From Oribacterium sp. oral taxon 102 (GTDB taxonomy: Bacteria; Bacillota; Clostridia; Lachnospirales; Lachnospiraceae), in contig NZ_JABXYT010000001.1 of the NCBI RefSeq assembly GCF_013394775.1, forward strand, positions 62,001-126,000: 64,000 nt of DNA, read 5' to 3'. The notes beneath the pieces are model-generated. The model did no database searches, was not told the DNA's origin, and saw only the letters and a program-made list of their open reading frames with translations. This document shows positions 1 to 64,000 of the stretch, in pieces. The position numbers and the translations under genes were made by a program. Each line of letters starts with the position of its first letter. The stretch's first letter is position 1.

Positions 1-1206
1 CGGCGTTCCTCCTACCTTTATCGCAATGTCCGCCGCATCGGAAACCAGCTTCGTCAAGGATCCCTTCTCTGTGCAAATCTTCCTTGCCTGCTCCGTCGGA
101 GGTACGGAACGTGTCGCTCCGAGCGTCTCCTCCGCTTTTTTATCATTAAAAAAATAGCTCAGGAATTCTGCCGCAAGCTCCGGATGCTGACAGCTCCGCG
201 TAATAGAGAGAAGCTGCGGTGTATTGGAAGCGAAGCCGCCGTCCTTCGCTCCCTCCAGCACCGGAAGCCTTCCCGGAACATACTCCCCGTCCGGATATCC
301 TGCCGCCATTACATCGATCGTTGAGATGTAGCACGGCGCAGCAACATACTTTCCGGCAATCCAGTTCGCGTCAGACTGTATATCGTCCTCAATGTACGAG
401 GCCTGATAAGATGCAGGCGGAACAACATTGTTGTCATACAGCTCTTTTACATATGAAAATACTCTGGCCAGGTTTTCCTCTGTAAGCGTCAGCTTCCCAT
501 TCGCATCAAAGAGCGGCCCGTTGATCTGCTTGCACTGTGTCAAAACAAAAATATTGGTGATGTACTCCTTATTCACGCAGAAAAGATAGCTTTCCGGATC
601 CTTCTCATGAATCGCTTTTCCATATTCGATCCAGTCTCCCCAGCTAAGGTCTGCCTTCTCAAGGTCAACTCCGAATTTATCCGCCGCTTTTTTATTCACC
701 AGAACCGCCTGTCCCGCAATGCCGGTCGGAAGCCCCAGCTGCTTCCCATCATAGTTTCCGTTGATCTGAAGCCCGATATAATTCGCGTCAAACAGAGAGG
801 TATCTACGCCCAGCTCCTTCACATCATAAAAGTAATCTCCGGAAGCGACGAAGGTCGGCATTTTTTCCGGATCAATCTGCACGATATCCGGAGCCGTCCC
901 ACTGGCAAGCTGCGTCGCGAGCTTATCATGATATCCATCGGATGAGCCCGGCTCCCCCTCGATCGTCACACCCGGATGCGCTTCCATGAACTGCCTGATG
1001 ACTTCCTGCGTCGCCGCGTTTCTCTCATCTCCGCCCCACCATGCAAAGCGAAGCGTCACATTCTCTCCTTCCGCCGCCGTACTCTCCCCTGCGGCTGTAG
1101 TGTTCTTTGTCTCTCCGGTGCCTGCCGCCGGCTTCGCACTGCCGCAGCCACCGAGTACAGAACATGTCATAGCGGATACCATGAGAACTGCCAAAGCCTT
1201 CTTCAT
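1..1206 (-). CDS. Sugar ABC transporter substrate-binding lipoprotein (family 1), C-terminus cut by window edge
   Basis: An open frame of 402 codons runs from ATG at 1206 off the left edge. The N-terminus is a lipoprotein signal with lipobox L-G-G-C followed by a Ser/Thr/Ala/Glu linker. The mature part starts with V-T-L-R-F-A-W-W-G and carries the family-1 pattern of a flexible linker, TAPDIVQID-like segment and GLPTG. This is the extracellular receptor of a CUT1 importer; the permeases would lie beyond the edge. It lies 114 bp downstream of a YesM-type kinase and its regulator on the same strand, so that pair probably controls it. A purine-rich ribosome-binding site (GGAAAGG) precedes the ATG. 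The sugar cannot be told from sequence. Confidence 0.9.
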   Translation of the reverse strand, partial: MKKALAVLMVSAMTCSVLGGCGSAKPAAGTGETKNTTAAGESTAAEGENVTLRFAWWGGDERNAATQEVIRQFMEAHPGVTIEGEPGSSDGYHDKLATQLASGTAPDIVQIDPEKMPTFVASGDYFYDVKELGVDTSLFDANYIGLQINGNYDGKQLGLPTGIAGQAVLVNKKAADKFGVDLEKADLSWGDWIEYGKAIHEKDPESYLFCVNKEYITNIFVLTQCKQINGPLFDANGKLTLTEENLARVFSYVKELYDNNVVPPASYQASYIEDDIQSDANWIAGKYVAAPCYISTIDVMAAGYPDGEYVPGRLPVLEGAKDGGFASNTPQLLSITRSCQHPELAAEFLSYFFNDKKAEETLGATRSVPPTEQARKICTEKGSLTKLVSDAADIAIKVGGTP

Positions 1207-1320
1207 AAACCCTTTCCTTCCTTTCCTCAAACCCGATCTGTTCCATTGTTTGCTATGTCAAATCTAACAGCAATCGGGAATTTCCGAAAGGCAGTTCTGT
1301 TTCTGTTTCGTCTCTGAAAT

Positions 1321-3060
1321 TTAGCTTTTTCTGAAAAAGGGAACTTCATTTTTGTTTTGGGTACTTCTTTTCAGAACCGCATGCTCCGGAATCCGAAAAA
1401 ACACAGCGGTTCCCCTCCCCTCTCTGCTATGAATGCGAAGCTCCGCGCTCTCGCCATAGTAGAGCTTCAGTCTGGCATTTACATTTGCGAGACCTATACT
1501 ATGCACATTAACCCGCCGGATGTTCTCTATTACCTCCGACAGTCTTTTCCCTGCGATTCCAACGCCCGTATCCATAATCAGGAAGCAGACATATTCCTTC
1601 CTCTTATATACACGAAGCTTTATATATCCCTTCTGCCCCGACGGACGAATCCCGTGGAGAATACTGTTCTCTATGATCGGCTGCAGCATCAGGCGAAATA
1701 CCGGCGTATCGTACAGGTCTTCTTCCTCAACCATATAATAGATAATAAACAAATTTCCGAACCGCGCACGCTGTATCGCCACATATTCCTTCAGATAAGT
1801 AATCTCTTCCCGCAGGGTGACCGTTTCCATCGGATCGGAAAGTGCATATTTCATAATTTCCGCCAGCTGCGTCGTCATCTCGAACGCTGCATCCCCGTGT
1901 CCGCCCTTCGCCTCCAATGCGATATTTTGCAGCGTATTAAACAGGAAATGCGGATTGATCTGCGTCTGCAATGCGATCAGGCTCGTCAGCTCCTGTGCAT
2001 GCTGCCTTTCCTCCAGCTCTGCATTCAGCCTCGTAGCCTGAAGATGAAGCCGGATAATATTATTTAAAACGACGCTATATTCGTCCTCCCTCCATCTGCC
2101 CTTCACTCCCTCTCTCTGCGGGAGCTCCACGCCTCGCTCCGCATGATCCAGTACATCAATCATATTGTCAATATAAGAGAAGTTCCGCTTCGTTGTATAA
2201 TACGCAGTAAGAAAGACCGAGATCAGATCAACCATAAGCAGCAGAATAAGAAAGGGAAGGTACGGAAGCGCATAATCCCACGCGGCGCTCTTCGGCGTTA
2301 CCGCAATGATCCTCAGCTGATAATCCTCATTGTTCTCCTGATGGAACTGTGCCGACCGGTGACGCAGCTTCACCGCATTCTCGTCCCCCCATACAAAAAT
2401 CGTCTGTCCGTTCTGATTCTGGAATATAACGGAAGACTTCCCTCTATCAACAGTATTCGCCAGAAGCCTGCCATAGGCATCCAGATCTATCCGCATTACA
2501 ACCACACCTCTGTAGAAGGGCATCCTCTGAAAAAGTGTCAAAACCCGCCCCTTTTGCTGTTCATCCTTATCCGAAGGCAGAACCGTGGCGAGCGTTATCT
2601 GCTCCCTGTCCATCGCTTCGTAGGCGCTCCACCACTCCTCATTCTCTCCTCGAACCGCGATCCTCTGTTTCGAGGTATAGTAATTCTTATACTCATCCAG
2701 CGCCAGATATACCGACTTCACATAAGGATAGGTCGTGATTATGCTCTTCAGCGTCGCATTGATGCTGCGGATATTGATCGCTGCCTGATAATCGAGGTCC
2801 CTCTCCGTATGGAGGATCCTCTTCAGTGACAGGATCATATAGGGATTATTGGCGAACTGCCCGTTCTGAATCATGATATTACTCAGCGTAAGATCCACCG
2901 TCGCATTCACAGAGGCGGCCATATTTCGCGCCCTTCGGCTCATATCCCCAAGGGCTGTGGCAATTTCAATGCCGATCATGATCGCCAGCAGCAGAAGCAC
3001 AGGAAGAAAGATCGTCCCGAGGTATTGTATAAAACGGCGAAAAAAGAATTTTTTTCTCAT
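1321..3060 (-). CDS. YesM-type sensor histidine kinase
   Basis: 579 residues. One membrane segment lies near residues 10-35 and a second near 262-290, enclosing an extracellular sensor region of about 225 residues. The cytoplasmic part has the His_kinase motif N-P-H-F-L-F-N with the phospho-accepting His at residue 371, then a HATPase domain with an N-box (IENSILHG) and a G1 box (DTGVGIAG). Such kinases sense extracytoplasmic sugars or envelope state and phosphorylate an AraC-type regulator. Its start overlaps the stop of that regulator (3057..3797) as ATGA, so the two are translationally coupled. A binding-protein gene follows 114 bp downstream. Confidence 0.92.
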   Translation of the reverse strand: MRKKFFFRRFIQYLGTIFLPVLLLLAIMIGIEIATALGDMSRRARNMAASVNATVDLTLSNIMIQNGQFANNPYMILSLKRILHTERDLDYQAAINIRSINATLKSIITTYPYVKSVYLALDEYKNYYTSKQRIAVRGENEEWWSAYEAMDREQITLATVLPSDKDEQQKGRVLTLFQRMPFYRGVVVMRIDLDAYGRLLANTVDRGKSSVIFQNQNGQTIFVWGDENAVKLRHRSAQFHQENNEDYQLRIIAVTPKSAAWDYALPYLPFLILLLMVDLISVFLTAYYTTKRNFSYIDNMIDVLDHAERGVELPQREGVKGRWREDEYSVVLNNIIRLHLQATRLNAELEERQHAQELTSLIALQTQINPHFLFNTLQNIALEAKGGHGDAAFEMTTQLAEIMKYALSDPMETVTLREEITYLKEYVAIQRARFGNLFIIYYMVEEEDLYDTPVFRLMLQPIIENSILHGIRPSGQKGYIKLRVYKRKEYVCFLIMDTGVGIAGKRLSEVIENIRRVNVHSIGLANVNARLKLYYGESAELRIHSREGRGTAVFFRIPEHAVLKRSTQNKNEVPFFRKS

Positions 3061-3797
3061 TCCAATCCTTCCTCTTTCCCCGTATAATTCATACGGTACT
3101 CCCTCGGCGTTATTCCATAATGATTTTTAAACGCCCTGGAAAAGCTTTTGGGGTTGTCATAACCGACATAATAGGCCACGTCATACGTTTTTTGGGTGAC
3201 ATCCCTTAAAAGCTCCGATGCCTTCCTCATCCGGATCAAATTCAATTCCTCCGAGAAGCCGCTTCCAAACTTATCCCTCAAAAGACTGGATAAGTACGCC
3301 GCGCTGAGTCCGACCCTTGCCGCCGCACTTTCCAGCCTCGCGTCCTGATAATGCGTTTCCAGATACGCTATGACCTGCTTTTTGATGGCATCGTAATAGG
3401 ACTGTGGCTGTTCTTTCTCTTTCTGCATCCGTTTATCCAGCTTTTCCCGTATTTTTCCAAAGCATTCGATCACATCTTTACTTTGGATCGGCTTCAAAAT
3501 ATAGTCTTCGACCCGGCATTGTATCGCGCTCCGAAGGTATTCATAATTCTGGTGGCTCGACAGGAAAACCACCGTCAAATGCAGCTCTGCCACCGCCCGG
3601 CACAGCTCGATCCCATTCATTCCCGGCATTTCAATATCAGACAGCAATACCTCAACGGGATTCTCCCTTATATAAGCAAGCGCCGCCTTAGGCTCGGTGA
3701 AGGGAACCGCCCGAAAACCGACCTGATCCCACGGAAACAATGCCGCGACCCCTTCCGCGATCGTTCTTTCATCATCTACCACTACAACCGTATACAT
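3057..3797 (-). CDS. YesN-type response regulator (REC + AraC HTH)
   Basis: The ATG at 3797 is preferred (246 residues) because the protein then begins directly with the receiver strand M-Y-T-V-V-V-V-D-D-E and GAGGGG lies just upstream; the frame is open back to 3902. Residues 1-120 are a receiver domain with the phospho-acceptor in the motif LLSDIEMPGMNG and the Lys of YILKP. The C-terminal 100 residues are an AraC-type double helix-turn-helix, ending with the characteristic Y-D-N-P-K-S-F-S-R-A-F-K. It is encoded first in an operon with the kinase and a binding protein, and is divergent from the arabinoside operon at 4138, which it could also regulate. Confidence 0.92.
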   Translation of the reverse strand: MYTVVVVDDERTIAEGVAALFPWDQVGFRAVPFTEPKAALAYIRENPVEVLLSDIEMPGMNGIELCRAVAELHLTVVFLSSHQNYEYLRSAIQCRVEDYILKPIQSKDVIECFGKIREKLDKRMQKEKEQPQSYYDAIKKQVIAYLETHYQDARLESAAARVGLSAAYLSSLLRDKFGSGFSEELNLIRMRKASELLRDVTQKTYDVAYYVGYDNPKSFSRAFKNHYGITPREYRMNYTGKEEGLE

Positions 3798-4000
3798 GAT
3801 ATCCCCCTCTTGCCTGAACTGTTCCCATTTTAGCATGTTTCCTCGTAAATGATACGCAGGCTCATTCCATTTTCTTATTTTTTCAACGTCTATAACAATC
3901 AAATCGAGTATGTAAGAATTTCCGAAGAGCAGGATATAAGAAATTCGAAATGGGTATATTCCATAAAAAACAGACTAAAAATATGTAAATAATATCGTTA

Positions 4001-4029
4001 TTGACAATTCCACATAAGAAGTCTAAACT
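4001..4029 (+). promoter_or_regulatory. Sigma-A-type promoter of the arabinoside operon
   Basis: A perfect -35 TTGACA at 4001-4006 is followed after 17 bp by TAAACT at 4024-4029, a four-of-six match to TATAAT. It points at the binding-protein gene at 4138, giving a leader of roughly 100 nt that contains both copies of the direct repeat. Called from consensus only. Confidence 0.55.
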
Positions 4030-4040
4030 TGATTTTATAA

Positions 4041-4056
4041 GGTTAATCGTTTTAAT
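4041..4056 (+). promoter_or_regulatory. Direct-repeat box 1, possible repressor/activator site
   Basis: The 16-mer GGTTAATCGTTTTAAT lies just downstream of the predicted -10. A second copy with two central mismatches is at 4109-4124, 68 bp away. The A/T-rich arms (TTAA...TTTTAA) and position downstream of the start site suit roadblock-type repression by the operon's own LacI protein, but the AraC-type regulator is an alternative. Confidence 0.35.
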
Positions 4057-4108
4057 ATAATATTGAATTTATTGTCATTATTATACATATAAAATATGTA
4101 TTTTTTTA

Positions 4109-4124
4109 GGTTAAATGTTTTAAT
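4109..4124 (+). promoter_or_regulatory. Direct-repeat box 2, abutting the ribosome-binding site
   Basis: GGTTAAATGTTTTAAT matches box 1 at 14 of 16 positions and ends five bases before the AGGAGGG ribosome-binding site of the gene at 4138. Occupancy here would hinder elongation. Confidence 0.35.
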
Positions 4125-4137
4125 AAAGGAGGGCTTT

Positions 4138-5454
4138 ATGAAGACAAAAAAATTGCTCGCAGTTGGTTGCACCGCTATAATAATGATGAATACTGTCGCT
4201 TGCTGCGGGAGCGGCTCCGGAGCGGCTCCCGCAGCGAGCAGTACGGCGGATTCCTCTGCGGAAACCACGGCGAAGGCAGAAAACTCGGATATTCATGAAA
4301 CGACGGAGACAGTTACGCTTGCCGTATGGAACGAGCCCAGCAGCGATGATAGATTAAATATGTATAAGGCCTGCGAGGCCGCAACCGGGATTCATGTCGA
4401 AGTCACGGTGATCCCGGAATCCGATTATTCCTCGAAGCTGAATCAGATGGTTTCCACCAGAGATTCCTCGACAGATATCTTCATTGTATGGGAAAACGAC
4501 ATCAAGAATTTTGCAGAGGCCGGCGGCATCCTCGATATGGATGATTATCTCGTGAATTCCGAAATCAGGACAGACGATATGATCGGTGCTGTTGCCGCTC
4601 TGAGTAATGGTCTCGGCGGAACCTACGGGCTTCCCTGGTGCGCGGCAGCAGAGGTAATGTACTACAACAAGGATATGTTCGATGCCGCAGGCATCGCGCA
4701 TCCCGATAATGATTGGGCCTATGAGGATTTCAAGGATGCGGCAGAGAAGCTGACGCAGAAAAATGACGACGGCAGTACGGCGGTGTATGGGATGGATCTT
4801 CCTAACACGCAGACCTGGTGGGCCGGCATTGGCGGTGCCGGAGATCCGGTATACGATCCGGCGAGCAGTCAGATGGTAATCGGTGAGGGAGCCGCAGCCT
4901 TTGTGACAGACTGTGCGGCTATGGTCGCAAAGGGCGTGATGCCCGAGCCCTCCTCCGATACCGCAGACCTGTTCGGTGCGGGAAAGGCTGCTATGAGCTG
5001 GCAGGGAACCTGGGTGATCGGAGCCTACAAGGATACGCTCCCCTTCCATTGGGATATCGCCACCATTCCTACCAATAAGGTCAAGTACAACACGCTGCAT
5101 ACCGGCTTCTATACCATCAATGCGAATTCCCAAAAGCAGAATTCGGCATTCAAGGTGATCGAATATCTCATGGGTGAAGAGGGACAGACCATCAACTCCA
5201 AGGCATCCGGTAATATGTCCGCCATCAAATCCATTGCCGCCGAAGGGGCATGGAAGGTGGATGGAGCGCCTGTTGAGAACTGGGCCGCCGTCACCGACGC
5301 GCTGCAGTCCGGCGTATTCGGCTACACCTGCCTCCCCTCCGGAGTTACCAGCAACGCCATTTCCGAGTTCAGCAATGCGCTTCTGGGGCAAGAAACGCCG
5401 GAAAAGGCGGTTCAGAACGCTTCACAGTATGCGGCAGAGACAATCGGCTACTGA
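4138..5454 (+). CDS. ABC transporter sugar-binding lipoprotein (CUT1), probably for arabinofuranosides
   Basis: 438 residues from ATG 4138, chosen because AGGAGGG lies 5 nt upstream and the protein then starts with a canonical lipoprotein signal (M-K-T-K-K-L-L-A-V) with lipobox T-V-A-C at Cys22. A Ser/Ala/Thr linker follows, then a family-1 binding-protein fold (residues about 58-438) with features such as VTLAVWNEPSS, DIFIVWENDIKNF and GLPWCAAAEVMYYNKD. First gene of a plus-strand operon with two permeases, a LacI regulator and a GH127 enzyme, so the ligand is inferred to be an L-arabinofuranose-containing oligosaccharide. No ATPase gene is present; such systems usually borrow a shared MsmX-type ATPase. 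Confidence 0.9.
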   Translation: MKTKKLLAVGCTAIIMMNTVACCGSGSGAAPAASSTADSSAETTAKAENSDIHETTETVTLAVWNEPSSDDRLNMYKACEAATGIHVEVTVIPESDYSSKLNQMVSTRDSSTDIFIVWENDIKNFAEAGGILDMDDYLVNSEIRTDDMIGAVAALSNGLGGTYGLPWCAAAEVMYYNKDMFDAAGIAHPDNDWAYEDFKDAAEKLTQKNDDGSTAVYGMDLPNTQTWWAGIGGAGDPVYDPASSQMVIGEGAAAFVTDCAAMVAKGVMPEPSSDTADLFGAGKAAMSWQGTWVIGAYKDTLPFHWDIATIPTNKVKYNTLHTGFYTINANSQKQNSAFKVIEYLMGEEGQTINSKASGNMSAIKSIAAEGAWKVDGAPVENWAAVTDALQSGVFGYTCLPSGVTSNAISEFSNALLGQETPEKAVQNASQYAAETIGY

Positions 5455-5493
5455 TTCCGCTCGTTTTAAGAAAACACCAAGAGGTATTCTGGT

Positions 5494-6390
5494 ATGAAAA
5501 CAGCCAAGAGGAACCCATCGATCGCCTATCTGTTCTGCCTTCCCTGGTTTATCGGTTTTATATGCTTCACACTCTTTCCCATCGGGTTCATGATGAAAAA
5601 CTCTCTCACAAACCGGAAGCTGAGCGGGAGCGGAAGCTTCGTGGGACTCGCGAATTACCGGAATTTGTTCAAAAGCGAAATTTTCCGGAATTCTTTAAGG
5701 GTGACGATCTTCTTCACTCTGGTCATGGTCCTTGTCACCGCAGTCTGGGCGCTCATTCTGGCTCTGTTGCTGAATCAGAGAGTGAAATGCAAGGGGGTAT
5801 TTCAGTTCTGCTATTTTCTCCCCTCCGTGGTTCCGACTGTCGCGCTGGCTTATGCATTTCGAACGATCTTTGGCAGGGACAGCGGTCTTCTCAACGCATT
5901 GCTGCATTTTCTCAGCGGGAAAAATGTGACAATTAACTGGCTGATGAACCCCAGAACAGTCTATCTCGCAGTTTTCACAGTAACTCTGTTTACCTACAAT
6001 ACAGGACAGATGATGCTGATCTTCCGCTCCGGTCTCTCCGATGTTCCGCAGGAGCTGTATGAAGCCGCCAGACTGGATGGTGCCGATGCATGGGTAAAAT
6101 TCCGGCGCATCACCCTGCCGATGATTTCTCCATTGGTTCTCTTCAATATAGTAAACGGTGCCATCAGCGCACTGAACGGATCCTTCGCGCTCCTGTATCC
6201 GCTTTCCGGAGAGAACGGGGATCCGAACGGAATGACGCAGGTGCTGAGTCTGCTCATCTACAAGGAAGCCTTCAGCAATATGAAGGTCGGCTATGCCTGT
6301 GCACTGTCAATGGTGCTCTTCGGCATTGCGGCACTTTTCGGCATTCTCATCTTTATCCTCTCTAAGAGGATTGTTTACTACGAAACCTGA
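5494..6390 (+). CDS. CUT1 sugar ABC permease (MalF/UgpA type)
   Basis: 298 residues with six hydrophobic segments, the first at about residues 10-32. The EAA loop that contacts the ATPase is E-A-A-R-L-D-G-A-D-A-W at about residue 190, followed by FRRITLPMISP. It lies 39 bp after the binding protein and 13 bp before the second permease. The upstream ribosome-binding site (AGAGG) is modest and somewhat distant. Confidence 0.92.
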   Translation: MKTAKRNPSIAYLFCLPWFIGFICFTLFPIGFMMKNSLTNRKLSGSGSFVGLANYRNLFKSEIFRNSLRVTIFFTLVMVLVTAVWALILALLLNQRVKCKGVFQFCYFLPSVVPTVALAYAFRTIFGRDSGLLNALLHFLSGKNVTINWLMNPRTVYLAVFTVTLFTYNTGQMMLIFRSGLSDVPQELYEAARLDGADAWVKFRRITLPMISPLVLFNIVNGAISALNGSFALLYPLSGENGDPNGMTQVLSLLIYKEAFSNMKVGYACALSMVLFGIAALFGILIFILSKRIVYYET

Positions 6391-6403
6391 GGGGGCGGAA
6401 CAA

Positions 6404-7249
6404 ATGAATCCAGCAAATCAAAAAAGCTTCTCTGAAATGATTCTGTATTTCATCATGGCTGTCGTCGCAGTCTTTATGTTCAGCCCTATCCTCTGGATCT
6501 TCTCCGGCGGCTTCAAGACGCTGACAGAGTTCACAACAAGCGCCGGAATTGTGCCAATTCGTCCCACTCTGGAAAACTACATCTATATCTTTGCCCATTC
6601 CAATATCTGGCTGTACATGCGGAACACGCTTCTTCTGATTCTGGGAAATACGGCAGGGACATTGCTGTCCTCCTCGCTCGCCGCCTATGCCCTGGCCAGA
6701 ATGGACTTCAAGCTTCGAGGCATAATTTTTTCTCTCATCATTGCAACCATGATGATTCCGAATATTGCCCTGATCATCCCGCAATACATCATGTTCGGCA
6801 AGCTTGGCTGGCTGGATTCACTGCTTCCCATGATCGTCCCATCCTTTTTCGCTTATCCCTATAACGTATTCCTGCTGCGTCAGTATTTCCGTTCGATTCC
6901 AAAAGAGCTGGATGAGGCGGCGATCATCGACGGCTGCTCCAGGTTTCAGGTATTTACCAGAATCATTGTACCGATTTCGAAGCCCACCTTCGTAACCATC
7001 GGGGTGCTGTCCTCTGTCTTCTGGTGGAACGAGCTGACACAGCCTGTTTTTTACATCAATTCCGACCGTTGGCGAACCCTCACTATGGCGTTAATGACCT
7101 CCTATATGTATACTTCAGGTAACGCATTTGTAGTGAATTGGTCTTCTATCATGGCGGCCTCTTCTTTAATGATTATTCCGCCTATGATTCTGTACCTGTT
7201 CGCAGGCAAATATCTCACCGGAGGGATAAAGACTTCCGGCCTGAAGTGA
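6404..7249 (+). CDS. CUT1 sugar ABC permease (MalG/UgpE type)
   Basis: 281 residues from ATG 6404, preferred over upstream starts because GAGGGGGCGG lies just before it and the longer frame would run into the preceding permease. Six hydrophobic segments. The EAA loop is E-A-A-I-I-D-G-C-S-R-F followed by RIIVPISKP, and the C-terminus KYLTGGIKTSGLK is typical of MalG-like subunits. It forms the channel heterodimer with the permease encoded just before it. Confidence 0.93.
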   Translation: MNPANQKSFSEMILYFIMAVVAVFMFSPILWIFSGGFKTLTEFTTSAGIVPIRPTLENYIYIFAHSNIWLYMRNTLLLILGNTAGTLLSSSLAAYALARMDFKLRGIIFSLIIATMMIPNIALIIPQYIMFGKLGWLDSLLPMIVPSFFAYPYNVFLLRQYFRSIPKELDEAAIIDGCSRFQVFTRIIVPISKPTFVTIGVLSSVFWWNELTQPVFYINSDRWRTLTMALMTSYMYTSGNAFVVNWSSIMAASSLMIIPPMILYLFAGKYLTGGIKTSGLK

Positions 7250-7339
7250 GCGCCGGACAGAGCTCTGGCCATGACTCCTGCGTTCAGCCGAAGGCAGGAT
7301 ACAGCCGGCAATAAATGCGCAGAAGGAGAAGATATTGAA

Positions 7340-8407
7340 ATGACGCTGAAAGAAATTGCAAAAAGGGCAGGGGTTTCTACGGCAACCGTGTCGCTGGTGC
7401 TCAATGATTCGCCGAAGATCAGCAATCCGACTAAGGCTAAAATTCGCGAAATAATCCGGGAAACGGGATATCGGTCCAACCGTCTGGCAGGGAGTCTCCG
7501 GAGGAGTAAAACCGGTCTGATCGGTATTCTGGTGGAGGATATCACCGTATGGCATACAGCCCTTATTATCGATGGAATGAATCAATATGCAGAGGAACAC
7601 GGCTGTAACACTATTCTTAGCAATTTGCGGCTGGCAAATAAGATCGATTCACATTTTAATGAGATTAGTCTGTATCAAAAGGACATCGATCAGGCTGTAG
7701 AAACGCTGCTCTCGCTTCAGGTTGACGGCATTGTCTATATAGGGATGCACGACCGGCTCATCCGGAACGTAATGCCAAAATCCGACAAGCCGGTAGTCTT
7801 CTGCTACTGCTACACCTCTGAAGGGGAGGAGTCCTCCATTCGATATGACAATGAGAAGACCCTCCGTCTGCTCACGGAAGAGATCATTCGCCGGGGGCAT
7901 AAGCGGATCGCAGCGATTCATGGGAAAGAAGATTCTGAACCTGCCCAGCTGCGAAAACGCGGCTTCCATACTGCCATGCAGGAAGCGGGTCTGGCTGTCC
8001 CGAAGCACTGGGACGAGAGAGGCGATTGGAACTTTCAGGGGGGACGGGATGCTGCAATACGCCTCCTGTGCCGTAATCCGGGAGAAACCGTCAGGACGGT
8101 TCTGCCCCCGGACGAACGCCCCTCTGCCATTGTCTGTATGAATGACGAAATGGCTGTGGGGGTATATAATGCCGCCGCCGAGCTGCATCTTCGTATCCCG
8201 GAGGATCTGTCGGTTTCCGGATTTGACAATGCGGATTTTGCGCAGCATGTAACGCCGGCGCTTATGACAGTGGACAGGCCTCTGCATAAGATGGGATACC
8301 GGGCGCTGGATCTGCTGCTTCACAAGATTCAAAGAAAGGATGACAGCGCAACCAATGTCGTTTATCCCTGTACAATTCTGCCCGGACAATCTGTACAGAC
8401 GATATAA
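7340..8407 (+). CDS. LacI-family transcriptional regulator
   Basis: 355 residues from ATG 7340, with AGAAGGAG 10 bp upstream. The frame is open upstream but the LacI helix-turn-helix starts here: M-T-L-K-E-I-A-K-R-A-G-V-S-T-A-T-V-S. Residues 1-55 are the DNA-binding and hinge region, 60-355 a periplasmic-binding-protein-like effector domain ending with a VDRPLHKMGYRALDLLL segment. Being inside the arabinoside operon, it most likely represses that operon until the sugar is imported. The 16-bp direct repeats at 4041 and 4109 are candidate targets. Confidence 0.92.
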   Translation: MTLKEIAKRAGVSTATVSLVLNDSPKISNPTKAKIREIIRETGYRSNRLAGSLRRSKTGLIGILVEDITVWHTALIIDGMNQYAEEHGCNTILSNLRLANKIDSHFNEISLYQKDIDQAVETLLSLQVDGIVYIGMHDRLIRNVMPKSDKPVVFCYCYTSEGEESSIRYDNEKTLRLLTEEIIRRGHKRIAAIHGKEDSEPAQLRKRGFHTAMQEAGLAVPKHWDERGDWNFQGGRDAAIRLLCRNPGETVRTVLPPDERPSAIVCMNDEMAVGVYNAAAELHLRIPEDLSVSGFDNADFAQHVTPALMTVDRPLHKMGYRALDLLLHKIQRKDDSATNVVYPCTILPGQSVQTI

Positions 8408-8426
8408 ACAGAACGGAGGAATCATC

Positions 8427-10376
8427 ATGGCAGGCAAGACCTTACAGAATATAAATCTGAGAAATATCAGGATCCACGATGCCTCGTGGGATCGTTATAT
8501 CAATCTTGTGGAGGATGTCATTCTTCCCTTTGAATGGAAGCTGATCAATGACCTGGTTCCCGGGGCAGAAAAGAGCTACTGCATGCAGAATTTCCGCATT
8601 GCGGCAGGGCAGGAGACCGGAGCGCATCGCGGTATGGTCTTTCAGGATACCGATGTCGCCAAATGGCTGGAGGCGGTAGGGTATTCCCTCTCAAAAAAAT
8701 CCAATGCGAGGCTGGAAGCAATCGCCGATGAAGCCATCGACTTAATTGCAGCGGCGCAGTGCGAGGACGGATATCTGAATACCTATTATACGATTCGCGG
8801 GGAAGCAAGGTGGAAAGATCTCTTCGAAGGTCATGAGCTGTATACCGCAGGACATATGATCGAGGCGGCCGCAGCCTATTATCAGGCGACCGGCAAGCGA
8901 AAGCTGCTGGATGTCGTATGTCGCTTTGCAGATTACATATGTACCGTCTTCGGTCCGGAGGAGGGAAAGCTCCATGCGTATCCGGGGCATCCGGAGATAG
9001 AGCTGGCATTGATAAAGCTGTACAGACTCACGGGAAATGCGAAATATCTGGATCTTGCAGCGTATTTCATACAGATTCGCGGGGAACAGCCCTGTTACTT
9101 CTCTTCCGAAGAAAATTATCGGAACGGCACGTTTATTTTTCCCGAATTCAAGGATTTCACCTTTGACTATTGTCAGGCAGATCGTCCTCTGATGGAGCAG
9201 GACAAGGCGGAGGGCCATGCCGTACGCGCCGTATACCTCTACAGCGCAATGGCAGACCTCGCCTTCGAACAGGAAGACGAAAAGCTGCTGGAGCATTGCC
9301 GGGCTTTATGGGAAAATATCGTTCAACGTCAGATGTATATCACCGGAAGCATCGGTTCCGCATCCTACGGTGAGCGCTTCACGACGGATTATGATCTCCC
9401 CAACAGCACAAATTACTCTGAATCCTGCGCCACCATCGGTCTGGCGATGTTCTCCAATCGGATGTTTCAGGGAACGCGTGACGGGCAGTATATGGATACG
9501 GTAGAGCAGGCATTATACAACACGCTTCTGGCAGGGATCGCTCTGGACGGACAGCATTATTTCTATGTGAACCCTCTGGAGCTTGTCCCTGAAATCGCAG
9601 AAAACAATCCAACCATGCGTCACATTATGACAGAGCGGCAGCAGTGGTTCGGCGTAGCATGCTGTCCTCCCAATATCACACGGACGCTGGCCTCTATCGG
9701 AAATTACATGATTGCGGCAGAAGGGGATACCTGCTATGTGAATCTGTATCTCGCCTGTGACGTACAGGCACCGCTCCAAAGCGGTACTCTATCCTTCACG
9801 CTGGAGGCCGATTATCCGGCATCCGGAACGATCATGCTATGTATAACGGAGGCAATCGGAGCTTCACAGACACTCGCAGTCCGTATCCCGGCATATTCAA
9901 GGGATTCTTATCGGATCCGTATCAACGGAAAGGACTTCCTCCAGGAGCCGCACAAGGGGTATGCCTATCTCAGCCGCGAATGGCGCGTCGGCGATCAGAT
10001 TCAGCTGGAGCTGTCGGTTTCCTTCCGCTTTGTTTACTGCAATCCCAGAGTCCGCGACAACCTCGGCCGGGTATGCATCATGCGCGGCCCTCAGGTATAT
10101 TGTTTTGAAGAGGCAGACAATGGCAGCTACCTCGCGGCCTGCCGAATAGATACATCCCAGCCGATCAGAGAAGCTCATAGCGACGATCTCCCCGGCGGAA
10201 TCCTATGCGCTATTGTAGAAGGAGATAAGGCCGTATACCGTTCAGACATGGGGGCGCTGTATTCCGGGCAGAAACCGGAGCGGGAGCCTGTCACACTTCG
10301 CGGCGTTCCCTACAGCCGGTGGAATAACAGAGGCAGGGGGGAGATGCAGGTCTGGATGAGAGATAAGTATGGCTGA
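8427..10376 (+). CDS. GH127 beta-L-arabinofuranosidase
   Basis: 649 residues from ATG 8427 (AACGGAGGA upstream), close to the roughly 650-residue length of HypBA1-type enzymes. These remove L-arabinofuranose from beta-L-arabino-oligosaccharides such as those of plant hydroxyproline-rich glycoproteins. The zinc-thiolate site is visible: Glu332 and Cys334 in the motif S-E-S-C-A-T-I-G and the Cys pair 412-413 in A-C-C-P-P-N, with spacing matching Glu338/Cys340/Cys417/Cys418 of Bifidobacterium HypBA1. The N-terminal part is an (alpha/alpha)6 barrel with AQCEDGYLNTYY; the C-terminal part is beta-rich. No signal peptide, so hydrolysis is cytoplasmic after import by the preceding ABC system. Last gene of the operon. 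Confidence 0.93.
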   Translation: MAGKTLQNINLRNIRIHDASWDRYINLVEDVILPFEWKLINDLVPGAEKSYCMQNFRIAAGQETGAHRGMVFQDTDVAKWLEAVGYSLSKKSNARLEAIADEAIDLIAAAQCEDGYLNTYYTIRGEARWKDLFEGHELYTAGHMIEAAAAYYQATGKRKLLDVVCRFADYICTVFGPEEGKLHAYPGHPEIELALIKLYRLTGNAKYLDLAAYFIQIRGEQPCYFSSEENYRNGTFIFPEFKDFTFDYCQADRPLMEQDKAEGHAVRAVYLYSAMADLAFEQEDEKLLEHCRALWENIVQRQMYITGSIGSASYGERFTTDYDLPNSTNYSESCATIGLAMFSNRMFQGTRDGQYMDTVEQALYNTLLAGIALDGQHYFYVNPLELVPEIAENNPTMRHIMTERQQWFGVACCPPNITRTLASIGNYMIAAEGDTCYVNLYLACDVQAPLQSGTLSFTLEADYPASGTIMLCITEAIGASQTLAVRIPAYSRDSYRIRINGKDFLQEPHKGYAYLSREWRVGDQIQLELSVSFRFVYCNPRVRDNLGRVCIMRGPQVYCFEEADNGSYLAACRIDTSQPIREAHSDDLPGGILCAIVEGDKAVYRSDMGALYSGQKPEREPVTLRGVPYSRWNNRGRGEMQVWMRDKYG

Positions 10377-10424
10377 TCCCCCTCTGATATATCCTCCGGC
10401 TTCGAATGCGGCTTGCTATGCCGC

Positions 10425-11981
10425 CTACCCCTCGACGCTCTCCCCCTTTTTCTCCTCCGCAACAGTTTCCTCCGTCGCGGGCGGCTCTGTCCTATGGTAC
10501 CTGCCGTAGGTGCCGAGGATCTCCGCGATCACGCGCTTCTTCTCCTGCGAGAAGGCGTTCTCCTCCAGCCTCCACTGCCAGTTTCCGACGCCCTCGCCCG
10601 GCGCGTTGATCCGCGCCTCGCCGCCCTTGTCCAGATAGTCTGCCGCCGGAACGATCACAGTATCCGCGATGGATGCCATCGCGCGCTTGATCAGCAGCTC
10701 TGGCATGAATTTCCAGTCGTTGCCGGAGCGAGAGGTGTAGCGGTAAATATAATCCCTCTGCCAGTCCGGAAGAGTGTCGAACCAATGGCGGAGCGTATCG
10801 TTGTCATGCGTGCCGGTGTAGCAGATGCAGTTCGGCGTCGTGAAGTTGTGCGGGAGATAGGTATTTCCGGCGCCGCTGTCCCAGGCGAATTGCAGCACCT
10901 TCATTCCCGGAAAGCCGGTTTGCTCCATCAGCTCCACGACCTCTTCCGTGATGACTCCCAGATCCTCTGCAACAATCGGCAGCTTTTCCGTGCCAAAGTG
11001 GGAATACATCGCCTCAAACAGCGCCATTCCCGGACCCTTCACCCATTTCCCGTTCTCCGCAGTTTCCTCCCCGTACGGTATGGCATAGTATGCCTCGAAG
11101 CCGCGAAAATGATCGACCCGCAGCTCGTCGTAGAGCCCGAGGCAGTAGTCCATCCGATCCAGCCACCAGCGGAAGCCGCTCTTCTCGTGCGCCCTCCAGT
11201 CATAGAGCGGATTGCCCCAGAGCTGTCCGGTCGCGGAAAACGCGTCCGGCGGCACGCCCGCGACCGACTTCGGATGACCGAGATTGTCATACTGGAACAG
11301 CTCCCGATGTGCCCAGACATCTGCACTGTCCGGCGCACAGTAGATCGGGATATCGCCTAAGATGCGGATATCTCTCGCTCCCGCATACGCCCGAAGCCTC
11401 TTCCACTGCTCCTGAAATTTCAGCTGCAAAAAGGCGAAGAAGCCGATTTCCTCCTCCTGCGCCTCCATAAACGCTGCCACCGCCCTCTCCTGCCTGTCCC
11501 GCAGCGCTTCCGGCCAGACATCCCAGCTCGCGCCGCCGAGGCTTTCCTTGATCGCCATGAAAACGCAGTAGCTCTGCGTCTCCGCCGGAATGCTCCGGAG
11601 CGCCTCCTTCGGCGTATTCCCTGCCTTCCGCCAGCCCGCATAGGCACGGCGCAGCGCGGCAAACTTCGCCGCATACAGCTTCCCATAATCCACTCTCTCG
11701 CTGTCCTCTCCGAAGTCAAGCGCTGCAAGCTCCTCCGAAGCCAGCAGCCCCTCCGAAACCAGTGTCTCGAGGTCGATGAAGTACGGATTGCCCGCGAATG
11801 CCGAGAATGCCTGATACGGAGAATTTCCGAAGCCCGTCGGTCCCATCGGGAGGATCTGCCAGATCCGATTCCCTGTCTCCGATAAGAAATCTACAAAGTC
11901 AAATGCCGCCTTTCCCAGCGTTCCTACCCCGTACCTGCCCGGAAGAGAAAATACCGGAAGAAGAATTCCTGCCTGTTTCAT
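10425..11981 (-). CDS. malQ: 4-alpha-glucanotransferase (amylomaltase)
   Basis: 518 residues from ATG 11981, preferred over 12002 because AGGAG is 8 nt upstream and the protein starts M-K-Q-A-G-I-L-L-P-V as in the family. GH77 enzyme that disproportionates maltodextrins in the cytoplasm. The catalytic residues are in place: nucleophile Asp in L-R-V-D-H-F-R-G-F, acid/base Glu in IVAEDLGVIT and the third carboxylate in YTGTHDNDT. Ends convergently with the GH127 gene, 48 bp apart. Third gene of a run after glgB and the GlgX-like gene, pointing to glycogen or maltodextrin turnover. Confidence 0.95.
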   Translation of the reverse strand: MKQAGILLPVFSLPGRYGVGTLGKAAFDFVDFLSETGNRIWQILPMGPTGFGNSPYQAFSAFAGNPYFIDLETLVSEGLLASEELAALDFGEDSERVDYGKLYAAKFAALRRAYAGWRKAGNTPKEALRSIPAETQSYCVFMAIKESLGGASWDVWPEALRDRQERAVAAFMEAQEEEIGFFAFLQLKFQEQWKRLRAYAGARDIRILGDIPIYCAPDSADVWAHRELFQYDNLGHPKSVAGVPPDAFSATGQLWGNPLYDWRAHEKSGFRWWLDRMDYCLGLYDELRVDHFRGFEAYYAIPYGEETAENGKWVKGPGMALFEAMYSHFGTEKLPIVAEDLGVITEEVVELMEQTGFPGMKVLQFAWDSGAGNTYLPHNFTTPNCICYTGTHDNDTLRHWFDTLPDWQRDYIYRYTSRSGNDWKFMPELLIKRAMASIADTVIVPAADYLDKGGEARINAPGEGVGNWQWRLEENAFSQEKKRVIAEILGTYGRYHRTEPPATEETVAEEKKGESVEG

Positions 11982-12011
11982 ACTCATTTCTCCTGAATCC
12001 ACATTTTTTCC

Positions 12012-14390
12012 TTATTTGCTTTTCTTTCTCGTCGTTTTCGGTTTCGCAGCTTTTGCTGCCTTTCCGCTGCGGTTACCCGCTGCCGGCTTCGCGGCTTTTA
12101 CTTCCCTTCTGCCGCGGCTCCCCGCTGCCGGCTTCCGCTCCTCCTCCGACAGCTCCGTGAGACGGTAGAAGACCGTGGACATCGCCGGGATATCCAACGC
12201 GACGCTGTATTCCCGCTCGTCCCATTCCCGCTTCTCCGACCTGCGCTCTGTCTTCCGTACGATGCCTGCGCCGCCGTATTTCCTGTCATCGGAGGACAGC
12301 AGCGCCTTCACCCTGCACGGGAACGGAACCCCGATCCGGAACTTCTCATGCGTGATATTGTCAAAGTTGGAAACCACCAGAATCGTCTCGGAGGGATGGT
12401 CGGTCTCCCGCAGGAAGAACAGCAGCGAAAGCTCCGGATAGGAGCAGTTGATCCACTCAAAGCCGTCCGGGTAGTAATCCAGCCGCGACAGTGCGGGACT
12501 CTCGCGATAAAGCACATTCAGATCCCGCACATAGCTCTGGATGCCCTTATGCACCGGATATTCGAGGAGGTTCCACTCCAGCTCCTGTCCCTCGTTCCAC
12601 TCGTCATATTGTCCGAAGTCCTGTCCCATAAACAGCAGCTTCTTGCCCGGATGCCCGTAGAAATACCCGTATGCCGCCCGCAGATTCTGCGCCTTCTCCT
12701 CGAAGGTACTGCCCGGCATCTTTCCCAAAAGGCTCCGCTTTCCGTGGACGACCTCATCATGGGAGAATACCAGCATGAAATCCTCAGAATAGTTATAGAG
12801 CATGGAGAAGGTCAGCTTACTGTAGCTGCCCTTCCGGAAAAACGGGTCTGTCTCCATATAGGAAAGGAAATCGTTCATCCAGCCCATGTTCCACTTCAGG
12901 TCGAAGCCCAGCCCATCCGACTCCACCGAGCCGGTGACATTCGGCCATGCCGTCGACTCCTCCGCGATCAGGAGCGTTCCCGGAAACGCCTTTCGGAACT
13001 GACTGTTCAGGTGCTTCAGGAATTCTACCGCCTCAAGGTTTTCATTGCCGCCGTAAATATTTCTGGATGCTTCCCCGCCCTGCCTGCCATAGTCGAGATA
13101 GAGCATGGAAGCGACCGCGTCCATGCGGATCCCGTCTGCGTGGAAGCGCTCTGCCCAGTAGAACGCATTCGCGATCAGGAAGTTGCTGACCTCGTAGCGC
13201 GCGTAGTGGAAGATCAGCGTGCCCCAGTGCGGATGCGTACCCCGGAGCGGATCCGGATTCTCGTAGAGCGCTGTCCCGTCGAAGTCGGCAAGTCCCCAGC
13301 TGTCCCGCGGGAAATGCGCCGGCACCCAATCGAGGATCACCCCGATCCCGGCACGATGCAGGTAATCTACGAAGTACATGAAGTCCTCCGGAGAGCCGTA
13401 GCGGGAGGTCGGTGCGTAATAGCCGGAGACCTGATAGCCCCAGGACTGATCCAAAGGATGCTCCATCACCGGCATCAGCTCCACATGGGTATAGCCCTCC
13501 TTTTTTACATAATTGCAGAGCTTCTCTGCCAGCTCCCGGTAATTATAGAATTCCGAGCCGTTGACACTGCTGCCGTCCTCATCAACGAAAGCGCTCTTCC
13601 GCGCGAAGGAGCCGAGGTGCAGCTCGTAGACCGACATCGGGTGCTCCTTCTGCCCGCCTGCTGCCTTTTTCTCCTGCCATTCCCCGTCGCCCCAGTCGAA
13701 ATCGTGCCCGGAAACCAGTGCCGCAGTATTCGGCCGAAGCTCAAAGGCATAGCCGTAGGGATCCGTCTTCAGAAACGGCTCCCGCCCCGGACGCCGGAGC
13801 TCAAACTTGTAGAGCGAGCCGACCGGGAGATGCGGGATAAAAAGCTCGAAAATTCCGCTGTCTCCCAGCTTCTCCATCTGATGCCGCCGTCCGTCCCAGA
13901 GATTGAAGTCTCCCACCACGGAGACCCGCATCGCATTCGGTGCCCAAACGGAGAAGTTCACACCCTCTACGCCGTCCCGCACCATCGGCTGCGCCCCCAT
14001 TTTCTCATAGATACGGTAATGAATACCCGCTGCGAACTTCCGGAGATCCTCCCCCGTGTAAATGGAATCGAAGAAGTAAGGATCCTCCGTCTCGACCGTA
14101 CTGTCATTGTCATAGGTGATCTCCAGCGTATACCTCGGCAGCCTCTTTTCCCAGCTCCGCTTCGCCGGGAGAAGCAGCGCGAAGAAGCCGCCCTCGTCCA
14201 TCAGCTCCATCGGATAGCACTTCCCGGAAAGCTTCACTGTGATCGCCTTCGCCGTCGGGAGATAGCACTGCAGCAGCAGTCCCTCCGGCAGGAGATGAGG
14301 CCCCAGTATCCGCTTCGGATGCGTAGACTCGGCATAGCTGAGCTCCTCCACGTCCGCCCAGTTCATCAGCTCATACAAACTCTCATTCAT
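12012..14390 (-). CDS. glgB: 1,4-alpha-glucan branching enzyme with basic Lys/Ala/Pro tail
   Basis: 792 residues. Order: N-terminal CBM48-like modules (residues about 30-220), GH13 barrel (about 240-620) and C-terminal beta domain. Intact catalytic elements: D-W-V-P-A-H-F (region I), D-G-I-R-M-D-A-V (nucleophile Asp), L-L-I-A-E-E-S (acid/base Glu) and F-S-H-D-E-V-V-H-G. It forms alpha-1,6 branches in glycogen. Its ATG overlaps the stop of the GlgX-like gene as ATGA. The last 40 residues (about 753-792) are an unusual Lys/Ala/Pro/Arg-rich repeat-like tail (K-A-A-K-P-A-A-G, K-A-A-K-A-A-K-P-K) resembling histone-H1-like tails, beyond the normal end of the enzyme. Confidence 0.95.
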   Translation of the reverse strand: MNESLYELMNWADVEELSYAESTHPKRILGPHLLPEGLLLQCYLPTAKAITVKLSGKCYPMELMDEGGFFALLLPAKRSWEKRLPRYTLEITYDNDSTVETEDPYFFDSIYTGEDLRKFAAGIHYRIYEKMGAQPMVRDGVEGVNFSVWAPNAMRVSVVGDFNLWDGRRHQMEKLGDSGIFELFIPHLPVGSLYKFELRRPGREPFLKTDPYGYAFELRPNTAALVSGHDFDWGDGEWQEKKAAGGQKEHPMSVYELHLGSFARKSAFVDEDGSSVNGSEFYNYRELAEKLCNYVKKEGYTHVELMPVMEHPLDQSWGYQVSGYYAPTSRYGSPEDFMYFVDYLHRAGIGVILDWVPAHFPRDSWGLADFDGTALYENPDPLRGTHPHWGTLIFHYARYEVSNFLIANAFYWAERFHADGIRMDAVASMLYLDYGRQGGEASRNIYGGNENLEAVEFLKHLNSQFRKAFPGTLLIAEESTAWPNVTGSVESDGLGFDLKWNMGWMNDFLSYMETDPFFRKGSYSKLTFSMLYNYSEDFMLVFSHDEVVHGKRSLLGKMPGSTFEEKAQNLRAAYGYFYGHPGKKLLFMGQDFGQYDEWNEGQELEWNLLEYPVHKGIQSYVRDLNVLYRESPALSRLDYYPDGFEWINCSYPELSLLFFLRETDHPSETILVVSNFDNITHEKFRIGVPFPCRVKALLSSDDRKYGGAGIVRKTERRSEKREWDEREYSVALDIPAMSTVFYRLTELSEEERKPAAGSRGRREVKAAKPAAGNRSGKAAKAAKPKTTRKKSK

Positions 14391-16249
14391 ACCCTACCTC
14401 CTGTATTCCCCTGCTTCCTCCGTCTTGTCCTGCCCTTCCTCTGCACCGGCTCGGAGACTGCCTGAATCACGACGATGCTTCTCGCCCGAACCACACACAC
14501 GCCGTCCGTAATTTCCCGCAGCGCGCCGTCCGAAGAGATCCCCCTCTCCTCCTCCGTGTCAATTACCACGCGCCACCGCGTCTCCGGGAGCGGATGCGGC
14601 AGACGGAAGGAATGATCCTCCCAGTGAAAATTGTAGAGAACCAGAAAGCTCTCGTCCTCTGCATAGCCCCCGGCATACATCACCCCGAGCTCCCGTCGAT
14701 AATGCTCGAGATCCACTCTCCACGCGTTTTCCCCGTGGAAGCTGATATCCGGTATGCCCCGGCTCCGATAGTCCAGTCCCCGGAGCGGCTCTCTCTGATG
14801 AAACACCCGATGCGCCTTACGGAAACGGATCAGTGCCTTCGTAAACTCGAAGAGCTCCCGGTTCTTCTCCAGCAGCCGCCAATTAAGCCAGCTCGTCCCG
14901 TTGTCCTGACAATAGGAATTGTTGTTGCCGTTCTTCGTCCTGCCGAACTCGTCTCCCGCATTGAGGAGCGGCGTGCCCTGCGAGAGGAAGAGCAGCAGCA
15001 GTGCATTACGAAGCATCTTCCGTCGGAGCAGCTTCACGCTCTTCCTCCGGCTCCTCCCCTCCTCCCCGCAGTTCCAGGAGAAGTTGTAGTCGGTTCCGTC
15101 TCGGTTTCCCTCGCCGTTTTTCTCATTATGCTTACGGTCATAGCTCAGGAGATCCCAAAGCGTGAAGCCCTCCTCGTTCGCCATGTACCGGATCGCCGCC
15201 GCGCCCGCTGTACATCCGCGCAGACGTCCCATCAGGGTCGGAAGCATGTTCTCATCCCCCTTCAGCACACGCCGCATCTCATTCTGGAAGCCATCATTGT
15301 ACTCCGCGAGGAAATGGCGGCTCTGCCCGTCCGGCGGACTGTCCCAGCGGTCTGCCCAGAGCTTGAAGCGGCGCAGATACGGATCTCGCGCGAGCTCCGC
15401 ATACGGCGCGCTGCCGATCAGATGAACGCCATCCACATGATACGCCGTCCGCCAGCAGCGCAGTACCGTGTGAATGTAGCTCGGAAGCGTATCCTCTGTG
15501 AAGTACAGATCCACGATCAGCTCGATTCCATTCCGATGCAGGGTCTGTACCAGAGTCCGGAATTCCTCCTGCGGACTGCCGCCCGCGCTGACGTAGGATG
15601 CCTTCGGCGCGATCCGCAGCGCATCCTCCGTGAAGCCCCAGTAATTGATCTGTCCCGTAGGCCGAAGGAGCGCCTGCCGCTCGCCCTCTGCGGGTTCCTC
15701 CGCAAAATGCGGGAGCATGACCTCATTAAACTCATAGGGAGGCAGCAGCTCCAGCGCCGTCACGCCGAGCTCCCGGAGATAGGGCAGCTTCTCGAGGATA
15801 CCGGCGAAGCTCCCCCTCTTTCCCTGTCCGACACCGGAGGAGCGATCCTGTGTGAAGCCTCGGACATGGATGCGGTAAATAATGCTGTCCTCATACGGCG
15901 TTTGCAGCGCCCGATCCCGCTGCCACTCCTCCGTCTCCTCCGGAGGCGAAGCACCGATCGGTGTCCTGAGGAGCCTCGTACCGTCCCGCAGCCTGCCGAA
16001 ATGCCGACGGCCTGTAAATGCGAAGCCGTTCGGATCGGAAAAGGCTCTGCCGTCCGCCTCATAGGCATAGGAAAGTCCCGTAAGCTTCTCCGACACCCGC
16101 AGCGTCCAGACATCCCCGATCCGTTCCTCCGGCGGGAAGCGAAGCTGTCGTATCCGTCTCGCTCCCCTGTAAAGATTCAGGAACAGCTCCTCCGCATCAC
16201 TGACTACCCGAAATATATAGCTGTCTCCCGATTTCTCCAGTCCAAGCAC
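14387..16249 (-). CDS. GlgX/isoamylase-like GH13 protein with all catalytic residues lost
   Basis: 620 residues from a GTG start at 16249 (GGGAG 7 nt upstream). A CBM48-like N-terminus (about 1-110) and a GH13 barrel align with glycogen debranching enzymes through HVRGFTQDRSSGV, NYWGF, GFTLWDLLSYDRKHNEKNGEGNRDG, LLLSQGTPLLNAGDEFGRTK-like and NNNSYCQDN segments. The active site is gone: region II reads H-V-D-G-V-H-L-I-G-S, so the nucleophile Asp is Ile278 and the conserved Arg is His276; region I is D-L-Y-F-T-E-D instead of D-I-V-x-N-H-S; region III A-E-P-W-D became A-D-R-W-D; region IV A-H-D-G-F-T became N-E-E-G-F-T. About 45 residues between regions I and II are missing. The frame is intact and coupled to glgB, so it is probably a maintained non-catalytic glycogen-binding or regulatory protein rather than a decaying gene. 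Confidence 0.9.
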   Translation of the reverse strand: MLGLEKSGDSYIFRVVSDAEELFLNLYRGARRIRQLRFPPEERIGDVWTLRVSEKLTGLSYAYEADGRAFSDPNGFAFTGRRHFGRLRDGTRLLRTPIGASPPEETEEWQRDRALQTPYEDSIIYRIHVRGFTQDRSSGVGQGKRGSFAGILEKLPYLRELGVTALELLPPYEFNEVMLPHFAEEPAEGERQALLRPTGQINYWGFTEDALRIAPKASYVSAGGSPQEEFRTLVQTLHRNGIELIVDLYFTEDTLPSYIHTVLRCWRTAYHVDGVHLIGSAPYAELARDPYLRRFKLWADRWDSPPDGQSRHFLAEYNDGFQNEMRRVLKGDENMLPTLMGRLRGCTAGAAAIRYMANEEGFTLWDLLSYDRKHNEKNGEGNRDGTDYNFSWNCGEEGRSRRKSVKLLRRKMLRNALLLLFLSQGTPLLNAGDEFGRTKNGNNNSYCQDNGTSWLNWRLLEKNRELFEFTKALIRFRKAHRVFHQREPLRGLDYRSRGIPDISFHGENAWRVDLEHYRRELGVMYAGGYAEDESFLVLYNFHWEDHSFRLPHPLPETRWRVVIDTEEERGISSDGALREITDGVCVVRARSIVVIQAVSEPVQRKGRTRRRKQGNTGGRV

Positions 16250-16323
16250 TCTGTCTCTCCCTCATCATATCGTATGTGATATGCTTTGATCTGCTTTATA
16301 GTATAGCATCAAAGAGGAATTTT

Positions 16324-17688
16324 TTAAATACGATGCTCCATCTGTCCCTCTGCCCTCGGGAGCTTCCGGTAGACAGTGAAATACATCGTAAGAAAAGCAG
16401 CGCTGCCGCCGAGCAGGTTCGAAACCGGCTCCGCCGCGAAGACGCCGTTCACGCCCATGAAACACGGAAGCAGCAGTGTCAGCGGCACGACAATGACGAC
16501 CTTCCGGAGCATGGAAAAAAAGATCGCCCGTCTGGACTTTCCGAGAGAGACAAACACCGTCTGTGAACCGGACTGCCCGACCATGAAGATGAAGCTCGCG
16601 AAGTAGATCCGTACCGCCTCAACGCCATGCGTAAGCATCTCTGTGCTATTCGTGAAGATCCCCACGAAAAAGCGAGGGAAGAGCAGCACCGCAAGCCACA
16701 CCAGGAGAGAATAGAGGATGCCGCAGAGGAACTGAAAGGCGATGCCCTGCCGGAGCCGCCGGAAGCTTTTTGCACCGTACTGGTAGGCAAGCACCGGCTG
16801 TGAGCCATGCGTCACTGTCATCAGCGGAAGCTCAATGATGGAGCGGATTGAGTTGATGATTGTAATGATGCCGACGTAGAGATCCCCGCCGAAGCGGCGG
16901 AGCTGCACGTTGCAGACAACCTGCACGAGGCTGTTCGTCGCTTTCATGATGAAGCCGGAGAAGCCCAGTGTCAGGATCTCCCGAAGGAGCCGCCGATCCC
17001 CCCGAATCAGGGTGCACTCCAGCCGGTAATCTGCCCTGCCCGAGAGCAGAAAGCGGAATACCCAGACCGCGGATACCGTCTGGGAAAGCACCGTCGCGAT
17101 TGCCGCGCCCCGCACGCCCCAGCCCATGCCGAAGATCAGAATCGGATCCAGCACGATATTCAGTGCCGCGCCCAGCAGGGTCGTCATCATTCCGAATTTC
17201 GGGAAGCCCTGCGCATTGATAAAGTAGTTCAGTCCCGAGCTGCACATGAAGAAAACTGTCCCGAGAATGTAGATCCGGAGATAGTCCGCCGCATAGGGAT
17301 AGGTCGCGTCCGAAGCGCCGAAGAGGTAGAGAATCGGCTGCACAAAGAGGATGCCGAGCAGCGTAATGAGGATTGAACCCCAGAGAAGAAGCCATGCCGT
17401 CGTCCCCAGCAGCCTGCGCGCCCTCTCCCGGTCTCCCGCGCCTCTCGCGATAGAGAAAAGCGGTGCGCCGCCGACGCCGAACCAATCGGTGAAGGCGGTA
17501 ATCAGGGAAATCACCGGAAAGACGATCCCGACACCGGTCAGCGCCGCCCCCTGCACCCCGGGGATCCGCCCGATATAGACACGGTCTACGACATTGTACA
17601 GGAGCTGGATCAGCTGCGCGATCAGCAAGGGTCCCGACTGCATCAGGATCGCACGCCGAACCGAGCCCTTCGAGAAATCATTTGCCAT
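16324..17688 (-). CDS. MATE family efflux transporter
   Basis: 454 residues from ATG 17688, just after GGGAGAGAAAAAA. The frame is open further upstream but that part is repeat sequence. Twelve hydrophobic segments in two halves; family features include PLLIAQLIQLLYNVVDRVYIGRIPG at the start of TM1, TGVGIVFPV, and ARGAGDRERARR in the loop after TM2. Sodium- or proton-driven export of drugs or metabolites across the cytoplasmic membrane; the substrate is not predictable. Same strand as PHP phosphoesterase upstream and the GlgX-like gene downstream, with no evident functional link to either. Confidence 0.92.
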   Translation of the reverse strand: MANDFSKGSVRRAILMQSGPLLIAQLIQLLYNVVDRVYIGRIPGVQGAALTGVGIVFPVISLITAFTDWFGVGGAPLFSIARGAGDRERARRLLGTTAWLLLWGSILITLLGILFVQPILYLFGASDATYPYAADYLRIYILGTVFFMCSSGLNYFINAQGFPKFGMMTTLLGAALNIVLDPILIFGMGWGVRGAAIATVLSQTVSAVWVFRFLLSGRADYRLECTLIRGDRRLLREILTLGFSGFIMKATNSLVQVVCNVQLRRFGGDLYVGIITIINSIRSIIELPLMTVTHGSQPVLAYQYGAKSFRRLRQGIAFQFLCGILYSLLVWLAVLLFPRFFVGIFTNSTEMLTHGVEAVRIYFASFIFMVGQSGSQTVFVSLGKSRRAIFFSMLRKVVIVVPLTLLLPCFMGVNGVFAAEPVSNLLGGSAAFLTMYFTVYRKLPRAEGQMEHRI

Positions 17689-17720
17689 TTTTTCTCTCCC
17701 TCCTCCTGTTCCTGCCCTGC

Positions 17721-17946
17721 CGCCGGTCAAAGACCGGGGAGCCACGCGGTTTGCCGCAGGACTTCTCCCACAGTGCCTCCCTGGCGAGGGTTTCGCACAG
17801 CTTGAAGGGCTGTACTGCCCCTCTGGCGGGAAGCGCTTTGCGCGGTTCAGCGCAATCGCTTGTGCTGCCCCTCTACAGCAATGCGAGAGTTCCGCAGTTT
17901 CCATCAGGAAACTGCGGCGGTACGCCTCACGCAGGACTCATCCTGC
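17721..17946. repeat. Dispersed structured repeat, copy A (3' half shared with copy B)
   Basis: Intergenic repeat between the MATE and PHP genes. It starts with a perfect hairpin CCGGTC-AAA-GACCGG (17723-17737). From about 17846 on it aligns for about 85 bp with the element at 51.2 kb: AAGCGCTTTG, GCGGTT-AG-GCAAT, GCTTG, GC-ATGCGAGAGT and the perfect 10-bp hairpin CGCAGTTTCC-ATCA-GGAAACTGCG (17893-17916). It ends in GCAGGA-CTCA-TCCTGC (17931-17946), at the same place where copy B has a stem of different sequence. The stop codon of the PHP gene (17927-17929) lies within it. Confidence 0.75.
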
Positions 17947-18742
17947 CTGCAGCACCGGAGCGCTCCAGCATCGCGAGGAAGCTCTCCTTGTCCCGGCTGG
18001 CTATCAGCTCCTCCGGGAAATGAATCTCCCGAAGCATCGAGGGCACGTGCTCGAAGCGTCCGATATCGCAGGAGATATGCGCGTCTGTCGAAACAGAAAT
18101 CGGAACATCCAGCTCCGCGCAGCGGATCGCGATCTCACGGCAGCGGGACTCCACCTCCTCTCCGCCGCCGAGGGAATGCTCATTGATTTCCACCAGCTTA
18201 TGCTTCTCCTTCGCAAGGAGTAGAATCGGATCCAGCTCGACCGGGAGGCCGGAACGCCCGATATGCCCGAGGATAAAGACCTTCGGCTGCTCCAGCGCCC
18301 GGAGATAGAGCTCGGTGCACGCTGCCCTGCCCGCATTTTTTGCAAATTCCCTGCCGTGCACGGAGGCGATGATATAGTCGAGCTTCCGTGTCGTACGCTC
18401 CAGCAGGCTCCCTCTCTCCCGCTCCGGCAGAGGATCTCCGGTGATGATCCGCTCGATCGGAATGTCATAGCCGAAGAGATGCCCCTCCATGTCCACGATA
18501 TCCGCCTCGCAGCCCTTCAGGAGCCGGACGCCCATCCACTCCTCCGGAATCTCATACTGGGTCGAAAGATACTGATAGTTCCGCGGATCCTCCGGTCTCG
18601 CGAAGAGCATGGGAGAAAAGTGATCCGTCGTCGCGAGCAGCTCCATTCCCCGCTCCCTCGCCGCTGCCACATTCTCCTGTATCGTAGAATACGCGTGCCG
18701 AGAATACAGCGTATGCGTATGTGTGTCACATTTTAAAATCAC
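17927..18742 (-). CDS. PHP-domain metal-dependent phosphoesterase (YcdX-like)
   Basis: 271 residues. Metal ligands of the PHP fold are visible in order: C-D-T-H-T-H-T near the N-terminus, T-T-D-H-F at about residue 40, IIASVHGREF at about 125, ILGHIGR at about 155 and V-S-T-D-A-H at about 210. Proteins of this group hydrolyse phosphate esters with a trinuclear metal site; the substrate is unknown here. The last dozen residues (S-G-A-A-G-R-M-S-P-A) are encoded by the neighbouring dispersed repeat, so the natural C-terminus may have been replaced. Confidence 0.88.
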   Translation of the reverse strand: MILKCDTHTHTLYSRHAYSTIQENVAAARERGMELLATTDHFSPMLFARPEDPRNYQYLSTQYEIPEEWMGVRLLKGCEADIVDMEGHLFGYDIPIERIITGDPLPERERGSLLERTTRKLDYIIASVHGREFAKNAGRAACTELYLRALEQPKVFILGHIGRSGLPVELDPILLLAKEKHKLVEINEHSLGGGEEVESRCREIAIRCAELDVPISVSTDAHISCDIGRFEHVPSMLREIHFPEELIASRDKESFLAMLERSGAAGRMSPA

Positions 18743-18752
18743 TGCTTCCCCC

Positions 18753-19973
18753 TTACTTCTCGTCTACTGCCTGAAAAATGAAGAATTTCAGATAATAGGA
18801 GTTCTCGTCTCCGCTCCAGAGAATCGGATGGTCGGCGCACTGGGTGCGGAACGCAATCTGCCGGAGCCGCTTGTGTGCGCTCCGCGCCGCCTCTGCGATG
18901 GTCCTCCGGAACAGCGCCTCCGTCATAAAATGCGAGCAGGAGCAGGTTGCGAGGATCCCGCCGTCCCGGACGAGCCGAAGCCCCCGGATATTGATCTCCC
19001 GGTACCCGTTGACCGCCTGCCTCGTCGCCTCCCGCGATTTGGTGAACGCCGGCGGATCGAGAATCACCATATCGTACTGCTCACCGGCGGCGACCAGCCT
19101 CGGAAGCTCATCCAGCACATCCGCCTGCCGGAAATGCACACGGTCTGCCAGTCCGTTTCGCCTCGCGTTCTCCTCTGCCTCCGCGATCGCCAGCGGCGAG
19201 ATATCCAGTCCGGTCACCTCACTCGCACCGGCAAGCCCCGCATTGAGCGCGAAGGTTCCCATGTGCGTGAAGCAGTCAAGCACCCGCCTGCCCTTCGCGA
19301 GCCGCTGAATCGCGAGCCGGTTGCACTTCTGGTCGAGGAAGAAGCCGGTCTTCTGTCCGTTCTCGATATCGACCAGATAGCGCACACCGTTCTCCGTAAT
19401 CTCCACTCTCGTATCGAAGGGAGCCCCGAGGAAGCCCTTGTACGGCTCCATCCCCTCCTTCCGCCGAACCGGCGCATCGCTCCTCTCATAAACGCCGCGG
19501 ATCTGTATCCCGTCCTCCATGAGAATCTCCCGCAGCTCAGATACCAGCATCGGCTTCAGCCTGTCGATGCCGAGTGCAAGCGATTCTACCACCAGCACGT
19601 CCTCATACTTGTCAATCACCAGCCCCGGGAGCCAGTCCGCCTCTCCGAATACGACCCGGCAGGAGGAAATGTCCACGACCTCCCTGCGATACGCCCACGC
19701 CGCCCGCAGCCGCTCACGGAAAAACGCTTCTGTAATCGGCTCCCTCGTCCGGCGTGAGAGCATCCGGATACGGATCTTCGATGCCGCATTGTAGAAGCCG
19801 TAGCCCAGAAAGAAGCCGTCGAAATCCTGCACCGTCAGGATATCCCCGTTCTCAAACGCCCCCTCCGTCCGTGCGATCTCATTGTCGAAGATCCATGCAC
19901 CGCCGGACTTGAGCAGTCTGCCCTCTCCTTTTTTCAGAATCGCGATTCCCCCGGAAACCAATCCTCCGCACAT
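18753..19973 (-). CDS. rlmI: Class I rRNA (cytosine-C5) methyltransferase, RlmI family
   Basis: 406 residues from ATG 19973; GAGGTG sits 7 nt upstream, and the start is 4 bp after the stop of the exonuclease gene. N-terminal PUA domain (about 1-75: AILKKGEGRLLKSGGAWIFDNEI) and a Rossmann methyltransferase domain with SAM loop VLDCFTHMGTFALNAG and catalytic motif IVILDPPAFTKSR-like (V-I-L-D-P-P-A-F-T-K). A Cys follows in I-L-A-T-C-S-C-S-H. RlmI methylates C1962 of 23S rRNA in E. coli; the exact target here is inferred by family. Confidence 0.9.
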   Translation of the reverse strand: MCGGLVSGGIAILKKGEGRLLKSGGAWIFDNEIARTEGAFENGDILTVQDFDGFFLGYGFYNAASKIRIRMLSRRTREPITEAFFRERLRAAWAYRREVVDISSCRVVFGEADWLPGLVIDKYEDVLVVESLALGIDRLKPMLVSELREILMEDGIQIRGVYERSDAPVRRKEGMEPYKGFLGAPFDTRVEITENGVRYLVDIENGQKTGFFLDQKCNRLAIQRLAKGRRVLDCFTHMGTFALNAGLAGASEVTGLDISPLAIAEAEENARRNGLADRVHFRQADVLDELPRLVAAGEQYDMVILDPPAFTKSREATRQAVNGYREINIRGLRLVRDGGILATCSCSHFMTEALFRRTIAEAARSAHKRLRQIAFRTQCADHPILWSGDENSYYLKFFIFQAVDEK

Positions 19974-19977
19974 ACCA

Positions 19978-20736
19978 CTACACCTCGATTTCCAGCTCAA
20001 CCGGACAATGATCCGAGCCCATCACCTCCTGGTGGATACACGCGGCACGCATATTTTCCCGAAGCTTCTCGGAAACCACAAAGTAGTCGATTCTCCAGCC
20101 TACATTCCGCTCTCTCGCCTTCGTGCGGTAGCTCCACCAGCTGTATTCCTCCGCCTCGGGATGGAAATGCCGGAAGGAATCCACATATCCGCTGTCCAGA
20201 AGCTGCGAGAACTTCGCACGCTCCTCGTCCGAGAAGCCGGCGCTGTTGTGATTCGTCGCCGGATTCTTCAGATCAATCTCCTCATGTGCGACATTGAGGT
20301 CTCCGCAGTAGATCACCGGCTTCTCCTTCTCCAGCCCGAGGATATAGCCCCGCCACGCGTCCTCCCATTCCATCCGGTACGGGAGCCGCTTCAGCTCATT
20401 CTGAGAGTTCGGCACATAGACCGTGAGCACATAGCAGTCAGGAAACTCCGCGGTAATGACGCGCCCCTCCCTGTCATGCTCCTCAATGCCGATGCCGAAA
20501 CGCACGGAAAGCGGCTCCTCCTTCGTGAAGAGCGCTGTCCCGGAATAGCCCCTCTTCTCTGCGTAGTTCCAGTACTGATGATAGCCCGGAAGCGGCAGCT
20601 CCAGCTGCCCCGCGGACAGCTTCGTCTCCTGCAGGCAGAAAATATCCGCATCCAATGCCCGGAAGTCCTCCATGAAGTTCTTTCCCAGCACGGCGCGAAG
20701 CCCGTTCACGTTCCACGAAATCATTTTTTTTATCAT
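19978..20736 (-). CDS. exoA: Exodeoxyribonuclease III / AP endonuclease
   Basis: 252 residues from ATG 20736, chosen because GAGGA lies 6 nt upstream. All signature motifs of the ExoIII family are present: I-S-W-N-V-N-G-L-R-A at the N-terminus, F-C-L-Q-E-T-K-L (metal-binding Glu), Y-C-G-D-L-N-V-A-H (catalytic Asp and Asn), W-R-I-D-Y-F and the final S-D-H-C-P-V with the catalytic Asp-His. Repairs abasic sites and 3' blocks in DNA. Same direction as and 4 bp from the rRNA methyltransferase gene, hence co-transcribed. Confidence 0.95.
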   Translation of the reverse strand: MIKKMISWNVNGLRAVLGKNFMEDFRALDADIFCLQETKLSAGQLELPLPGYHQYWNYAEKRGYSGTALFTKEEPLSVRFGIGIEEHDREGRVITAEFPDCYVLTVYVPNSQNELKRLPYRMEWEDAWRGYILGLEKEKPVIYCGDLNVAHEEIDLKNPATNHNSAGFSDEERAKFSQLLDSGYVDSFRHFHPEAEEYSWWSYRTKARERNVGWRIDYFVVSEKLRENMRAACIHQEVMGSDHCPVELEIEV

Positions 20737-20853
20737 AGCTTTCCTCTTCTCTACCTCTGTCAAAGCATAGCACTCCGCTCATCATGATTCCGGCGAAAGG
20801 CTCCGGTAAATTCCCCCCGCCGAATCATCTGCGGAGTCCTGTCTCTCCCTCTG

Positions 20854-23328
20854 TCAGACGATCCCCTTCAGGATCTCCAATGGGAAGGGCTCGCCCGGCT
20901 TCTCCTTCGTCAGATCCCGGAGCACGAAGTTCGACTTCCGAAGCGTCAGGTTCGGATTGTAATAGGGGTCTCCCTCGCGAAGGATCTCCGGCCAGCGCCG
21001 CGCGAGTGCGATGATCTCCCGGTTGAAGCGCGCCACCTTTTCCGGCGTATCCTCCAGCCCTCGGGACTTCGATTCATAGTGGAAGAAGAGCGCGTAAGGA
21101 TTGTAGACTACCTTCTGCCCCAGCGCGCGTACTTTCATGCAGTAGTCCACATCATTGAAGGCGACTGCAAGCTCCTCCGTGAAGCCCGAAACCGCGTCGA
21201 AGCTCTCCCGCTTCGAGAGCAGACAGGCGGCTGTCACCGCGGAATAATCCTGAATGCACTTCGCGCGGTGCATATAGGTATTCTCCTTGTCGTGAATGCC
21301 GATGAAGGCGGCGCCCGCAATGCCGCCGAAGCCCATCACGACCCCGCCGTGCTGAATCACGCCGTCCGGATAGAGCAGGCGTGCGCCGCAGATGCCGACA
21401 TCCTCCCGCTGTACAAATTGCAGCATTTCCCGCAGCGAATCCTCTCGGATCAGCTCGATATCATTGTTCAGAAAGAGCAGATATCTGCCATGCGTGAAGC
21501 GGACGCCGAAATTGTTGATCGAGGAATAGTTGAACTCCCGCTTCCAGTGAACCACCCTGACTGCGGGACGGGCGAGCTTTCCCATGAAGACGGGCGGCCG
21601 CTCTGCCGGGCTCTCTCCGTCCGGGAGCGAAGCGGTATCCGTGAACGGGCTCGGAAATTCCCGCTGTATCTCCTCATAATACGAAAAGGTCTCCGGCTTC
21701 TCGGAATTGTTCTCCACAACGATGAACTCGAGATTCTGATAGTCCCCCTTCATCAGGGAGCGGATCGCGAGATCCAGATCCGCGCTGTGATCCTTATTCG
21801 GGATAATGACGGAAACAAGCGGCTCCACGCCCTGCTCCGTCCGCGCGATCTCATACTGCGTATGATAGAAGCCGTAGGTGATTCCCTTCTCCACCCGCCT
21901 TACCGGCAGTCCGAGCCGCCGGCAATGCGCCGTGATCGCACGCTCTCCCGCCGAAAAGGCATAGAGCTTCGCCTCCGGATTCGCCGCGGTAGAAAGCTGA
22001 TGCGAACGCCAGTGATACAGCGCCATCGGAATATGAAGGATGTTCCGGGAGGTGAAGCGCCCCTCCCGAAGCAGCCGCTCGTCCGCCGCAGAGAGTCCGC
22101 TGCGCGCCTGCTGCTCCTCCGCGATACGGTCTGCCGCCTCGCAGGCACGGAGGATCAGGTCATAATCCTGCGCGCCGTCATACTCCTTCCGCTCATAGAT
22201 CCGCTTGCCGCTCTCCGGATCCGGCTCTGAAATGCTCTCCAAAAGCGCCCGCTCCACCACGAAAAGATGGGTGATATAGTTCACGGAACGAAGCAGATCC
22301 GGGTTGTAGTCTGTCTTGAAGTGCGGCTCGAAGAGATAGGCGGACTCGAAGTCGATCTTGTCCTCATCCGTATAGATCAGCTTCGCATCCGGGTGTTCAT
22401 TGATCTTTTTCGCGCACTGAAACAGCGCCTCCGGCGCGAGCTCGTCGTCATGATCCGCCAGCACGACGAAATCCGTCTCCGGAGAACAGAGGCGGATCGC
22501 TGCGTTCGTATTCTCGGAGATTCCCAGATTCTTCGCGAGGATCTCGAAGCGAAAGCGCGGATCTCTGGCCTGATACTCCGCGAGCACCTCCCGCGGGAGC
22601 TTCCCCAGGTTCTTCTCCCAGACCAGCCCCTCATACTGTGAGGCATCCGCGGCCAGCACCTCAAAATTCGAATAGGTCTGGGCACGAAGCGACTCCAGCA
22701 TCCTGCGGAGGAACTTCTCCGGCGTACGGTAGACCGGAATCACGACTGCGAAGCGCGGCATGCTCGGAAAGCGCGTCTCCCGCTGCTGTAACGTCTCCTC
22801 CGTGCAACGGGTCTTTTTGTACCACTCGTTATAGTCGTAGTCCTCCGAAATTCCCCGCAGTCTGTGAATCGCCTTCCTGAACAGCACCCGCGGCCCGCTC
22901 TCACGGAGACAGTCCCATGCAACCTCGACCGTCTCCGGGTTCAGCAGCGCCAGCAGCTTCTCTCTCTTCTTGTGCGCATGAGAATTGAAGCTTTCGATCC
23001 GCTTATCATCGAACCGCAGCCTGCGCGTCCGTCCGTCTGCCGAGATCTCCAGAATGCAGCTCTCCCCGCTTCCGAAGCGGTACGGCACATTGATATCGAA
23101 GCCGAGCTCCCTGCGGAGCGGATGCCCTGTCTGCTTCTCATAGTCCGGGAAAAAGGCGGACGCCACGGAATCCCGGCGGACGCTCTCGATCGTCGTTCCC
23201 TCGATCTCCTGCCCTTTCCGGTCTGTGACGCGGTAGCCGACCTCCCGCTCCGGATCCTTTCCGAATGCCCAGCCCTGCAGGTTCAGCTTCCCCTCCCGAA
23301 CCAGCGCGATATCCAGCTTTGTTCTCAT
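20854..23328 (-). CDS. Tandem two-domain GT2 glycosyltransferase
   Basis: 824 residues from ATG 23328, which overlaps the preceding glycosyltransferase gene as ATGA. Residues about 1-150 form a beta-rich N-terminal region, then a first GT2 domain from about 190 (F-A-V-V-I-P-V-Y-R-T-P) with LADHDDELAPEAL and YTDEDKIDF acidic motifs, and a second GT2 domain from about 503 (V-S-V-I-I-P-N-K-D-H-S) with LFLNNDIELI. The two domains probably add two sugars of a surface polysaccharide from nucleotide sugars at the cytoplasmic face. No membrane segment. Last gene of polysaccharide cluster A. Confidence 0.88.
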   Translation of the reverse strand: MRTKLDIALVREGKLNLQGWAFGKDPEREVGYRVTDRKGQEIEGTTIESVRRDSVASAFFPDYEKQTGHPLRRELGFDINVPYRFGSGESCILEISADGRTRRLRFDDKRIESFNSHAHKKREKLLALLNPETVEVAWDCLRESGPRVLFRKAIHRLRGISEDYDYNEWYKKTRCTEETLQQRETRFPSMPRFAVVIPVYRTPEKFLRRMLESLRAQTYSNFEVLAADASQYEGLVWEKNLGKLPREVLAEYQARDPRFRFEILAKNLGISENTNAAIRLCSPETDFVVLADHDDELAPEALFQCAKKINEHPDAKLIYTDEDKIDFESAYLFEPHFKTDYNPDLLRSVNYITHLFVVERALLESISEPDPESGKRIYERKEYDGAQDYDLILRACEAADRIAEEQQARSGLSAADERLLREGRFTSRNILHIPMALYHWRSHQLSTAANPEAKLYAFSAGERAITAHCRRLGLPVRRVEKGITYGFYHTQYEIARTEQGVEPLVSVIIPNKDHSADLDLAIRSLMKGDYQNLEFIVVENNSEKPETFSYYEEIQREFPSPFTDTASLPDGESPAERPPVFMGKLARPAVRVVHWKREFNYSSINNFGVRFTHGRYLLFLNNDIELIREDSLREMLQFVQREDVGICGARLLYPDGVIQHGGVVMGFGGIAGAAFIGIHDKENTYMHRAKCIQDYSAVTAACLLSKRESFDAVSGFTEELAVAFNDVDYCMKVRALGQKVVYNPYALFFHYESKSRGLEDTPEKVARFNREIIALARRWPEILREGDPYYNPNLTLRKSNFVLRDLTKEKPGEPFPLEILKGIV

Positions 23329-24302
23329 TCCTCTACTTCCTTTACCCCTCTGTATTTCGGCGCATCCCCGAAGTTCAGCCGCTCCTCCTCCACGACGAGC
23401 GGGCGCTTCATTACCCTCTGATTGATGGAGAGAATGTACTCTCCGAGCAGCCCTATGAAGAAAATCTGCACCGATCCGAGGAAAAGCATCCCGATCAGCA
23501 TCGGCGCCATGCCCGCAGGGAAACGATCCCACCAGATCAGCTTCATGATGAGATAGAGCAGCCCGATCAGCATACTGAGCGCGCTGCATACCGCGCCGAA
23601 AAAGACCGCCGTCCGGAGCCCCACCTTCGTATAGCTCGTGAAGCTGAGCATCGCCGCATCATAGAGCGTATAGAAATTATTATGGGTGACACCGGCGCGG
23701 CGGCGCGGCTGGGTATAGGGGATCTCGGTACGCCGATAGCCCAGCTCCGCCACGATCCCGCGGAGGAAGGGTGTCGGGTCGTCAAGGTTCCGCATCACAT
23801 TGATGAACGCCTTGTCATAGAGCCCAAAGCCGGTAAACTGGCTGATCTGATCCACAGAGGACATCCGCCTGATGAAGCGGTAGTAGAGCCCGCGAAGCCG
23901 GTACATCAGCTTCGACTCATTGGAATGCGTCTTCACCCCGATCGCGATCTTGCTGCCTGCCTCCCATGCGGAAACAAAGCGCGGAATCATCTCTACCGGA
24001 TCCTGAAAATCCGCTGCCATTAGTATGGTCGCGTCTCCCGTCGACTGAAGCATCGCATAGTACGGGCTGTTGAATTGTCCGAAGTTCTTCGCATTGAAAA
24101 TCGCTTTAATGCCGCGATCCGCCTCGCAGAGCTGCCGGAGCCGCTCCCTCGTCCTGTCCTTCGAGTCATTGTCGATGAAGATGATCTCGTAGTGATAGGC
24201 AGGGAGGCTTTCCCGGAAGATCTTCCGGAGCGCATCCGCCATCGGAATGACGTTTTCCTCCTCGTTATAGCATGGCACTACGATACTGATGGTTTTTTTC
24301 AA
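23325..24302 (-). CDS. Polyprenyl-phosphate glycosyltransferase (GtrB/DPM1-like GT2)
   Basis: 325 residues starting with TTG at 24302; AGGAG is 7 nt upstream and the TTG overlaps the dehydrogenase stop as TTGA. N-terminal GT2 domain: S-I-V-V-P-C-Y-N-E-E-E-N, FIDNDSKDRT and the acidic ILMAADFQDPVEM. Two C-terminal membrane segments (about 232-258 and 270-298) precede a short tail ending YRGVKEVEE. GtrB-like enzymes load a sugar onto undecaprenyl phosphate. Neighbours indicate a role in surface glycan modification. Confidence 0.9.
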   Translation of the reverse strand: MKKTISIVVPCYNEEENVIPMADALRKIFRESLPAYHYEIIFIDNDSKDRTRERLRQLCEADRGIKAIFNAKNFGQFNSPYYAMLQSTGDATILMAADFQDPVEMIPRFVSAWEAGSKIAIGVKTHSNESKLMYRLRGLYYRFIRRMSSVDQISQFTGFGLYDKAFINVMRNLDDPTPFLRGIVAELGYRRTEIPYTQPRRRAGVTHNNFYTLYDAAMLSFTSYTKVGLRTAVFFGAVCSALSMLIGLLYLIMKLIWWDRFPAGMAPMLIGMLFLGSVQIFFIGLLGEYILSINQRVMKRPLVVEEERLNFGDAPKYRGVKEVEE

Positions 24303-25522
24303 TTCCGTTCTCCTACCTTTACCGCGATCTTGATCGCCTTGCGATCCTTCATATCATAAATCGCACGTTCTATTTTGTCGAGCCCCTGATAGCGTCTCGT
24401 AATCAGCTTTCCCGGCTGTATGCCGGCAGCGCGCACCGAAGCCATCACCTGCTCAAGATGCGCCCTGCCTCCCCTCGAAAGCGAGAATTTCAGGGTCTTC
24501 CCCGCCATTCCCCGCCCCATCGAGAACTTCGGGAGAAGGATCGCATCCACCGCTGCATAGTCTCGTATAGAAAGCGTTGCGTCCTCCCCCCCGTCCCGAA
24601 GAAGCCGGACTCTTTGATGCTCCTGCTGCCATGCCTCGAGCTCCGGATCCGCGCCGAAGTACATCACATTGGAAATGATGCCCGTCCCATACTTCACCAT
24701 ATCCGCCGCCTGTGCGAGCGCAAGCTCGCTGCCGCCGCAGACAAGCACGGCGTCTGCGCCCCTGCCGTTCGTTCTTTGCAGTATCTCGTTCACGAACGCG
24801 GCGCCGGTCGAGTTCGAAAGCGGATGCATCGTCGGCGGAAGCGCTGCCGCAGCACTCCGGTAATCCAGCACCGTGACCGCGCAGCCCGGCGTTCCCATGG
24901 ACTCCGCCAGCGCAGCATTTTCAGCCCGGGAGCCAATCGCGAAGATCTGCCGTGCCCCGCGGAGCCTCGCGGCGAGAATCGCCGCGAGGCCGATCGCACC
25001 GATGCCCATCACTGCCACGGTCTGCCCCGCCCGGATCTCCGCCTCCTCCGCAGCGGTGAAGCCGGTCTGCATCACATCCACGCAGATAAGCGCGTCCTCT
25101 AGCGTAAGTCCCTCGGGAATGTGCGCGAGGTTCCGATCCGCATAGGGCAGGTAGAAGCGCTCCTGAAACGCGCCGTCAATGGACTTCCCGAGCAGGTGTC
25201 CGGAGAAGTTATGTCCGGCGTGGGCATAGTTCTCCTCTACGTCCGGCTGCGACCAGTCCGGTGTGATGGCGGACACCGCCACGGTCTCTCCTACGCGGAA
25301 GTCCCGCACCTCGTTCCCTGCCTTGACCACCTCCGCGACGCACTCATGCCCCAGCGTCAGCTCCGTTCTCTTCGGCGAGCCCTGCCAGATGGTGTGAACA
25401 TCGCTCGTGCATGGCGAAACCAGCAGCGGACGAAGCAGCACCCCATGCGCATCCCTTAGTACCGGCTCATCCTTCTCGACCCAGCCGAGCTCTCCCCGGG
25501 CTTTCAGTACGAAGGCTCTCAT
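24299..25522 (-). CDS. Zinc-dependent NADP(H) secondary-alcohol-dehydrogenase-like protein
   Basis: 407 residues from ATG 25522 (GGAGAAGGT just upstream). It resembles the secondary alcohol dehydrogenases of Thermoanaerobacter and Clostridium rather than sorbitol-type enzymes: I-T-P-D-W-S, A-H-A-G-H-N-F-S-G, DGAFQERF and NLAHIPEGL. Catalytic zinc ligands are present: Cys38, His59-Glu60 and Asp in CVDVMQTGF. The structural-zinc Cys cluster is absent, as in that subgroup. The Rossmann loop G-I-G-A-I-G followed by G-S-R suggests NADP(H). Within a polysaccharide cluster it may reduce a keto group on a nucleotide sugar or its acetyl branch; that is inference. Confidence 0.85.
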   Translation of the reverse strand: MRAFVLKARGELGWVEKDEPVLRDAHGVLLRPLLVSPCTSDVHTIWQGSPKRTELTLGHECVAEVVKAGNEVRDFRVGETVAVSAITPDWSQPDVEENYAHAGHNFSGHLLGKSIDGAFQERFYLPYADRNLAHIPEGLTLEDALICVDVMQTGFTAAEEAEIRAGQTVAVMGIGAIGLAAILAARLRGARQIFAIGSRAENAALAESMGTPGCAVTVLDYRSAAAALPPTMHPLSNSTGAAFVNEILQRTNGRGADAVLVCGGSELALAQAADMVKYGTGIISNVMYFGADPELEAWQQEHQRVRLLRDGGEDATLSIRDYAAVDAILLPKFSMGRGMAGKTLKFSLSRGGRAHLEQVMASVRAAGIQPGKLITRRYQGLDKIERAIYDMKDRKAIKIAVKVGERN

Positions 25523-26012
25523 ACCTTCTCCTCTCCATAAAATGCTACGATAATACATTCATATAAATTTATTTTATCAGAAAGCAAACTGAAATGACAG
25601 CTCTTTGGTGCTATCCTCCTATTCTGTCCGAAGCAACATGACTTTATATCGGCTTCTTTTTCTTTATCCTTCATCTCTTCTTCAGAGCTCTCAGCAATAC
25701 TCTCCTTTGCACCCTCTCCCTGCTTAAAATATTATAAATCCAGCTTTATCGAAGACGAAAGACGGGGCTGTGAAAAAACAGGAAGCCCCCGCCGCATATC
25801 GCGACTCGAACCGCAAATGCATCGCACGATACATGGGCTCTGGTCTTCGTTTTTTCACAGCCCCATCTATTATTTTAGGACCATGAATTTTTCTCTGATT
25901 TCAAGCTTACGTAAAGCAAAAATCACACAAGAATCCGTCCTCGGATAAGAGTGATACGGCAACCCCCTGCCGAGGGAAATGAGACAACATCTTTTCCCTT
26001 TACGGAAGCAGA
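25523..26012. other. Intergenic region carrying a 101-bp inverted-repeat element
   Basis: 490 bp without a convincing gene between the dehydrogenase and methyltransferase genes. It holds the inverted-repeat element at 25764-25864 and a small perfect stem ATCCG-TCCT-CGGAT just after it. The rest is AT-rich with no recognised feature; a promoter for the dehydrogenase-glycosyltransferase operon should be here. Confidence 0.5.
25764..25864. repeat. Small inverted-repeat element (MITE-like or terminator-like)
   Basis: A 101-bp stretch bounded by perfect 16-bp inverted repeats: GGGGCTGTGAAAAAAC at 25764-25779 and its complement at 25849-25864. No coding capacity and no obvious target duplication in the flanks. 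GGGGCTGT-type ends with an A/T run are typical both of IS-derived miniature elements and of strong bidirectional terminators; I cannot separate the two. Confidence 0.55.
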
Positions 26013-27311
26013 TTATGGATGATTCTCCCCATAGCGGGTGATGCGCTTCCCGCGGAGCGCGAGAATCCCCACCTGCCCCCCATAGCGTGCCCGGATAATG
26101 TCGGCGATCTCGTCTGTATAGCCGGGTGCGACGATCAGGATCTCCTCCACCGGCTCCGTGAAGAAATGCTCCGGAGAAACGATCGGGATATGGGAGGCAG
26201 GCGCGAAGCGTCCCTGCTTGAAACGCGCCGAATCGATGATATAGCTCACCCGTCCGCCGAGCTCTGTGCTTGCTGCGAGCGTGAAGCCCTGATGGCTCGC
26301 TCCCCAGATCGCGAGCCGCTTTCCCTCTCGGCCGAGTCCGTCCAAATATCCCCGAATATCCTGCCGGAGCATCTCATAGTTCTCGAGCAGCGGCGAGATA
26401 TCCAGCAACGCGCCGGAGAAGCAGAGCTTACTGAGCGTTTCCGGCTCTGCCTTCCGCACGATTGCCTCTATCGTATCCCGGTTCACGATCCGGGAGGACA
26501 GAAGCTCGAAGCCCGCCTCCTGCAAAAGCGCCTGCAGGGTTTCCTCGGTATAATTCGCGATATGATCCCGCAGGAGCTCATAATAGCCGTCATGCTGCAG
26601 GATATACTCGAAGCTCGGCACCGTCAGAAGCCCCAGCCCCCCGTCGCGCAAATTCCGACGGATCGTCCGCAGCATATCGAGCGGCTTCGGCTGATGCTCA
26701 AGGAAATTAAACTGCACGAAGGCATCAAAGGGCGCCTCCGGAAGCAGCTTCTCTCCCTCTGCGAAGTCCCGAAAGACCTGAAGCCCCTTCGCCTGCGCCT
26801 CGCGCGCCAGTGCCGCGCTGTGCTCAATGCCGAAGAGCACCGGACGGATACGGCGAATATGCACTGCATTTCTCTCTTCCGCCTCCGCATGCTCTGTCCC
26901 GGCCTCTCCCCGCTCGATGCCGTCCGTCTCCCAAAGGCTCTTCCACATTTCGAGAAATTCCCCGCGTCCGCAGCCGACCTCCAGAATTCGCGGATGCCTT
27001 AGCCCCTGCTTTTCCAGCTCTGTGAGGAGACGCAGATATTCCTCATGCCGAAGCCGTATCATGGTTTTTGTCCCGCCGCCCGCACGGATCACGTCCTTAT
27101 AGTAGGACACGGGCTCCACCGGAAACTGTACCAGCCCGCAGGAATGGCACTGGCAGAGCGGAAGATCAATCCCCCTCTCCTCCGAAAGCAGCTCCTCCGT
27201 CGGGAGCTCCTGCGCGCTTGCCGGCATATCATGAAATGTACCGAGACTATGAAGCGCCCCGCCGCAGGCAATGCAGCGCTTGTCTCTTCTGTCTTTTTCA
27301 TTTTCCGTCAT
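26013..27311 (-). CDS. Sugar C-methyltransferase-type SAM enzyme with N-terminal zinc-binding domain
   Basis: 432 residues. Domain order matches nucleotide-sugar 3-C-methyltransferases: an N-terminal zinc-binding domain (C-I-A-C-G-G near residue 13, C-H-S-C-G near 55), a SAM-dependent methyltransferase fold (I-L-E-V-G-C-G-R-G-E-F at about 110; F-V-Q-F-N-F-L-E-H-Q at about 205) and a C-terminal domain with A-I-W-G-A-S-H-Q-G-F at about 345. Such enzymes add a methyl branch next to a keto group of a 4-keto-6-deoxy nucleotide sugar. It fits the dideoxyhexose genes of cluster B. There is an extra loop of about 20 residues after the SAM motif (G-I-E-R-G-E-A-G-T-E-H-A). Confidence 0.85.
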   Translation of the reverse strand: MTENEKDRRDKRCIACGGALHSLGTFHDMPASAQELPTEELLSEERGIDLPLCQCHSCGLVQFPVEPVSYYKDVIRAGGGTKTMIRLRHEEYLRLLTELEKQGLRHPRILEVGCGRGEFLEMWKSLWETDGIERGEAGTEHAEAEERNAVHIRRIRPVLFGIEHSAALAREAQAKGLQVFRDFAEGEKLLPEAPFDAFVQFNFLEHQPKPLDMLRTIRRNLRDGGLGLLTVPSFEYILQHDGYYELLRDHIANYTEETLQALLQEAGFELLSSRIVNRDTIEAIVRKAEPETLSKLCFSGALLDISPLLENYEMLRQDIRGYLDGLGREGKRLAIWGASHQGFTLAASTELGGRVSYIIDSARFKQGRFAPASHIPIVSPEHFFTEPVEEILIVAPGYTDEIADIIRARYGGQVGILALRGKRITRYGENHP

Positions 27312-27441
27312 GTTTCCCCTATCCCTCTTCTTCGACCTGCTATATTGTGGTCTTCATAAAGCCCGTATGCGGAATCCGTTACGGAATACGCTTATGTAAC
27401 GGGGCCGTGAGAGAGCTGCCGCCTCGGAGAGGCTGTCTGAA

Positions 27442-28419
27442 TCAGCCCTGCTCCTCCAGTATCCTCCTCCGAAGCTCCAGCATTCCCTCCCGGAAGGAAA
27501 TCTGCTGCCGGAAGCCAAGCGCGGAAAGCCTCCGGATGTCCGGATCCATCCCGGCCGTACCCTCGGCATTGTCCCGGCGGACACCGAAGTGGAGCCGGAA
27601 GCCCGCGCCTGCCGCGCTGTCTCCCGCGGACAGCAGTGTCTCCGCCCCCTCCAGCACATAGTCTCGAAGCGGCTTCGTACTCTCTCCTGCTATGTCATAG
27701 ATCCCGTTTCCTGCCGCCGTCTGTTCCGTGAGGAGGCAGAGTGCCGCAGCGAAATCCCGAATCTCCAGATAATTCCAGCGCTGCGTGCAGGGTCCCAGCG
27801 CAAACCCGTCCCCGGAAAGGCAGGCACGGCTCAGAGTATTCGTCAGCGTCGTCGGATGATCCCCGTAGCCGTACACGGAATAGATCCGGAGGTGCAGAAA
27901 CGCCATCGTCCCCTGCTTCCGACTCTCCGCCGCCGCCCACTCGCCGAAGCGGAGCTTCGCACTGCCATACGCGCTGACCGGCTGCGGAGCAGACTTCGTA
28001 CCGTTCCCGTACTCCGCCTGCGAACCCGCGAAAAGAAATTTCCCCGCGCCGAGAAGCTCCGCCATCCGATACGCCTTTTTCGCATTTTCGACATTTCGAG
28101 TCTGTATCTCCGGATCCTGCCGCCCCGCAGAGCCGACGCCGTCCCACGCGAAGTGGATCCAGCCGTCGATCACGGCTGTCTGCGCGTCCCTTCCCATCGC
28201 CTCGGAAAGAGCGGCGCGGTACCGCCCCTCCTCTGCCGTCGGCAGCGTGTCGAAATCGAAGCGCACGAGCCGCAGCGCCCGAAGCCCCGCATCCTGCAGT
28301 CCCGCTGTATTGCGGCTCCCCGGACGCACGATGCCGATGACATGATGTCCTCGGGCGAGGAGCGCCTCTGCCGAAGCTCTCCCCAGAAAACTGCTGACTC
28401 CGCTGATGACGATTCGCAT
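27442..28419 (-). CDS. NAD(P)-dependent epimerase/dehydratase (extended SDR)
   Basis: 325 residues from ATG 28419, where the Rossmann strand begins (M-R-I-V-I-S-G-V-S-S-F-L-G-R); upstream frame is not protein-like. The catalytic pair is in S-A-Y-G-S-A-K-L (YxxxK) at about residue 155, and R-I-Y-S-V-Y-G-Y-G lies downstream. It likely reduces or epimerises a keto nucleotide sugar made by the adjacent enzymes. No paralogue-specific motif fixes the substrate. Confidence 0.85.
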   Translation of the reverse strand: MRIVISGVSSFLGRASAEALLARGHHVIGIVRPGSRNTAGLQDAGLRALRLVRFDFDTLPTAEEGRYRAALSEAMGRDAQTAVIDGWIHFAWDGVGSAGRQDPEIQTRNVENAKKAYRMAELLGAGKFLFAGSQAEYGNGTKSAPQPVSAYGSAKLRFGEWAAAESRKQGTMAFLHLRIYSVYGYGDHPTTLTNTLSRACLSGDGFALGPCTQRWNYLEIRDFAAALCLLTEQTAAGNGIYDIAGESTKPLRDYVLEGAETLLSAGDSAAGAGFRLHFGVRRDNAEGTAGMDPDIRRLSALGFRQQISFREGMLELRRRILEEQG

Positions 28420-28682
28420 TTCCGATTTTCTCCTCCCTTGCCGCGCTCTACAGAATGCGCCGCGCCCCTTCCGGAGCCACATCCCGCATTCTGTTCCCCT
28501 TCTCCGTTCTTTTCCCTCCGTAGCACACAATCGCAGCCGTTCCGGTAAGCCATTTGCAGTTCACCCGAAAAGGAACGGAGGAAACGCTGATTTATCCATG
28601 AACCAAGTGCCATGGGCGTGCGCCTTTTCCGATTTCATCCGTGTTTCCCTGAAGCTCTGCTTCCCTGAACGGTTACGCAGAA

Positions 28683-30815
28683 TCAATCCCGCACTCTGCT
28701 GCATCGCCCGAGCATCAGCCGCCTAAGCTCCTCTTTCGGCAGAAAGGGAGCCATATCCTCCAGCGGCGGACTCTGCAGCGAGCCGTCCGGCAGCTTCCGC
28801 GCCGCAGACTTCGGCAGGAACTGCTGGCTGAGGCTCACCATGATCTCGCAGATCGCCGGTCCTTCCTCCGCGAGCGTCCTTTCAAAAGCCTCGGCGAGCG
28901 CTTCATTGCACGAAACGCGCACGAAGGGATAGCCATAGGCACAAGCGAGCTTCTCGAGATCCGGGAAGCTCAGGTCGCAGACACCGTCTATGCCGGAATC
29001 CACACCGATCCCGACCAGCGGTGCACCGAAGAAGCTGCTCTGGGTCTGCCGGATGGAATGATAGCCGCCGTTGTTAATCACAAAAATCTTGATCGGCATC
29101 CGATGATGGATAATGGTCTGGAGCTCCTGCAGATTCATCTGGAGCGAGCCGTCGCCGGTCAGCAGCAGGATATCATGCTTCGCGTAATCCGGATACTGCT
29201 CCTTTCTGCCCTTCCAATACAGATTCCGCCTGCCGTTCTCCTCCGCCTCCCGCCCGTCCGGGCCGAAGACCGCCACGCACGCACCGATCGCCGCCGGGAG
29301 ATCATAGCCCATGGACGCGACACCGTCCTGGCTGATGAAGCGCGTGCCCCGCCGGATACGATATGCCTGTCCGCCCGCGACGCAGGCACTGCCGTTCCCG
29401 ACCACGGTGATCTGTCCCTCTCCGGCAAGCCGGGACAGAATGTCCACCGCAGCATAGACATTCGCTGCTTCTCCGCGCTCCTTCCCGGGCAGGAAATGCT
29501 CCGGAAGCACGGTAGGGTAATTCTCCCGGTAAAAGGCGGCGGTCTCCAGCCAGCTCAGCCGCGCCTCCCGCACGCCGCGCTCTGCATCCCGTACCCGATG
29601 CTCACGCAGTACACGCTCCGCTTCCGGGAAATGACAAATCTGCTCTGCATCCGAAAGGAGCATCCCTTCCCCGCCGTCGAAAAGCCGCTCTATCCCCTGC
29701 ACATCCAGCTCCATAAGCAGGGCGTCCAGCAGCGCCGCGGCATCGGCATGGATGCGGAGATCCGCATGTACGGACGGCTTCCGCAGCTCCTCCGCATCAA
29801 TATCATTGACAATGACAAAGGCGTCCCGCGCCCATTCCCGGAAGTTGTACCCTACCTGCCGGATATTCAGGCGGGAGCCGATGCTGAACACGAGATCCGC
29901 ATTCTGCACCGTGAGATTGCCCGGACGGTCTCCGCGTCCGCCCGGGCGCCCCGCATAGAGCGGCTCCTCGGTCGGGATCACATCCGGCGCGTTCCAGCCG
30001 ACTACGACAGGGATGTTCAGCCGCTTCATCACGCGGAGGAAGCGCGCCTCCGCGCCGGCGATCCGGATGCCGTTTCCGGTATAGAAAACCGGTCTCCGGC
30101 TCTCCCGCAGCTTCTGAAGGATTTTCCGCGCATAGCTGCGAAGCGCCTCCGGGTCGTTCTCAGGAAGTCTCTCTCTGCCGGAAAGCGCACTGTCCTCCGG
30201 GATGCAGTGCCCGCCAGGCGCTGCCCAGCCGTCACCGCCCGCCTCATAGCCCTCCCGGTCGAAGCCGATCAGCTCCTCCGTCTCGATATAGCTTCCCTGT
30301 ACATCTACCGGAATGTCGATCCAGACCGGTCCCGGACGCCCCGTCTGCGAGAGATAGAGCGCCTTCTCCAGTACGAAGCGCACGCGGTACGGGTCGATCA
30401 GCATCTCCGAATACTTCGCCATACAGCCGGTCGCCCTCGTAATATCGAACTCCTGATCCCCCATCGCACGGATACCTACGCCCGACCAGCGCGCGGTATT
30501 GTCATAACGCACCTGCCCGCTCAGCACCAGCATCGGCAGGGAATCCAGCCACGCCCCCAGCACGCCGGTAATCGCATTGGTGCCGCCCGGCCCCGAGGTC
30601 ACGCAGACCAATGCGGGGCGATTATAGATCCGCGCATAGCTCTCCGCCGCCATGGCGCACGCCTGCTCATGATGCTGGTAAAGGCAGTGCATCCCCATCT
30701 GGTGTCCGAACGCGTCGTTCAGGTGCATCGCACCGCCGCCGGTCACGGTGAAATTCTGCGTGATGCCGTTCCGCACCAGCAGCTCCGAAATATAGTTGGC
30801 AAGTTTCTGCTTCAT
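28683..30815 (-). CDS. Thiamine-pyrophosphate enzyme of the acetolactate-synthase type
   Basis: 710 residues, longer than the usual 550-600. Three ALS-like domains: N-terminal Pyr domain with catalytic Glu in Q-H-H-E-Q-A-C-A-M-A, central Rossmann domain, and PP domain with the TPP motif G-D-G-S-L-Q-M-N-L-Q-E-L ending in I-N-N-G-G-Y-H-S-I. Extra length lies in the middle (about residues 170-215 and 400-450). Located beside sugar C-methyltransferase and epimerase genes, not branched-chain amino-acid genes, so a role in adding a two-carbon branch from pyruvate to a keto sugar (as YerE does for yersiniose) is plausible. The small ALS subunit is absent. Confidence 0.85.
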   Translation of the reverse strand: MKQKLANYISELLVRNGITQNFTVTGGGAMHLNDAFGHQMGMHCLYQHHEQACAMAAESYARIYNRPALVCVTSGPGGTNAITGVLGAWLDSLPMLVLSGQVRYDNTARWSGVGIRAMGDQEFDITRATGCMAKYSEMLIDPYRVRFVLEKALYLSQTGRPGPVWIDIPVDVQGSYIETEELIGFDREGYEAGGDGWAAPGGHCIPEDSALSGRERLPENDPEALRSYARKILQKLRESRRPVFYTGNGIRIAGAEARFLRVMKRLNIPVVVGWNAPDVIPTEEPLYAGRPGGRGDRPGNLTVQNADLVFSIGSRLNIRQVGYNFREWARDAFVIVNDIDAEELRKPSVHADLRIHADAAALLDALLMELDVQGIERLFDGGEGMLLSDAEQICHFPEAERVLREHRVRDAERGVREARLSWLETAAFYRENYPTVLPEHFLPGKERGEAANVYAAVDILSRLAGEGQITVVGNGSACVAGGQAYRIRRGTRFISQDGVASMGYDLPAAIGACVAVFGPDGREAEENGRRNLYWKGRKEQYPDYAKHDILLLTGDGSLQMNLQELQTIIHHRMPIKIFVINNGGYHSIRQTQSSFFGAPLVGIGVDSGIDGVCDLSFPDLEKLACAYGYPFVRVSCNEALAEAFERTLAEEGPAICEIMVSLSQQFLPKSAARKLPDGSLQSPPLEDMAPFLPKEELRRLMLGRCSRVRD

Positions 30816-31146
30816 AATACACCCCTCAGCTCATTGTCGTTCTGCCCCAGATTATAGCATGGCAGCGGGGCGATTCCAATGCCTGTGGGCGCTCTGCCCC
30901 GACGGTATCTGTAATCAGCCGGGAATGGAGCATTTCTGAATTCAAGCTATATTCATCTTCAATCTTTCGGAAAAATTCCCGGAAAAGGGAGGAGGGCAGG
31001 GATCCTGCGACCCCTGCCCGAGTATTATGAAAAAAATCTTATTCGCTCGGATAACTCTCATTTGTTATCCTGTCCATACTATAAAAAACAGGCGTGAACA
31101 AAGTGTGTGTAGGCTGTAAACATTTTTGAAATAAACTATGAACAAA
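30816..31146. other. Intergenic region with two hairpins
   Basis: 331 bp between the YesL-like gene and the TPP gene. A GC-rich hairpin is at 30994-31019 and a weaker one (GGATAAC...GTTATCC) at 31049-31070 with a minus-strand T-run about 16 nt further on. No gene seen. Confidence 0.45.
30994..31019 (-). terminator. Possible terminator after the YesL-like gene
   Basis: An 8-bp stem GGGCAGGG/CCCTGCCC with a 10-nt loop, followed on the minus strand by a pyrimidine-rich tract with only a moderate T-run. It lies about 130 bp beyond the stop of the YesL-like gene. Confidence 0.35.
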
Positions 31147-31797
31147 CTATGGCTGTTCTTCCTCCGGCATATACCTCCGGAAAATGTGCTCGAACATCGT
31201 TGAATTGACCCATGCGATCGCCGGAAAGCCGAGAAGCAGCAGCACCGGAACGAGGATCGGGAGATAGAAAAGGCTGAAATACGCGGCGAGCACGAGCACC
31301 GCGTCCGTCACGAGCATCGCAAGCGTGCTGCCGAGATGCGTTATAGACATATAGATCGCGTTCGTCACGGTGCGGCGGATCGAATTGTCGAAGCGCGCCA
31401 GCACCGGCCATACATAGAGAAAGAGAAGAAGCCAAAGCAGCAGAATTGCAAGCGTAACGGCGCGCAGCACGAAGCGGAGCATATCGCTCCCCTCCATGAT
31501 CCTGCCGAAGAAATAGAAATCGATAGAGAGTATGGAGCCCGCCAGCAGCATCGCAAGCCAGATCAGCGTCGCCTGCCGGAAATTCAGCCGGAAGCTCCGA
31601 AAAAACATCCGGACATTCCCGTCATCCTCGTCCCGCACGATCTTCAGCGTGCAGTAATAGAGCGCCGTTGTCGAAGCGCCGAGCGTGAAGACCGGCAGGC
31701 TGCATACGACCCACAGCAGGTTCAGCAGCATAATGTCGGCAAGCCTCCCGATGAAGCGCCAAACCGGATTTTCGTAATTAAAGAAGCCCTGCAGCAT
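31147..31797 (-). CDS. YesL family (DUF624) membrane protein
   Basis: 216 residues. N-terminus F-F-N-Y-E-N-P-V-W-R-F-I-G-R-L-A-D and the following L-W-V-V-C-S-L-P-V-F-T-L-G-A-S-T-T-A-L-Y are hallmarks of the family; five to six membrane segments follow. YesL-like proteins usually accompany CUT1 sugar importers and YesM/YesN regulators, and their function is unknown. Here it stands alone downstream of the SipW locus and its terminator, so it may be a separate unit. Confidence 0.9.
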   Translation of the reverse strand: MLQGFFNYENPVWRFIGRLADIMLLNLLWVVCSLPVFTLGASTTALYYCTLKIVRDEDDGNVRMFFRSFRLNFRQATLIWLAMLLAGSILSIDFYFFGRIMEGSDMLRFVLRAVTLAILLLWLLLFLYVWPVLARFDNSIRRTVTNAIYMSITHLGSTLAMLVTDAVLVLAAYFSLFYLPILVPVLLLLGFPAIAWVNSTMFEHIFRRYMPEEEQP

Positions 31798-32097
31798 CCC
31801 TTCCCCCTCTTTCTCCGTTTATTTTCCTCTGTCTGTTTTCTCTGTTCATTGTCCTTTGCCCTCGTATTATAGAAAACATCCGAAGGGAATGCAATACGGG
31901 GAAATGCTTCCCATTATGGCATATATTATGAAAGCAGCATTAAGAAGCCGGCCCGATAGAAGCATCCTATCGAACCGGCTCCTTTTCTCACACACTAAGC
32001 GACATCGGAGGGCATTCTCTGTATGCTTTTGTCAGTCATTCCTTTTACGAATGATATGTCATCTGATTCCCTTCGCGATATGCTGATCGACCGCCGT
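31798..32097. other. Intergenic region with terminator
   Basis: 300 bp between the YesL-like gene and the TasA-like gene. The only clear feature is the hairpin at 31946-31980. The side near 31798 should carry the YesL-like gene's promoter, not identified. Confidence 0.45.
31946..31980 (-). terminator. Terminator of the SipW/TasA-like locus
   Basis: Stem AGCCGG/CCGGCT continued, after a two-base bulge pair, by CGATAG/CTATCG, with a 7-nt loop. Minus-strand transcripts run into TTCTTAAT after the stem. It lies about 120 bp past the stop of the TasA-like gene. Confidence 0.6.
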
Positions 32098-33099
32098 TTA
32101 CTTGTTCTGGTAAACAAGATAATTCGGATTTCCGGCATCCTTTCCTTCATTGAACTGATCCCAAAGGAAGTCGATTGTCACGGAAGCGCCCTTCTTCTGG
32201 CTGTCCGCATCCTTATTATCCGCCATAAGCTCCGTAGTACCTGTCGTATACTTTCCGGTCGCATCCGGATCCATTGCTACGCCGATCAGGACATCCATTC
32301 TGTTTTCCGTCGGGCTGCAGAGGATGGTCGCATTTTCAATTGCTGCTTTGACGACAGCCGGATCCAGCTTTTCCAGTGCGGACAGTCTCATGAAATGTAC
32401 CTTGCCCACTGTGAAATAGTCCTCATCATTCTGCGACAACGCCTTGGTGAGCTTAAACACGCTCGGCTCCGCGCTGCTTCCCGGAATCAGCTCCTGATGC
32501 ATGTACAGCGCGATTCCCAGCATATTCTTCACCGTATCATTTGCAACAAAGGTATTATCTACTCCCTCAACCGTAAACTTCATGGTGCTGAGCTTCGCCG
32601 CAATGCTGCCTACGTTCAGGAGATCCGCACGGAATGCCTGCGCATAGCCGGGATACATTTCATTGATCTCAAGCTTGATCGTATCACTGCCCAATGTCGT
32701 CGCCTTATTGTACGGCCCGATCGTCCTCGGAATCAGCTCCGCATCCTCGAGCTCGGCATCGAAATCTATATTGTTGTAGCCCTTCTGGCGCACCTTATAG
32801 GCATCAATGGAGCCGTCCTTTGCGATCTTGTTATAGTCGCTTGTCCCTCTCATAAAGAAGTGATCATCCACATAACCGCTGTCTCCGATCCCGTCCACGA
32901 TACTCCAGCCGCCCTGCAGGGTCTCGTTGTCGTACTGTGCATACAGCCCGAGGTCGACAAAGGTTACGCCGAAATCACCGGTCGTTGCCTTCGTCGTGAC
33001 ATGCAGCGTATCCGTCCAGTATGCATAGCCGGTTCCCGTGAGGATAAGGGATAACGCAAGAAGTCCGCCAATCAGAGATTTCTTTCCTGCTCTTCTCAT
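32098..33099 (-). CDS. TasA/camelysin-like secreted protein with SipW-type signal peptide
   Basis: 333 residues from ATG 33099 (GAAAGGACGG upstream). The signal is K-K-S-L-I-G-G-L-L-A-L-S-L-I-L-T-G-T-G-Y-A-Y-W-T-D, with the aromatic-Thr-Asp motif after the cleavage region that marks SipW-dependent exoproteins such as TasA. The mature start T-T-G-D-F-G-V-T-F also fits, and the remaining 300 residues look like a secreted beta-rich domain without Cys except one. Probable structural protein of a surface fibre or matrix. It is the last gene of the locus, following the DUF5305-like gene by 153 bp. Confidence 0.8.
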   Translation of the reverse strand: MRRAGKKSLIGGLLALSLILTGTGYAYWTDTLHVTTKATTGDFGVTFVDLGLYAQYDNETLQGGWSIVDGIGDSGYVDDHFFMRGTSDYNKIAKDGSIDAYKVRQKGYNNIDFDAELEDAELIPRTIGPYNKATTLGSDTIKLEINEMYPGYAQAFRADLLNVGSIAAKLSTMKFTVEGVDNTFVANDTVKNMLGIALYMHQELIPGSSAEPSVFKLTKALSQNDEDYFTVGKVHFMRLSALEKLDPAVVKAAIENATILCSPTENRMDVLIGVAMDPDATGKYTTGTTELMADNKDADSQKKGASVTIDFLWDQFNEGKDAGNPNYLVYQNK

Positions 33100-33134
33100 A
33101 AAATACCGTCCTTTCTGCAATATGCTTTTTAACA

Positions 33135-33184
33135 ATTGTTCAGGAATCGCGAATCCGTCTCTCCTTTACTGCTATCTGAACAAT
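33135..33184 (-). promoter_or_regulatory. Leader hairpin upstream of the TasA-like gene
   Basis: Inverted repeat ATTGTTCAG (33135-33143) and CTGAACAAT (33176-33184) with a 32-nt loop, located 36 bp before the TasA-like start. It could be an operator, an attenuator or an mRNA-stabilising stem; no T-run marks it as a strong terminator. Confidence 0.4.
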
Positions 33185-33252
33185 ACCATGCAGAAAGCGG
33201 CGGCACATCTCCATAAGGTCTGATTTTACATATGCCTTTCGGCTATTCCGGA

Positions 33253-34377
33253 CTACTCCGAAAGTGGTACGGACATCGGAGGCGCATAGAGGAGAACATA
33301 GCAGGTCTCCTGCCCGTATACCGAGAATCTCCCGTTCCGCGGACAGCCCCGCTCATCCAGACTGCAGAGCACCGGCTGCCGCAGCTCCTCGGCGATCAGG
33401 AGCAGGCTGTCCATATTCTGTATCCTGCAGCAGGGCTTCCCGCTCTCCTCCTCCGGCTCTATCAGAAAGACGAGCCGGCTGCCGTACCGCCGGAGAAGCC
33501 GCTTCATACGAAGCCTCCATGCATCCTCCTCCGAGGGCAGGCGCGTGAAGAAGCGGGTGAAGAGCAGGCCGCCGAGACCGAGGGCAAAGAGCAGCCCGCC
33601 GCCCAGAAGCCTAGCCGGAGAAGGGCCGAGCATCCTGCTCCCGCTCTTCGAGATTTCCCCGCTCTCCGGCGCGGTCTCCGGCTTCTCCATGGTATAGAAG
33701 CCGCTTTCCAGAAGGAGCGGGAGCGGAAGCGCATAGGAAAATTGCTCCTGCCGACGCTCCGTCTCCGTATCGATATAGCAGTCCCCGGAGAAAAGCAGAT
33801 AGCAGCTCCTTTCCGTGCTCCCTCCTAATGTATTTTCGATCCGCTCCAGCTGCGCGGCATACTCCGCAGGGAAAATATTCACGGTTTCCTCTGCCGCAGC
33901 ACTTCCGTCCGCCTCCCTCTGCATTTTACCCTCCCGCAGGGGGAAGCGTTTCTCATAAATCTGTTTCCGGACATCCTCCTTCGTATAAAACCCTTCCAGA
34001 ACTGCGGTAAGCGTATAGTTCCCGCCAAGCTCCGCATCTATGCTTCCCTGTCCGCGAAGCTCCGAGCGCAGGCAGACCTCAATGTAATCCGTCAGTGCAG
34101 CGGAATACATCCTTTCCTCCGGAAGCCATTCCTCTTCATAGATGTCATTCGGATGCAGCCTGACCCGGTATGCGCTGTCCGCATTGAACGTATAGGCATA
34201 GAGGATGTCCTTTTCGGAAACGCTCCGGTTTCTCCAGCCGGAGGCAAAGAGCAGAACGCCCATAAACAGGACAATGCCGCCGACAGCATAGGCAAAGCTG
34301 CGCCTCCGTCTGTCAAATACCGGTCTGGGCAGCGCCCTTTTCCGCTTTTCGGCTATTGCTTTCATAGCACTCTCCAT
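33253..34377 (-). CDS. DUF5305-like membrane-anchored extracellular protein
   Basis: 374 residues (ATG 34377; ATG 34365 with GGAG six bases upstream is equally good). One membrane segment near residues 28-50, an extracellular domain of about 210 residues, a second membrane segment near 255-280 (L-G-G-G-L-L-F-A-L-G-L-G-G-L-L-F), and a cytoplasmic C-terminal domain of about 95 residues. Architecture and location next to a signal peptidase fit DUF5305 proteins, whose function is unknown. The extracellular part contains Y-T-L-T-A-V-L-E-G-like strands. May anchor or assemble the secreted cargo. Confidence 0.7.
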   Translation of the reverse strand: MESAMKAIAEKRKRALPRPVFDRRRRSFAYAVGGIVLFMGVLLFASGWRNRSVSEKDILYAYTFNADSAYRVRLHPNDIYEEEWLPEERMYSAALTDYIEVCLRSELRGQGSIDAELGGNYTLTAVLEGFYTKEDVRKQIYEKRFPLREGKMQREADGSAAAEETVNIFPAEYAAQLERIENTLGGSTERSCYLLFSGDCYIDTETERRQEQFSYALPLPLLLESGFYTMEKPETAPESGEISKSGSRMLGPSPARLLGGGLLFALGLGGLLFTRFFTRLPSEEDAWRLRMKRLLRRYGSRLVFLIEPEEESGKPCCRIQNMDSLLLIAEELRQPVLCSLDERGCPRNGRFSVYGQETCYVLLYAPPMSVPLSE

Positions 34378-34443
34378 TCCGCCGTCTCCGCCGACGGCAT
34401 CAAGCGTTCCACGCAGCGCCTATGGTTCCGAAGCTCCCTGCTT

Positions 34444-35628
34444 CTACGGAGACGAATCCACGACGCCCTCCGGGGTCTCCCTTTCACTGTGCAGAAGCAG
34501 CACGGGAATGCCCGCCTTCGGGAGGATTCTGACGACGGTTCCATTCACATCATTCGGCTGAACCGGCTGTACATCCTCGGAGGCGTTATTGTCTCCCTTT
34601 GTGACGAAGCTCCGGTTCCCCGCTTCATCCTCACGAATCTCTATGATCCGGTGCGTAATATTGATTTCCTTCCGCTGAAAATTCAGGATCTCCCCCTCCT
34701 CTATCCGGTAGATCTCCCTTTCCTCGGAGAGACGCCGGATGATCACGACATCCCCGGGGAAGATGACCGGCTCCATGCTTCCCGTCAGGACGACCGAGGG
34801 ATACAGCGGAAATACGCCGATACAGAACCAGTAAAGGCCGATCGCCGTAAAAAGCCCCAGCAAATAAGAAATCGAAATGCCGGAGATCTCCCTCCCGCCC
34901 TCTTCGCCGAGTCTGTATTGCTCCCTGATAAACAGAGCATACAGAACCGGAAAGCAGATGCCGATAGAAGCCTCCCCCAGCCACGGAAGCTCGGGAAGGA
35001 ACGGAAAAAGCCTCTGGAAGAGAGAGGCAGTCCCCGCATAACACACCGCCGCGCCCGCTCCGCCGCACTGTGCCAGTACCGTGAGAAGCGCCTGAAGAGA
35101 AACCCCCGGCGCTGCATCACTTGCGAGATAGATAAAGAGCTCCCGTTCGCTCCTGAGCTGTCCGAGCTTCACGGTATTAAGCATAAGAAGCGACAGGAAA
35201 AGCGTCAGAAGCGTGATCCGAAACGCTCTGTGCCGCACACTGCGGCGAATACTGCCGAGCGCATACGCCCGAATCCCCTCCCGCACGAGAATCGGCAGCA
35301 TGACTTCAAAAATATTCCGGAGAATCCCCGGGAGTGAGTGGTCATAGGGTGTCGCCGCCAGCTTTTTCATAATGACGCCCGCCATATAGCGGATCGCGAG
35401 GCAGATCCCTGCACCCGAAAAAGCGTAGAGCCGCATGCTTCTGCGAAGTCCGCCCCTCACAGGGATGTCCGCCCTCGGGAAAATGACATACAGAAGAAAA
35501 AGAAGCGTGAGCCAGTACGCGGAAAACAGAAGGAGATCTGTTGACAGAAGCCCCCTGATTCCCGGAAGCACGGAAAGGCTCAGCAGGAAAAGCAGCAGAA
35601 GGCTGCAGTATCCGTACCTCCTATGCAT
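34444..35628 (-). CDS. sipW: SipW-type signal peptidase I with large N-terminal membrane domain
   Basis: 394 residues, about twice the length of Bacillus SipW. Catalytic Ser is in T-G-S-M-E-P-V-I at about residue 284, and the general base is a His in I-T-H-R-I-I at about 326, the Ser/His arrangement of the ER/SipW type rather than Ser/Lys. A later K-G-D-N-N motif closes the active site. The first roughly 270 residues hold about six to seven hydrophobic segments, a fusion not seen in standard SipW. The start overlaps the stop of the preceding gene by 8 bp; AGGAGG lies inside codons 3-4, so initiation probably relies on coupling. Confidence 0.88.
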   Translation of the reverse strand: MHRRYGYCSLLLLFLLSLSVLPGIRGLLSTDLLLFSAYWLTLLFLLYVIFPRADIPVRGGLRRSMRLYAFSGAGICLAIRYMAGVIMKKLAATPYDHSLPGILRNIFEVMLPILVREGIRAYALGSIRRSVRHRAFRITLLTLFLSLLMLNTVKLGQLRSERELFIYLASDAAPGVSLQALLTVLAQCGGAGAAVCYAGTASLFQRLFPFLPELPWLGEASIGICFPVLYALFIREQYRLGEEGGREISGISISYLLGLFTAIGLYWFCIGVFPLYPSVVLTGSMEPVIFPGDVVIIRRLSEEREIYRIEEGEILNFQRKEINITHRIIEIREDEAGNRSFVTKGDNNASEDVQPVQPNDVNGTVVRILPKAGIPVLLLHSERETPEGVVDSSP

Positions 35629-36058
35629 GCGCCGCGCCGCCGTTCTCTTCTATTGTATTTTCGCCGCACGCTTCCTCTGTCTCCTTATCCTCCCTCTCCG
35701 CATCGGATTTCCGCTCTGTCTCCCTTTCTTTCCTTTCCGCATCCGCTTCCGTCTCTGCCGTTTCTTCTTCTCTCTCCGCACCGGTCTCCGTCTCTGCCGC
35801 CTTTCCTTCCGCTTCTCTCCGCTCACTTTCGGCAGCTTCATTCTCAGACCCTTCACTTTCCTTGAAGAGCGCTGCCGCTTCCTCCAAAAGCGCCCCCGGC
35901 GCTGTGCTTTCCATTTCTTTGCAGTGAATCTCTACCGGATAGCAAACAGGAAGCTCACAGCGCACAAACAGACGCTCCGTCCAGTACGCGTAGGCAGTAA
36001 AGGCGGATGTCAGCATCAGCGCCACGCCCAGCAGGATCACAGCCTCTCTTTTTCTCAT
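35621..36058 (-). CDS. Small exported protein with SipW-type signal and Glu-rich low-complexity tail
   Basis: 145 residues from ATG 36058, which overlaps the preceding stop as ATGA and follows GGAGGCGATCAT. Residues 1-27 end in A-Y-A-Y-W-T-E, the SipW-type signal. After a short stretch with two Cys (C-E-L-P-V-C), residues about 60-145 are almost only Glu, Ala, Thr, Arg and Lys in short repeats (E-T-E-A-D-A-E-R-K-E-R-E-T-E), likely a charged coil or disordered arm. No known family. Candidate accessory or length-control component for the fibre. Confidence 0.75.
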   Translation of the reverse strand: MRKREAVILLGVALMLTSAFTAYAYWTERLFVRCELPVCYPVEIHCKEMESTAPGALLEEAAALFKESEGSENEAAESERREAEGKAAETETGAEREEETAETEADAERKERETERKSDAEREDKETEEACGENTIEENGGAAHA

Positions 36059-36786
36059 ATGATCGCCTCCTCTCCCCCTGTCGCGGCACGCTGATCCAGC
36101 GCAATCGCGATCTCGCAGGAATAAACGATATGGATTCCATCCTCGTCGAAGCTCCTCCCGGGAAGCTCCTCCAGCTCCGAAATCCGCTTCTCCGTAAGTG
36201 TAAGCTCCGGGGGCATACCGGACAGCAGATCCTCCTCTGCAAAAAGCAGCAGCGTTCCATAGAGCACGCCGTCCTCTTCCGCCAAACTGTGCTCTCCCGA
36301 AAAGAGTCTGCTCTTTTGGAAGAAGCTGTGCTCCGGTCTGTAGCGGTAGGTGCAGCCGTCTGTCGTGAGATACCAGTCGGTCGGCGTCATCTTCACCGTG
36401 ACAGGCTCTTCCTCCGCCTGCCCGATCGCCGCCTGCGCAGGCACCTCCTTTTCCAGTATAGCATAGGAGATCCGCAGACGATTCCCCTCCTCCAGGAGCG
36501 CAGCCGGCAGCGCATCGGCGAAGCGGAAACGGATGCGTTTTCCATCCTCCTCTACCACGGCTTCTACGGAAAGATCCGTAAGAACCTCCCCCTCCTCATT
36601 CACGACGGCAGCATCGGCGCTGTCCTCCGAGAATACATTATCAAAGGATCCGCTGATGAGCCGCTGCTTCACACGCATTCTGCTGACCCAGCCCGAATAG
36701 CTTCGCCCGATTCCTCCCAGGCAAAGCAGAAGGACGAGCCCCGTAATAATCAGGCTGGCGTTCCTTCCTACTCTCCTCTTTTTCAT
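36055..36786 (-). CDS. Exported protein of the SipW locus, no known family
   Basis: 243 residues from ATG 36786 (GGAG 6 nt upstream). One N-terminal membrane segment (residues about 12-32: N-A-S-L-I-I-T-G-L-V-L-L-L-C) followed by Y-S-G-W-V-S and L-I-S-G-S-F-D-N-V-F-S-E, a diverged version of the segment after SipW-type signals. The rest is acidic, without Cys except two and without other membrane segments. It follows the response regulator by 20 bp and precedes two coupled genes, so it belongs to the same operon. Function unknown. Confidence 0.72.
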   Translation of the reverse strand: MKKRRVGRNASLIITGLVLLLCLGGIGRSYSGWVSRMRVKQRLISGSFDNVFSEDSADAAVVNEEGEVLTDLSVEAVVEEDGKRIRFRFADALPAALLEEGNRLRISYAILEKEVPAQAAIGQAEEEPVTVKMTPTDWYLTTDGCTYRYRPEHSFFQKSRLFSGEHSLAEEDGVLYGTLLLFAEEDLLSGMPPELTLTEKRISELEELPGRSFDEDGIHIVYSCEIAIALDQRAATGGEEAII

Positions 36787-36806
36787 GGCATTCTCCTTTT
36801 CCGCTC

Positions 36807-37442
36807 TCACCGGAGCTCCTTTTCCTCCTCAAAGCAGCCGTCCCTCGCAAATATAGCAGCCTCTACGCGGCTCCTCATCTCCAGCTTGGAAAGCACGCTG
36901 CTGACATGCTTCTTCGTCGTCCCCGTCGAGATGCACAGCGCTTCGCTGATCTCTGCATTGGAGCAGCCGCGTCCCAGCAGCTGCAGAACCTCCCTCTCCC
37001 GCTCTGTCAGTCGTTCAAGCCTCTTCTCCTCTTCGGAAATCGTCCCGGAATTTCCGATCAGCTCCATGGAATAGAACTTCCCGCCTCGTTCCACCGCCTT
37101 CAGGCCAAATATGATTTCATCTATGAACGCATCCTTCAGGATGTACGCATCCGCCCCCATCGCTCTGGCATGGGAGAAATCACTTTCTCCGGAGGAAGAG
37201 CTGATGAAGATGGTTTTCGTCGCTTTCCTCTCCTTTTTCAGCCATTTCAGGAAGTCAAAGCCGCTTTCCTCCTTCAGCCTGATATCAATGAACGCGATGT
37301 TTATATTTGTATTGCACATGCAGCAGGCGACTGCCTCCCGGACACTGCCCGCCTGCTGCACCTCTTCCTCCGGACGGTACATGTGAAGAATCGTTTCCAG
37401 CCCCTGCCTCGACAGAGGGTGGTCATCTAATATCAAAAACAT
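36807..37442 (-). CDS. NarL/LuxR-type response regulator
   Basis: 211 residues after GGAGGAGG. Receiver domain with D-D-H-P-L-S at the N-terminus, phospho-acceptor in A-F-I-D-I-R-L-K, and Lys in Y-I-L-K-D. LuxR-type helix-turn-helix at about 145-200 ([21 protein letters not shown]). Paired with the kinase encoded 12 bp upstream, and the likely regulator of the SipW-dependent genes that follow. Confidence 0.93.
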
Positions 37443-37454
37443 AAGTACCTCCTC

Positions 37455-39095
37455 CTATTTCCGCATAGGAAGCCGCAGTATGACTCTCGCTCCCTGTTCT
37501 TCCCTGTTTTCCAGCAGCAGCGTTCCCTTAAAAAGAGCCGCCATGCCATACAGATTCTTCAGTCCTCTCCCTCCTCCCGTGCCCTTTCCTTTTTCAAATC
37601 CGCTTCCGTCGTCCTCCACGCAGATCTCCGTTCCATTCTCCTCTGTACGAACCCTGACGCGGATCTGCTTCGCCATCCCATGCCGGATCGCATTATTAAC
37701 CGCTTCGCAGATCGTTCTGTATACGACGATCTTTTCCGCAGCGGAGAGCGCTTCGCTGCGCAGGTTCAGCTCCGTATCGATCCTGACCGCATGGAGATGC
37801 TCCGCCTCCTCCATATAGCTCCTGATCCTGCCCTCGAAGCTCTTTTCTCCAAAGGCCTCGAACTGTCTTCCGTAGATAGCATCCCGAAGCTCCTTCATGG
37901 TAAGCGCTGCCGAGCCCCGAAGCTCCTCCAGCCGTTCCTTCAGCGCATCCTTTCCGATCTGTTCCGCCTGTGCACCCAGCACGCGGAGACCGCAGCTCAG
38001 TCCGAAGAGCTTCTGGATCACCGTATCATGAAGTTCGTCCGCAATCCGGTTCTTCTCCTCCGCGGAGATAAAGCCCTCCAGCTGTCTCTGGATATCCACC
38101 TCCCGAAGCATGCTCCTCGCAAGCTGAAGATAAAATTCCTTTTCCCGGCTGTTCCGGCTATCTGCATCCAGTATGAGCATAGCCTCTCCATAACTCCCGC
38201 TGCCGATCCGAAGCACTTCATAGCGCTTCCCTCGGATCGTAATGCTGCGTTCCTCTCTCTGTCCGCCCTCCTGCACTCCCATCCCCTCCGGCAGACCGCG
38301 GAGCCATTCGAGCAGCCGCTCCCCTGTGTCCTCCCCTATCCCGCTCCCAAGGGTCGTCACGCTCCCGTCCGGGCTCCTGATGATAAACTCGCAGCCGCCC
38401 GCCGATATGCTGCCCGCGATAAGCTCCGCCAGCTTCTGCAGCACCTGCTCCGGATTCGTCAGCGCCATCAGACTGAAGCCCTCATACATACCGCGGATCT
38501 GCTGCAGCGCGTATTTTTCCCGCAGGTTCTCCTCCTCCAGCTGTCTGTTCAGCACCGCCAGCTCCCTCCGTCCCTCTGTGAGCAGGAGGGCATAGCTGCG
38601 GAAGACGTAAAAGGCGCCAACGATAATAATGATGCCGATCAGGATATTCAGATCCGGTTCCGCACCGGTTCCGATTTCCATCGCCTCCCCCAGAACCGCA
38701 CAGAGGATCCCCCATACCACAGCAAGGGCAGGAAGGAAAGCGTGGTGTCTGTCCCCGTTCAGGCTGAGCAGGATGCAGCTCAGAAAATACCAGATAAACG
38801 GACTGAAAATACCGCCGCTTAAAAAAATAAAAATTCCGTACGCCAAAAGCTCCATCGCGAAGAGGATGCCGGCAGCAAGCCGGTCTTTCCTGGAGGAAAG
38901 GTAGAGGTGATTCCCAAGCAGGCAGGAAATCAGCATTCCCGTCAGGATCCCCCAGAACGCTGTGTTTCCCCTCCTCTCATGCAGTATGGTGAAGCTCCAT
39001 GCAATCGAGGACAGTCCCAGAGAGAGCAGACGGTATTTCATGCAGAGTGTCAGATAGTCCTTCAGATAATTCGTATCCTCTTTCCCCTTATCCAT
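37455..39095 (-). CDS. NarX/DegS-type sensor histidine kinase
   Basis: 546 residues. Five to six N-terminal membrane segments (about residues 15-175) with little extracellular sequence, a GAF-like region (about 200-330), HisKA_3 dimerisation motif R-I-A-D-E-L-H-D-T-V-I-Q-K-L-F with the phospho-His at about 360, and a HATPase domain (A-V-N-N-A-I-R-H-G; V-E-D-D-G-S-G-F). It controls the LuxR-type regulator next to it. The membrane topology suggests sensing within the membrane. Confidence 0.93.
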   Translation of the reverse strand: MDKGKEDTNYLKDYLTLCMKYRLLSLGLSSIAWSFTILHERRGNTAFWGILTGMLISCLLGNHLYLSSRKDRLAAGILFAMELLAYGIFIFLSGGIFSPFIWYFLSCILLSLNGDRHHAFLPALAVVWGILCAVLGEAMEIGTGAEPDLNILIGIIIIVGAFYVFRSYALLLTEGRRELAVLNRQLEEENLREKYALQQIRGMYEGFSLMALTNPEQVLQKLAELIAGSISAGGCEFIIRSPDGSVTTLGSGIGEDTGERLLEWLRGLPEGMGVQEGGQREERSITIRGKRYEVLRIGSGSYGEAMLILDADSRNSREKEFYLQLARSMLREVDIQRQLEGFISAEEKNRIADELHDTVIQKLFGLSCGLRVLGAQAEQIGKDALKERLEELRGSAALTMKELRDAIYGRQFEAFGEKSFEGRIRSYMEEAEHLHAVRIDTELNLRSEALSAAEKIVVYRTICEAVNNAIRHGMAKQIRVRVRTEENGTEICVEDDGSGFEKGKGTGGGRGLKNLYGMAALFKGTLLLENREEQGARVILRLPMRK

Positions 39096-39334
39096 TCCGA
39101 ACCTCCGTTCTGTCCTTTCCCCTCTTCCCTTTTTCTGTCCTTCCTTCTTCTGACTGTATACCCCGTAATTATTTCCTAATATATATGATATTCTATCTGT
39201 TTTTTAAGCTAAAATATAGTATCCAGCGAATACTTTTTCATATATTTAGTGCATTTTTCTCAATAAAACGAGCACTATATAAAAAAATTAAGGACATTAT
39301 ATACAAATTAAATTTGTTGTATGCAAATTGCACA
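39096..39334. promoter_or_regulatory. AT-rich regulatory region upstream of the SipW locus
   Basis: About 240 bp without a gene, markedly AT-rich between 39180 and 39325. It contains the predicted kinase promoter at 39298-39326 and no other clear element. Confidence 0.5.
39298..39326 (-). promoter_or_regulatory. Predicted promoter of the SipW locus with a palindrome in its spacer
   Basis: On the minus strand TTGCAT (39321-39326) is separated by 17 bp from TATATA (39298-39303); an overlapping TATAAT lies at 39296-39301. The spacer contains a perfect 7-1-7 palindrome ACAAATT-A-AATTTGT (39303-39317), a plausible repressor or regulator site. Confidence 0.5.
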
Positions 39335-39383
39335 AGCCCGCATTGCGAGCCGCCTGTAAAACGGACGGCTCGCAATGCGGGCT
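39335..39383 (-). terminator. Strong hairpin after the BCCT transporter gene
   Basis: A perfect 18-bp stem (39335-39352 with 39366-39383) and a 13-nt loop, 18 bp beyond the transporter stop. The minus-strand tail is only moderately T-rich. It separates the transporter from the SipW-locus promoter. Confidence 0.75.
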
Positions 39384-39400
39384 CTCGGTCTGCCTTCCGG

Positions 39401-41062
39401 CTATCTCTCCCCGTAGGAACGCTCCCAGTTCTCGAGCAGCACTTCGATGCCCTCGTCCGACATCGGATCGAGGCACCCCTCTCCGGCTCTCGTTTGCTCC
39501 TTTAAATTCCCGAGCTCCGGCAGCCGCTTTCCTGATGTCCTCCTCTCCAGAAGCGGCAGCTCCTCCTCCTTATATTTCTTCGCGTCCTTCAGGAAGCTGA
39601 CAGAGATCAGCAGAATCACGAAGCCGATCGGAAACGCAGCGATGATCGAAACGGATTGCAGATTCGCCATCGAGCTCTCCGAGAAGACCAACGCAACCGG
39701 AAGCAGGATCAGCAGCACGGCCCAGAGCGCCTTCACGGCGCTGCCGGGCTCCTCCCCCTCTCTCAGCTCACGGTAGCTGTACTGCGCCGCCACAAGCGCG
39801 ATCGAGTCAAAGGAGGTCGCATAAAAGGCGATCATTGTCAGGATCAGCACGAGGAGCACCAGAGGAGAGAGCGGCAGCGTCTCCGCAACCGAGATGATCG
39901 TCCGGTACAGATTCCCCGTCATATGATAAAGCCCCAGCACATCCAGCCTGCCGGACAGCTGCAGCCCCAGCGAATAGTTCCCGAGGATAAGGAAGCTGAG
40001 GCAGGTGCTCCCTACGCCGAAGGCATAGCCCCCGAGGATCACATCCCGAATCCGTCTGCCCCGTGAGATACTTCCGATGAAGAAGGGGGCCGCCACGCAC
40101 CAGACCATCCAGTACGCCCAGAAAAAAATCGTCCAGTTCTGCGGGAAGAAGTTCTCCCGGAGCGGATCCGTATAGGTCGCCATCGGGAAGAAGTTCTGTA
40201 TCAGCCTCCCGACTGCGGCGAAGCCATTCTCGAGAATGAAGCGGCATTCCCCGCCGAAGAGGAGGACATAGGCGAGGAGTCCATAGAAGAGCCAGGAGCA
40301 GAGGCTCGCAAGCAGCGAAATCCCCGCCATACCCCGAAGCACTGCCACAGTATAGAGCGCGCAGGTCAGAAGCAGGATCAGGATCGTGACTGTCCGCGTA
40401 TCGAGCGGGAGCCCGAAGAGCTTCCGCACCGCCTCCGCGAGCAGCGGTGTCGCCACAGAGAAGGTCGTCGCCGTCCCGGCAAGCAGGGCGAAGACCGCAA
40501 GCAGATCGATAAGGCGGCCGGCGAAGCCGTCCGTATATTTTCCGAGCAGCGGGCGGCACGCCTCGGAATATTTCTGACGGTAGCCCTTCCGCACATGCAG
40601 CATGAAGCCGAAGGCAGCCGCCAGCAGAAGATAAAAGCCCCAGGGGATCAGTCCCCAATGAAAGAGGGAATACGTCACTGCCCAGTCCTGCAGCGGCCCC
40701 ATAGAGAGGACATGCGTCTCTCCCGCGTAGCTGAGCCATTCACAGAAGGAGTAGAAGAGGATATCTGCGGCAAGTCCAGCGGTAAACATCATCGCCCCCC
40801 AGCGGAAGAAGCTGTAGCGCGGCTTCTCCCCCGGCTCCCCCAGCACGATCCCGCCGTATCGAGAGAAGGCAAGATAGAGAGAGAGCAGGAAAACACCGAG
40901 CCCCACGAGAAGATAAAAAAGTCCCAGCTCGTTTCCGAGGAAGCCCCGTACCGCGGAGAGCGCCGCATTCGATGCCTCCGGCTGTACGAAGAAAAGGATG
41001 CAGAGAAGCACGATAGAGAAAAACGGGAAGAGTGTCAGGCTCCAATCGATCTTTTTGTTCAT
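39401..41062 (-). CDS. BCCT-family betaine/choline/carnitine transporter
   Basis: 553 residues from ATG 41062, preferred because GGAG is 6 nt upstream. Twelve hydrophobic segments. The family's Trp-rich TM8 signature is W-A-Y-W-M-V-W, followed by P-F-F-I-G-S-I-S-R-G-R-R-I-R. The G-M-x-G-M-x-G stretch of sodium-coupled betaine carriers appears changed (TM3 reads W-G-A-M-M-F-T-A-G-L-A-A), so exact substrate and coupling ion are uncertain. The C-terminal tail is about 60 residues and hydrophilic. Takes up quaternary amines for osmoprotection or catabolism. Single-gene unit. Confidence 0.9.
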   Translation of the reverse strand: MNKKIDWSLTLFPFFSIVLLCILFFVQPEASNAALSAVRGFLGNELGLFYLLVGLGVFLLSLYLAFSRYGGIVLGEPGEKPRYSFFRWGAMMFTAGLAADILFYSFCEWLSYAGETHVLSMGPLQDWAVTYSLFHWGLIPWGFYLLLAAAFGFMLHVRKGYRQKYSEACRPLLGKYTDGFAGRLIDLLAVFALLAGTATTFSVATPLLAEAVRKLFGLPLDTRTVTILILLLTCALYTVAVLRGMAGISLLASLCSWLFYGLLAYVLLFGGECRFILENGFAAVGRLIQNFFPMATYTDPLRENFFPQNWTIFFWAYWMVWCVAAPFFIGSISRGRRIRDVILGGYAFGVGSTCLSFLILGNYSLGLQLSGRLDVLGLYHMTGNLYRTIISVAETLPLSPLVLLVLILTMIAFYATSFDSIALVAAQYSYRELREGEEPGSAVKALWAVLLILLPVALVFSESSMANLQSVSIIAAFPIGFVILLISVSFLKDAKKYKEEELPLLERRTSGKRLPELGNLKEQTRAGEGCLDPMSDEGIEVLLENWERSYGER

Positions 41063-41126
41063 TTTTGTCTCCATTCAAAATATTTTGAACAATATAGCAC
41101 CCGTTTTCTCCAAAGTCAAGAGCCAA

Positions 41127-41153
41127 GAGAGCTGTCCGCAAGGGACAGCTCTC
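41127..41153 (-). terminator. Terminator of the sugar-sensing operon
   Basis: Perfect 11-bp stem GAGAGCTGTCC/GGACAGCTCTC with a 5-nt loop, seven bases beyond the stop codon at 41160. Downstream minus-strand bases are CTCTTGACTTT, a weak U-tract. Confidence 0.6.
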
Positions 41154-41159
41154 CGGATA

Positions 41160-42203
41160 TTATTCATATTCCTCTACATTGTTCATCCGGATTTTCTCAT
41201 AGGGAAGACGGATATACTTCCCGTCCCGGAGGGGCAGATCCCCGAGCTCCTCCCCGATGCCGAGACGGAAGCAGAGCGCAAACATCTGCTCCGCCTGCCC
41301 TCGCGCGTCATTATAGACGGTACCCGCCATCGTACCGTCCCGCACCGCGGCTCTTCCGACCTTCGTGCCGTCGATGCCGTAAATCAGCGGGCGGCGCGCA
41401 CTCGGGACGCCCTGCTCCCGGTAGGTATCGATCGCGCCGAGCGCCATATCATCATTGTTCGCGAAGATCAGCTCGATGCTGTCTCCAAGCTCCTGATAGA
41501 GCCGCGTCATCTTCGTCTGCGCCTCCGCCCGGTTCCAGTTGCCGATCGCGTAGCCCAGCTTGTCCACCCGCACACCCGCAGCGATCAGCGTATTCACGCA
41601 GTACTCCGAGCGGACGATCGCGTCCTGGTGCCCCGCCTCTCCCTCGAGCACGATGTACTGTATCGCGCCGTCCCGGTTCTTATCATAGGCAGAGATCCCA
41701 TCCGTACAAGCCCCAAGGATATCCTCCGCCGCGAGCTCCCCCTGCATCACACCGGATTCGGTCGCATCGGCACCGACATAATAGAGACGGTTCCACTGCA
41801 GGAGATCCTCCTCCACCAGCTCCCGATTGAAGAAAATCACCGGGATATCCTTCCGCTTCGCGCTGTCGATGATCTCTGTCGGGGCCGTCCGGTCTACGAG
41901 ATTCACGCAGAGGATGTCGCAGCCGTTCTGTATCATCTCCGCCACCTGCTCGTTCTGCGTCCGCTGACTCGTCGCAGCGTCGTAGATCTCGATATTGATC
42001 TCATAGCCCTCCGCCCGCTGGCGGGATGCCGCCTCCTCGAAAAAGCGCATGAATTCCGAGAGGAAGGTGTCATACTGGTCGTAAAGCGTGATGCCGACCC
42101 GGATTTTCTTTTTGTTTTTCGTCTCCGCTCTTCCGCAGGCACCGAGACCCAGCAGCAGGAGCCCGAACAGCAGAAGGCAGAGCAGCTTTCTTTTTCACTT
42201 CAT
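41160..42203 (-). pseudogene. Galactose/glucose-type sugar-binding lipoprotein with in-frame TGA near its start
   Basis: The fold is clear: C-V-N-L-V-D-R-T-A-P, V-I-F-F-N-R-E-L, Y-V-G-A-D-A-T-E-S-G and F-A-N-N-D-D-M-A-L-G-A are MglB-like and match the mgl binding protein at 49775. Reading back in frame gives a lipoprotein signal (K-R-K-L-L-C-L-L-L-F-G-L-L-L-L-G-L-G-A-C-G). The coupled start ATG at 42203 (overlapping the upstream stop as TGATG) reads ATG AAG TGA AAA AGA, so codon 3 (42195-42197) is a stop. No ATG, GTG or TTG occurs between this stop and ATG 42050, which would remove the signal. Either a nonsense mutation, a sequencing error, or initiation at a non-standard codon. In the intact state it would be a sensor subunit for the adjoining kinase. 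Confidence 0.75.
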
Positions 42204-43177
42204 CATGCAATCCTCGGAAACAAAATCTTCTGGTTCTCCTCCAGATACATCGTATCCCTGCGCACCGCCCGGAAGCCGATCTCCCTCCGGAACGGCACCG
42301 ATATCCTGTGATTCAGCCGCGCCGCGAGATCGGAGAGCGCATGGTAGCCCATGCTGAACTCCTCCGGCACGATCATGCCGCGAATCAGTCCGCTGTCCAG
42401 TCCGTACACCAGCTTTTCGGAATTCCCCACGCCGTAAAGCAGGATATTCCGCTTTCCGTTCTCCTCCAGATATTCCATCGCGCATTCCATACTCGCATTA
42501 TCCATGGCGACGAGGATATCCACAGGCGCCTCCGCACATTTCCGGGCAAGCGCCTCCTTCCCATCCTCTATATCCGGAATTTCCCAGCGCTTATCCACAA
42601 TTCCTGTCTTCAATTCCTCGGAAAAAGTGGACAAACGCTCCTGCACGGAGAACTGCTGCTGCCTGCCGCAGAGCAGCCCGAGCCGCTTCGCTGCCGCTCC
42701 CTCCGGCAGATCGGACAGGAGCATTCGGCACAGTGCCTGCCCGATGGCAGCATTGTCCGCAGAAACCAGGCCGATCGAGTCGTTCGTGCCTTCGCTCTCC
42801 ACCTCGGTATCCACGAGCTCCAGCAGGGTCTGCCCCATGAAGCCCCGCAGCATCTCCGCTGTCCCCGAGGAGGAACGGAAGCCGGCAATCACTCCGTCCG
42901 CGCCGCTCTGGATCTCCCGTGCGATGATCCGTCCCTCCTGCTGCACCGACACCAGTGCGTCCGTCGTCACGAAGCTCAGCTCAATGTTATTGTCCTTCGC
43001 CGCCTGCGTGATCCCCTCCCGGAACGGCAGCCACCTGCCGGAGCCGGATTCGTCCACCACGACGGAGACCCGAAAGCGCGGCTTCTCCGTATCCGAGATG
43101 ACCCGCGCGGCGGAGAGCAGCAGGATCACCGATGCCGAGATCGCGAGCGCGACCGTAAAGAACCTATTTCCCCTCAT
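42203..43177 (-). CDS. Membrane-anchored periplasmic-binding-protein-like sensor
   Basis: 324 residues from ATG 43177, just after GGAGGAGG; it overlaps the kinase stop by 14 bp. An N-terminal uncleaved segment (T-V-A-L-A-I-S-A-S-V-I-L-L-L-S-A) anchors a Peripla_BP_4-like domain (about 35-324) with V-S-V-V-V-D-E-S-G-S-G, G-A-D-G-V-I-A-G-F-R-S-S and A-M-D-N-A-S-M-E-C-A. Divergent from transport binding proteins, without a lipobox. Position between a kinase and another binding protein suggests a co-sensor that presents sugar occupancy to the kinase, as XylFII does for LytS in Clostridium. Confidence 0.8.
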   Translation of the reverse strand: MRGNRFFTVALAISASVILLLSAARVISDTEKPRFRVSVVVDESGSGRWLPFREGITQAAKDNNIELSFVTTDALVSVQQEGRIIAREIQSGADGVIAGFRSSSGTAEMLRGFMGQTLLELVDTEVESEGTNDSIGLVSADNAAIGQALCRMLLSDLPEGAAAKRLGLLCGRQQQFSVQERLSTFSEELKTGIVDKRWEIPDIEDGKEALARKCAEAPVDILVAMDNASMECAMEYLEENGKRNILLYGVGNSEKLVYGLDSGLIRGMIVPEEFSMGYHALSDLAARLNHRISVPFRREIGFRAVRRDTMYLEENQKILFPRIA

Positions 43178-45077
43178 TCCTCCCTCCTCTCCGGTAATGT
43201 CCCTCCTCAAGGAGCCGCCGGTTCTCCTCGGTATCCGGAATCGCCGGCAGATGCAGCTCGACCCGCGTCCCCTCGTCCGGCTCGCTATAGATCCGAAGAC
43301 CGTATTCCGTGCCGAAGCGAAGCTGAATCCTCTTGTGAACGTTGATGAGTCCGACCCCGGAGCCATGCTTCGGCGCGCGCCGCCGACTCTCCTCATCCTC
43401 GCGGAGCAGGCTCTCAACAACCTCCTCCGGCATCCCGAAGCCGTTGTCCGTGACAGACAGGCAGATCTCCCTCTCTGCTGCATAGTCTGCCGCATCCGAC
43501 TCCTTCGCTGAGGCCGTTTCCCACGCCGCCGGAAGCAGCCTCCCCTCCACGCGGATCTCTCCGTCTCCGTCCATCCCCTCTACGCCGTAATAGATGGCGT
43601 TTTCGAGAATCGGCTGGAGGATCAGCTTCACACTCAGGCAGCTCAGCAGCTCCGGATCGACCGCGAAGCTCACGGTAAAGGCATTCCTATAGCGCAGCTT
43701 CTGGATATTCATATAATTTTCGGCATGAAGCAGCTCCTGCCGGAGCGGAATGATATTTTTCCCGCGGCTCAGGCTGATGCGAAAAAGGCTCGCAAGCTGC
43801 GTCACCATGAAGACCGCATTTTCGGAATTTCCGCCCTCTATCATCCAGACAATGGAATCCAATGTATTATAGAGGAAATGCGGGTTGATCTGGGACTGCA
43901 GCGCGTCCATCTCCGACTTCCGCTTCTCCTCCTGCTCGACCACAATATCCGCCATCAGCTGCCGGATCCGCTGCACGGACTGCTTCAGCGTGATGCCGAG
44001 GTGCTCCACCTCCGTGCTGCCTCCGACATAGATCTCCTCCGCGTTCAGGTTGCCCTGCTCTATCCCGCGGATCGACGCATTCAGCCGAAGCAGCGGATAG
44101 GAGATGCGGAAGGAGAGGAGCTGGTTCATAAGAAGCAGAAAGAGTACGGTGACCGCCGCCAGCATCGCGGCAAAGTAGCGCATATTGTCGATCCCGAAGA
44201 AATATTTATTCTCCGGAATCACAGACACCAGTTTCCAGCCGGTATAGCCGACCGTATCCACGATGACAGTGCGCCGCCCCCCACGGAAGGTCTCCCGGTG
44301 CACCCCGTCCTCATAGTACGGGATCACTGCATTGTTCTCCGGATACAAGCCGTTGTAGATCAGCATCTGCTGCGGGTGGTAGATCAGCTTGCCGCCGCTG
44401 TCGCAGAGGTAATAATACTGCCCGCCGGAATAATCGTTCAGACGCTTCAGGAGCCGCTCGATCGCAGAATAGTTCATATCGACCAGCAGCACGCCGCTCT
44501 CCGGTCTGCCGCCCCGCGTCAGCTCCACCGCGCGGCTCAAAGAGATCACCCAGTGATAACGGTAGGTCGGATCGTCAAAGAGATTCTGCACATGGGAGCT
44601 CGTAAAATGCAGGTTTTCCACCTGCGCCGTCGCGAGCTCAAACCAGCTCTGCTCCCGCACGTCGATATTTTTCTTCAAATTCGCCACCGGCGCCGCAGAA
44701 ATCAGTCCGCCGTCTGCGGAGAAGAGCGCGATGCTGACCAGATTGTCCCGGTTCGCCTCATACATCAGGTTCATCTCTCCGGCGGCATTGTCACTCCGGA
44801 AATCCATCCCCTTGATCGCCTCATAATACATCGCATCCGAGACGCGGCGCATACTGACGAGGTAGTCTTCCAGACTGACGGCGGTCTGCCGGAGCTGCTG
44901 CTCCGCACTCTCCACCACATTCCTTTCGAGGTGTACGGAGAACTGCCGGTAGAACACATAGGACAGAAGCAGGGTGAGCGTCACAGACACGACAGTGAAG
45001 CTCACCAGTATCATGCTGTGAATGCTTTTCAGCAGATGCAGCTTCGGCAGAAATGCGAAGATCCGGCGCTTTTTCAT
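43164..45077 (-). CDS. YesM/LytS-type sensor histidine kinase of the sugar-sensing operon
   Basis: 637 residues from ATG 45077. Two membrane segments (about 20-42 and 305-328) enclose an extracellular dCache-like domain of about 260 residues (T-A-V-S-L-E-D-Y, Y-Y-L-C-D-S-G-G-K-L-I-Y-H-P-Q-Q). HAMP-like region follows, then I-N-P-H-F-L-Y-N-T-L-D-S with the phospho-His and a HATPase domain (L-E-N-A-I-Y-Y-G-V; V-T-D-N-G-F-G-M). It follows the response-regulator stop by one base (TGAAATG), so both are made together. Confidence 0.93.
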   Translation of the reverse strand: MKKRRIFAFLPKLHLLKSIHSMILVSFTVVSVTLTLLLSYVFYRQFSVHLERNVVESAEQQLRQTAVSLEDYLVSMRRVSDAMYYEAIKGMDFRSDNAAGEMNLMYEANRDNLVSIALFSADGGLISAAPVANLKKNIDVREQSWFELATAQVENLHFTSSHVQNLFDDPTYRYHWVISLSRAVELTRGGRPESGVLLVDMNYSAIERLLKRLNDYSGGQYYYLCDSGGKLIYHPQQMLIYNGLYPENNAVIPYYEDGVHRETFRGGRRTVIVDTVGYTGWKLVSVIPENKYFFGIDNMRYFAAMLAAVTVLFLLLMNQLLSFRISYPLLRLNASIRGIEQGNLNAEEIYVGGSTEVEHLGITLKQSVQRIRQLMADIVVEQEEKRKSEMDALQSQINPHFLYNTLDSIVWMIEGGNSENAVFMVTQLASLFRISLSRGKNIIPLRQELLHAENYMNIQKLRYRNAFTVSFAVDPELLSCLSVKLILQPILENAIYYGVEGMDGDGEIRVEGRLLPAAWETASAKESDAADYAAEREICLSVTDNGFGMPEEVVESLLREDEESRRRAPKHGSGVGLINVHKRIQLRFGTEYGLRIYSEPDEGTRVELHLPAIPDTEENRRLLEEGHYRRGGRNEGK

Positions 45078-45078
45078 T

Positions 45079-46701
45079 TCAGACTCCCTGTGACTGCTTG
45101 TACTTCGACGGCGACATCCCGAACTTCTTCTTGAAGGCATAGCTGAAATAGTTCGGATCGGAATAGCCCACCGCCTCCGCAATGATATAGGTCTTCTCGT
45201 CCTCCTCCATCAGCATCCGAACCGCCCGCTCCATCCGAAAATCCGTCAGATAGTTAATAAAGGTCTTCCCGGTCTCCCGCTTGAACACGGTCGAAAAATA
45301 GGCGGCGCTGACATGCAGATAGCCGCAGATATGCTCCACGTTCAGATCCTGATCGCTGTAGTTCCTCCCCACATATTCGATCGCCCGCCGCACGAAGGAC
45401 TTCGTCGAGTCCTGCCGGTTCTCCTGTATCCTCTGCTGCGCGAGCACGCAGCTCCTCTTCAGCCAGGCAGAGAGCTCACGGAGATCCATCTGCTGCACCA
45501 TGCGGTACACATCCTCATCCTGCGGGAAGATCCTCTCCGGCTCCACATGGCTGGAATGCAGAAAGCGGTAGAGCTCTGTCACAAGCTCCATCAGAAAGAA
45601 ATGGTAGTCCTGAATGGAGGGGTTTTTCGGTACACTCTGTGAAAGATAGCGCTCTATCTTCCCCTCAAGCGCCTCCTCCGAATCCATCCGTATACTCCGG
45701 AAGAGCTCCTGCAGCGTCTCCGTTCTATGCAGCACCGAATTCTCATCGCAGCGCTCGTCCGCGCTGTGCTCCTCCGGTGCGATCTCGGAAATGCTGATCG
45801 CCTTGCCGCGTCCGTAGATCACGCGATAGGAAAGCGCCTCATTCGCCCCTGCGAAGCTCTGCGGAAGCAGACGAAGCTCCGAAACAGCCCGTCCGATTCC
45901 CGCGCTGACTGTCGCATTGCAGACATGCCGTGCGATGCGGCAGAGCATCTCGCAGCTGTCCGTCAGCTCCGTCAGCTCCTCCTGCCGCTTAAGCTGCGCG
46001 ATCACAACGATATCTCCGAGATAGGTAAAGAAGCGCGCATTCCAGCGCGCACTGAGCCGTTCCTCCGCCGCCTTCCGAATCGACATCGTAATCAGCACCG
46101 GATTGATGCCCTGCGGCGAGAGTGATTGGCTATTGTGCAGCAGCGCCACCGTATAATACGGGCCGTCCAGACTCACCTGGCAGTCCATCATTTCATGAGG
46201 AATGTCCTGCTCCGGGACACGTCCCTCGATCAACGCCGTATAGAGATTCTCCTTCAGGATCGGCAGGCTCTCGAGATAGTAGTTCTTCAGCATATTGATA
46301 TTCTGCTTCTCGTCGAACTCGCGATCCAGCGCCGCATGGATCCGCCCGAACACCTCCCCCAGCTCCTCTGCATTGATCGGCTTCAGGATGTACTCCTCCG
46401 CCTCCAGACGGATCGCCTCCTTGGCGTATTCGAACTCATCGAAGCCCGAAAAAATGATAATCTTCACCGTCGGATACAGCTCCTTCAGCCTCTTTGAGAG
46501 CGTGAGTCCGTCCATATAGGGCATCTTGATGTCCGTCATCACGACATCCGGCTGCCTCTCCTCCGCGAGCTCAAGCGCCTCCAGCCCGTTATGCGCATAG
46601 CCCATGACCTCGAAGCCCAGCGCCTCCCAGCTGATCCTCCGGATAATGACCTGAATGACATCCTCCTCGTCGTCCACGAGCAGCACGGAATATTTCGTCA
46701 T
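45079..46701 (-). CDS. YesN-type response regulator (REC, long linker, AraC HTH)
   Basis: 540 residues. Receiver domain 1-120 (L-L-V-D-D-E-E-D; phospho-acceptor in V-V-M-T-D-I-K-M-P-Y-M-D-G; Y-I-L-K-P). A linker domain of about 300 residues typical of long YesN proteins, then an AraC double helix-turn-helix at about 435-540 (H-V-S-A-A-Y-F-S-T-V-F-K-R-E-T-G-K-T-F, Y-S-D-P-N-Y-F-S-Y-A-F-K-K). First gene of the sensing operon. The two 21-bp-spaced palindromes upstream of mglB are good candidates for its targets, since AraC-type activators bind repeats at that spacing. Confidence 0.93.
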   Translation of the reverse strand: MTKYSVLLVDDEEDVIQVIIRRISWEALGFEVMGYAHNGLEALELAEERQPDVVMTDIKMPYMDGLTLSKRLKELYPTVKIIIFSGFDEFEYAKEAIRLEAEEYILKPINAEELGEVFGRIHAALDREFDEKQNINMLKNYYLESLPILKENLYTALIEGRVPEQDIPHEMMDCQVSLDGPYYTVALLHNSQSLSPQGINPVLITMSIRKAAEERLSARWNARFFTYLGDIVVIAQLKRQEELTELTDSCEMLCRIARHVCNATVSAGIGRAVSELRLLPQSFAGANEALSYRVIYGRGKAISISEIAPEEHSADERCDENSVLHRTETLQELFRSIRMDSEEALEGKIERYLSQSVPKNPSIQDYHFFLMELVTELYRFLHSSHVEPERIFPQDEDVYRMVQQMDLRELSAWLKRSCVLAQQRIQENRQDSTKSFVRRAIEYVGRNYSDQDLNVEHICGYLHVSAAYFSTVFKRETGKTFINYLTDFRMERAVRMLMEEDEKTYIIAEAVGYSDPNYFSYAFKKKFGMSPSKYKQSQGV

Positions 46702-46720
46702 AGCCCTCCCCTCCCGCTTC

Positions 46721-47047
46721 TCACCCCGTATACTTCTCCTCCATCCTGCGGAAGCGGTAGAACACGCCGAGGATTGAGAGCGTCAGGAAGCAGAGCCCGA
46801 GCAGCGGGATAAAAAGCATCAGTACGGAGGCGATCGCCGTACAGACGCCGAAGAGCAGCAGGAGCAGCCCCGCCTCTCTCGCATAAGCGCTTCTCTGCTC
46901 CGGACGGAGCGGCTTCCACTGCGGCGGACGGATCGCCTCCACATCCTGAAAGATGAGAAGCTTCACTGCATAATACAGAAGCAAAACTCCGAGGATCGCC
47001 GGGATCCCCAGCTGCGACAGACTCAGCTTCACCAATTCATTTGGCAT
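46721..47047 (-). CDS. Small membrane protein of unknown function
   Basis: 108 residues from ATG 47047 (GGAGG 7 nt upstream; an in-frame GTG at 47053 is too close to it). Three hydrophobic segments: about 12-32, 62-82 and 82-100, with a basic loop (W-K-P-L-R-P-E-Q-R-S). Not recognised as any family. Located 19 bp before the response-regulator start on the same strand and just past the mgl terminator, so it is probably co-transcribed with the sensing operon. Confidence 0.65.
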   Translation of the reverse strand: MPNELVKLSLSQLGIPAILGVLLLYYAVKLLIFQDVEAIRPPQWKPLRPEQRSAYAREAGLLLLLFGVCTAIASVLMLFIPLLGLCFLTLSILGVFYRFRRMEEKYTG

Positions 47048-47073
47048 ATACACACCTCCCTATATACCGTAAA

Positions 47074-47099
47074 GGGGGCCGCAGACAGCTGCAGCCCCC
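47074..47099 (-). terminator. Terminator of the mgl operon
   Basis: Stem GGGGGC/GCCCCC continued by GCAG/CTGC past one mismatch, loop ACAG; on the minus strand it is followed by CTTTA. It lies 35 bp past the mglC stop. Confidence 0.7.
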
Positions 47100-47133
47100 T
47101 CATTATATACGATATGCTTCGCGTTCGTAAAGC

Positions 47134-48177
47134 TTACTTCTTCGCGACGTACTTGCGGATATCCAGAGAGATCGCAATGAAGATCACGATGCCGATCGCG
47201 ATGTACTGTGCGTTGGCATTGACTCCGAGGAACTGCAGCGCCGCCTTCAAAAGCTCCAGCACCGCAACGCCGATGATAGCGGAGGAAACACGTCCGCGTC
47301 CGCCGGTGACGGATACGCCGCCGAGCGCACAGGCCGCGATCGCCTCCATCTCATAGCCGAGTCCGGTATTGATCGAAGCGCCGCCCGCCTTCGCACCGAG
47401 CATGAAGCCCGCCATGCCGTAGAATGCTGCCGCTTTCGCGTAGATGATAACCATGGTCTGCTTCACCGGTACGCCGGCAACCTCTGCTGCCTGCGGATTT
47501 CCGCCGATCGCATACATATACTTACCATGGCGGGTCATATTGAAGATAAACCAGGTGATCGCCGCCATCAGGAGCGCGATCCAGATCAGATAGCTCAGCC
47601 AGAGGAGCTTGCCCGTAGAAACCTTCGTATAGGTCTCCACGTAGCCGCCGAGCGGCGTCGCGCCCGTGAGGATCAGTCCGAGCCCGTAGATGATCTCCAT
47701 CATCGCCAGCGTAGAAATGAACGGGGGCACATTCAGATACGCGATGAACCAGCCGGTGATCGTCCCGAAGAAAGCAGTGATCAGCATCGTGATGAGCAGT
47801 ACGAAGAGCATGAAGAGCAGCGTATTGCCGCTGATACCCGCACTCTGGAACCTGTCGAAGAAGCCGCCTGCCCAGCTTCCCTGTCCGAAGAAGCGTCCGG
47901 AATAGTCCGCCTTTTGCAGGAGCATGCCCGCGATGCAGGCGCCGAAGCCGATCATACGTCCGGCAGAGAGGTCGCAGCCCGCCGTGATGACGCAGCCGGC
48001 GATGCCGAGGGCGATAACCAGACGGTAGGACATATTCCCCAGAATGTTCAGGAAATTGTTCCTTGTCAGGAAGTTGTTGGAGGTGAGTCCTGTGTAAAGC
48101 ACCAGGATGAACATGACGATAATCACACCATTGTTGATCAGGAAGTCAATGGTCTTCTGTTTCTGTGTCTTCTGCAT
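47134..48177 (-). CDS. mglC: Galactose/methylgalactoside ABC permease
   Basis: 347 residues, AAGGGGAT upstream. Nine to ten hydrophobic segments. CUT2 permease signatures: L-G-I-A-G-C-V-I-T-A-G-C-D-L-S-A-G-R, A-I-G-G-N-P-Q-A-A-E-V-A-G-V-P-V and A-L-G-G-V-S-V-T-G-G-R-G. Forms the homodimeric channel for galactose/glucose import with the ATPase and binding protein of the same operon. Confidence 0.95.
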   Translation of the reverse strand: MQKTQKQKTIDFLINNGVIIVMFILVLYTGLTSNNFLTRNNFLNILGNMSYRLVIALGIAGCVITAGCDLSAGRMIGFGACIAGMLLQKADYSGRFFGQGSWAGGFFDRFQSAGISGNTLLFMLFVLLITMLITAFFGTITGWFIAYLNVPPFISTLAMMEIIYGLGLILTGATPLGGYVETYTKVSTGKLLWLSYLIWIALLMAAITWFIFNMTRHGKYMYAIGGNPQAAEVAGVPVKQTMVIIYAKAAAFYGMAGFMLGAKAGGASINTGLGYEMEAIAACALGGVSVTGGRGRVSSAIIGVAVLELLKAALQFLGVNANAQYIAIGIVIFIAISLDIRKYVAKK

Positions 48178-48192
48178 TGTAATATCCCCTTT

Positions 48193-49701
48193 TTAGAACT
48201 GCGTCGCGAGGTTCATGACATTTTCCTGTGTCATCTCTTCTCTTTCGTCGATCTCACCGGTCAGCCTGCCGTTGCACATTACGCATACCCGATCCGCCAT
48301 ACCCAGAAGCTCCGGCATCTCGGAGGAGATCATGATGATCGCCTTGCCCTGCTCGGCAAGCTGCTCCATGATCTCATAAATCTCGTGCTTTGCACCGATA
48401 TCGATGCCTCTCGTCGGCTCATCCATGATCAGGATATCCGGATCGTTGGCGAGCCATCTCGATACGATGACCTTCTGCTGGTTCCCTCCGGAGAGATTCG
48501 CGATATGCTCCTGCATGCTCGGCGTCTTGATCGACAGCTTCTTGATGTTGTCGTCCACGATCCGGTTGATCGCCCCGTGGTTCAGCACGATTCCCGCCTG
48601 CAGATTCTTGTTGTAGATCGAAATGCCGACATTGTCCTTGATAGACAGGCAGCCGAAGATGCCGTTTCCGCGGCGGTCCTCGGTGATCATCCCGATTCCG
48701 GCATCCATCGCATCCTTGGGTCTCTTAATCGCGACCTCCCTGCCGTGTACCTTGATCTTCCCCTTCGCAAGATGGCGGATGCCGAAGATCCCCTCCATGA
48801 GCTCCGTCCGCTGCGCACCGACCAGCCCGCCGAAGCCGAGGATCTCTCCCTTTCGGATCGAGAAGCTCACATTTCGGAAGGACTTCTCATGGATAGAAGA
48901 GAGATCCTCCACTTCCATGATGACCTCGCCGATCTCATGATGCTTCTCCGGATAGATATTGGTCAGCTCGCGTCCCACCATCTTCGCGATGATCTGATCC
49001 GTGGTCAGCTCCGCGCAGGACCATGTGCCGACATAGGTGCCGTCCCGCATGATTGTAATATCGTCGGAGATCCGCTTGATCTCGTCCATCTTGTGGGAAA
49101 TGTAGATCATCGCGACACCCTTGTTCCGAAGGTCATTCATAACCTTGAACAGGAATTCCACCTCACGGTCGGAGAGGGAGGAGGTCGGCTCGTCGAAGAT
49201 GATGACTCTGGCATTGTGGGAAACCGCCTTCGCGATCTCTATCATCTGCATCTGTCCGATGGAGAGTGAGCCGAGCGGTGCCTTGACATTGTAGTCGAGC
49301 CCCAGCTCCTTCAGCCACTTCGTGGTTTCCTCATTCATCCGCCTGTGGTCGATCACCTTAAGAGGCCCGAACCTGTGCACAGGAAAGCGTCCCAGATACA
49401 TATTCTCCGCGACGGATCGCGCCAGAACCGGCTGCAGCTCCTGATGTACCATGGCGACGCCATGCTCCATCGCCTCATCCGGATTCCGGATGTCCACCTT
49501 CTGACCGTCCAGATAGATCTCTCCCTCATCCATCCTGTAGATCCCGAAGAGGCACTTCATCAATGTCGACTTGCCGGCGCCGTTCTCTCCCATCAATGCG
49601 TGTACAGAGCCCGGACGCACGGCGAGCTGCACATGATCCAGAGCCTTTACGCCTGGGAACGACTTGCAAACGCCTCTGAGCTCCAGCTTATATTCCGCCA
49701 T
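48193..49701 (-). CDS. mglA: Galactose/methylgalactoside ABC transporter ATPase (two ABC domains)
   Basis: 502 residues, GAGGGAGAAC upstream. Two fused ABC domains. First: Walker A G-E-N-G-A-G-K-S-T-L at about 36, signature L-S-I-G-Q-M-Q, Walker B V-I-I-F-D-E-P-T-S-S-L. Second: degenerate Walker A G-L-V-G-A-Q-R-T-E-L, signature L-S-G-G-N-Q-Q-K, Walker B I-L-I-M-D-E-P-T-R-G. This asymmetry is normal for CUT2 ATPases. It lies 15 bp before mglC. Confidence 0.95.
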   Translation of the reverse strand: MAEYKLELRGVCKSFPGVKALDHVQLAVRPGSVHALMGENGAGKSTLMKCLFGIYRMDEGEIYLDGQKVDIRNPDEAMEHGVAMVHQELQPVLARSVAENMYLGRFPVHRFGPLKVIDHRRMNEETTKWLKELGLDYNVKAPLGSLSIGQMQMIEIAKAVSHNARVIIFDEPTSSLSDREVEFLFKVMNDLRNKGVAMIYISHKMDEIKRISDDITIMRDGTYVGTWSCAELTTDQIIAKMVGRELTNIYPEKHHEIGEVIMEVEDLSSIHEKSFRNVSFSIRKGEILGFGGLVGAQRTELMEGIFGIRHLAKGKIKVHGREVAIKRPKDAMDAGIGMITEDRRGNGIFGCLSIKDNVGISIYNKNLQAGIVLNHGAINRIVDDNIKKLSIKTPSMQEHIANLSGGNQQKVIVSRWLANDPDILIMDEPTRGIDIGAKHEIYEIMEQLAEQGKAIIMISSEMPELLGMADRVCVMCNGRLTGEIDEREEMTQENVMNLATQF

Positions 49702-49721
49702 TTTGTTCTCCCTCTGAAAAA

Positions 49722-49750
49722 GAGTGCAGGTACGATGGGCACCCGCACTC
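49722..49750 (-). terminator. Intra-operon terminator/attenuator between mglB and mglA
   Basis: GAGTGC/GCACTC stem extended by GGT/ACC past one mismatch, followed on the minus strand by TTTTT. Such a partial terminator leaves the binding-protein mRNA more abundant than that of the membrane components. Confidence 0.6.
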
Positions 49751-49774
49751 CGAAATTGTCTTTTCTGCTGTCGA

Positions 49775-50884
49775 TTACTTAAGAGAGTCGAGGATATCCT
49801 GTGCGTTCTCCGCGGTAACCTTCACATAATCGCAGCCGATGTAGTGGTCGTTGCCGGCGCCGGTGAGGTAGTTCACCGCTGCGTCTGCCGCCGTGTGGGA
49901 CTGAGAAATGTGATCATTAAACACGGTACCGGTCTGCTTTCCAGAAAGCACGTTCTGGCAAGCCTCCTCCAGCGCATCTACACCTACAAGGAAGATATCC
50001 TTGCCCACGGTTCGTCCTGCACCCTCGATCGCCTGCAGCGCACCGAGTGCCATTGCGTCGTTGTTGCAGAACACAACCTCAACGTCGTTGCCGTACTGAG
50101 ACAGGGAGTTCGCAACCAGTCTCTGCGCCTCATCCTGCTGCCACATGCCGACCTGCTCGTCGAGCTTGTTGACCTGAAGTCCGGCATCCTCGAGCGCCTT
50201 GATGGAGAACTCGGTTCTGTACTGCGCGTCTACATTCTCCGGATCGCCCTTGATCATGATGTAGTCAACCTTGCCGTTGCCATTCATATCGATCTTGTCC
50301 ATGCCGAGGTCAGCGATGATCTCACCCTGGAAAGTACCGGACTGACGGGCATCACAGCCAACGTAGGTTACATCCCACTTGTTGTCCTCCCATCTCTTCT
50401 CCTCGTCGGCATCCGGCTCTCTGTTGATATAAACCAGCGGAATGCCTGCGCTCTGTACCATGTCTGTGATAGTAGCCGCGGAGGAAGAGTTCACCGGGTT
50501 GATAATGAGCACATCTACGCCCTCGGAGATGAAGTTCTGGATCTGGTTGGTCTGCGTAGCCTGGTCGTTCGCGCCGTCCATGATCTTGATATTATCCTTG
50601 GAGAAGCCCTTCTCTACGAGGTAGTTCTCCAGCTCTGTTCTGAACAGGGTCATGAAGTTGTCGGAGAACTGATAGATGCAGACGCCGACCTTCTTATCCT
50701 TCAGGTCTGCCGTTCCCGCCTCTGCCTTGGTCTCCGCCTTGCTCTCTGCGGCGGCTGCCGTCGTCTCCGCTGCCGTCGTCTCTGCCGGAGCCATCGTGGT
50801 CTCCGCTGCCTTGGAGCCGCCGCAGCCCGCGAGAAGAGATGCCGCCATAGCAGATGCCGTCATGATGCCGAGTAACTTTTTCAT
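49775..50884 (-). CDS. mglB: Galactose/glucose-binding lipoprotein
   Basis: 369 residues, AAGGAGG upstream. Lipobox L-A-G-C at residue 21, followed by an Ala/Thr/Glu linker. Peripla_BP_4 fold with V-G-V-C-I-Y-Q-F-S-D-N-F, L-I-I-N-P-V-N-S-S, N-R-E-P, Y-V-G-C-D-A-R-Q-S-G and V-F-C-N-N-D-A-M-A-L-G. The Asn-Asp-Ala-Met-Ala motif is characteristic for galactose/glucose receptors. First gene of mglBAC, preceded by a promoter with two AGAATATTCT boxes. Confidence 0.93.
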   Translation of the reverse strand: MKKLLGIMTASAMAASLLAGCGGSKAAETTMAPAETTAAETTAAAAESKAETKAEAGTADLKDKKVGVCIYQFSDNFMTLFRTELENYLVEKGFSKDNIKIMDGANDQATQTNQIQNFISEGVDVLIINPVNSSSAATITDMVQSAGIPLVYINREPDADEEKRWEDNKWDVTYVGCDARQSGTFQGEIIADLGMDKIDMNGNGKVDYIMIKGDPENVDAQYRTEFSIKALEDAGLQVNKLDEQVGMWQQDEAQRLVANSLSQYGNDVEVVFCNNDAMALGALQAIEGAGRTVGKDIFLVGVDALEEACQNVLSGKQTGTVFNDHISQSHTAADAAVNYLTGAGNDHYIGCDYVKVTAENAQDILDSLK

Positions 50885-50953
50885 AATCCCAAATCCTCCT
50901 TAGATTTGAACCGCTGCGGCGTTTCCCGCCGCGCGCTTGTTGTTTGTGCTGTC

Positions 50954-50982
50954 ATTATAGACAAAGCAGTACGCAAAAAACA
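50954..50982 (-). promoter_or_regulatory. mglB: mglBAC promoter
   Basis: Perfect -10 TATAAT at 50954-50959, 17-bp spacer, and a poor -35 TGTTTT at 50977-50982. A good -10 with a poor -35 suggests dependence on an activator bound directly upstream, where the first AGAATATTCT box starts one base away. Confidence 0.7.
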
Positions 50983-50983
50983 T

Positions 50984-50993
50984 AGAATATTCT
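50984..50993 (-). promoter_or_regulatory. Activator box 1 of the mgl promoter
   Basis: Perfect 10-bp palindrome AGAATATTCT abutting the -35 region. An identical box starts exactly 21 bp further upstream (51005), so both sit on the same helix face. Confidence 0.6.
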
Positions 50994-51004
50994 CTTCAAA
51001 ATCT

Positions 51005-51014
51005 AGAATATTCT
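51005..51014 (-). promoter_or_regulatory. Activator box 2 of the mgl promoter
   Basis: Second AGAATATTCT palindrome. The shared unit is TAGAATATTCT with 10 bp between the two copies, a spacing expected for two AraC-type DNA-binding domains. Confidence 0.6.
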
Positions 51015-51031
51015 TCTACGAAAGCCACAAA

Positions 51032-51074
51032 AAAGCAGAGGCTTTCCGTGCTTTTCCACGAAAACCCCTGCTTT
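51032..51074 (-). terminator. Terminator of polysaccharide cluster B
   Basis: Long imperfect stem on the minus strand: AAAGCAG-GGG-TTTTCGTG pairing with CACGG-AAAG-CC-TCTGCTTT, loop of 6 nt, followed by TTTTGTGG. It lies past the repeat element that separates it from the last glycosyltransferase gene. Confidence 0.75.
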
Positions 51075-51094
51075 CCCGCTGCTCTCAACGGTCA

Positions 51095-51340
51095 TTTATT
51101 GTATAAGTCTCCTGTCAGGCGGACGAACGCGAGGCAAGCTTACCTGCACGAGCGTTCGGACATTTGACAGAACAGCAGGTATGAGAACGAAGCGATGTGT
51201 AAACATCGCGAAAGTGCGAAGCGCTTTGAGCGGTTTAGGGCAATTGCTTGCGATTGCCTCTCTGTCAGCGATGCGAGAGTGCAGCAGTTTCCATCAGGAA
51301 ACTGCGAAATGATCCGGCACAGACGAAGTCTGTGTCCGCC
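51095..51340. repeat. Dispersed structured repeat, copy B (full length)
   Basis: Order of parts: TTTATTGTATAAG, CTCCTGT, a variable hairpin (CGAACGC...GCGTTCG), CATTTGACAG, CAGGTATGAG, AAGCGATG inside the hairpin GCGATGT-GTAA-ACATCGC, AAGCGCTTTG, GCAATTGCTTGCGATTGC, CTGTCAGCGATGCGAGAG, hairpin GCAGTTTCC-ATCA-GGAAACTGC (51284-51305) and a final stem CACAGAC-GAA-GTCTGTG (51318-51334). The 5' half matches, on the opposite strand, each unit of the 58-kb array; the 3' half matches copy A at 17.8 kb. The stop codon of the glycosyltransferase gene (51294-51296) lies in the loop of the conserved hairpin. Confidence 0.8.
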
Positions 51341-52307
51341 TGCTCTCCCGCAAAGAGCTGTCATCCTTTTCCTCTTCGAAATTCCTCTCCTCCTCCACGA
51401 GATAGATCGGACGATCCTTCATTTCCGTAAAGAGCACGGAGATATATTCACCGATGATGCCGACCACGAAGAAGAGCACCGCGAACATGAAGCAGTTCAG
51501 CACGACGATCGTCGCGTAGCCGGACGGCGCACCGCACCGCGTACACAGGGTGTACGCCAGCACCACGAGTCCCAGAAGCCCGGAGAGCGCCCCCGCGAAG
51601 ATCCCGAGCTTCAGCGGCATGTTCGAGAAGCACATGATGGTATTCAGCGAGAACACGAGCAGCTTCCGGAGCGAATAGTGGCTCTCCCCCGCCACACGCT
51701 CCGCCGCCTCGTACTCGATCACCGTCCTCCGGAAGCCGACATTCTGCACGTAGCCGCGGAGGAAACGAACCTTCTCCCGATAGCTCTGCCGGAGGATCCC
51801 CTGCACTCTCCGGGAAATGGCGAAGAAATCCGAGGCGTTCGGCTGGAAATGCACGTCCGAGAGACGGTTGATCAGCCAATAAAAGCCTGCGGAGCTGATA
51901 TTCTTCAGAACCCCCGCGGAGCGGTTCGCCGTCCGCACCATGGAGATCACCTCATAGCCCGCGTCCAGTCTTTCGCAGATTTCGGCGAGATACCGCGGCG
52001 GATGCTGGAGATCTGCATCCAGAAAGACCAGCGCATCCCCCGACGCGTAGTCCAGTCCCGCAGTCATCGCCGCCTCATGTCCGAAGTTCCGGGAAAGGCG
52101 AAGCAGGCGGACATGCATCCTGTCACGCGCCGCAAGGCCGCGGAGCTTCTCTCCCGTCCGATCGGCGGAGCCGTCATCTACAAAGAGGAGCTCATAATCC
52201 CAGCCCCTCTCCCGGAGCGCCTCGCAGCAGCCCCTCACTACCTCATAAAACCGTTCGATCCCGCTTTCCTCATTATAGGCGGAGATCACGAGACTCAGCC
52301 TCTTCAT
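51294..52307 (-). CDS. Polyprenyl-phosphate glycosyltransferase (DPM1/GtrB-like GT2) with repeat-derived C-terminus
   Basis: 337 residues; the ATG overlaps the LicD stop as ATGA. GT2 domain: L-S-L-V-I-S-A-Y-N-E-E-S-G, F-V-D-D-G-S-A-D-R-T, V-F-L-D-A-D-L-Q-H-P-P. Two C-terminal membrane segments at about 230-255 and 265-295. Loads a sugar onto undecaprenyl phosphate. The last 15-17 residues (E-S-R-R-T-Q-T-S-S-V-P-D-H-F-A-V-S) are encoded by the dispersed repeat, so the original C-terminus appears replaced. Confidence 0.9.
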   Translation of the reverse strand: MKRLSLVISAYNEESGIERFYEVVRGCCEALRERGWDYELLFVDDGSADRTGEKLRGLAARDRMHVRLLRLSRNFGHEAAMTAGLDYASGDALVFLDADLQHPPRYLAEICERLDAGYEVISMVRTANRSAGVLKNISSAGFYWLINRLSDVHFQPNASDFFAISRRVQGILRQSYREKVRFLRGYVQNVGFRRTVIEYEAAERVAGESHYSLRKLLVFSLNTIMCFSNMPLKLGIFAGALSGLLGLVVLAYTLCTRCGAPSGYATIVVLNCFMFAVLFFVVGIIGEYISVLFTEMKDRPIYLVEEERNFEEEKDDSSLRESRRTQTSSVPDHFAVS

Positions 52308-53215
52308 CCCTTATCCAGCACCTCGATTTCCCTGCCGCTGTGGCTCGGCAGCCGTTTTTCCTCCGGTGGAAGCTGCATATACTCCCCGTAAAGCATATGG
52401 AGCACCCGATCCCAGTCTCTCGGTCCGAGGAAGCGCTCCCCCTCGAACGAATACTCCGTATACGGCTCCTCCCAGCTGTCCTCCACAACACAGTACTGGA
52501 AGTCCGGCTGATAGTTCGAGAAGAAGGATCGCCCGGAGCACTTCCCCGTCCGCGCCGTCCGATCGGTGTATTTCCGCGCCCAGCGCTCCTGCAGCCGGAA
52601 GATCACGGGCATCGGCAGCAGACGTCCGATGCCGGAAAGCACGCCGACCTCTATCCTCTCGATACCGCAGTACTTCGAAAAGTCCAGACACCTCCGGTGC
52701 CCCATTCCGAGCCCGAAGGCGATCTGCTGCCTCATGCGGCAGAGCCGGCTCGCGAGCTTCCCCGCAGGGAGCCTGTCAAGGATAAAAAGATCCACCCAGA
52801 GATGGTTCAGCTTTCCTTCATAGAACGCCTGCATCCGGTCATCTCCGGAATGTCGGCGCGAATTCCTGTAGATCACCCGCGGCACGAAATCGTAAAACGC
52901 CGCACCATCCCGGTACTCGTCCGGCAGCACCAGCTCGAAGCGGTCGGAAAGCTCCTCCTGCGCAGCCTGCCGGAAGCGCTCGAACTCCTCTCTTCGGAAA
53001 ACAAGATCGACATCGTCGTCCCATGGAATGAAGCCCTTATGCCGTACCGCTCCGAGCAGCGTGCCGGAATCGATGCGATACGCGATCCCGCGCTTCCGGC
53101 AGATCCGGTCGATCTCCCGCAGGATATCGAGGCTTGCCTCATGTACCTTGTCCAAATCAAAGGATTCGGGTTCCAAGGGCCGGCATCCGGATTGCTCTTT
53201 GCACTTCTCTCCCAT
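52304..53215 (-). CDS. LicD-family phosphotransferase
   Basis: 303 residues from ATG 53215 (GAGGGGGATT upstream; the in-frame ATG at 53227 is an alternative). LicD fold: I-D-S-G-T-L-L-G-A-V-R-H-K-G-F-I-P-W-D-D-D-V-D-L, where the Asp triad coordinates metal. LicD-type enzymes transfer phosphocholine or a related phospho-substituent to cell-surface sugars. No choline-uptake or CTP:phosphocholine genes (licA-C) are visible, so the transferred group is uncertain. Coupled to the following glycosyltransferase. Confidence 0.9.
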   Translation of the reverse strand: MGEKCKEQSGCRPLEPESFDLDKVHEASLDILREIDRICRKRGIAYRIDSGTLLGAVRHKGFIPWDDDVDLVFRREEFERFRQAAQEELSDRFELVLPDEYRDGAAFYDFVPRVIYRNSRRHSGDDRMQAFYEGKLNHLWVDLFILDRLPAGKLASRLCRMRQQIAFGLGMGHRRCLDFSKYCGIERIEVGVLSGIGRLLPMPVIFRLQERWARKYTDRTARTGKCSGRSFFSNYQPDFQYCVVEDSWEEPYTEYSFEGERFLGPRDWDRVLHMLYGEYMQLPPEEKRLPSHSGREIEVLDKG

Positions 53216-53223
53216 AATCCCCC

Positions 53224-53361
53224 TCATTTCGCACTCTCATGGTGCTTATGTACCGCTTCGTGCCCCATGCGAGGCTGTCCTTTAAATCCGCCTTGGTGCC
53301 GTACCGCATTTGTCCCGCAGCGATAGCGCGGACGCTCCGGGGCGTGCGGCGCAAAGCGCAT
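53224..53361 (-). CDS. Possible 45-residue His/Arg-rich ORF between rfbH and licD
   Basis: ATG 53361 begins two bases after the rfbH stop, and the TGA at 53224-53226 overlaps the upstream licD ATG (53227) as ATGA, so it exactly fills the gap. The peptide starts M-R-F-A-P-H-A-P-E-R and is rich in His, Arg and Gly. No good ribosome-binding site; possibly fortuitous. Confidence 0.25.
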   Translation of the reverse strand: MRFAPHAPERPRYRCGTNAVRHQGGFKGQPRMGHEAVHKHHESAK

Positions 53362-53363
53362 CC

Positions 53364-54719
53364 TCACGCCGTCTTAAGCCCTGCAAGGATCGTCTTTGCC
53401 ATGTAGGCGAGCTTCTCCTCCGTCATGCCCGGATAGAGCCCGACCCAGAAGGTATCCTCCATGATACGATCCGTGTTCGTCAGCTCTCCGACGACGCGGA
53501 AGCCCTCGCCGCTTTGCCGGAGCACGTCGAAGCAGGGATGCTTGATGAGATTTCCGGCGAAGAGCATCCGGGTCTGCACACCCTGCTCCTCGATATAGCG
53601 GACGAGCTTCTCCCGGCTCACGCCCTCCCGCGCGGTCATCACGAAGCCGAACCAGCTCGGGTCGGAATGCGCTGTCGCGATCGGAAGGATCAGCCTCTCC
53701 TCTGCATTCCCCGCACGGAGCAGCTCCCGCAGTCTCGCGAAATTCCGCCGCCGCCTCTCTGCGAAGCCCGGGAACTTCTCGAGCTGCGCCACACCGATCG
53801 CCGCCTGCAGGTCGGTCGCCTTCAGATTGTAGCCGAAATGGGAATAGACGTACTTGTGGTCATAGCCCTTCGGCAGCTCCCCGTACTGTCCGTCGAAGCG
53901 GTGCCCGCAGGTATTGTCCCTGCCGGAATCACACCAGCAGTCGCGCCCCCAGTCCCGGATCGAGCGCATGATGCGGTGCAGCCGCGCGTCGTTCGTATAG
54001 CAGGCGCCGCCCTCTCCTGTTGTCATGTGATGCGGGGGATAGAAGGAGCTCGTCCCGATATCGCCGATCGAGCCGGTCAGCCGTCTCTCCCCATCCAGCT
54101 CATACTCAGAACCGAGCGCGTCGCAGTTGTCCTCCACGAGCCACAGCCCATGCTTCTCGCAAAATGCCTTCACCGCAGACAGGTCGAAGGGATTCCCGAG
54201 CGTATGCGCTATCATCACCGCCTTCGTCCGCTCGGAGAGCGCATCCTCCAGCCTCGTCACATCGATATTATAGCCCGGCACCGTAACATCCACGAAGACC
54301 GGCACCGCGCCGTACTGGATGATCGGCGTCACCGTGGTCGGGAAGCCCGCTGCGACGGTGATAACCTCGTCCCCGCGCTTCACCCGCCGTTCGCCGAGCA
54401 GCGGAGAGGTCAGCGTCATAAAAGCAAGCAGGTTCGCGCTGGAGCCGGAATTCACAAAGCTCACATGCTTCACCCCGAGGTACGTCCCGAGCTTCTGCTC
54501 AAACTCCCTCGTATAACGACCGGAGGTCAGCCAGAACTCGAGCGCGGCATCAACGAGATTGCACATCTCCCGCTCATCGAATACGCGGGATGCATAAGGA
54601 ATGCGGTCTCCCTCATGGTACACGTCCCGCCGCAGCTTATATTTCCGCGCATACTCCGCGACCATACCGAGGATCTCGTCATGCGCCTCCTGCTCCGACT
54701 GCCAGTTGTGATTCTCCAT
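53364..54719 (-). CDS. rfbH: CDP-4-keto-6-deoxy-D-glucose 3-dehydratase (E1)
   Basis: 451 residues from ATG 54719 (GGGAGAGGAAA upstream; ATG 54758 also in frame). PMP- and [2Fe-2S]-dependent dehydratase that removes the 3-OH. The E1 hallmark is visible: His instead of the cofactor-binding Lys in S-F-Y-P-P-H-H-M-T-T-G-E-G-G. The iron-sulfur motif D-C-W-C-D-S-G-R-D-N-T-C-G has the CxC-x7-C spacing of E1. Part of rfbF-rfbG-rfbH. The NADH-dependent E3 reductase that normally supplies electrons is not in the window. Confidence 0.94.
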   Translation of the reverse strand: MENHNWQSEQEAHDEILGMVAEYARKYKLRRDVYHEGDRIPYASRVFDEREMCNLVDAALEFWLTSGRYTREFEQKLGTYLGVKHVSFVNSGSSANLLAFMTLTSPLLGERRVKRGDEVITVAAGFPTTVTPIIQYGAVPVFVDVTVPGYNIDVTRLEDALSERTKAVMIAHTLGNPFDLSAVKAFCEKHGLWLVEDNCDALGSEYELDGERRLTGSIGDIGTSSFYPPHHMTTGEGGACYTNDARLHRIMRSIRDWGRDCWCDSGRDNTCGHRFDGQYGELPKGYDHKYVYSHFGYNLKATDLQAAIGVAQLEKFPGFAERRRRNFARLRELLRAGNAEERLILPIATAHSDPSWFGFVMTAREGVSREKLVRYIEEQGVQTRMLFAGNLIKHPCFDVLRQSGEGFRVVGELTNTDRIMEDTFWVGLYPGMTEEKLAYMAKTILAGLKTA

Positions 54720-54760
54720 TTTCCTCTCCCGTCCTTCTATTCTCTGTCTCTTCGCCATTG

Positions 54761-55888
54761 CTATTTTCCGCAGAACTCCCGAATCTGCCGCTCGGTAAAG
54801 GCAAGCATATCCTCTCCGTCCTTCCAGCTCCGATACCAGCGCACCGTCTCCGCCACCGCCTCCGCGACATGCCAGCGCGGTCTCCAGCCGAGCTTCTCCC
54901 GAAGCTTCGTGCAGTCCAGCCGAAGATAGCTCGCCTCATGCGGCGCAGCCGCCTCCGCCTGCGTTTCCCACGCAGCGCCGCCGCCCCAGCACCGGACGAA
55001 GCGATCCGCAAGCTCGCCCGTCGTGATCGCATCCTCCTCGTCCGGTCCGACATTATAGCAGCCCGCGTACTGCCTGCCCCTCTCATCGTCCAGCCCATCC
55101 CGCGCCGGATCGAAGCCCGCCTGCAGCGCGGTCAGGCTGAGATAAGCGAGCAGCGGCTCCAGAACATGCTGGTATGGTCTCGTCGAGTACGGATTCCGCA
55201 CATGAATCCGCCGTCCGGCGATCGTATCCCGCACACAGTCCGGGATAATGCGGTCGTTCGCGAAGTCTCCGCCGCCGATCACATTGCCGGCGCGCGCCGT
55301 GGAGACCGCCGGAATCCGCACGCCGTCCGCTTTCTCCCCCGGTTCCGGGAAAAAAGACCTCTGATAGCTGTGCGTCACGAGCTCGGAGCAGGACTTCGAG
55401 TTCGAATACGGGTCGAAGCCGTCCAGCTTCTCCTCCTCCCGGAACGCATGCCCCGCAAGCTCGGGATTCTCGTAAACCTTGTCCGTCGTGACATTCAGAA
55501 GCGAACGGACGCTCCCGCTCTGCCGCACGCATTCCAGCAGATTGACCGTCCCCATCACATTGGTCTCATAGGTCTCCCGCGGGAAGAGGTAGGAATCCCG
55601 CACGATGGGCTGCGCCGCGAGATGCAGCACGAGCTCCGGCTGCGCCGCCGCGAAATATCGCCGGAGATGCTCGTAGTCCCGGATGTCCCCCCGCTCGGAA
55701 TGCATCTGCTCCTCCAGTCCGAGAATCGAGAAGAGATTCGGCTCCGTCGGTGCGGGCAGGGCATAGCCGTAGACCTCCGCACCCAGAAGCTGAAGCAGCA
55801 GCGAGAGCCAGCTCCCCTTAAAGCCGGTATGTCCCGTCAGCAGTACCCGTTTCCCTCTGTAGAAGCTCTCCAGCTCTTCAAAATTCAT
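54761..55888 (-). CDS. rfbG: CDP-glucose 4,6-dehydratase
   Basis: 375 residues from ATG 55888, overlapping the rfbF stop as ATGA. Extended SDR with R-V-L-L-T-G-H-T-G-F-K-G-S-W at the N-terminus, H-L-A-A-Q-P-I-V-R-D-S-Y and the catalytic Y-S-N-S-K at about residue 160; T-T-D-K-V-Y-E-N precedes it, all typical for RfbG. Converts CDP-glucose to CDP-4-keto-6-deoxyglucose, the substrate of RfbH. Confidence 0.95.
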   Translation of the reverse strand: MNFEELESFYRGKRVLLTGHTGFKGSWLSLLLQLLGAEVYGYALPAPTEPNLFSILGLEEQMHSERGDIRDYEHLRRYFAAAQPELVLHLAAQPIVRDSYLFPRETYETNVMGTVNLLECVRQSGSVRSLLNVTTDKVYENPELAGHAFREEEKLDGFDPYSNSKSCSELVTHSYQRSFFPEPGEKADGVRIPAVSTARAGNVIGGGDFANDRIIPDCVRDTIAGRRIHVRNPYSTRPYQHVLEPLLAYLSLTALQAGFDPARDGLDDERGRQYAGCYNVGPDEEDAITTGELADRFVRCWGGGAAWETQAEAAAPHEASYLRLDCTKLREKLGWRPRWHVAEAVAETVRWYRSWKDGEDMLAFTERQIREFCGK

Positions 55889-56667
55889 CTCTCGTCCTTC
55901 CATCTCTTCCACGGCGCCCTCCCGCTCTCCCAGAGCGCCTCCAGCAGCCTCTTCTCCCGCTGGGTATCCATGCACTGCCAGAAGCCCCTGTGATAGAAGC
56001 TCATCAGCTCTCCGTCCGCAGCGAGACGGTGCATCGGCTCCTGCTCCAGCACCGTCTCGTCTCCCTCCAGATACTCGAAGAGCTCCGGCTGGAAGACCAT
56101 GAAGCCGCCGTTAATGGCGGCGCCGTCCATCTCCTCCTTCTCCCGGAAGCTCCGGATGCTGCCGTCCTCCGCGATATCCAGCACGCCCTTCTGCTGGGCG
56201 AGGTTCACTGTCGTAATGGTCGCGATCTTCCCATGCGAACGGTGGTAGCGGAGCAGCGCGTCCAGATCGACATCACAGACACCGTCCCCATAGGTCAGCA
56301 TGAAGGGCTCATCCTTCACATAGTCCCTGACCCGCTTCACCCTGCCGCCTGTCATGGTACGGAGCCCCGTATCCACGACCGTCACCCGCCAGTTCTCCGA
56401 GGCGCTGCTGTGCACCTCCATCTGGTTGTTCGACATATCGAAGGTAATGTCGGCATTGTGCAGGAAATAGTTCGCGAAATACTCCTTGATGACATACTGC
56501 CGGTAGCCCGCCAGTATGATGAAGTCATTCAGCCCATAGGATGAATAATACTTCATGATATGCCAGAGAATCGGCATTTCCCCGATCTCGATCATCGGCT
56601 TCGGCTTGAGATGCGACTCCTCGGAGATCCGCGTGCCGAACCCGCCTGCCAGAATTAAAACCTTCAT
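55885..56667 (-). CDS. rfbF: Glucose-1-phosphate cytidylyltransferase
   Basis: 260 residues from ATG 56667 (GGGAG 5 nt upstream; an in-frame GTG at 56673 is also possible). Nucleotidyltransferase motif L-I-L-A-G-G-F-G-T-R-I-S-E-E-S and K-P-K-P-M-I-E-I-G at the N-terminus, and L-T-Y-G-D-G-V-C-D-V-D at about 130. Makes CDP-glucose, the first step to CDP-3,6-dideoxyhexoses. First of the rfbFGH set. Confidence 0.95.
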   Translation of the reverse strand: MKVLILAGGFGTRISEESHLKPKPMIEIGEMPILWHIMKYYSSYGLNDFIILAGYRQYVIKEYFANYFLHNADITFDMSNNQMEVHSSASENWRVTVVDTGLRTMTGGRVKRVRDYVKDEPFMLTYGDGVCDVDLDALLRYHRSHGKIATITTVNLAQQKGVLDIAEDGSIRSFREKEEMDGAAINGGFMVFQPELFEYLEGDETVLEQEPMHRLAADGELMSFYHRGFWQCMDTQREKRLLEALWESGRAPWKRWKDER

Positions 56668-56669
56668 CT

Positions 56670-58103
56670 TCACTCCCTGAATATGTTAAGCTTCCGCTCC
56701 TCCAGTATCCGATATGCGGCACGGATCCGTTCCCCGCCATGATGGTACTCGAAAAGCTCCTCCAGCTCCGGATCCGTGTAGCTCTGAAGCTGCTCCGCGG
56801 CAGCCCGCATTTCCTCATAGCGCGCTCTCCGGTAGGGCAGCTTCTTCATTTCCGCGTAGCTAGTATAGCAGTTTCCGAGCAGAAATGCCACGGAAAGCAG
56901 GAGGATTCCCGCCTTCCTGAAGCGAAGGGCAGGCGAAGCGGCGCCTTTTTTTCGTCGCTCCGAAAAATACAGTGCAAATACCAGCAGTATTCCGAGGATC
57001 CCGCTTTGGTACTGCAGGCTGTACCGGCTCTGCCATGCATAGCTCTCCCGCAGGAAGACATAGCGGGACAGCAGCACGACGAAATGACTGCCCAGCCCAT
57101 AGAGGAGGAGCAGTGCCGGAAAGATCGTCCGGCGGCACAGCCCCTCTCGGAAATAAAGGAAAAACGCGGCGGCATAAGCAAGGGCGACACCGATGCCGAT
57201 CGCGTAAATTCCACGCATCGTCAGGGCGCCCCGCGCGAGAAGCGCTTCCAGAAGCTCCCCGGAGAGGAGCATGGACGCAAGCCCGTTCCAGAGAAAGTGC
57301 AGAGAAAATGCGGGATAGTCCCGGATCAGCGTGCCGAGCCCGAAGGACTGTGCTCCCGCGTACTCATAGACTGCGAAATGATTGCTCAGAAGATAGAGCA
57401 GCAGCGTCGCGAGCGCGCTCAGGCCAAAATGCAGGCAGTCTCCGCGACGCACATTCCGGTTCGCGGAAATAACACAGTACGAATAGCAGAGCAGCAGGCA
57501 GACGGCATAGACCAGAAGATAGGGCCCCGCCGCGAGAAGCACAAGCCACGGCAGCAGCAGGAGCCCGCGCCGTATCCGCACGCCTGCTGTCCCCTGATAC
57601 CAGCGCTCCAGCAGCAGGAAATGCAGGTAAAAAAGGGAAAAGGCGAGGAAATGGGCGTAGCCCGAGCCGTTCAGCAAAAGCTCCCACTTGTTCAGGCTGA
57701 ACAGCACGACGAGCAGCAAAAGAGAAAAGCCTGCCGGAATCCGCATCCTCTGTGCGTAGCGCAGCACGACAACGGCAGAAAGGAAGAGTCCCAGCACGCC
57801 GAGCAGCCGGTCGAAGTTCACGGAATAACGAAAGAGCCATACGTTCAGCGCACGAAAGAGGTAGGTAAGCGGGATGCGCGTCAGGATGTCCGGCATGAAA
57901 AGCTTCGCGGGATTCAGCGTATCCGGCAGATAGGCGTTCACCAGCCGGATATAGTCCGTGCTCACGATATCGACAGAGCCCGTGAGAATATAGAGGACGA
58001 GCAGGAGGGAAAAGAACAGCGGCAGCAGGATACAGAAGCCCCACGTCCTCAGCCATGCACTTTGTTCTCTGTATTTCTTCATTTTCTTTGCGCTCTGTTC
58101 CAT
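56670..58103 (-). CDS. Polytopic membrane protein, possible GT-C glycosyltransferase or polymerase
   Basis: 477 residues with about eleven hydrophobic segments. After the first segment comes an external loop with an Asp (V-D-I-V-S-T-D-Y-I-R-L-V-N), a pattern seen in GT-C enzymes that use lipid-linked sugars. Not assignable to a named family. The C-terminal 60 residues are soluble. It directly precedes and overlaps rfbF region by close spacing, so it is part of the same operon. Alternatives are a polysaccharide polymerase or ligase. Confidence 0.72.
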   Translation of the reverse strand: MEQSAKKMKKYREQSAWLRTWGFCILLPLFFSLLLVLYILTGSVDIVSTDYIRLVNAYLPDTLNPAKLFMPDILTRIPLTYLFRALNVWLFRYSVNFDRLLGVLGLFLSAVVVLRYAQRMRIPAGFSLLLLVVLFSLNKWELLLNGSGYAHFLAFSLFYLHFLLLERWYQGTAGVRIRRGLLLLPWLVLLAAGPYLLVYAVCLLLCYSYCVISANRNVRRGDCLHFGLSALATLLLYLLSNHFAVYEYAGAQSFGLGTLIRDYPAFSLHFLWNGLASMLLSGELLEALLARGALTMRGIYAIGIGVALAYAAAFFLYFREGLCRRTIFPALLLLYGLGSHFVVLLSRYVFLRESYAWQSRYSLQYQSGILGILLVFALYFSERRKKGAASPALRFRKAGILLLSVAFLLGNCYTSYAEMKKLPYRRARYEEMRAAAEQLQSYTDPELEELFEYHHGGERIRAAYRILEERKLNIFRE

Positions 58104-58130
58104 CCCGTCTCTCTCCCGCCCTTATGCTTA

Positions 58131-58664
58131 TGCTTCTGCTTAATGTATAAGCTCACGCGTCACTTCGCTGCTTCGCTGCTCTCGTGCCGCTGACAGCTAT
58201 TCGCAAATCGCGCTGCTCACTATGTTCGCATCGCTTTTTTGCTCATACCTGTTGCCCTGTGCAATGACGGAGCTTCCGCCCATGCTCGCATGGCGCCGCT
58301 CCGTCGCTGCTTCTGCTTAATGTATAAGCTTACGCGTCACTTCGCTGCTTCGCTGCTCTCGTGCCGCTGACAGCTATTCGCAAATCGCGCTGCTCACTAT
58401 GTTCGCATCGCTTTTTTGCTCATACCTGTTGCCCTGTGCAATGACGGAGCTTCCGCCCATGCTCACATGGCGCCGCTCCGTCGCTGCTTCTGCTTAATGT
58501 ATAAGCTTACGCGTCACTTCGCCGCTTCGCTGCTCTCGTGCCGCTGACAGCTATTCGCAAATCGCGCTGCTCACTATGTTCGCATCGCTTTTTTGCTCAT
58601 ACCTGTTGCCCTGTGCAATGACGGAGCTTCCGCCCATGCTCGCATGGCGCCGCTCCGTCGCTGC
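58131..58664. repeat. Three tandem copies of a 177-bp structured repeat
   Basis: Units at 58131-58307, 58308-58484 and 58485-58661 with exact 177-bp period and only a few differences (CTCACG/CTTACG after TATAAG, CGCTGC/CGCCGC, and CTCGCATGG/CTCACATGG). Each contains TTAATGTATAAG, GCTGACAGC, CGCGATTTG complement sequences, AACAGGTATGAG complement and a hairpin GACGGAGC...GCTCCGTC with an inner CCATGC/GCATGG stem. On the minus strand it aligns with the 5' half of copy B at 51.1 kb. The array is closed by AGCTTATACATTAA (58670-58683), the inverse of the unit start. No ORF spans it and no spacers are present. Confidence 0.92.
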
Positions 58665-58679
58665 ACAGGAGCTTATACA

Positions 58680-60413
58680 TTAAAAGACCTCCGCAGTGAT
58701 GTCCCGGTAGCCGCGCGCCTCCGGCAGCTCCCGGAGCACGATGGAATTCTCCGCGTTTGCCGATGCCGGAAGTGCCGCGAGTGAAGGCAGAAAACGGATC
58801 ACCGTCCCCTGTCCCGTCTTTTCCGGGTCATAGACCTTGAAGAAGGTTCTCCCATAGAACTCCGTCATCCGATAGCTGTTCTCGATGATATAGACCTGCT
58901 TTCCCAGCACCCCGTCTATCCCGTACTTCTCCACAGTTTCCTCCGCGAGGGAATTCATCCGATCCTGATCCTCCCAGAAATAGATCCGGCTGTAGAAGCT
59001 TCGGTAATAGCGTTCAACCGGCGCGAGCAGCATCCCGTAAAGCAGGAAGAACACGGAGAAGAAGAGAACCGCACGCCGTCCGAGCCGCTCTCCGAAATCC
59101 CGCTTCGCCCTCTCCCGATCCAGCGGCAGCACCTTCTCACTGTCCTTCGCTGCAATGCACCGATACCGAAGCTTCGACTGCGCCGCGCCGAGGAAGTCCC
59201 CCAGCCTGCCGATCATATAAGAGAGGTAGAGCAGTGCGCCGGCATAGCTCACATAGACCCAGCGCAGCTCCACGCGGATCGTTACCGCGGAGCAGCCGAT
59301 GCAGAGCGCAAGGAAGCCGAGGAAGAGCAGGTTCTCGGCGAGAAAGTGCCGCTCCCTCCATGCCCGCCTCCGGACGCTCCAGAAAAGATAGGCCAGGACA
59401 ATACCGGAAAGGGGAAGCCATGAGAGAAATACCAGCCGCCGTATCCCCGGGGCGACATCCGTCCAGCTGATCCCCGCGAGATACTCCGGCCCTACATTGA
59501 TCCCGAAAAGATAGAGGAGCTGCTGCACGGAGAAATGAAGTGCCTGCCGGATGGAAAAGGTCTCCGTTACCTCAGTGCCCCCTGTCCCCGCAGGAAGCGC
59601 GCTTCCGATAAAGAAGCGCCGCAGGAGAATAATGCCGAAAAGCTCCAGAAGCGGAAGAAGCGGAAGGAAGCATCTCCGCCCGATCCCAAGCGCTGCGAAC
59701 CGCTGCGGGGCTCGTTCCATAGCGGCACGTCTGCCGTTCTGCCCTCTCGCACGGCTTCTCCCCGGCAGCACAGCCGAAGTCCTGCTCTCCTTCCCCTCTC
59801 CCCCTCCGAACAGCGCGAGATAAAAGAGCGGAAAAAGCGCGAGATACCTCTCATGGGAGAAAACCAGCAGGAAATAGCAGAGACAGGCGGCAAGGAAGTC
59901 CGCATTCCGTCCCTCCCGAAGATAACGGAGCAGGAGGAAAAGCAGCAGCACCGCGAGGAAGAGCGACATGGTTTCCAGAAGCCCCAGCGCCTGCGCGATC
60001 TGATAGTAGGCGAAGTGCGAAATCAGATATAGAGCCCCCGTCATGAGACCGCTCAGCAGGCTCTGTCCGGAGAGACGTCTGGAAAAGCGGTAAAGGAAAA
60101 AGGCAAGCCCGACATTCAGCAGGATATTAACAGGCACGAAGAGTGACGGGTGATTCCGGACAATCATCATTTCCAGGTAGGTCAGCGTCCAGTAGACCGG
60201 ACGGAAGCGGGTCGAGCTCCGGAACGGAAAGGCAAACTCCAGATAGGACTGCTCGCCATAGCAGGACCACATATAGAGGTCGTCCATGTACAGCCCCTTG
60301 ATGTGAATATGCCGGTTCACATAGAAGCCGAGGAGCAGCAGCAGGAGCAGGACAGCGCTGTCCTGCAACCCCCGGTGCAGCCTCCGCTCTGTTCTGTTTT
60401 TCCCATACTGCAT
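58680..60413 (-). CDS. Large polytopic membrane protein with DD loop, GT-C-like
   Basis: 577 residues from ATG 60413 (GGAAGAA upstream); the frame is open further up but out of family. About eleven hydrophobic segments. The first extracellular loop contains Y-M-D-D-L-Y-M-W and S-S-T-R-F-R-P-V-Y-W, the arrangement of GT-C-type glycosyltransferases using polyprenyl-linked sugars. The loop near residues 185-225 (S-R-T-S-A-V-L-P-G-R-S-R-A-R) is basic and low complexity. The last codons overlap the final inverted motif of the tandem repeat array. Exact role unknown. Confidence 0.75.
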   Translation of the reverse strand: MQYGKNRTERRLHRGLQDSAVLLLLLLLGFYVNRHIHIKGLYMDDLYMWSCYGEQSYLEFAFPFRSSTRFRPVYWTLTYLEMMIVRNHPSLFVPVNILLNVGLAFFLYRFSRRLSGQSLLSGLMTGALYLISHFAYYQIAQALGLLETMSLFLAVLLLFLLLRYLREGRNADFLAACLCYFLLVFSHERYLALFPLFYLALFGGGEGKESRTSAVLPGRSRARGQNGRRAAMERAPQRFAALGIGRRCFLPLLPLLELFGIILLRRFFIGSALPAGTGGTEVTETFSIRQALHFSVQQLLYLFGINVGPEYLAGISWTDVAPGIRRLVFLSWLPLSGIVLAYLFWSVRRRAWRERHFLAENLLFLGFLALCIGCSAVTIRVELRWVYVSYAGALLYLSYMIGRLGDFLGAAQSKLRYRCIAAKDSEKVLPLDRERAKRDFGERLGRRAVLFFSVFFLLYGMLLAPVERYYRSFYSRIYFWEDQDRMNSLAEETVEKYGIDGVLGKQVYIIENSYRMTEFYGRTFFKVYDPEKTGQGTVIRFLPSLAALPASANAENSIVLRELPEARGYRDITAEVF

Positions 60414-60490
60414 TTCTTCCGATCCCTCCTCTTCTAAATAGGTTCTTCCGTCATACAGGCAAATGTAACGCGAATTTGCTTCATACGAGT

Positions 60491-62788
60491 TTACTCCGCA
60501 CCTTCCAGAAGCCAGCTCTGATAGCGCCGGAGCTGCCGCTCCGTTTCCTCCCGGGAAAGTTCCGGTTTCGGAAGCCCCTCCCAGACATAGCGGAGCCGCT
60601 CCCGATCCACCAAGAGCAGCATATAGCCGCCCTCGCAGTCCATCTCCCGCAGCATCCCGTCCGAGAGCAATGCAGGCAGAAGCTGCCGGTTCCGCTCCGA
60701 TTCCGGCTTCTCCAGGAAACGCCGCTCGAGATAAACATAATCCGTCTCCGCCCAATAGAGGAACCACTCGAAATAGCGGAGCTCGTCATAGAGCCCGGGG
60801 CTCCCGCCGGAGCCCTCCACATCCGTAATCGCCTGTACATTGCAGAGCAGCCGGTAAGCATCCGGTGTCTCCGAGAAGCTGAGCACCCGCGTCTTCGGAT
60901 TCTCGGAAAGCTTCTCCCAGAAACGCAGGCTTCCCTTTGCCTGCTCCTCCTCCCGGATTACCGCGATATTGTCATAGTAACCCCGATTCACGAGATCGAT
61001 AGGGGTGAAGCCCACCGCCCCTGCCCAGCTCGTAATCAGCGTCGTCGCGAGCGCCGGCAGGAAGAGGAGCCGGAATACCGGACGCGGCGGCAGGATTCTC
61101 CCCGACAGCGCGGCGAGCAGGAGGAGACAGTCGAAGAGAATGTAGTAATTGCCATCCACCTGCCAGAGCATCCCAAGGCTCAGGAGCGAAAAGGCGCCAA
61201 CCGTGAAGAGCTGCGCATAGAGCAGTCTTCTCTCCCCGGAGAGCCTGATCCCCGCCACGCATTCCCTGCGGCGTTCCGTGAAAAGCAGCGCGAGCAGCGG
61301 CGGAATCCAGACGCCGCCCCAGGCGATCGCGACATGAAGCATATCCTCTCCGACCGGGCAGAACAGCAGCAGGAACAGGCGGCGAAGCAGGGACAGAAGG
61401 GCAATACCCGGACTGCGCGCGCCGCTGTAATCGATATGCGCGTCCAGATTGAAGGGCCAGTTCACCCGGAATCCCATGCGCTGAAACAGCGCCGTAAAGG
61501 TCGTGGAAACCGGCACGCCGGTGATACAGAGCGTCCGCAGTGTGACCAGTCCCGTGAAGGCAGTGCAGAAGAGCAGCGCCGGCAGTGCGCTTCGGAAGTC
61601 TGCCGCAGCAGCGCTTCGAGGGGCACTCTGCTCCACCCCTGTTTCCGCTCCCCCTGCCGCGCCCCGCGCTTCCGAATCGGCACAGAACAATCCATCTCTC
61701 CTGCCGCCCGCCTCCCTCCCTCGCGCGAGGCAGCGCTCCCGGAGAAGCTCTCCCGACAGCACGAGCAGAGAAAGGGTCGTGAAAACCACCGCCGTCGGCT
61801 TCAGCGAATAGCTGAAGATCCCCGCGGCAAGCCCCTTCCACGGCTTCTCCCGCAGAAAATAAAAGAGCAGCAGGAGCTGGAAAAGAAGCGTCAGCAGATC
61901 CGTCTTCGCCGTAAGCGACATATTGGTGACGGCACTCAGCATGAGGAGGATCTGCACTGCCAGATCCGCATGCAGACGGCTGCCGGAAAGCTGCCGGCTC
62001 AGAAGCCAGACCAGAAGGGCGATTGCCAGCAGCGTCCAGAACTGAAGCATAAAGGGCAGCGCGAAGCAGGGAAAGCTGCTGATCGGGGCGAGCAGCAGCT
62101 CCAGCCCCTTGGGATAGCTGTACACCGCATTGACCTGCCCCAGCGCCGAGAAGAAGCTTCCATTCAGGAGAACATAACGCGAGCGGAGCCCGTAGCGGAG
62201 CGAATCATAGTCCGCCGCGATATTCATCCGATTCAACTGGATCAGCAGAAAGGGCAGTGCATAGCTCAGGCGATAAACGCCATATGCCTCTCTCTCCGTT
62301 CCCTGCCCGTACCGCACTCCCTGCCGTTTCGCTGCCGCGCCGCCCCGCGCCGCGCTCCTGCCCGTACCGTCCCGGAAACGCCGGAGCATATCCCGCACCG
62401 CCCCAAGCTCTCCGAATATCCAAAGAAAGAGGAGGGCGAGCAGGGCGAAGTACAGTCCCGAAAGCAGAAAGGGCAGCAGCATCCTGTGCAGATAGAGCTC
62501 CGCCGAAAAAAGCAGGGAGACCAAAGCACCGTACCACCGCCGCGTGAGCCGTCCGTGCAAAAGGGAACCCTCCAGCAGGAAAAGAAGCGCCGTAACGAAA
62601 GAAAGCTCCGCTGCCGCAGAAAGGTTCTTCGGCTCCAGCAGCCGCTCCCAGTTCCCGGACAGGGGGTAGAAGAGCAGGAAGCCCAGCAGCGCGCCAATAC
62701 AGGACAGGAAAAGAAGAGGACTGCTGCTCCTGTCAGCATCCTCTCTTCTGCCCTGTTTTTTTTCTGCCGCTCCGCTTTCGTAGCTCAC
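60491..62788 (-). CDS. Very large polytopic membrane protein, GT-C-like
   Basis: 765 residues from GTG 62788, which overlaps the stop of the preceding gene as GTGA. About thirteen hydrophobic segments; the loop M-N-I-A-A-D-Y-D-S-L-R-Y-G-L-R resembles the acidic first loop of GT-C enzymes. A low-complexity insertion (A-R-G-R-E-A-G-G-R-R-D-G-L-F) lies around residues 355-400. The C-terminal 150 residues are soluble with V-I-R-E-E-E-Q-A-K-G. No firm family. Probably transfers a sugar from a lipid carrier onto the surface polymer. Confidence 0.75.
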   Translation of the reverse strand: MSYESGAAEKKQGRREDADRSSSPLLFLSCIGALLGFLLFYPLSGNWERLLEPKNLSAAAELSFVTALLFLLEGSLLHGRLTRRWYGALVSLLFSAELYLHRMLLPFLLSGLYFALLALLFLWIFGELGAVRDMLRRFRDGTGRSAARGGAAAKRQGVRYGQGTEREAYGVYRLSYALPFLLIQLNRMNIAADYDSLRYGLRSRYVLLNGSFFSALGQVNAVYSYPKGLELLLAPISSFPCFALPFMLQFWTLLAIALLVWLLSRQLSGSRLHADLAVQILLMLSAVTNMSLTAKTDLLTLLFQLLLLFYFLREKPWKGLAAGIFSYSLKPTAVVFTTLSLLVLSGELLRERCLARGREAGGRRDGLFCADSEARGAAGGAETGVEQSAPRSAAAADFRSALPALLFCTAFTGLVTLRTLCITGVPVSTTFTALFQRMGFRVNWPFNLDAHIDYSGARSPGIALLSLLRRLFLLLFCPVGEDMLHVAIAWGGVWIPPLLALLFTERRRECVAGIRLSGERRLLYAQLFTVGAFSLLSLGMLWQVDGNYYILFDCLLLLAALSGRILPPRPVFRLLFLPALATTLITSWAGAVGFTPIDLVNRGYYDNIAVIREEEQAKGSLRFWEKLSENPKTRVLSFSETPDAYRLLCNVQAITDVEGSGGSPGLYDELRYFEWFLYWAETDYVYLERRFLEKPESERNRQLLPALLSDGMLREMDCEGGYMLLLVDRERLRYVWEGLPKPELSREETERQLRRYQSWLLEGAE

Positions 62789-63633
62789 CCTTCTCCGATT
62801 CCTCCTTTCCTCCGGTACGTCGAATAGGAGCTCCGGTAGAGCCGCAGCAGCAGCTTCGCCAAAAGCGGCCCATGCAGCTTCCGGAATTCCTCTTCTTCCT
62901 CCCGTTCCCGGTTATGACTCTTCATCTGCTGCATCGTCTCCGCTCCGGCGTGCACACGGTATGCCATCAGCGGCTTTTCCACGCAGATGAAGCGCCCCGG
63001 CAGCGCCGAGAGCCGAAGCAGCGTATCCCAGTCGATAATGAAGCGATAGTCGTTCCGGAACAGCGGCGCGCCGCAGAGCACGGAATTGTAGGTACAGGTC
63101 GGACAGCCGATCCCGTTCCCGAAGAGAAGCGCGCTCCGTTTCACAGCAGTCTGATCTGCCCTGCTCCGGTTTCGGAGACGGAACCGGAGCAGCCGCTTCA
63201 CCCACTCCGCCTTCCCCGGAATCCTCCTGCCTGCGCCGTCTATCGTATCATAGCGGCAGCAGAAGACGGACATATCCGGAAATTCCCGATACGCGCGAAG
63301 GAGCTCCGCCGTATAATTCGAATAATAGAAATCGTCCTGATGCGCAATTGTGACGAGCCTCGCCCGCTTCCTGCCCTCCTCATAAGCGAAATTCCAGTCG
63401 TCGCGGAGATTCGGCTCCCCCTGCCGAAGCAGGAGCGGAAGCCCGTAACGCGCCGCGAGCGTATGAAGCTGCGGATTCTCCGTCGCGCTGCAGAGGAGGA
63501 TCTCCGACGGGACGGTCTGCGCCCGGAGTGCCTGTATCTGCAGCTCCAGATATGGGGATTCCCCATAGGCGGCAAGTGCGAAGATATGCTCCGCCCTTCC
63601 CGCTTCCCCCGCCTTTCTCACATTCTCTCCCAA
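62785..63633 (-). CDS. GT2-family glycosyltransferase
   Basis: 282 residues from TTG 63633 (AGGA 8 nt upstream); a GTG at 63621 with GGGAG 5 nt upstream is an alternative. GT2 fold of the group with A-L-A-A-Y-G-E-S-P-Y-L-E, acidic motif A-H-Q-D-D-F-Y and later F-I-I-D-W-D-T-L-L-R-L-S. Lacks membrane segments; cytoplasmic transfer of a sugar to the lipid-linked precursor. Overlaps the next membrane protein gene. Confidence 0.85.
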   Translation of the reverse strand: MGENVRKAGEAGRAEHIFALAAYGESPYLELQIQALRAQTVPSEILLCSATENPQLHTLAARYGLPLLLRQGEPNLRDDWNFAYEEGRKRARLVTIAHQDDFYYSNYTAELLRAYREFPDMSVFCCRYDTIDGAGRRIPGKAEWVKRLLRFRLRNRSRADQTAVKRSALLFGNGIGCPTCTYNSVLCGAPLFRNDYRFIIDWDTLLRLSALPGRFICVEKPLMAYRVHAGAETMQQMKSHNREREEEEEFRKLHGPLLAKLLLRLYRSSYSTYRRKGGIGEG

Positions 63634-63637
63634 AGTC

Positions 63638-64000
63638 TCATTCCTCGAAATAAGTATCCTCCAGCATCAGGCAGAGCGCATGGTAGACCGGGAGATGATA
63701 CTCCTGAATCCGATAGGTCTCCATGGACGGGACGATGATCGCGCAGTCCGCGCGCTTCGCCGCCCTGCCGCCGTCCTTTCCCGTCAGCACGATGGTGCGG
63801 ATCTCCAGCGCCGCCGCCACCTCCAGCGCATAAAGCACATTCTGCGAATTGCCGGAGGTCGTGATCCCCAGCAGCACGTCTCCCGGCTTCCCATAGCCGA
63901 GCACCTGCTGTGCGAAGGTCATCAGCGGATCCTTGTCATTGGCAAACGCCGTGCTGAGACCGGTCTGCGCCGTCAGCGCAATCGCCGGAAGCCCCTGCTC
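63638..64000 (-). CDS. GmhA-like SIS-domain isomerase, N-terminus beyond window edge
   Basis: The frame is open from the right edge; 120 codons are visible. SIS motif L-L-G-I-T-T-S-G-N-S-Q-N-V-L and the C-terminal helix E-Y-H-L-P-V-Y-H-A-L-C-L-M-L-E-D are those of sedoheptulose-7-phosphate isomerase and close relatives (DnaA-initiator-associating DiaA is the main alternative). As the first visible gene of cluster B, it suggests a D-glycero-D-manno-heptose component in the glycan, which needs further hep genes beyond the edge. Confidence 0.75.
   Translation of the reverse strand, partial: EQGLPAIALTAQTGLSTAFANDKDPLMTFAQQVLGYGKPGDVLLGITTSGNSQNVLYALEVAAALEIRTIVLTGKDGGRAAKRADCAIIVPSMETYRIQEYHLPVYHALCLMLEDTYFEE

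Follow-up and report, generated by a model that had tools for sequence, protein, structure and literature searches.

A GlgX-like pseudoenzyme family of Lachnospiraceae, predicted to bind glucan without cleaving it

The window, a 64,000-nucleotide stretch of DNA from Oribacterium sp. oral taxon 102, encodes a GlgX-like protein (pGlgX) belonging to what sequence comparison establishes as a fixed, selected family of pseudoenzymes. We propose that pGlgX serves glycogen metabolism as an accessory protein that binds glucan but does not catalyse, likely partnered in this genus by GlgB1, and we give this reading a probability of roughly 0.62.

Results

Sequence and predicted fold of pGlgX

The coordinates of the gene in the original prediction are correct, and strand and start codon are added here:

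14387..16249, minus strand, GTG start: pGlgX, catalytically dead GlgX-like protein, 620 aa

Pfam matched a single Alpha-amylase stretch of the protein (34.8 bits, residues 139-248), and the top NCBIfam model was TIGR02100 (GlgX), with 317.6 bits, under its cut-off of 640.9. The closest sequences of solved structures were those of GlgX, TreX and plant isoamylases, including ISA2. A first structure model, built from 28 alignment rows, was poor (pLDDT 72.4, pTM 0.77); a second, from 137 rows, 13 of them true GlgX, was good, and showed the GlgX/isoamylase fold. pGlgX is thus predicted to retain the domains of GlgX, namely an N-terminal beta domain, the barrel and a C-terminal beta domain.

Loss of the catalytic site

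We aligned 124 pGlgX members with 13 true GlgX. The pGlgX members were picked by similarity to the window protein and so are not a random sample; near-duplicates and frames longer than 700 aa (L019 and L024 of A1, and two of the 98 later ones) were omitted, as was a partial GlgX (L052). Three regions of the former active site stand out in the window protein:

15491..15511, minus strand: degenerate region I, D-L-Y-F-T-E-D, residues 247-253; N-H gone, with the ~44-residue deletion coming next
15410..15433, minus strand: degenerate region II, D-G-V-H-L-I-G-S, residues 273-280, in which Ile takes the place of the nucleophile
15344..15361, minus strand: degenerate region III, L-W-A-D-R-W, residues 297-302

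Aligned with the true GlgX paralogues of its relatives, the window pGlgX retains 0/7 canonical active-site residues, as had been claimed from the sequence for all regions. Asn and His of region I are replaced by T251 and E252, Arg and the nucleophile Asp of region II by H276 and I278, the general acid Glu of region III by D300 (A-D-R), and His-Asp of region IV by E359-E360. Two of these replacements exchange acid for acid (general acid E to D, stabiliser D to E). All 13 true GlgX retain the seven residues. Among the 124 pGlgX, 60 keep none of them, 37 keep one, 24 two and three members three. The triad of nucleophile, acid and stabiliser is entirely lost in 81, retains one residue in 39 (the acid in 21, the stabiliser in 17 and the nucleophile in one, L036) and two in 4, and is complete in 0/124. 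The nucleophile column holds N (26), I (21), V (18), M (18), K (12), L (8), Y (6), S (5), T (4) and F (2), with single occurrences of G, D, A and C.

The spacer from the region I His to the region II Asp measures 24-28 residues in all 124 pGlgX (25 in 118), versus 69-71 in all 13 true GlgX, and therefore about 44 residues have been deleted in pGlgX; the original prediction had put the gap at about 45. Because the deletion and the residue loss are common to the whole aligned family, they are more than chance events in one gene. It is close to certain from these comparisons that GH13 catalysis has been lost in pGlgX.

Distribution, origin and selection

A pGlgX profile (E <= 1e-150) matched 221 of 299 sampled Lachnospiraceae genomes, and 183 of the 246 near-complete ones; one genome, G295, had two matches. 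In an order survey of 295 genomes, an unbroken full-length match was present in 44, all Lachnospiraceae. Another 30 genomes, from other families, had matches but none of this kind; theirs fall either side of about position 249, the site of the extra residues of true GlgX. A phylum survey (299 genomes) gave full-length matches only in the window genome (G000) and G246, both Lachnospiraceae. One further match of the order survey is in two pieces (residues 3-296 and 319-609; G072:C9:44825-46507), and is possibly a variant with residues missing mid-protein.

A tree was built from every third pGlgX (42 of the 124) and the 13 GlgX. Each group lay on its own side of one branch (100/100, with the bootstrap not fully settled and the root not shown), which fits a single origin of pGlgX. 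Values of dN/dS, obtained with our own Nei-Gojobori script, were 0.024-0.083 in nine close pGlgX pairs, several of which share a member, at dS up to 1.16. For the window pGlgX and its nearest listed relatives, L022 and L023, they were 0.28 and 0.31 at dS of 1.21 and 1.24, a range in which saturation renders such estimates unreliable. The wide spread, the single tree group and the low dN/dS in close pairs bear out the proposal of a maintained pseudoenzyme. Intact orthologues at most loci, which the original prediction named as counter-evidence, were looked for and not observed (triad complete in 0/124).

Isolated decay or a sequencing artefact was considered as a cause of the degenerate sequence, and rejected as having next to no probability, with nothing observed in its favour and given the deletion in 124/124 members, the dN/dS in close pairs and the presence in 221/299 genomes.

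Long, variable, charged tails occur on several pGlgX of the genus, and in the window both pGlgX (14387-16249) and GlgB1 (12012-14390) have Lys/Arg-rich C-terminal tails. One pGlgX (L056:8001-10589) has about 240 additional C-terminal residues without a Pfam match. Another (L024:1504-3819, G035:C36) is joined in one frame to a C-terminal O6-methylguanine-DNA methyltransferase (PF01035, PF02870), which is either a curious fusion that occurs naturally or an artefact of assembly.

Retained loops and candidate glucan contacts

Two loops are well preserved:

15068..15154, minus strand: conserved loop following region IV, residues 366-394; Glu380, Asn375, Asn378, Asp384, Gly385 and Asn393 invariant in 124/124
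14900..14956, minus strand: conserved loop G-D-E...G-N-N-N-S-Y-C-Q-D-N, residues 432-450, in which Asn444 and Tyr446 are aligned with residues that contact glucan in Streptomyces GlgX

The mean top-residue frequency in pGlgX is 0.81 for residues 366-398 and 0.73 for residues 426-458, versus 0.54 for the whole protein. The motifs NNNSYCQDN and GFTLWDL, noted as well kept in the original prediction, are both present (the former as GNNNSYCQDN).

In the reported complex of S. venezuelae GlgX with acarbose, Trp222, Tyr224, His271, Asp342, Glu378, Trp380 and His449 hold the -1 sugar, and Arg212, Glu470, Asn534 and Tyr536 hold the remaining sugars (PMC9530166). We mapped these contacts by hand via a pairwise alignment (chain number minus 3), in which Arg212 was unmappable. 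At the -1 subsite, Trp222 corresponds to W204 (124/124) and Tyr224 to F206 (column Y92, F32). The residue found in GlgX no longer predominates in the His271, Asp342, Glu378 and His449 columns, and the Trp380 column is mixed (W51, F35). Away from the -1 sugar, Glu470 corresponds to E380 (124/124 pGlgX, 7/13 of the GlgX set), Asn534 to N444 (124/124) and Tyr536 to Y446 (column Y120, W4). W204, E380, N444 and an aromatic residue at 446 occur together in 124/124 pGlgX. At least 96% conservation is seen in 60 of the 620 columns, so that four given columns would all reach it by chance about 1 time in 10,000 if independent, a rough figure, since GlgX too conserves three of these columns. The retained contacts probably allow glucan binding, in line with the earlier suggestion that the pseudoenzyme binds glycogen. 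They may instead serve the fold, being conserved in GlgX too, except for E380.

The conserved acids could also be taken to mean that the old barrel has gained a new enzyme activity, employing, for example, the invariant Glu380, Glu397, Glu434, or Asp493. E380, E397, E434 and D384 are present in 124/124 pGlgX and D493 in 123/124, and the fold is predicted to be intact. Against this, D384, E397 and E434 are conserved in true GlgX as well, and E380 aligns to a GlgX substrate contact, so no new role is needed to account for them. The nucleophile, acid and stabiliser positions, moreover, vary freely, and no fixed replacement acid was found at the old catalytic positions among the 124 aligned pGlgX. 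The idea of a novel activity with other carboxylates, raised as an alternative when the gene was first noticed, thus gained no support at the old site, and we regard a new activity as quite improbable.

Gene neighbourhood

Two genes of glucan metabolism follow pGlgX in the window:

12012..14390, minus strand: glgB copy 1 (GlgB1), catalytic motifs intact; overlaps pGlgX by 4 nt (14387-14390)
10425..12002, minus strand: malQ, 4-alpha-glucanotransferase (GH77); begins 9 nt after the end of glgB

Throughout the genus, glgB is directly downstream of pGlgX in 13/13 loci with flanking sequence; two more loci, L018 and L020, stop at the contig edge. We examined 80 named loci, counting as glgB or malQ those neighbours with more than 100 bits to the window GlgB or MalQ proteins. 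Both glgB and malQ were near one pGlgX, that of L056, which belongs to the same genus, as does L057, which is cut. Outside the genus, glgB or malQ was found near pGlgX at 0/78 named loci, some of them cut short. A glgB-malQ operon as the rule for the pGlgX family was accordingly rejected, and synteny therefore gives no basis for GlgB scaffolding across the family as a whole. The coupling to glgB put forward in the original prediction holds within the genus, where the tie is to GlgB1, and finds no support as a general feature. The orthologues do form a wide set with low dN/dS in close pairs, which the original prediction named as support for a real function, but without the glgB-malQ adjacency outside the genus.

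The frequent neighbours in the 80 loci were housekeeping genes, namely DUF1292 (34), a UvrD-type helicase (32), GltX (31), DUF5662 (31), ABC-F type proteins (23) and an ExoA-like gene (17). A gene named ExoA-like by its likeness also lies at 19978-20763, 3.7 kb from the window pGlgX. The window locus therefore probably represents the original location, next to which glgB and malQ were brought in.

That these genes are the common ones of the locus outside the genus could indicate that pGlgX is retained for a non-glucan role, for example as a structural or moonlighting protein of a housekeeping locus. We consider this rather improbable, since the invariant residues sit at the glucan loops of GlgX, and in the genus pGlgX is tied to GlgB1.

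GlgB1 and GlgB2 in the genus

Two kinds of GlgB occur in the 17 genomes examined for the genus: GlgB1, which adjoins pGlgX, and GlgB2. GlgB1 is present in 14/17, comprising every one of the 15 pGlgX carriers except G011, whose pGlgX ends its contig. It was not found in G008 and G012 (99% and 97% complete), both of which also lack pGlgX. These two genomes retain GlgB2, the ExoA-like gene and MalQ (57-58% identical to the window MalQ). pGlgX and GlgB1 thus come and go together in the genus, and G008 and G012 may represent a single evolutionary event. In the window genome, GlgB2 lies beside a 441-aa cyclomaltodextrinase-like GH13 protein (G000:C1:149637-153055).

The GlgB1 of an Oribacterium MAG, G005 (L056:10585-12921), is 59% identical to the window GlgB over 784 aa and has lost all four catalytic motifs. 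It reads DWNPAG, DGLRLTG, IADETA and SHRE; in the 29 further GlgB places checked (13 GlgB1, 16 GlgB2) the motifs are DW(V/A)PAH, DG(I/L)R(M/V)DA, IAEEST and SHDE. Among the 199 columns that do not vary across 21 other GlgB, 36 are changed: 35 in residues 251-600 and one in 601-650, with 0/33 in 101-250. Judging by these changes, which come from one MAG, the G005 GlgB1 is catalytically dead. The same genome has another GlgB with intact motifs (L211), and a third, more distant match (C66).

Glycogen pathway context

GlgA was present in 69/69 genomes tested, 48 with pGlgX and 21 without. Its presence in 21/21 pGlgX-negative genomes means that it does not tie pGlgX to glycogen. The GH13 set of the window genome (96% complete) consists of pGlgX, GlgB1, GlgB2, the 441-aa cyclomaltodextrinase-like protein, a 697-aa MalZ-like protein and a 687-aa protein; models for GlgX and type I pullulanase (E <= 1e-20) did not match the last three.

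By analogy with plant ISA2 and ISA1, pGlgX might be a subunit of true GlgX, forming a hetero-oligomer with the active paralogue. The plant case is a direct reported precedent (PMC12510319), and GlgX-type matches also occur in 16/44 full-length pGlgX genomes of the order survey, with the best four candidates per genome scored. On the same scoring, 28/44 have no GlgX match at E <= 1e-30, and pGlgX therefore seems independent of GlgX; the GH13 proteins of the window genome likewise include no GlgX or type I pullulanase. Such a subunit role appears improbable.

Discussion

Under our preferred reading, pGlgX would be a Lachnospiraceae-specific paralogue of GlgX that probably arose once, through loss of the catalytic and most -1 subsite residues and through the deletion of about 44 residues that became fixed. 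Residues that contact the glucan in GlgX at positions other than the point of cleavage would have been retained. Most likely, pGlgX binds glycogen chains without cutting them, and it would modulate the building or breakdown of glycogen, as a lectin-like subunit or a chain guide. In the genus, its likely partner would be the adjacent branching enzyme GlgB1. We infer the glucan binding, the GlgB1 partnership and the effect on glycogen from sequence.

A more speculative extension, which we think unlikely, is that pGlgX and GlgB1 together make up a glycogen scaffold of two proteins, useful irrespective of catalysis. pGlgX would have lost catalysis early in the Lachnospiraceae, and GlgB1 would have been recruited later in one genus and have died in one Oribacterium lineage, giving a wholly non-catalytic pair that shapes glycogen by binding. 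If true, this scaffold would parallel ISA2 as a case that arose independently in bacteria.

In the literature searched, outside which most subscription papers fall, we found no description of pGlgX or of a GlgX pseudoenzyme in Lachnospiraceae. The available text of two reviews treats GlgX as an enzyme (PMC11046441, PMC10395257), and Blautia obeum is reported to have two glgX homologues (PMC10395257). In Lachnospiraceae genomes, GlgX searches can retrieve a protein whose sequence leaves it unable to debranch. Carriers of pGlgX include many members of this large gut and rumen family, and inventories of glycogen pathways in gut bacteria may credit debranching where none exists. One plant research group states that the reason for the persistent selection of a non-catalytic isoamylase is not understood (PMC12510319). 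The bacterial pGlgX, with the same kind of loss and mostly single-copy genes, makes the ISA2 question testable in a simpler setting.

Comparison with known systems

GlgX and TreX (GH13_11), with plant ISA1, are the best sequence and structure relatives of pGlgX. They have in common with it the predicted fold, the order of the domains and two loops, one following region IV and one at GNNN.YCQDN. pGlgX differs from them in lacking the catalytic and most -1 residues and about 44 further residues, and in its TIGR02100 score (317.6, versus a cut-off of 640.9). GlgB, which adjoins pGlgX in the genus and of which one such copy is dead too, is of another GH13 type and has a GlgB_N domain.

Plant ISA2, the closest parallel to pGlgX, is reported to be a non-catalytic paralogue of ISA1 that is maintained across green plants and has non-catalytic effects on polyglucan (PMC12510319). 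Like ISA2 as described there, pGlgX is a GH13_11 paralogue whose catalytic residues are gone and which was then retained across a lineage. A profile that contains 13 GlgX rows scored ISA1 at 528 bits and ISA2 at 288 bits. Unlike ISA2, pGlgX is confined to Lachnospiraceae in the order and phylum surveys, and its model lacks the additional N-terminal beta-sandwich that precedes CBM48 in ISA2; residue 1 of the model aligns to residue 103 of rice ISA1, where the domains common to both begin. Glucan binding in the central channel is reported to be absent from ISA2 (PMC12510319), whereas pGlgX retains contact residues there, and a GlgX partner was not seen in 28/44 pGlgX genomes (best four candidates per genome). 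pGlgX resembles ISA2 in outline, but we do not class it as ISA2, given its separate lineage, the lack of the additional N-terminal domain, the retained central contacts and the frequent lack of a GlgX partner.
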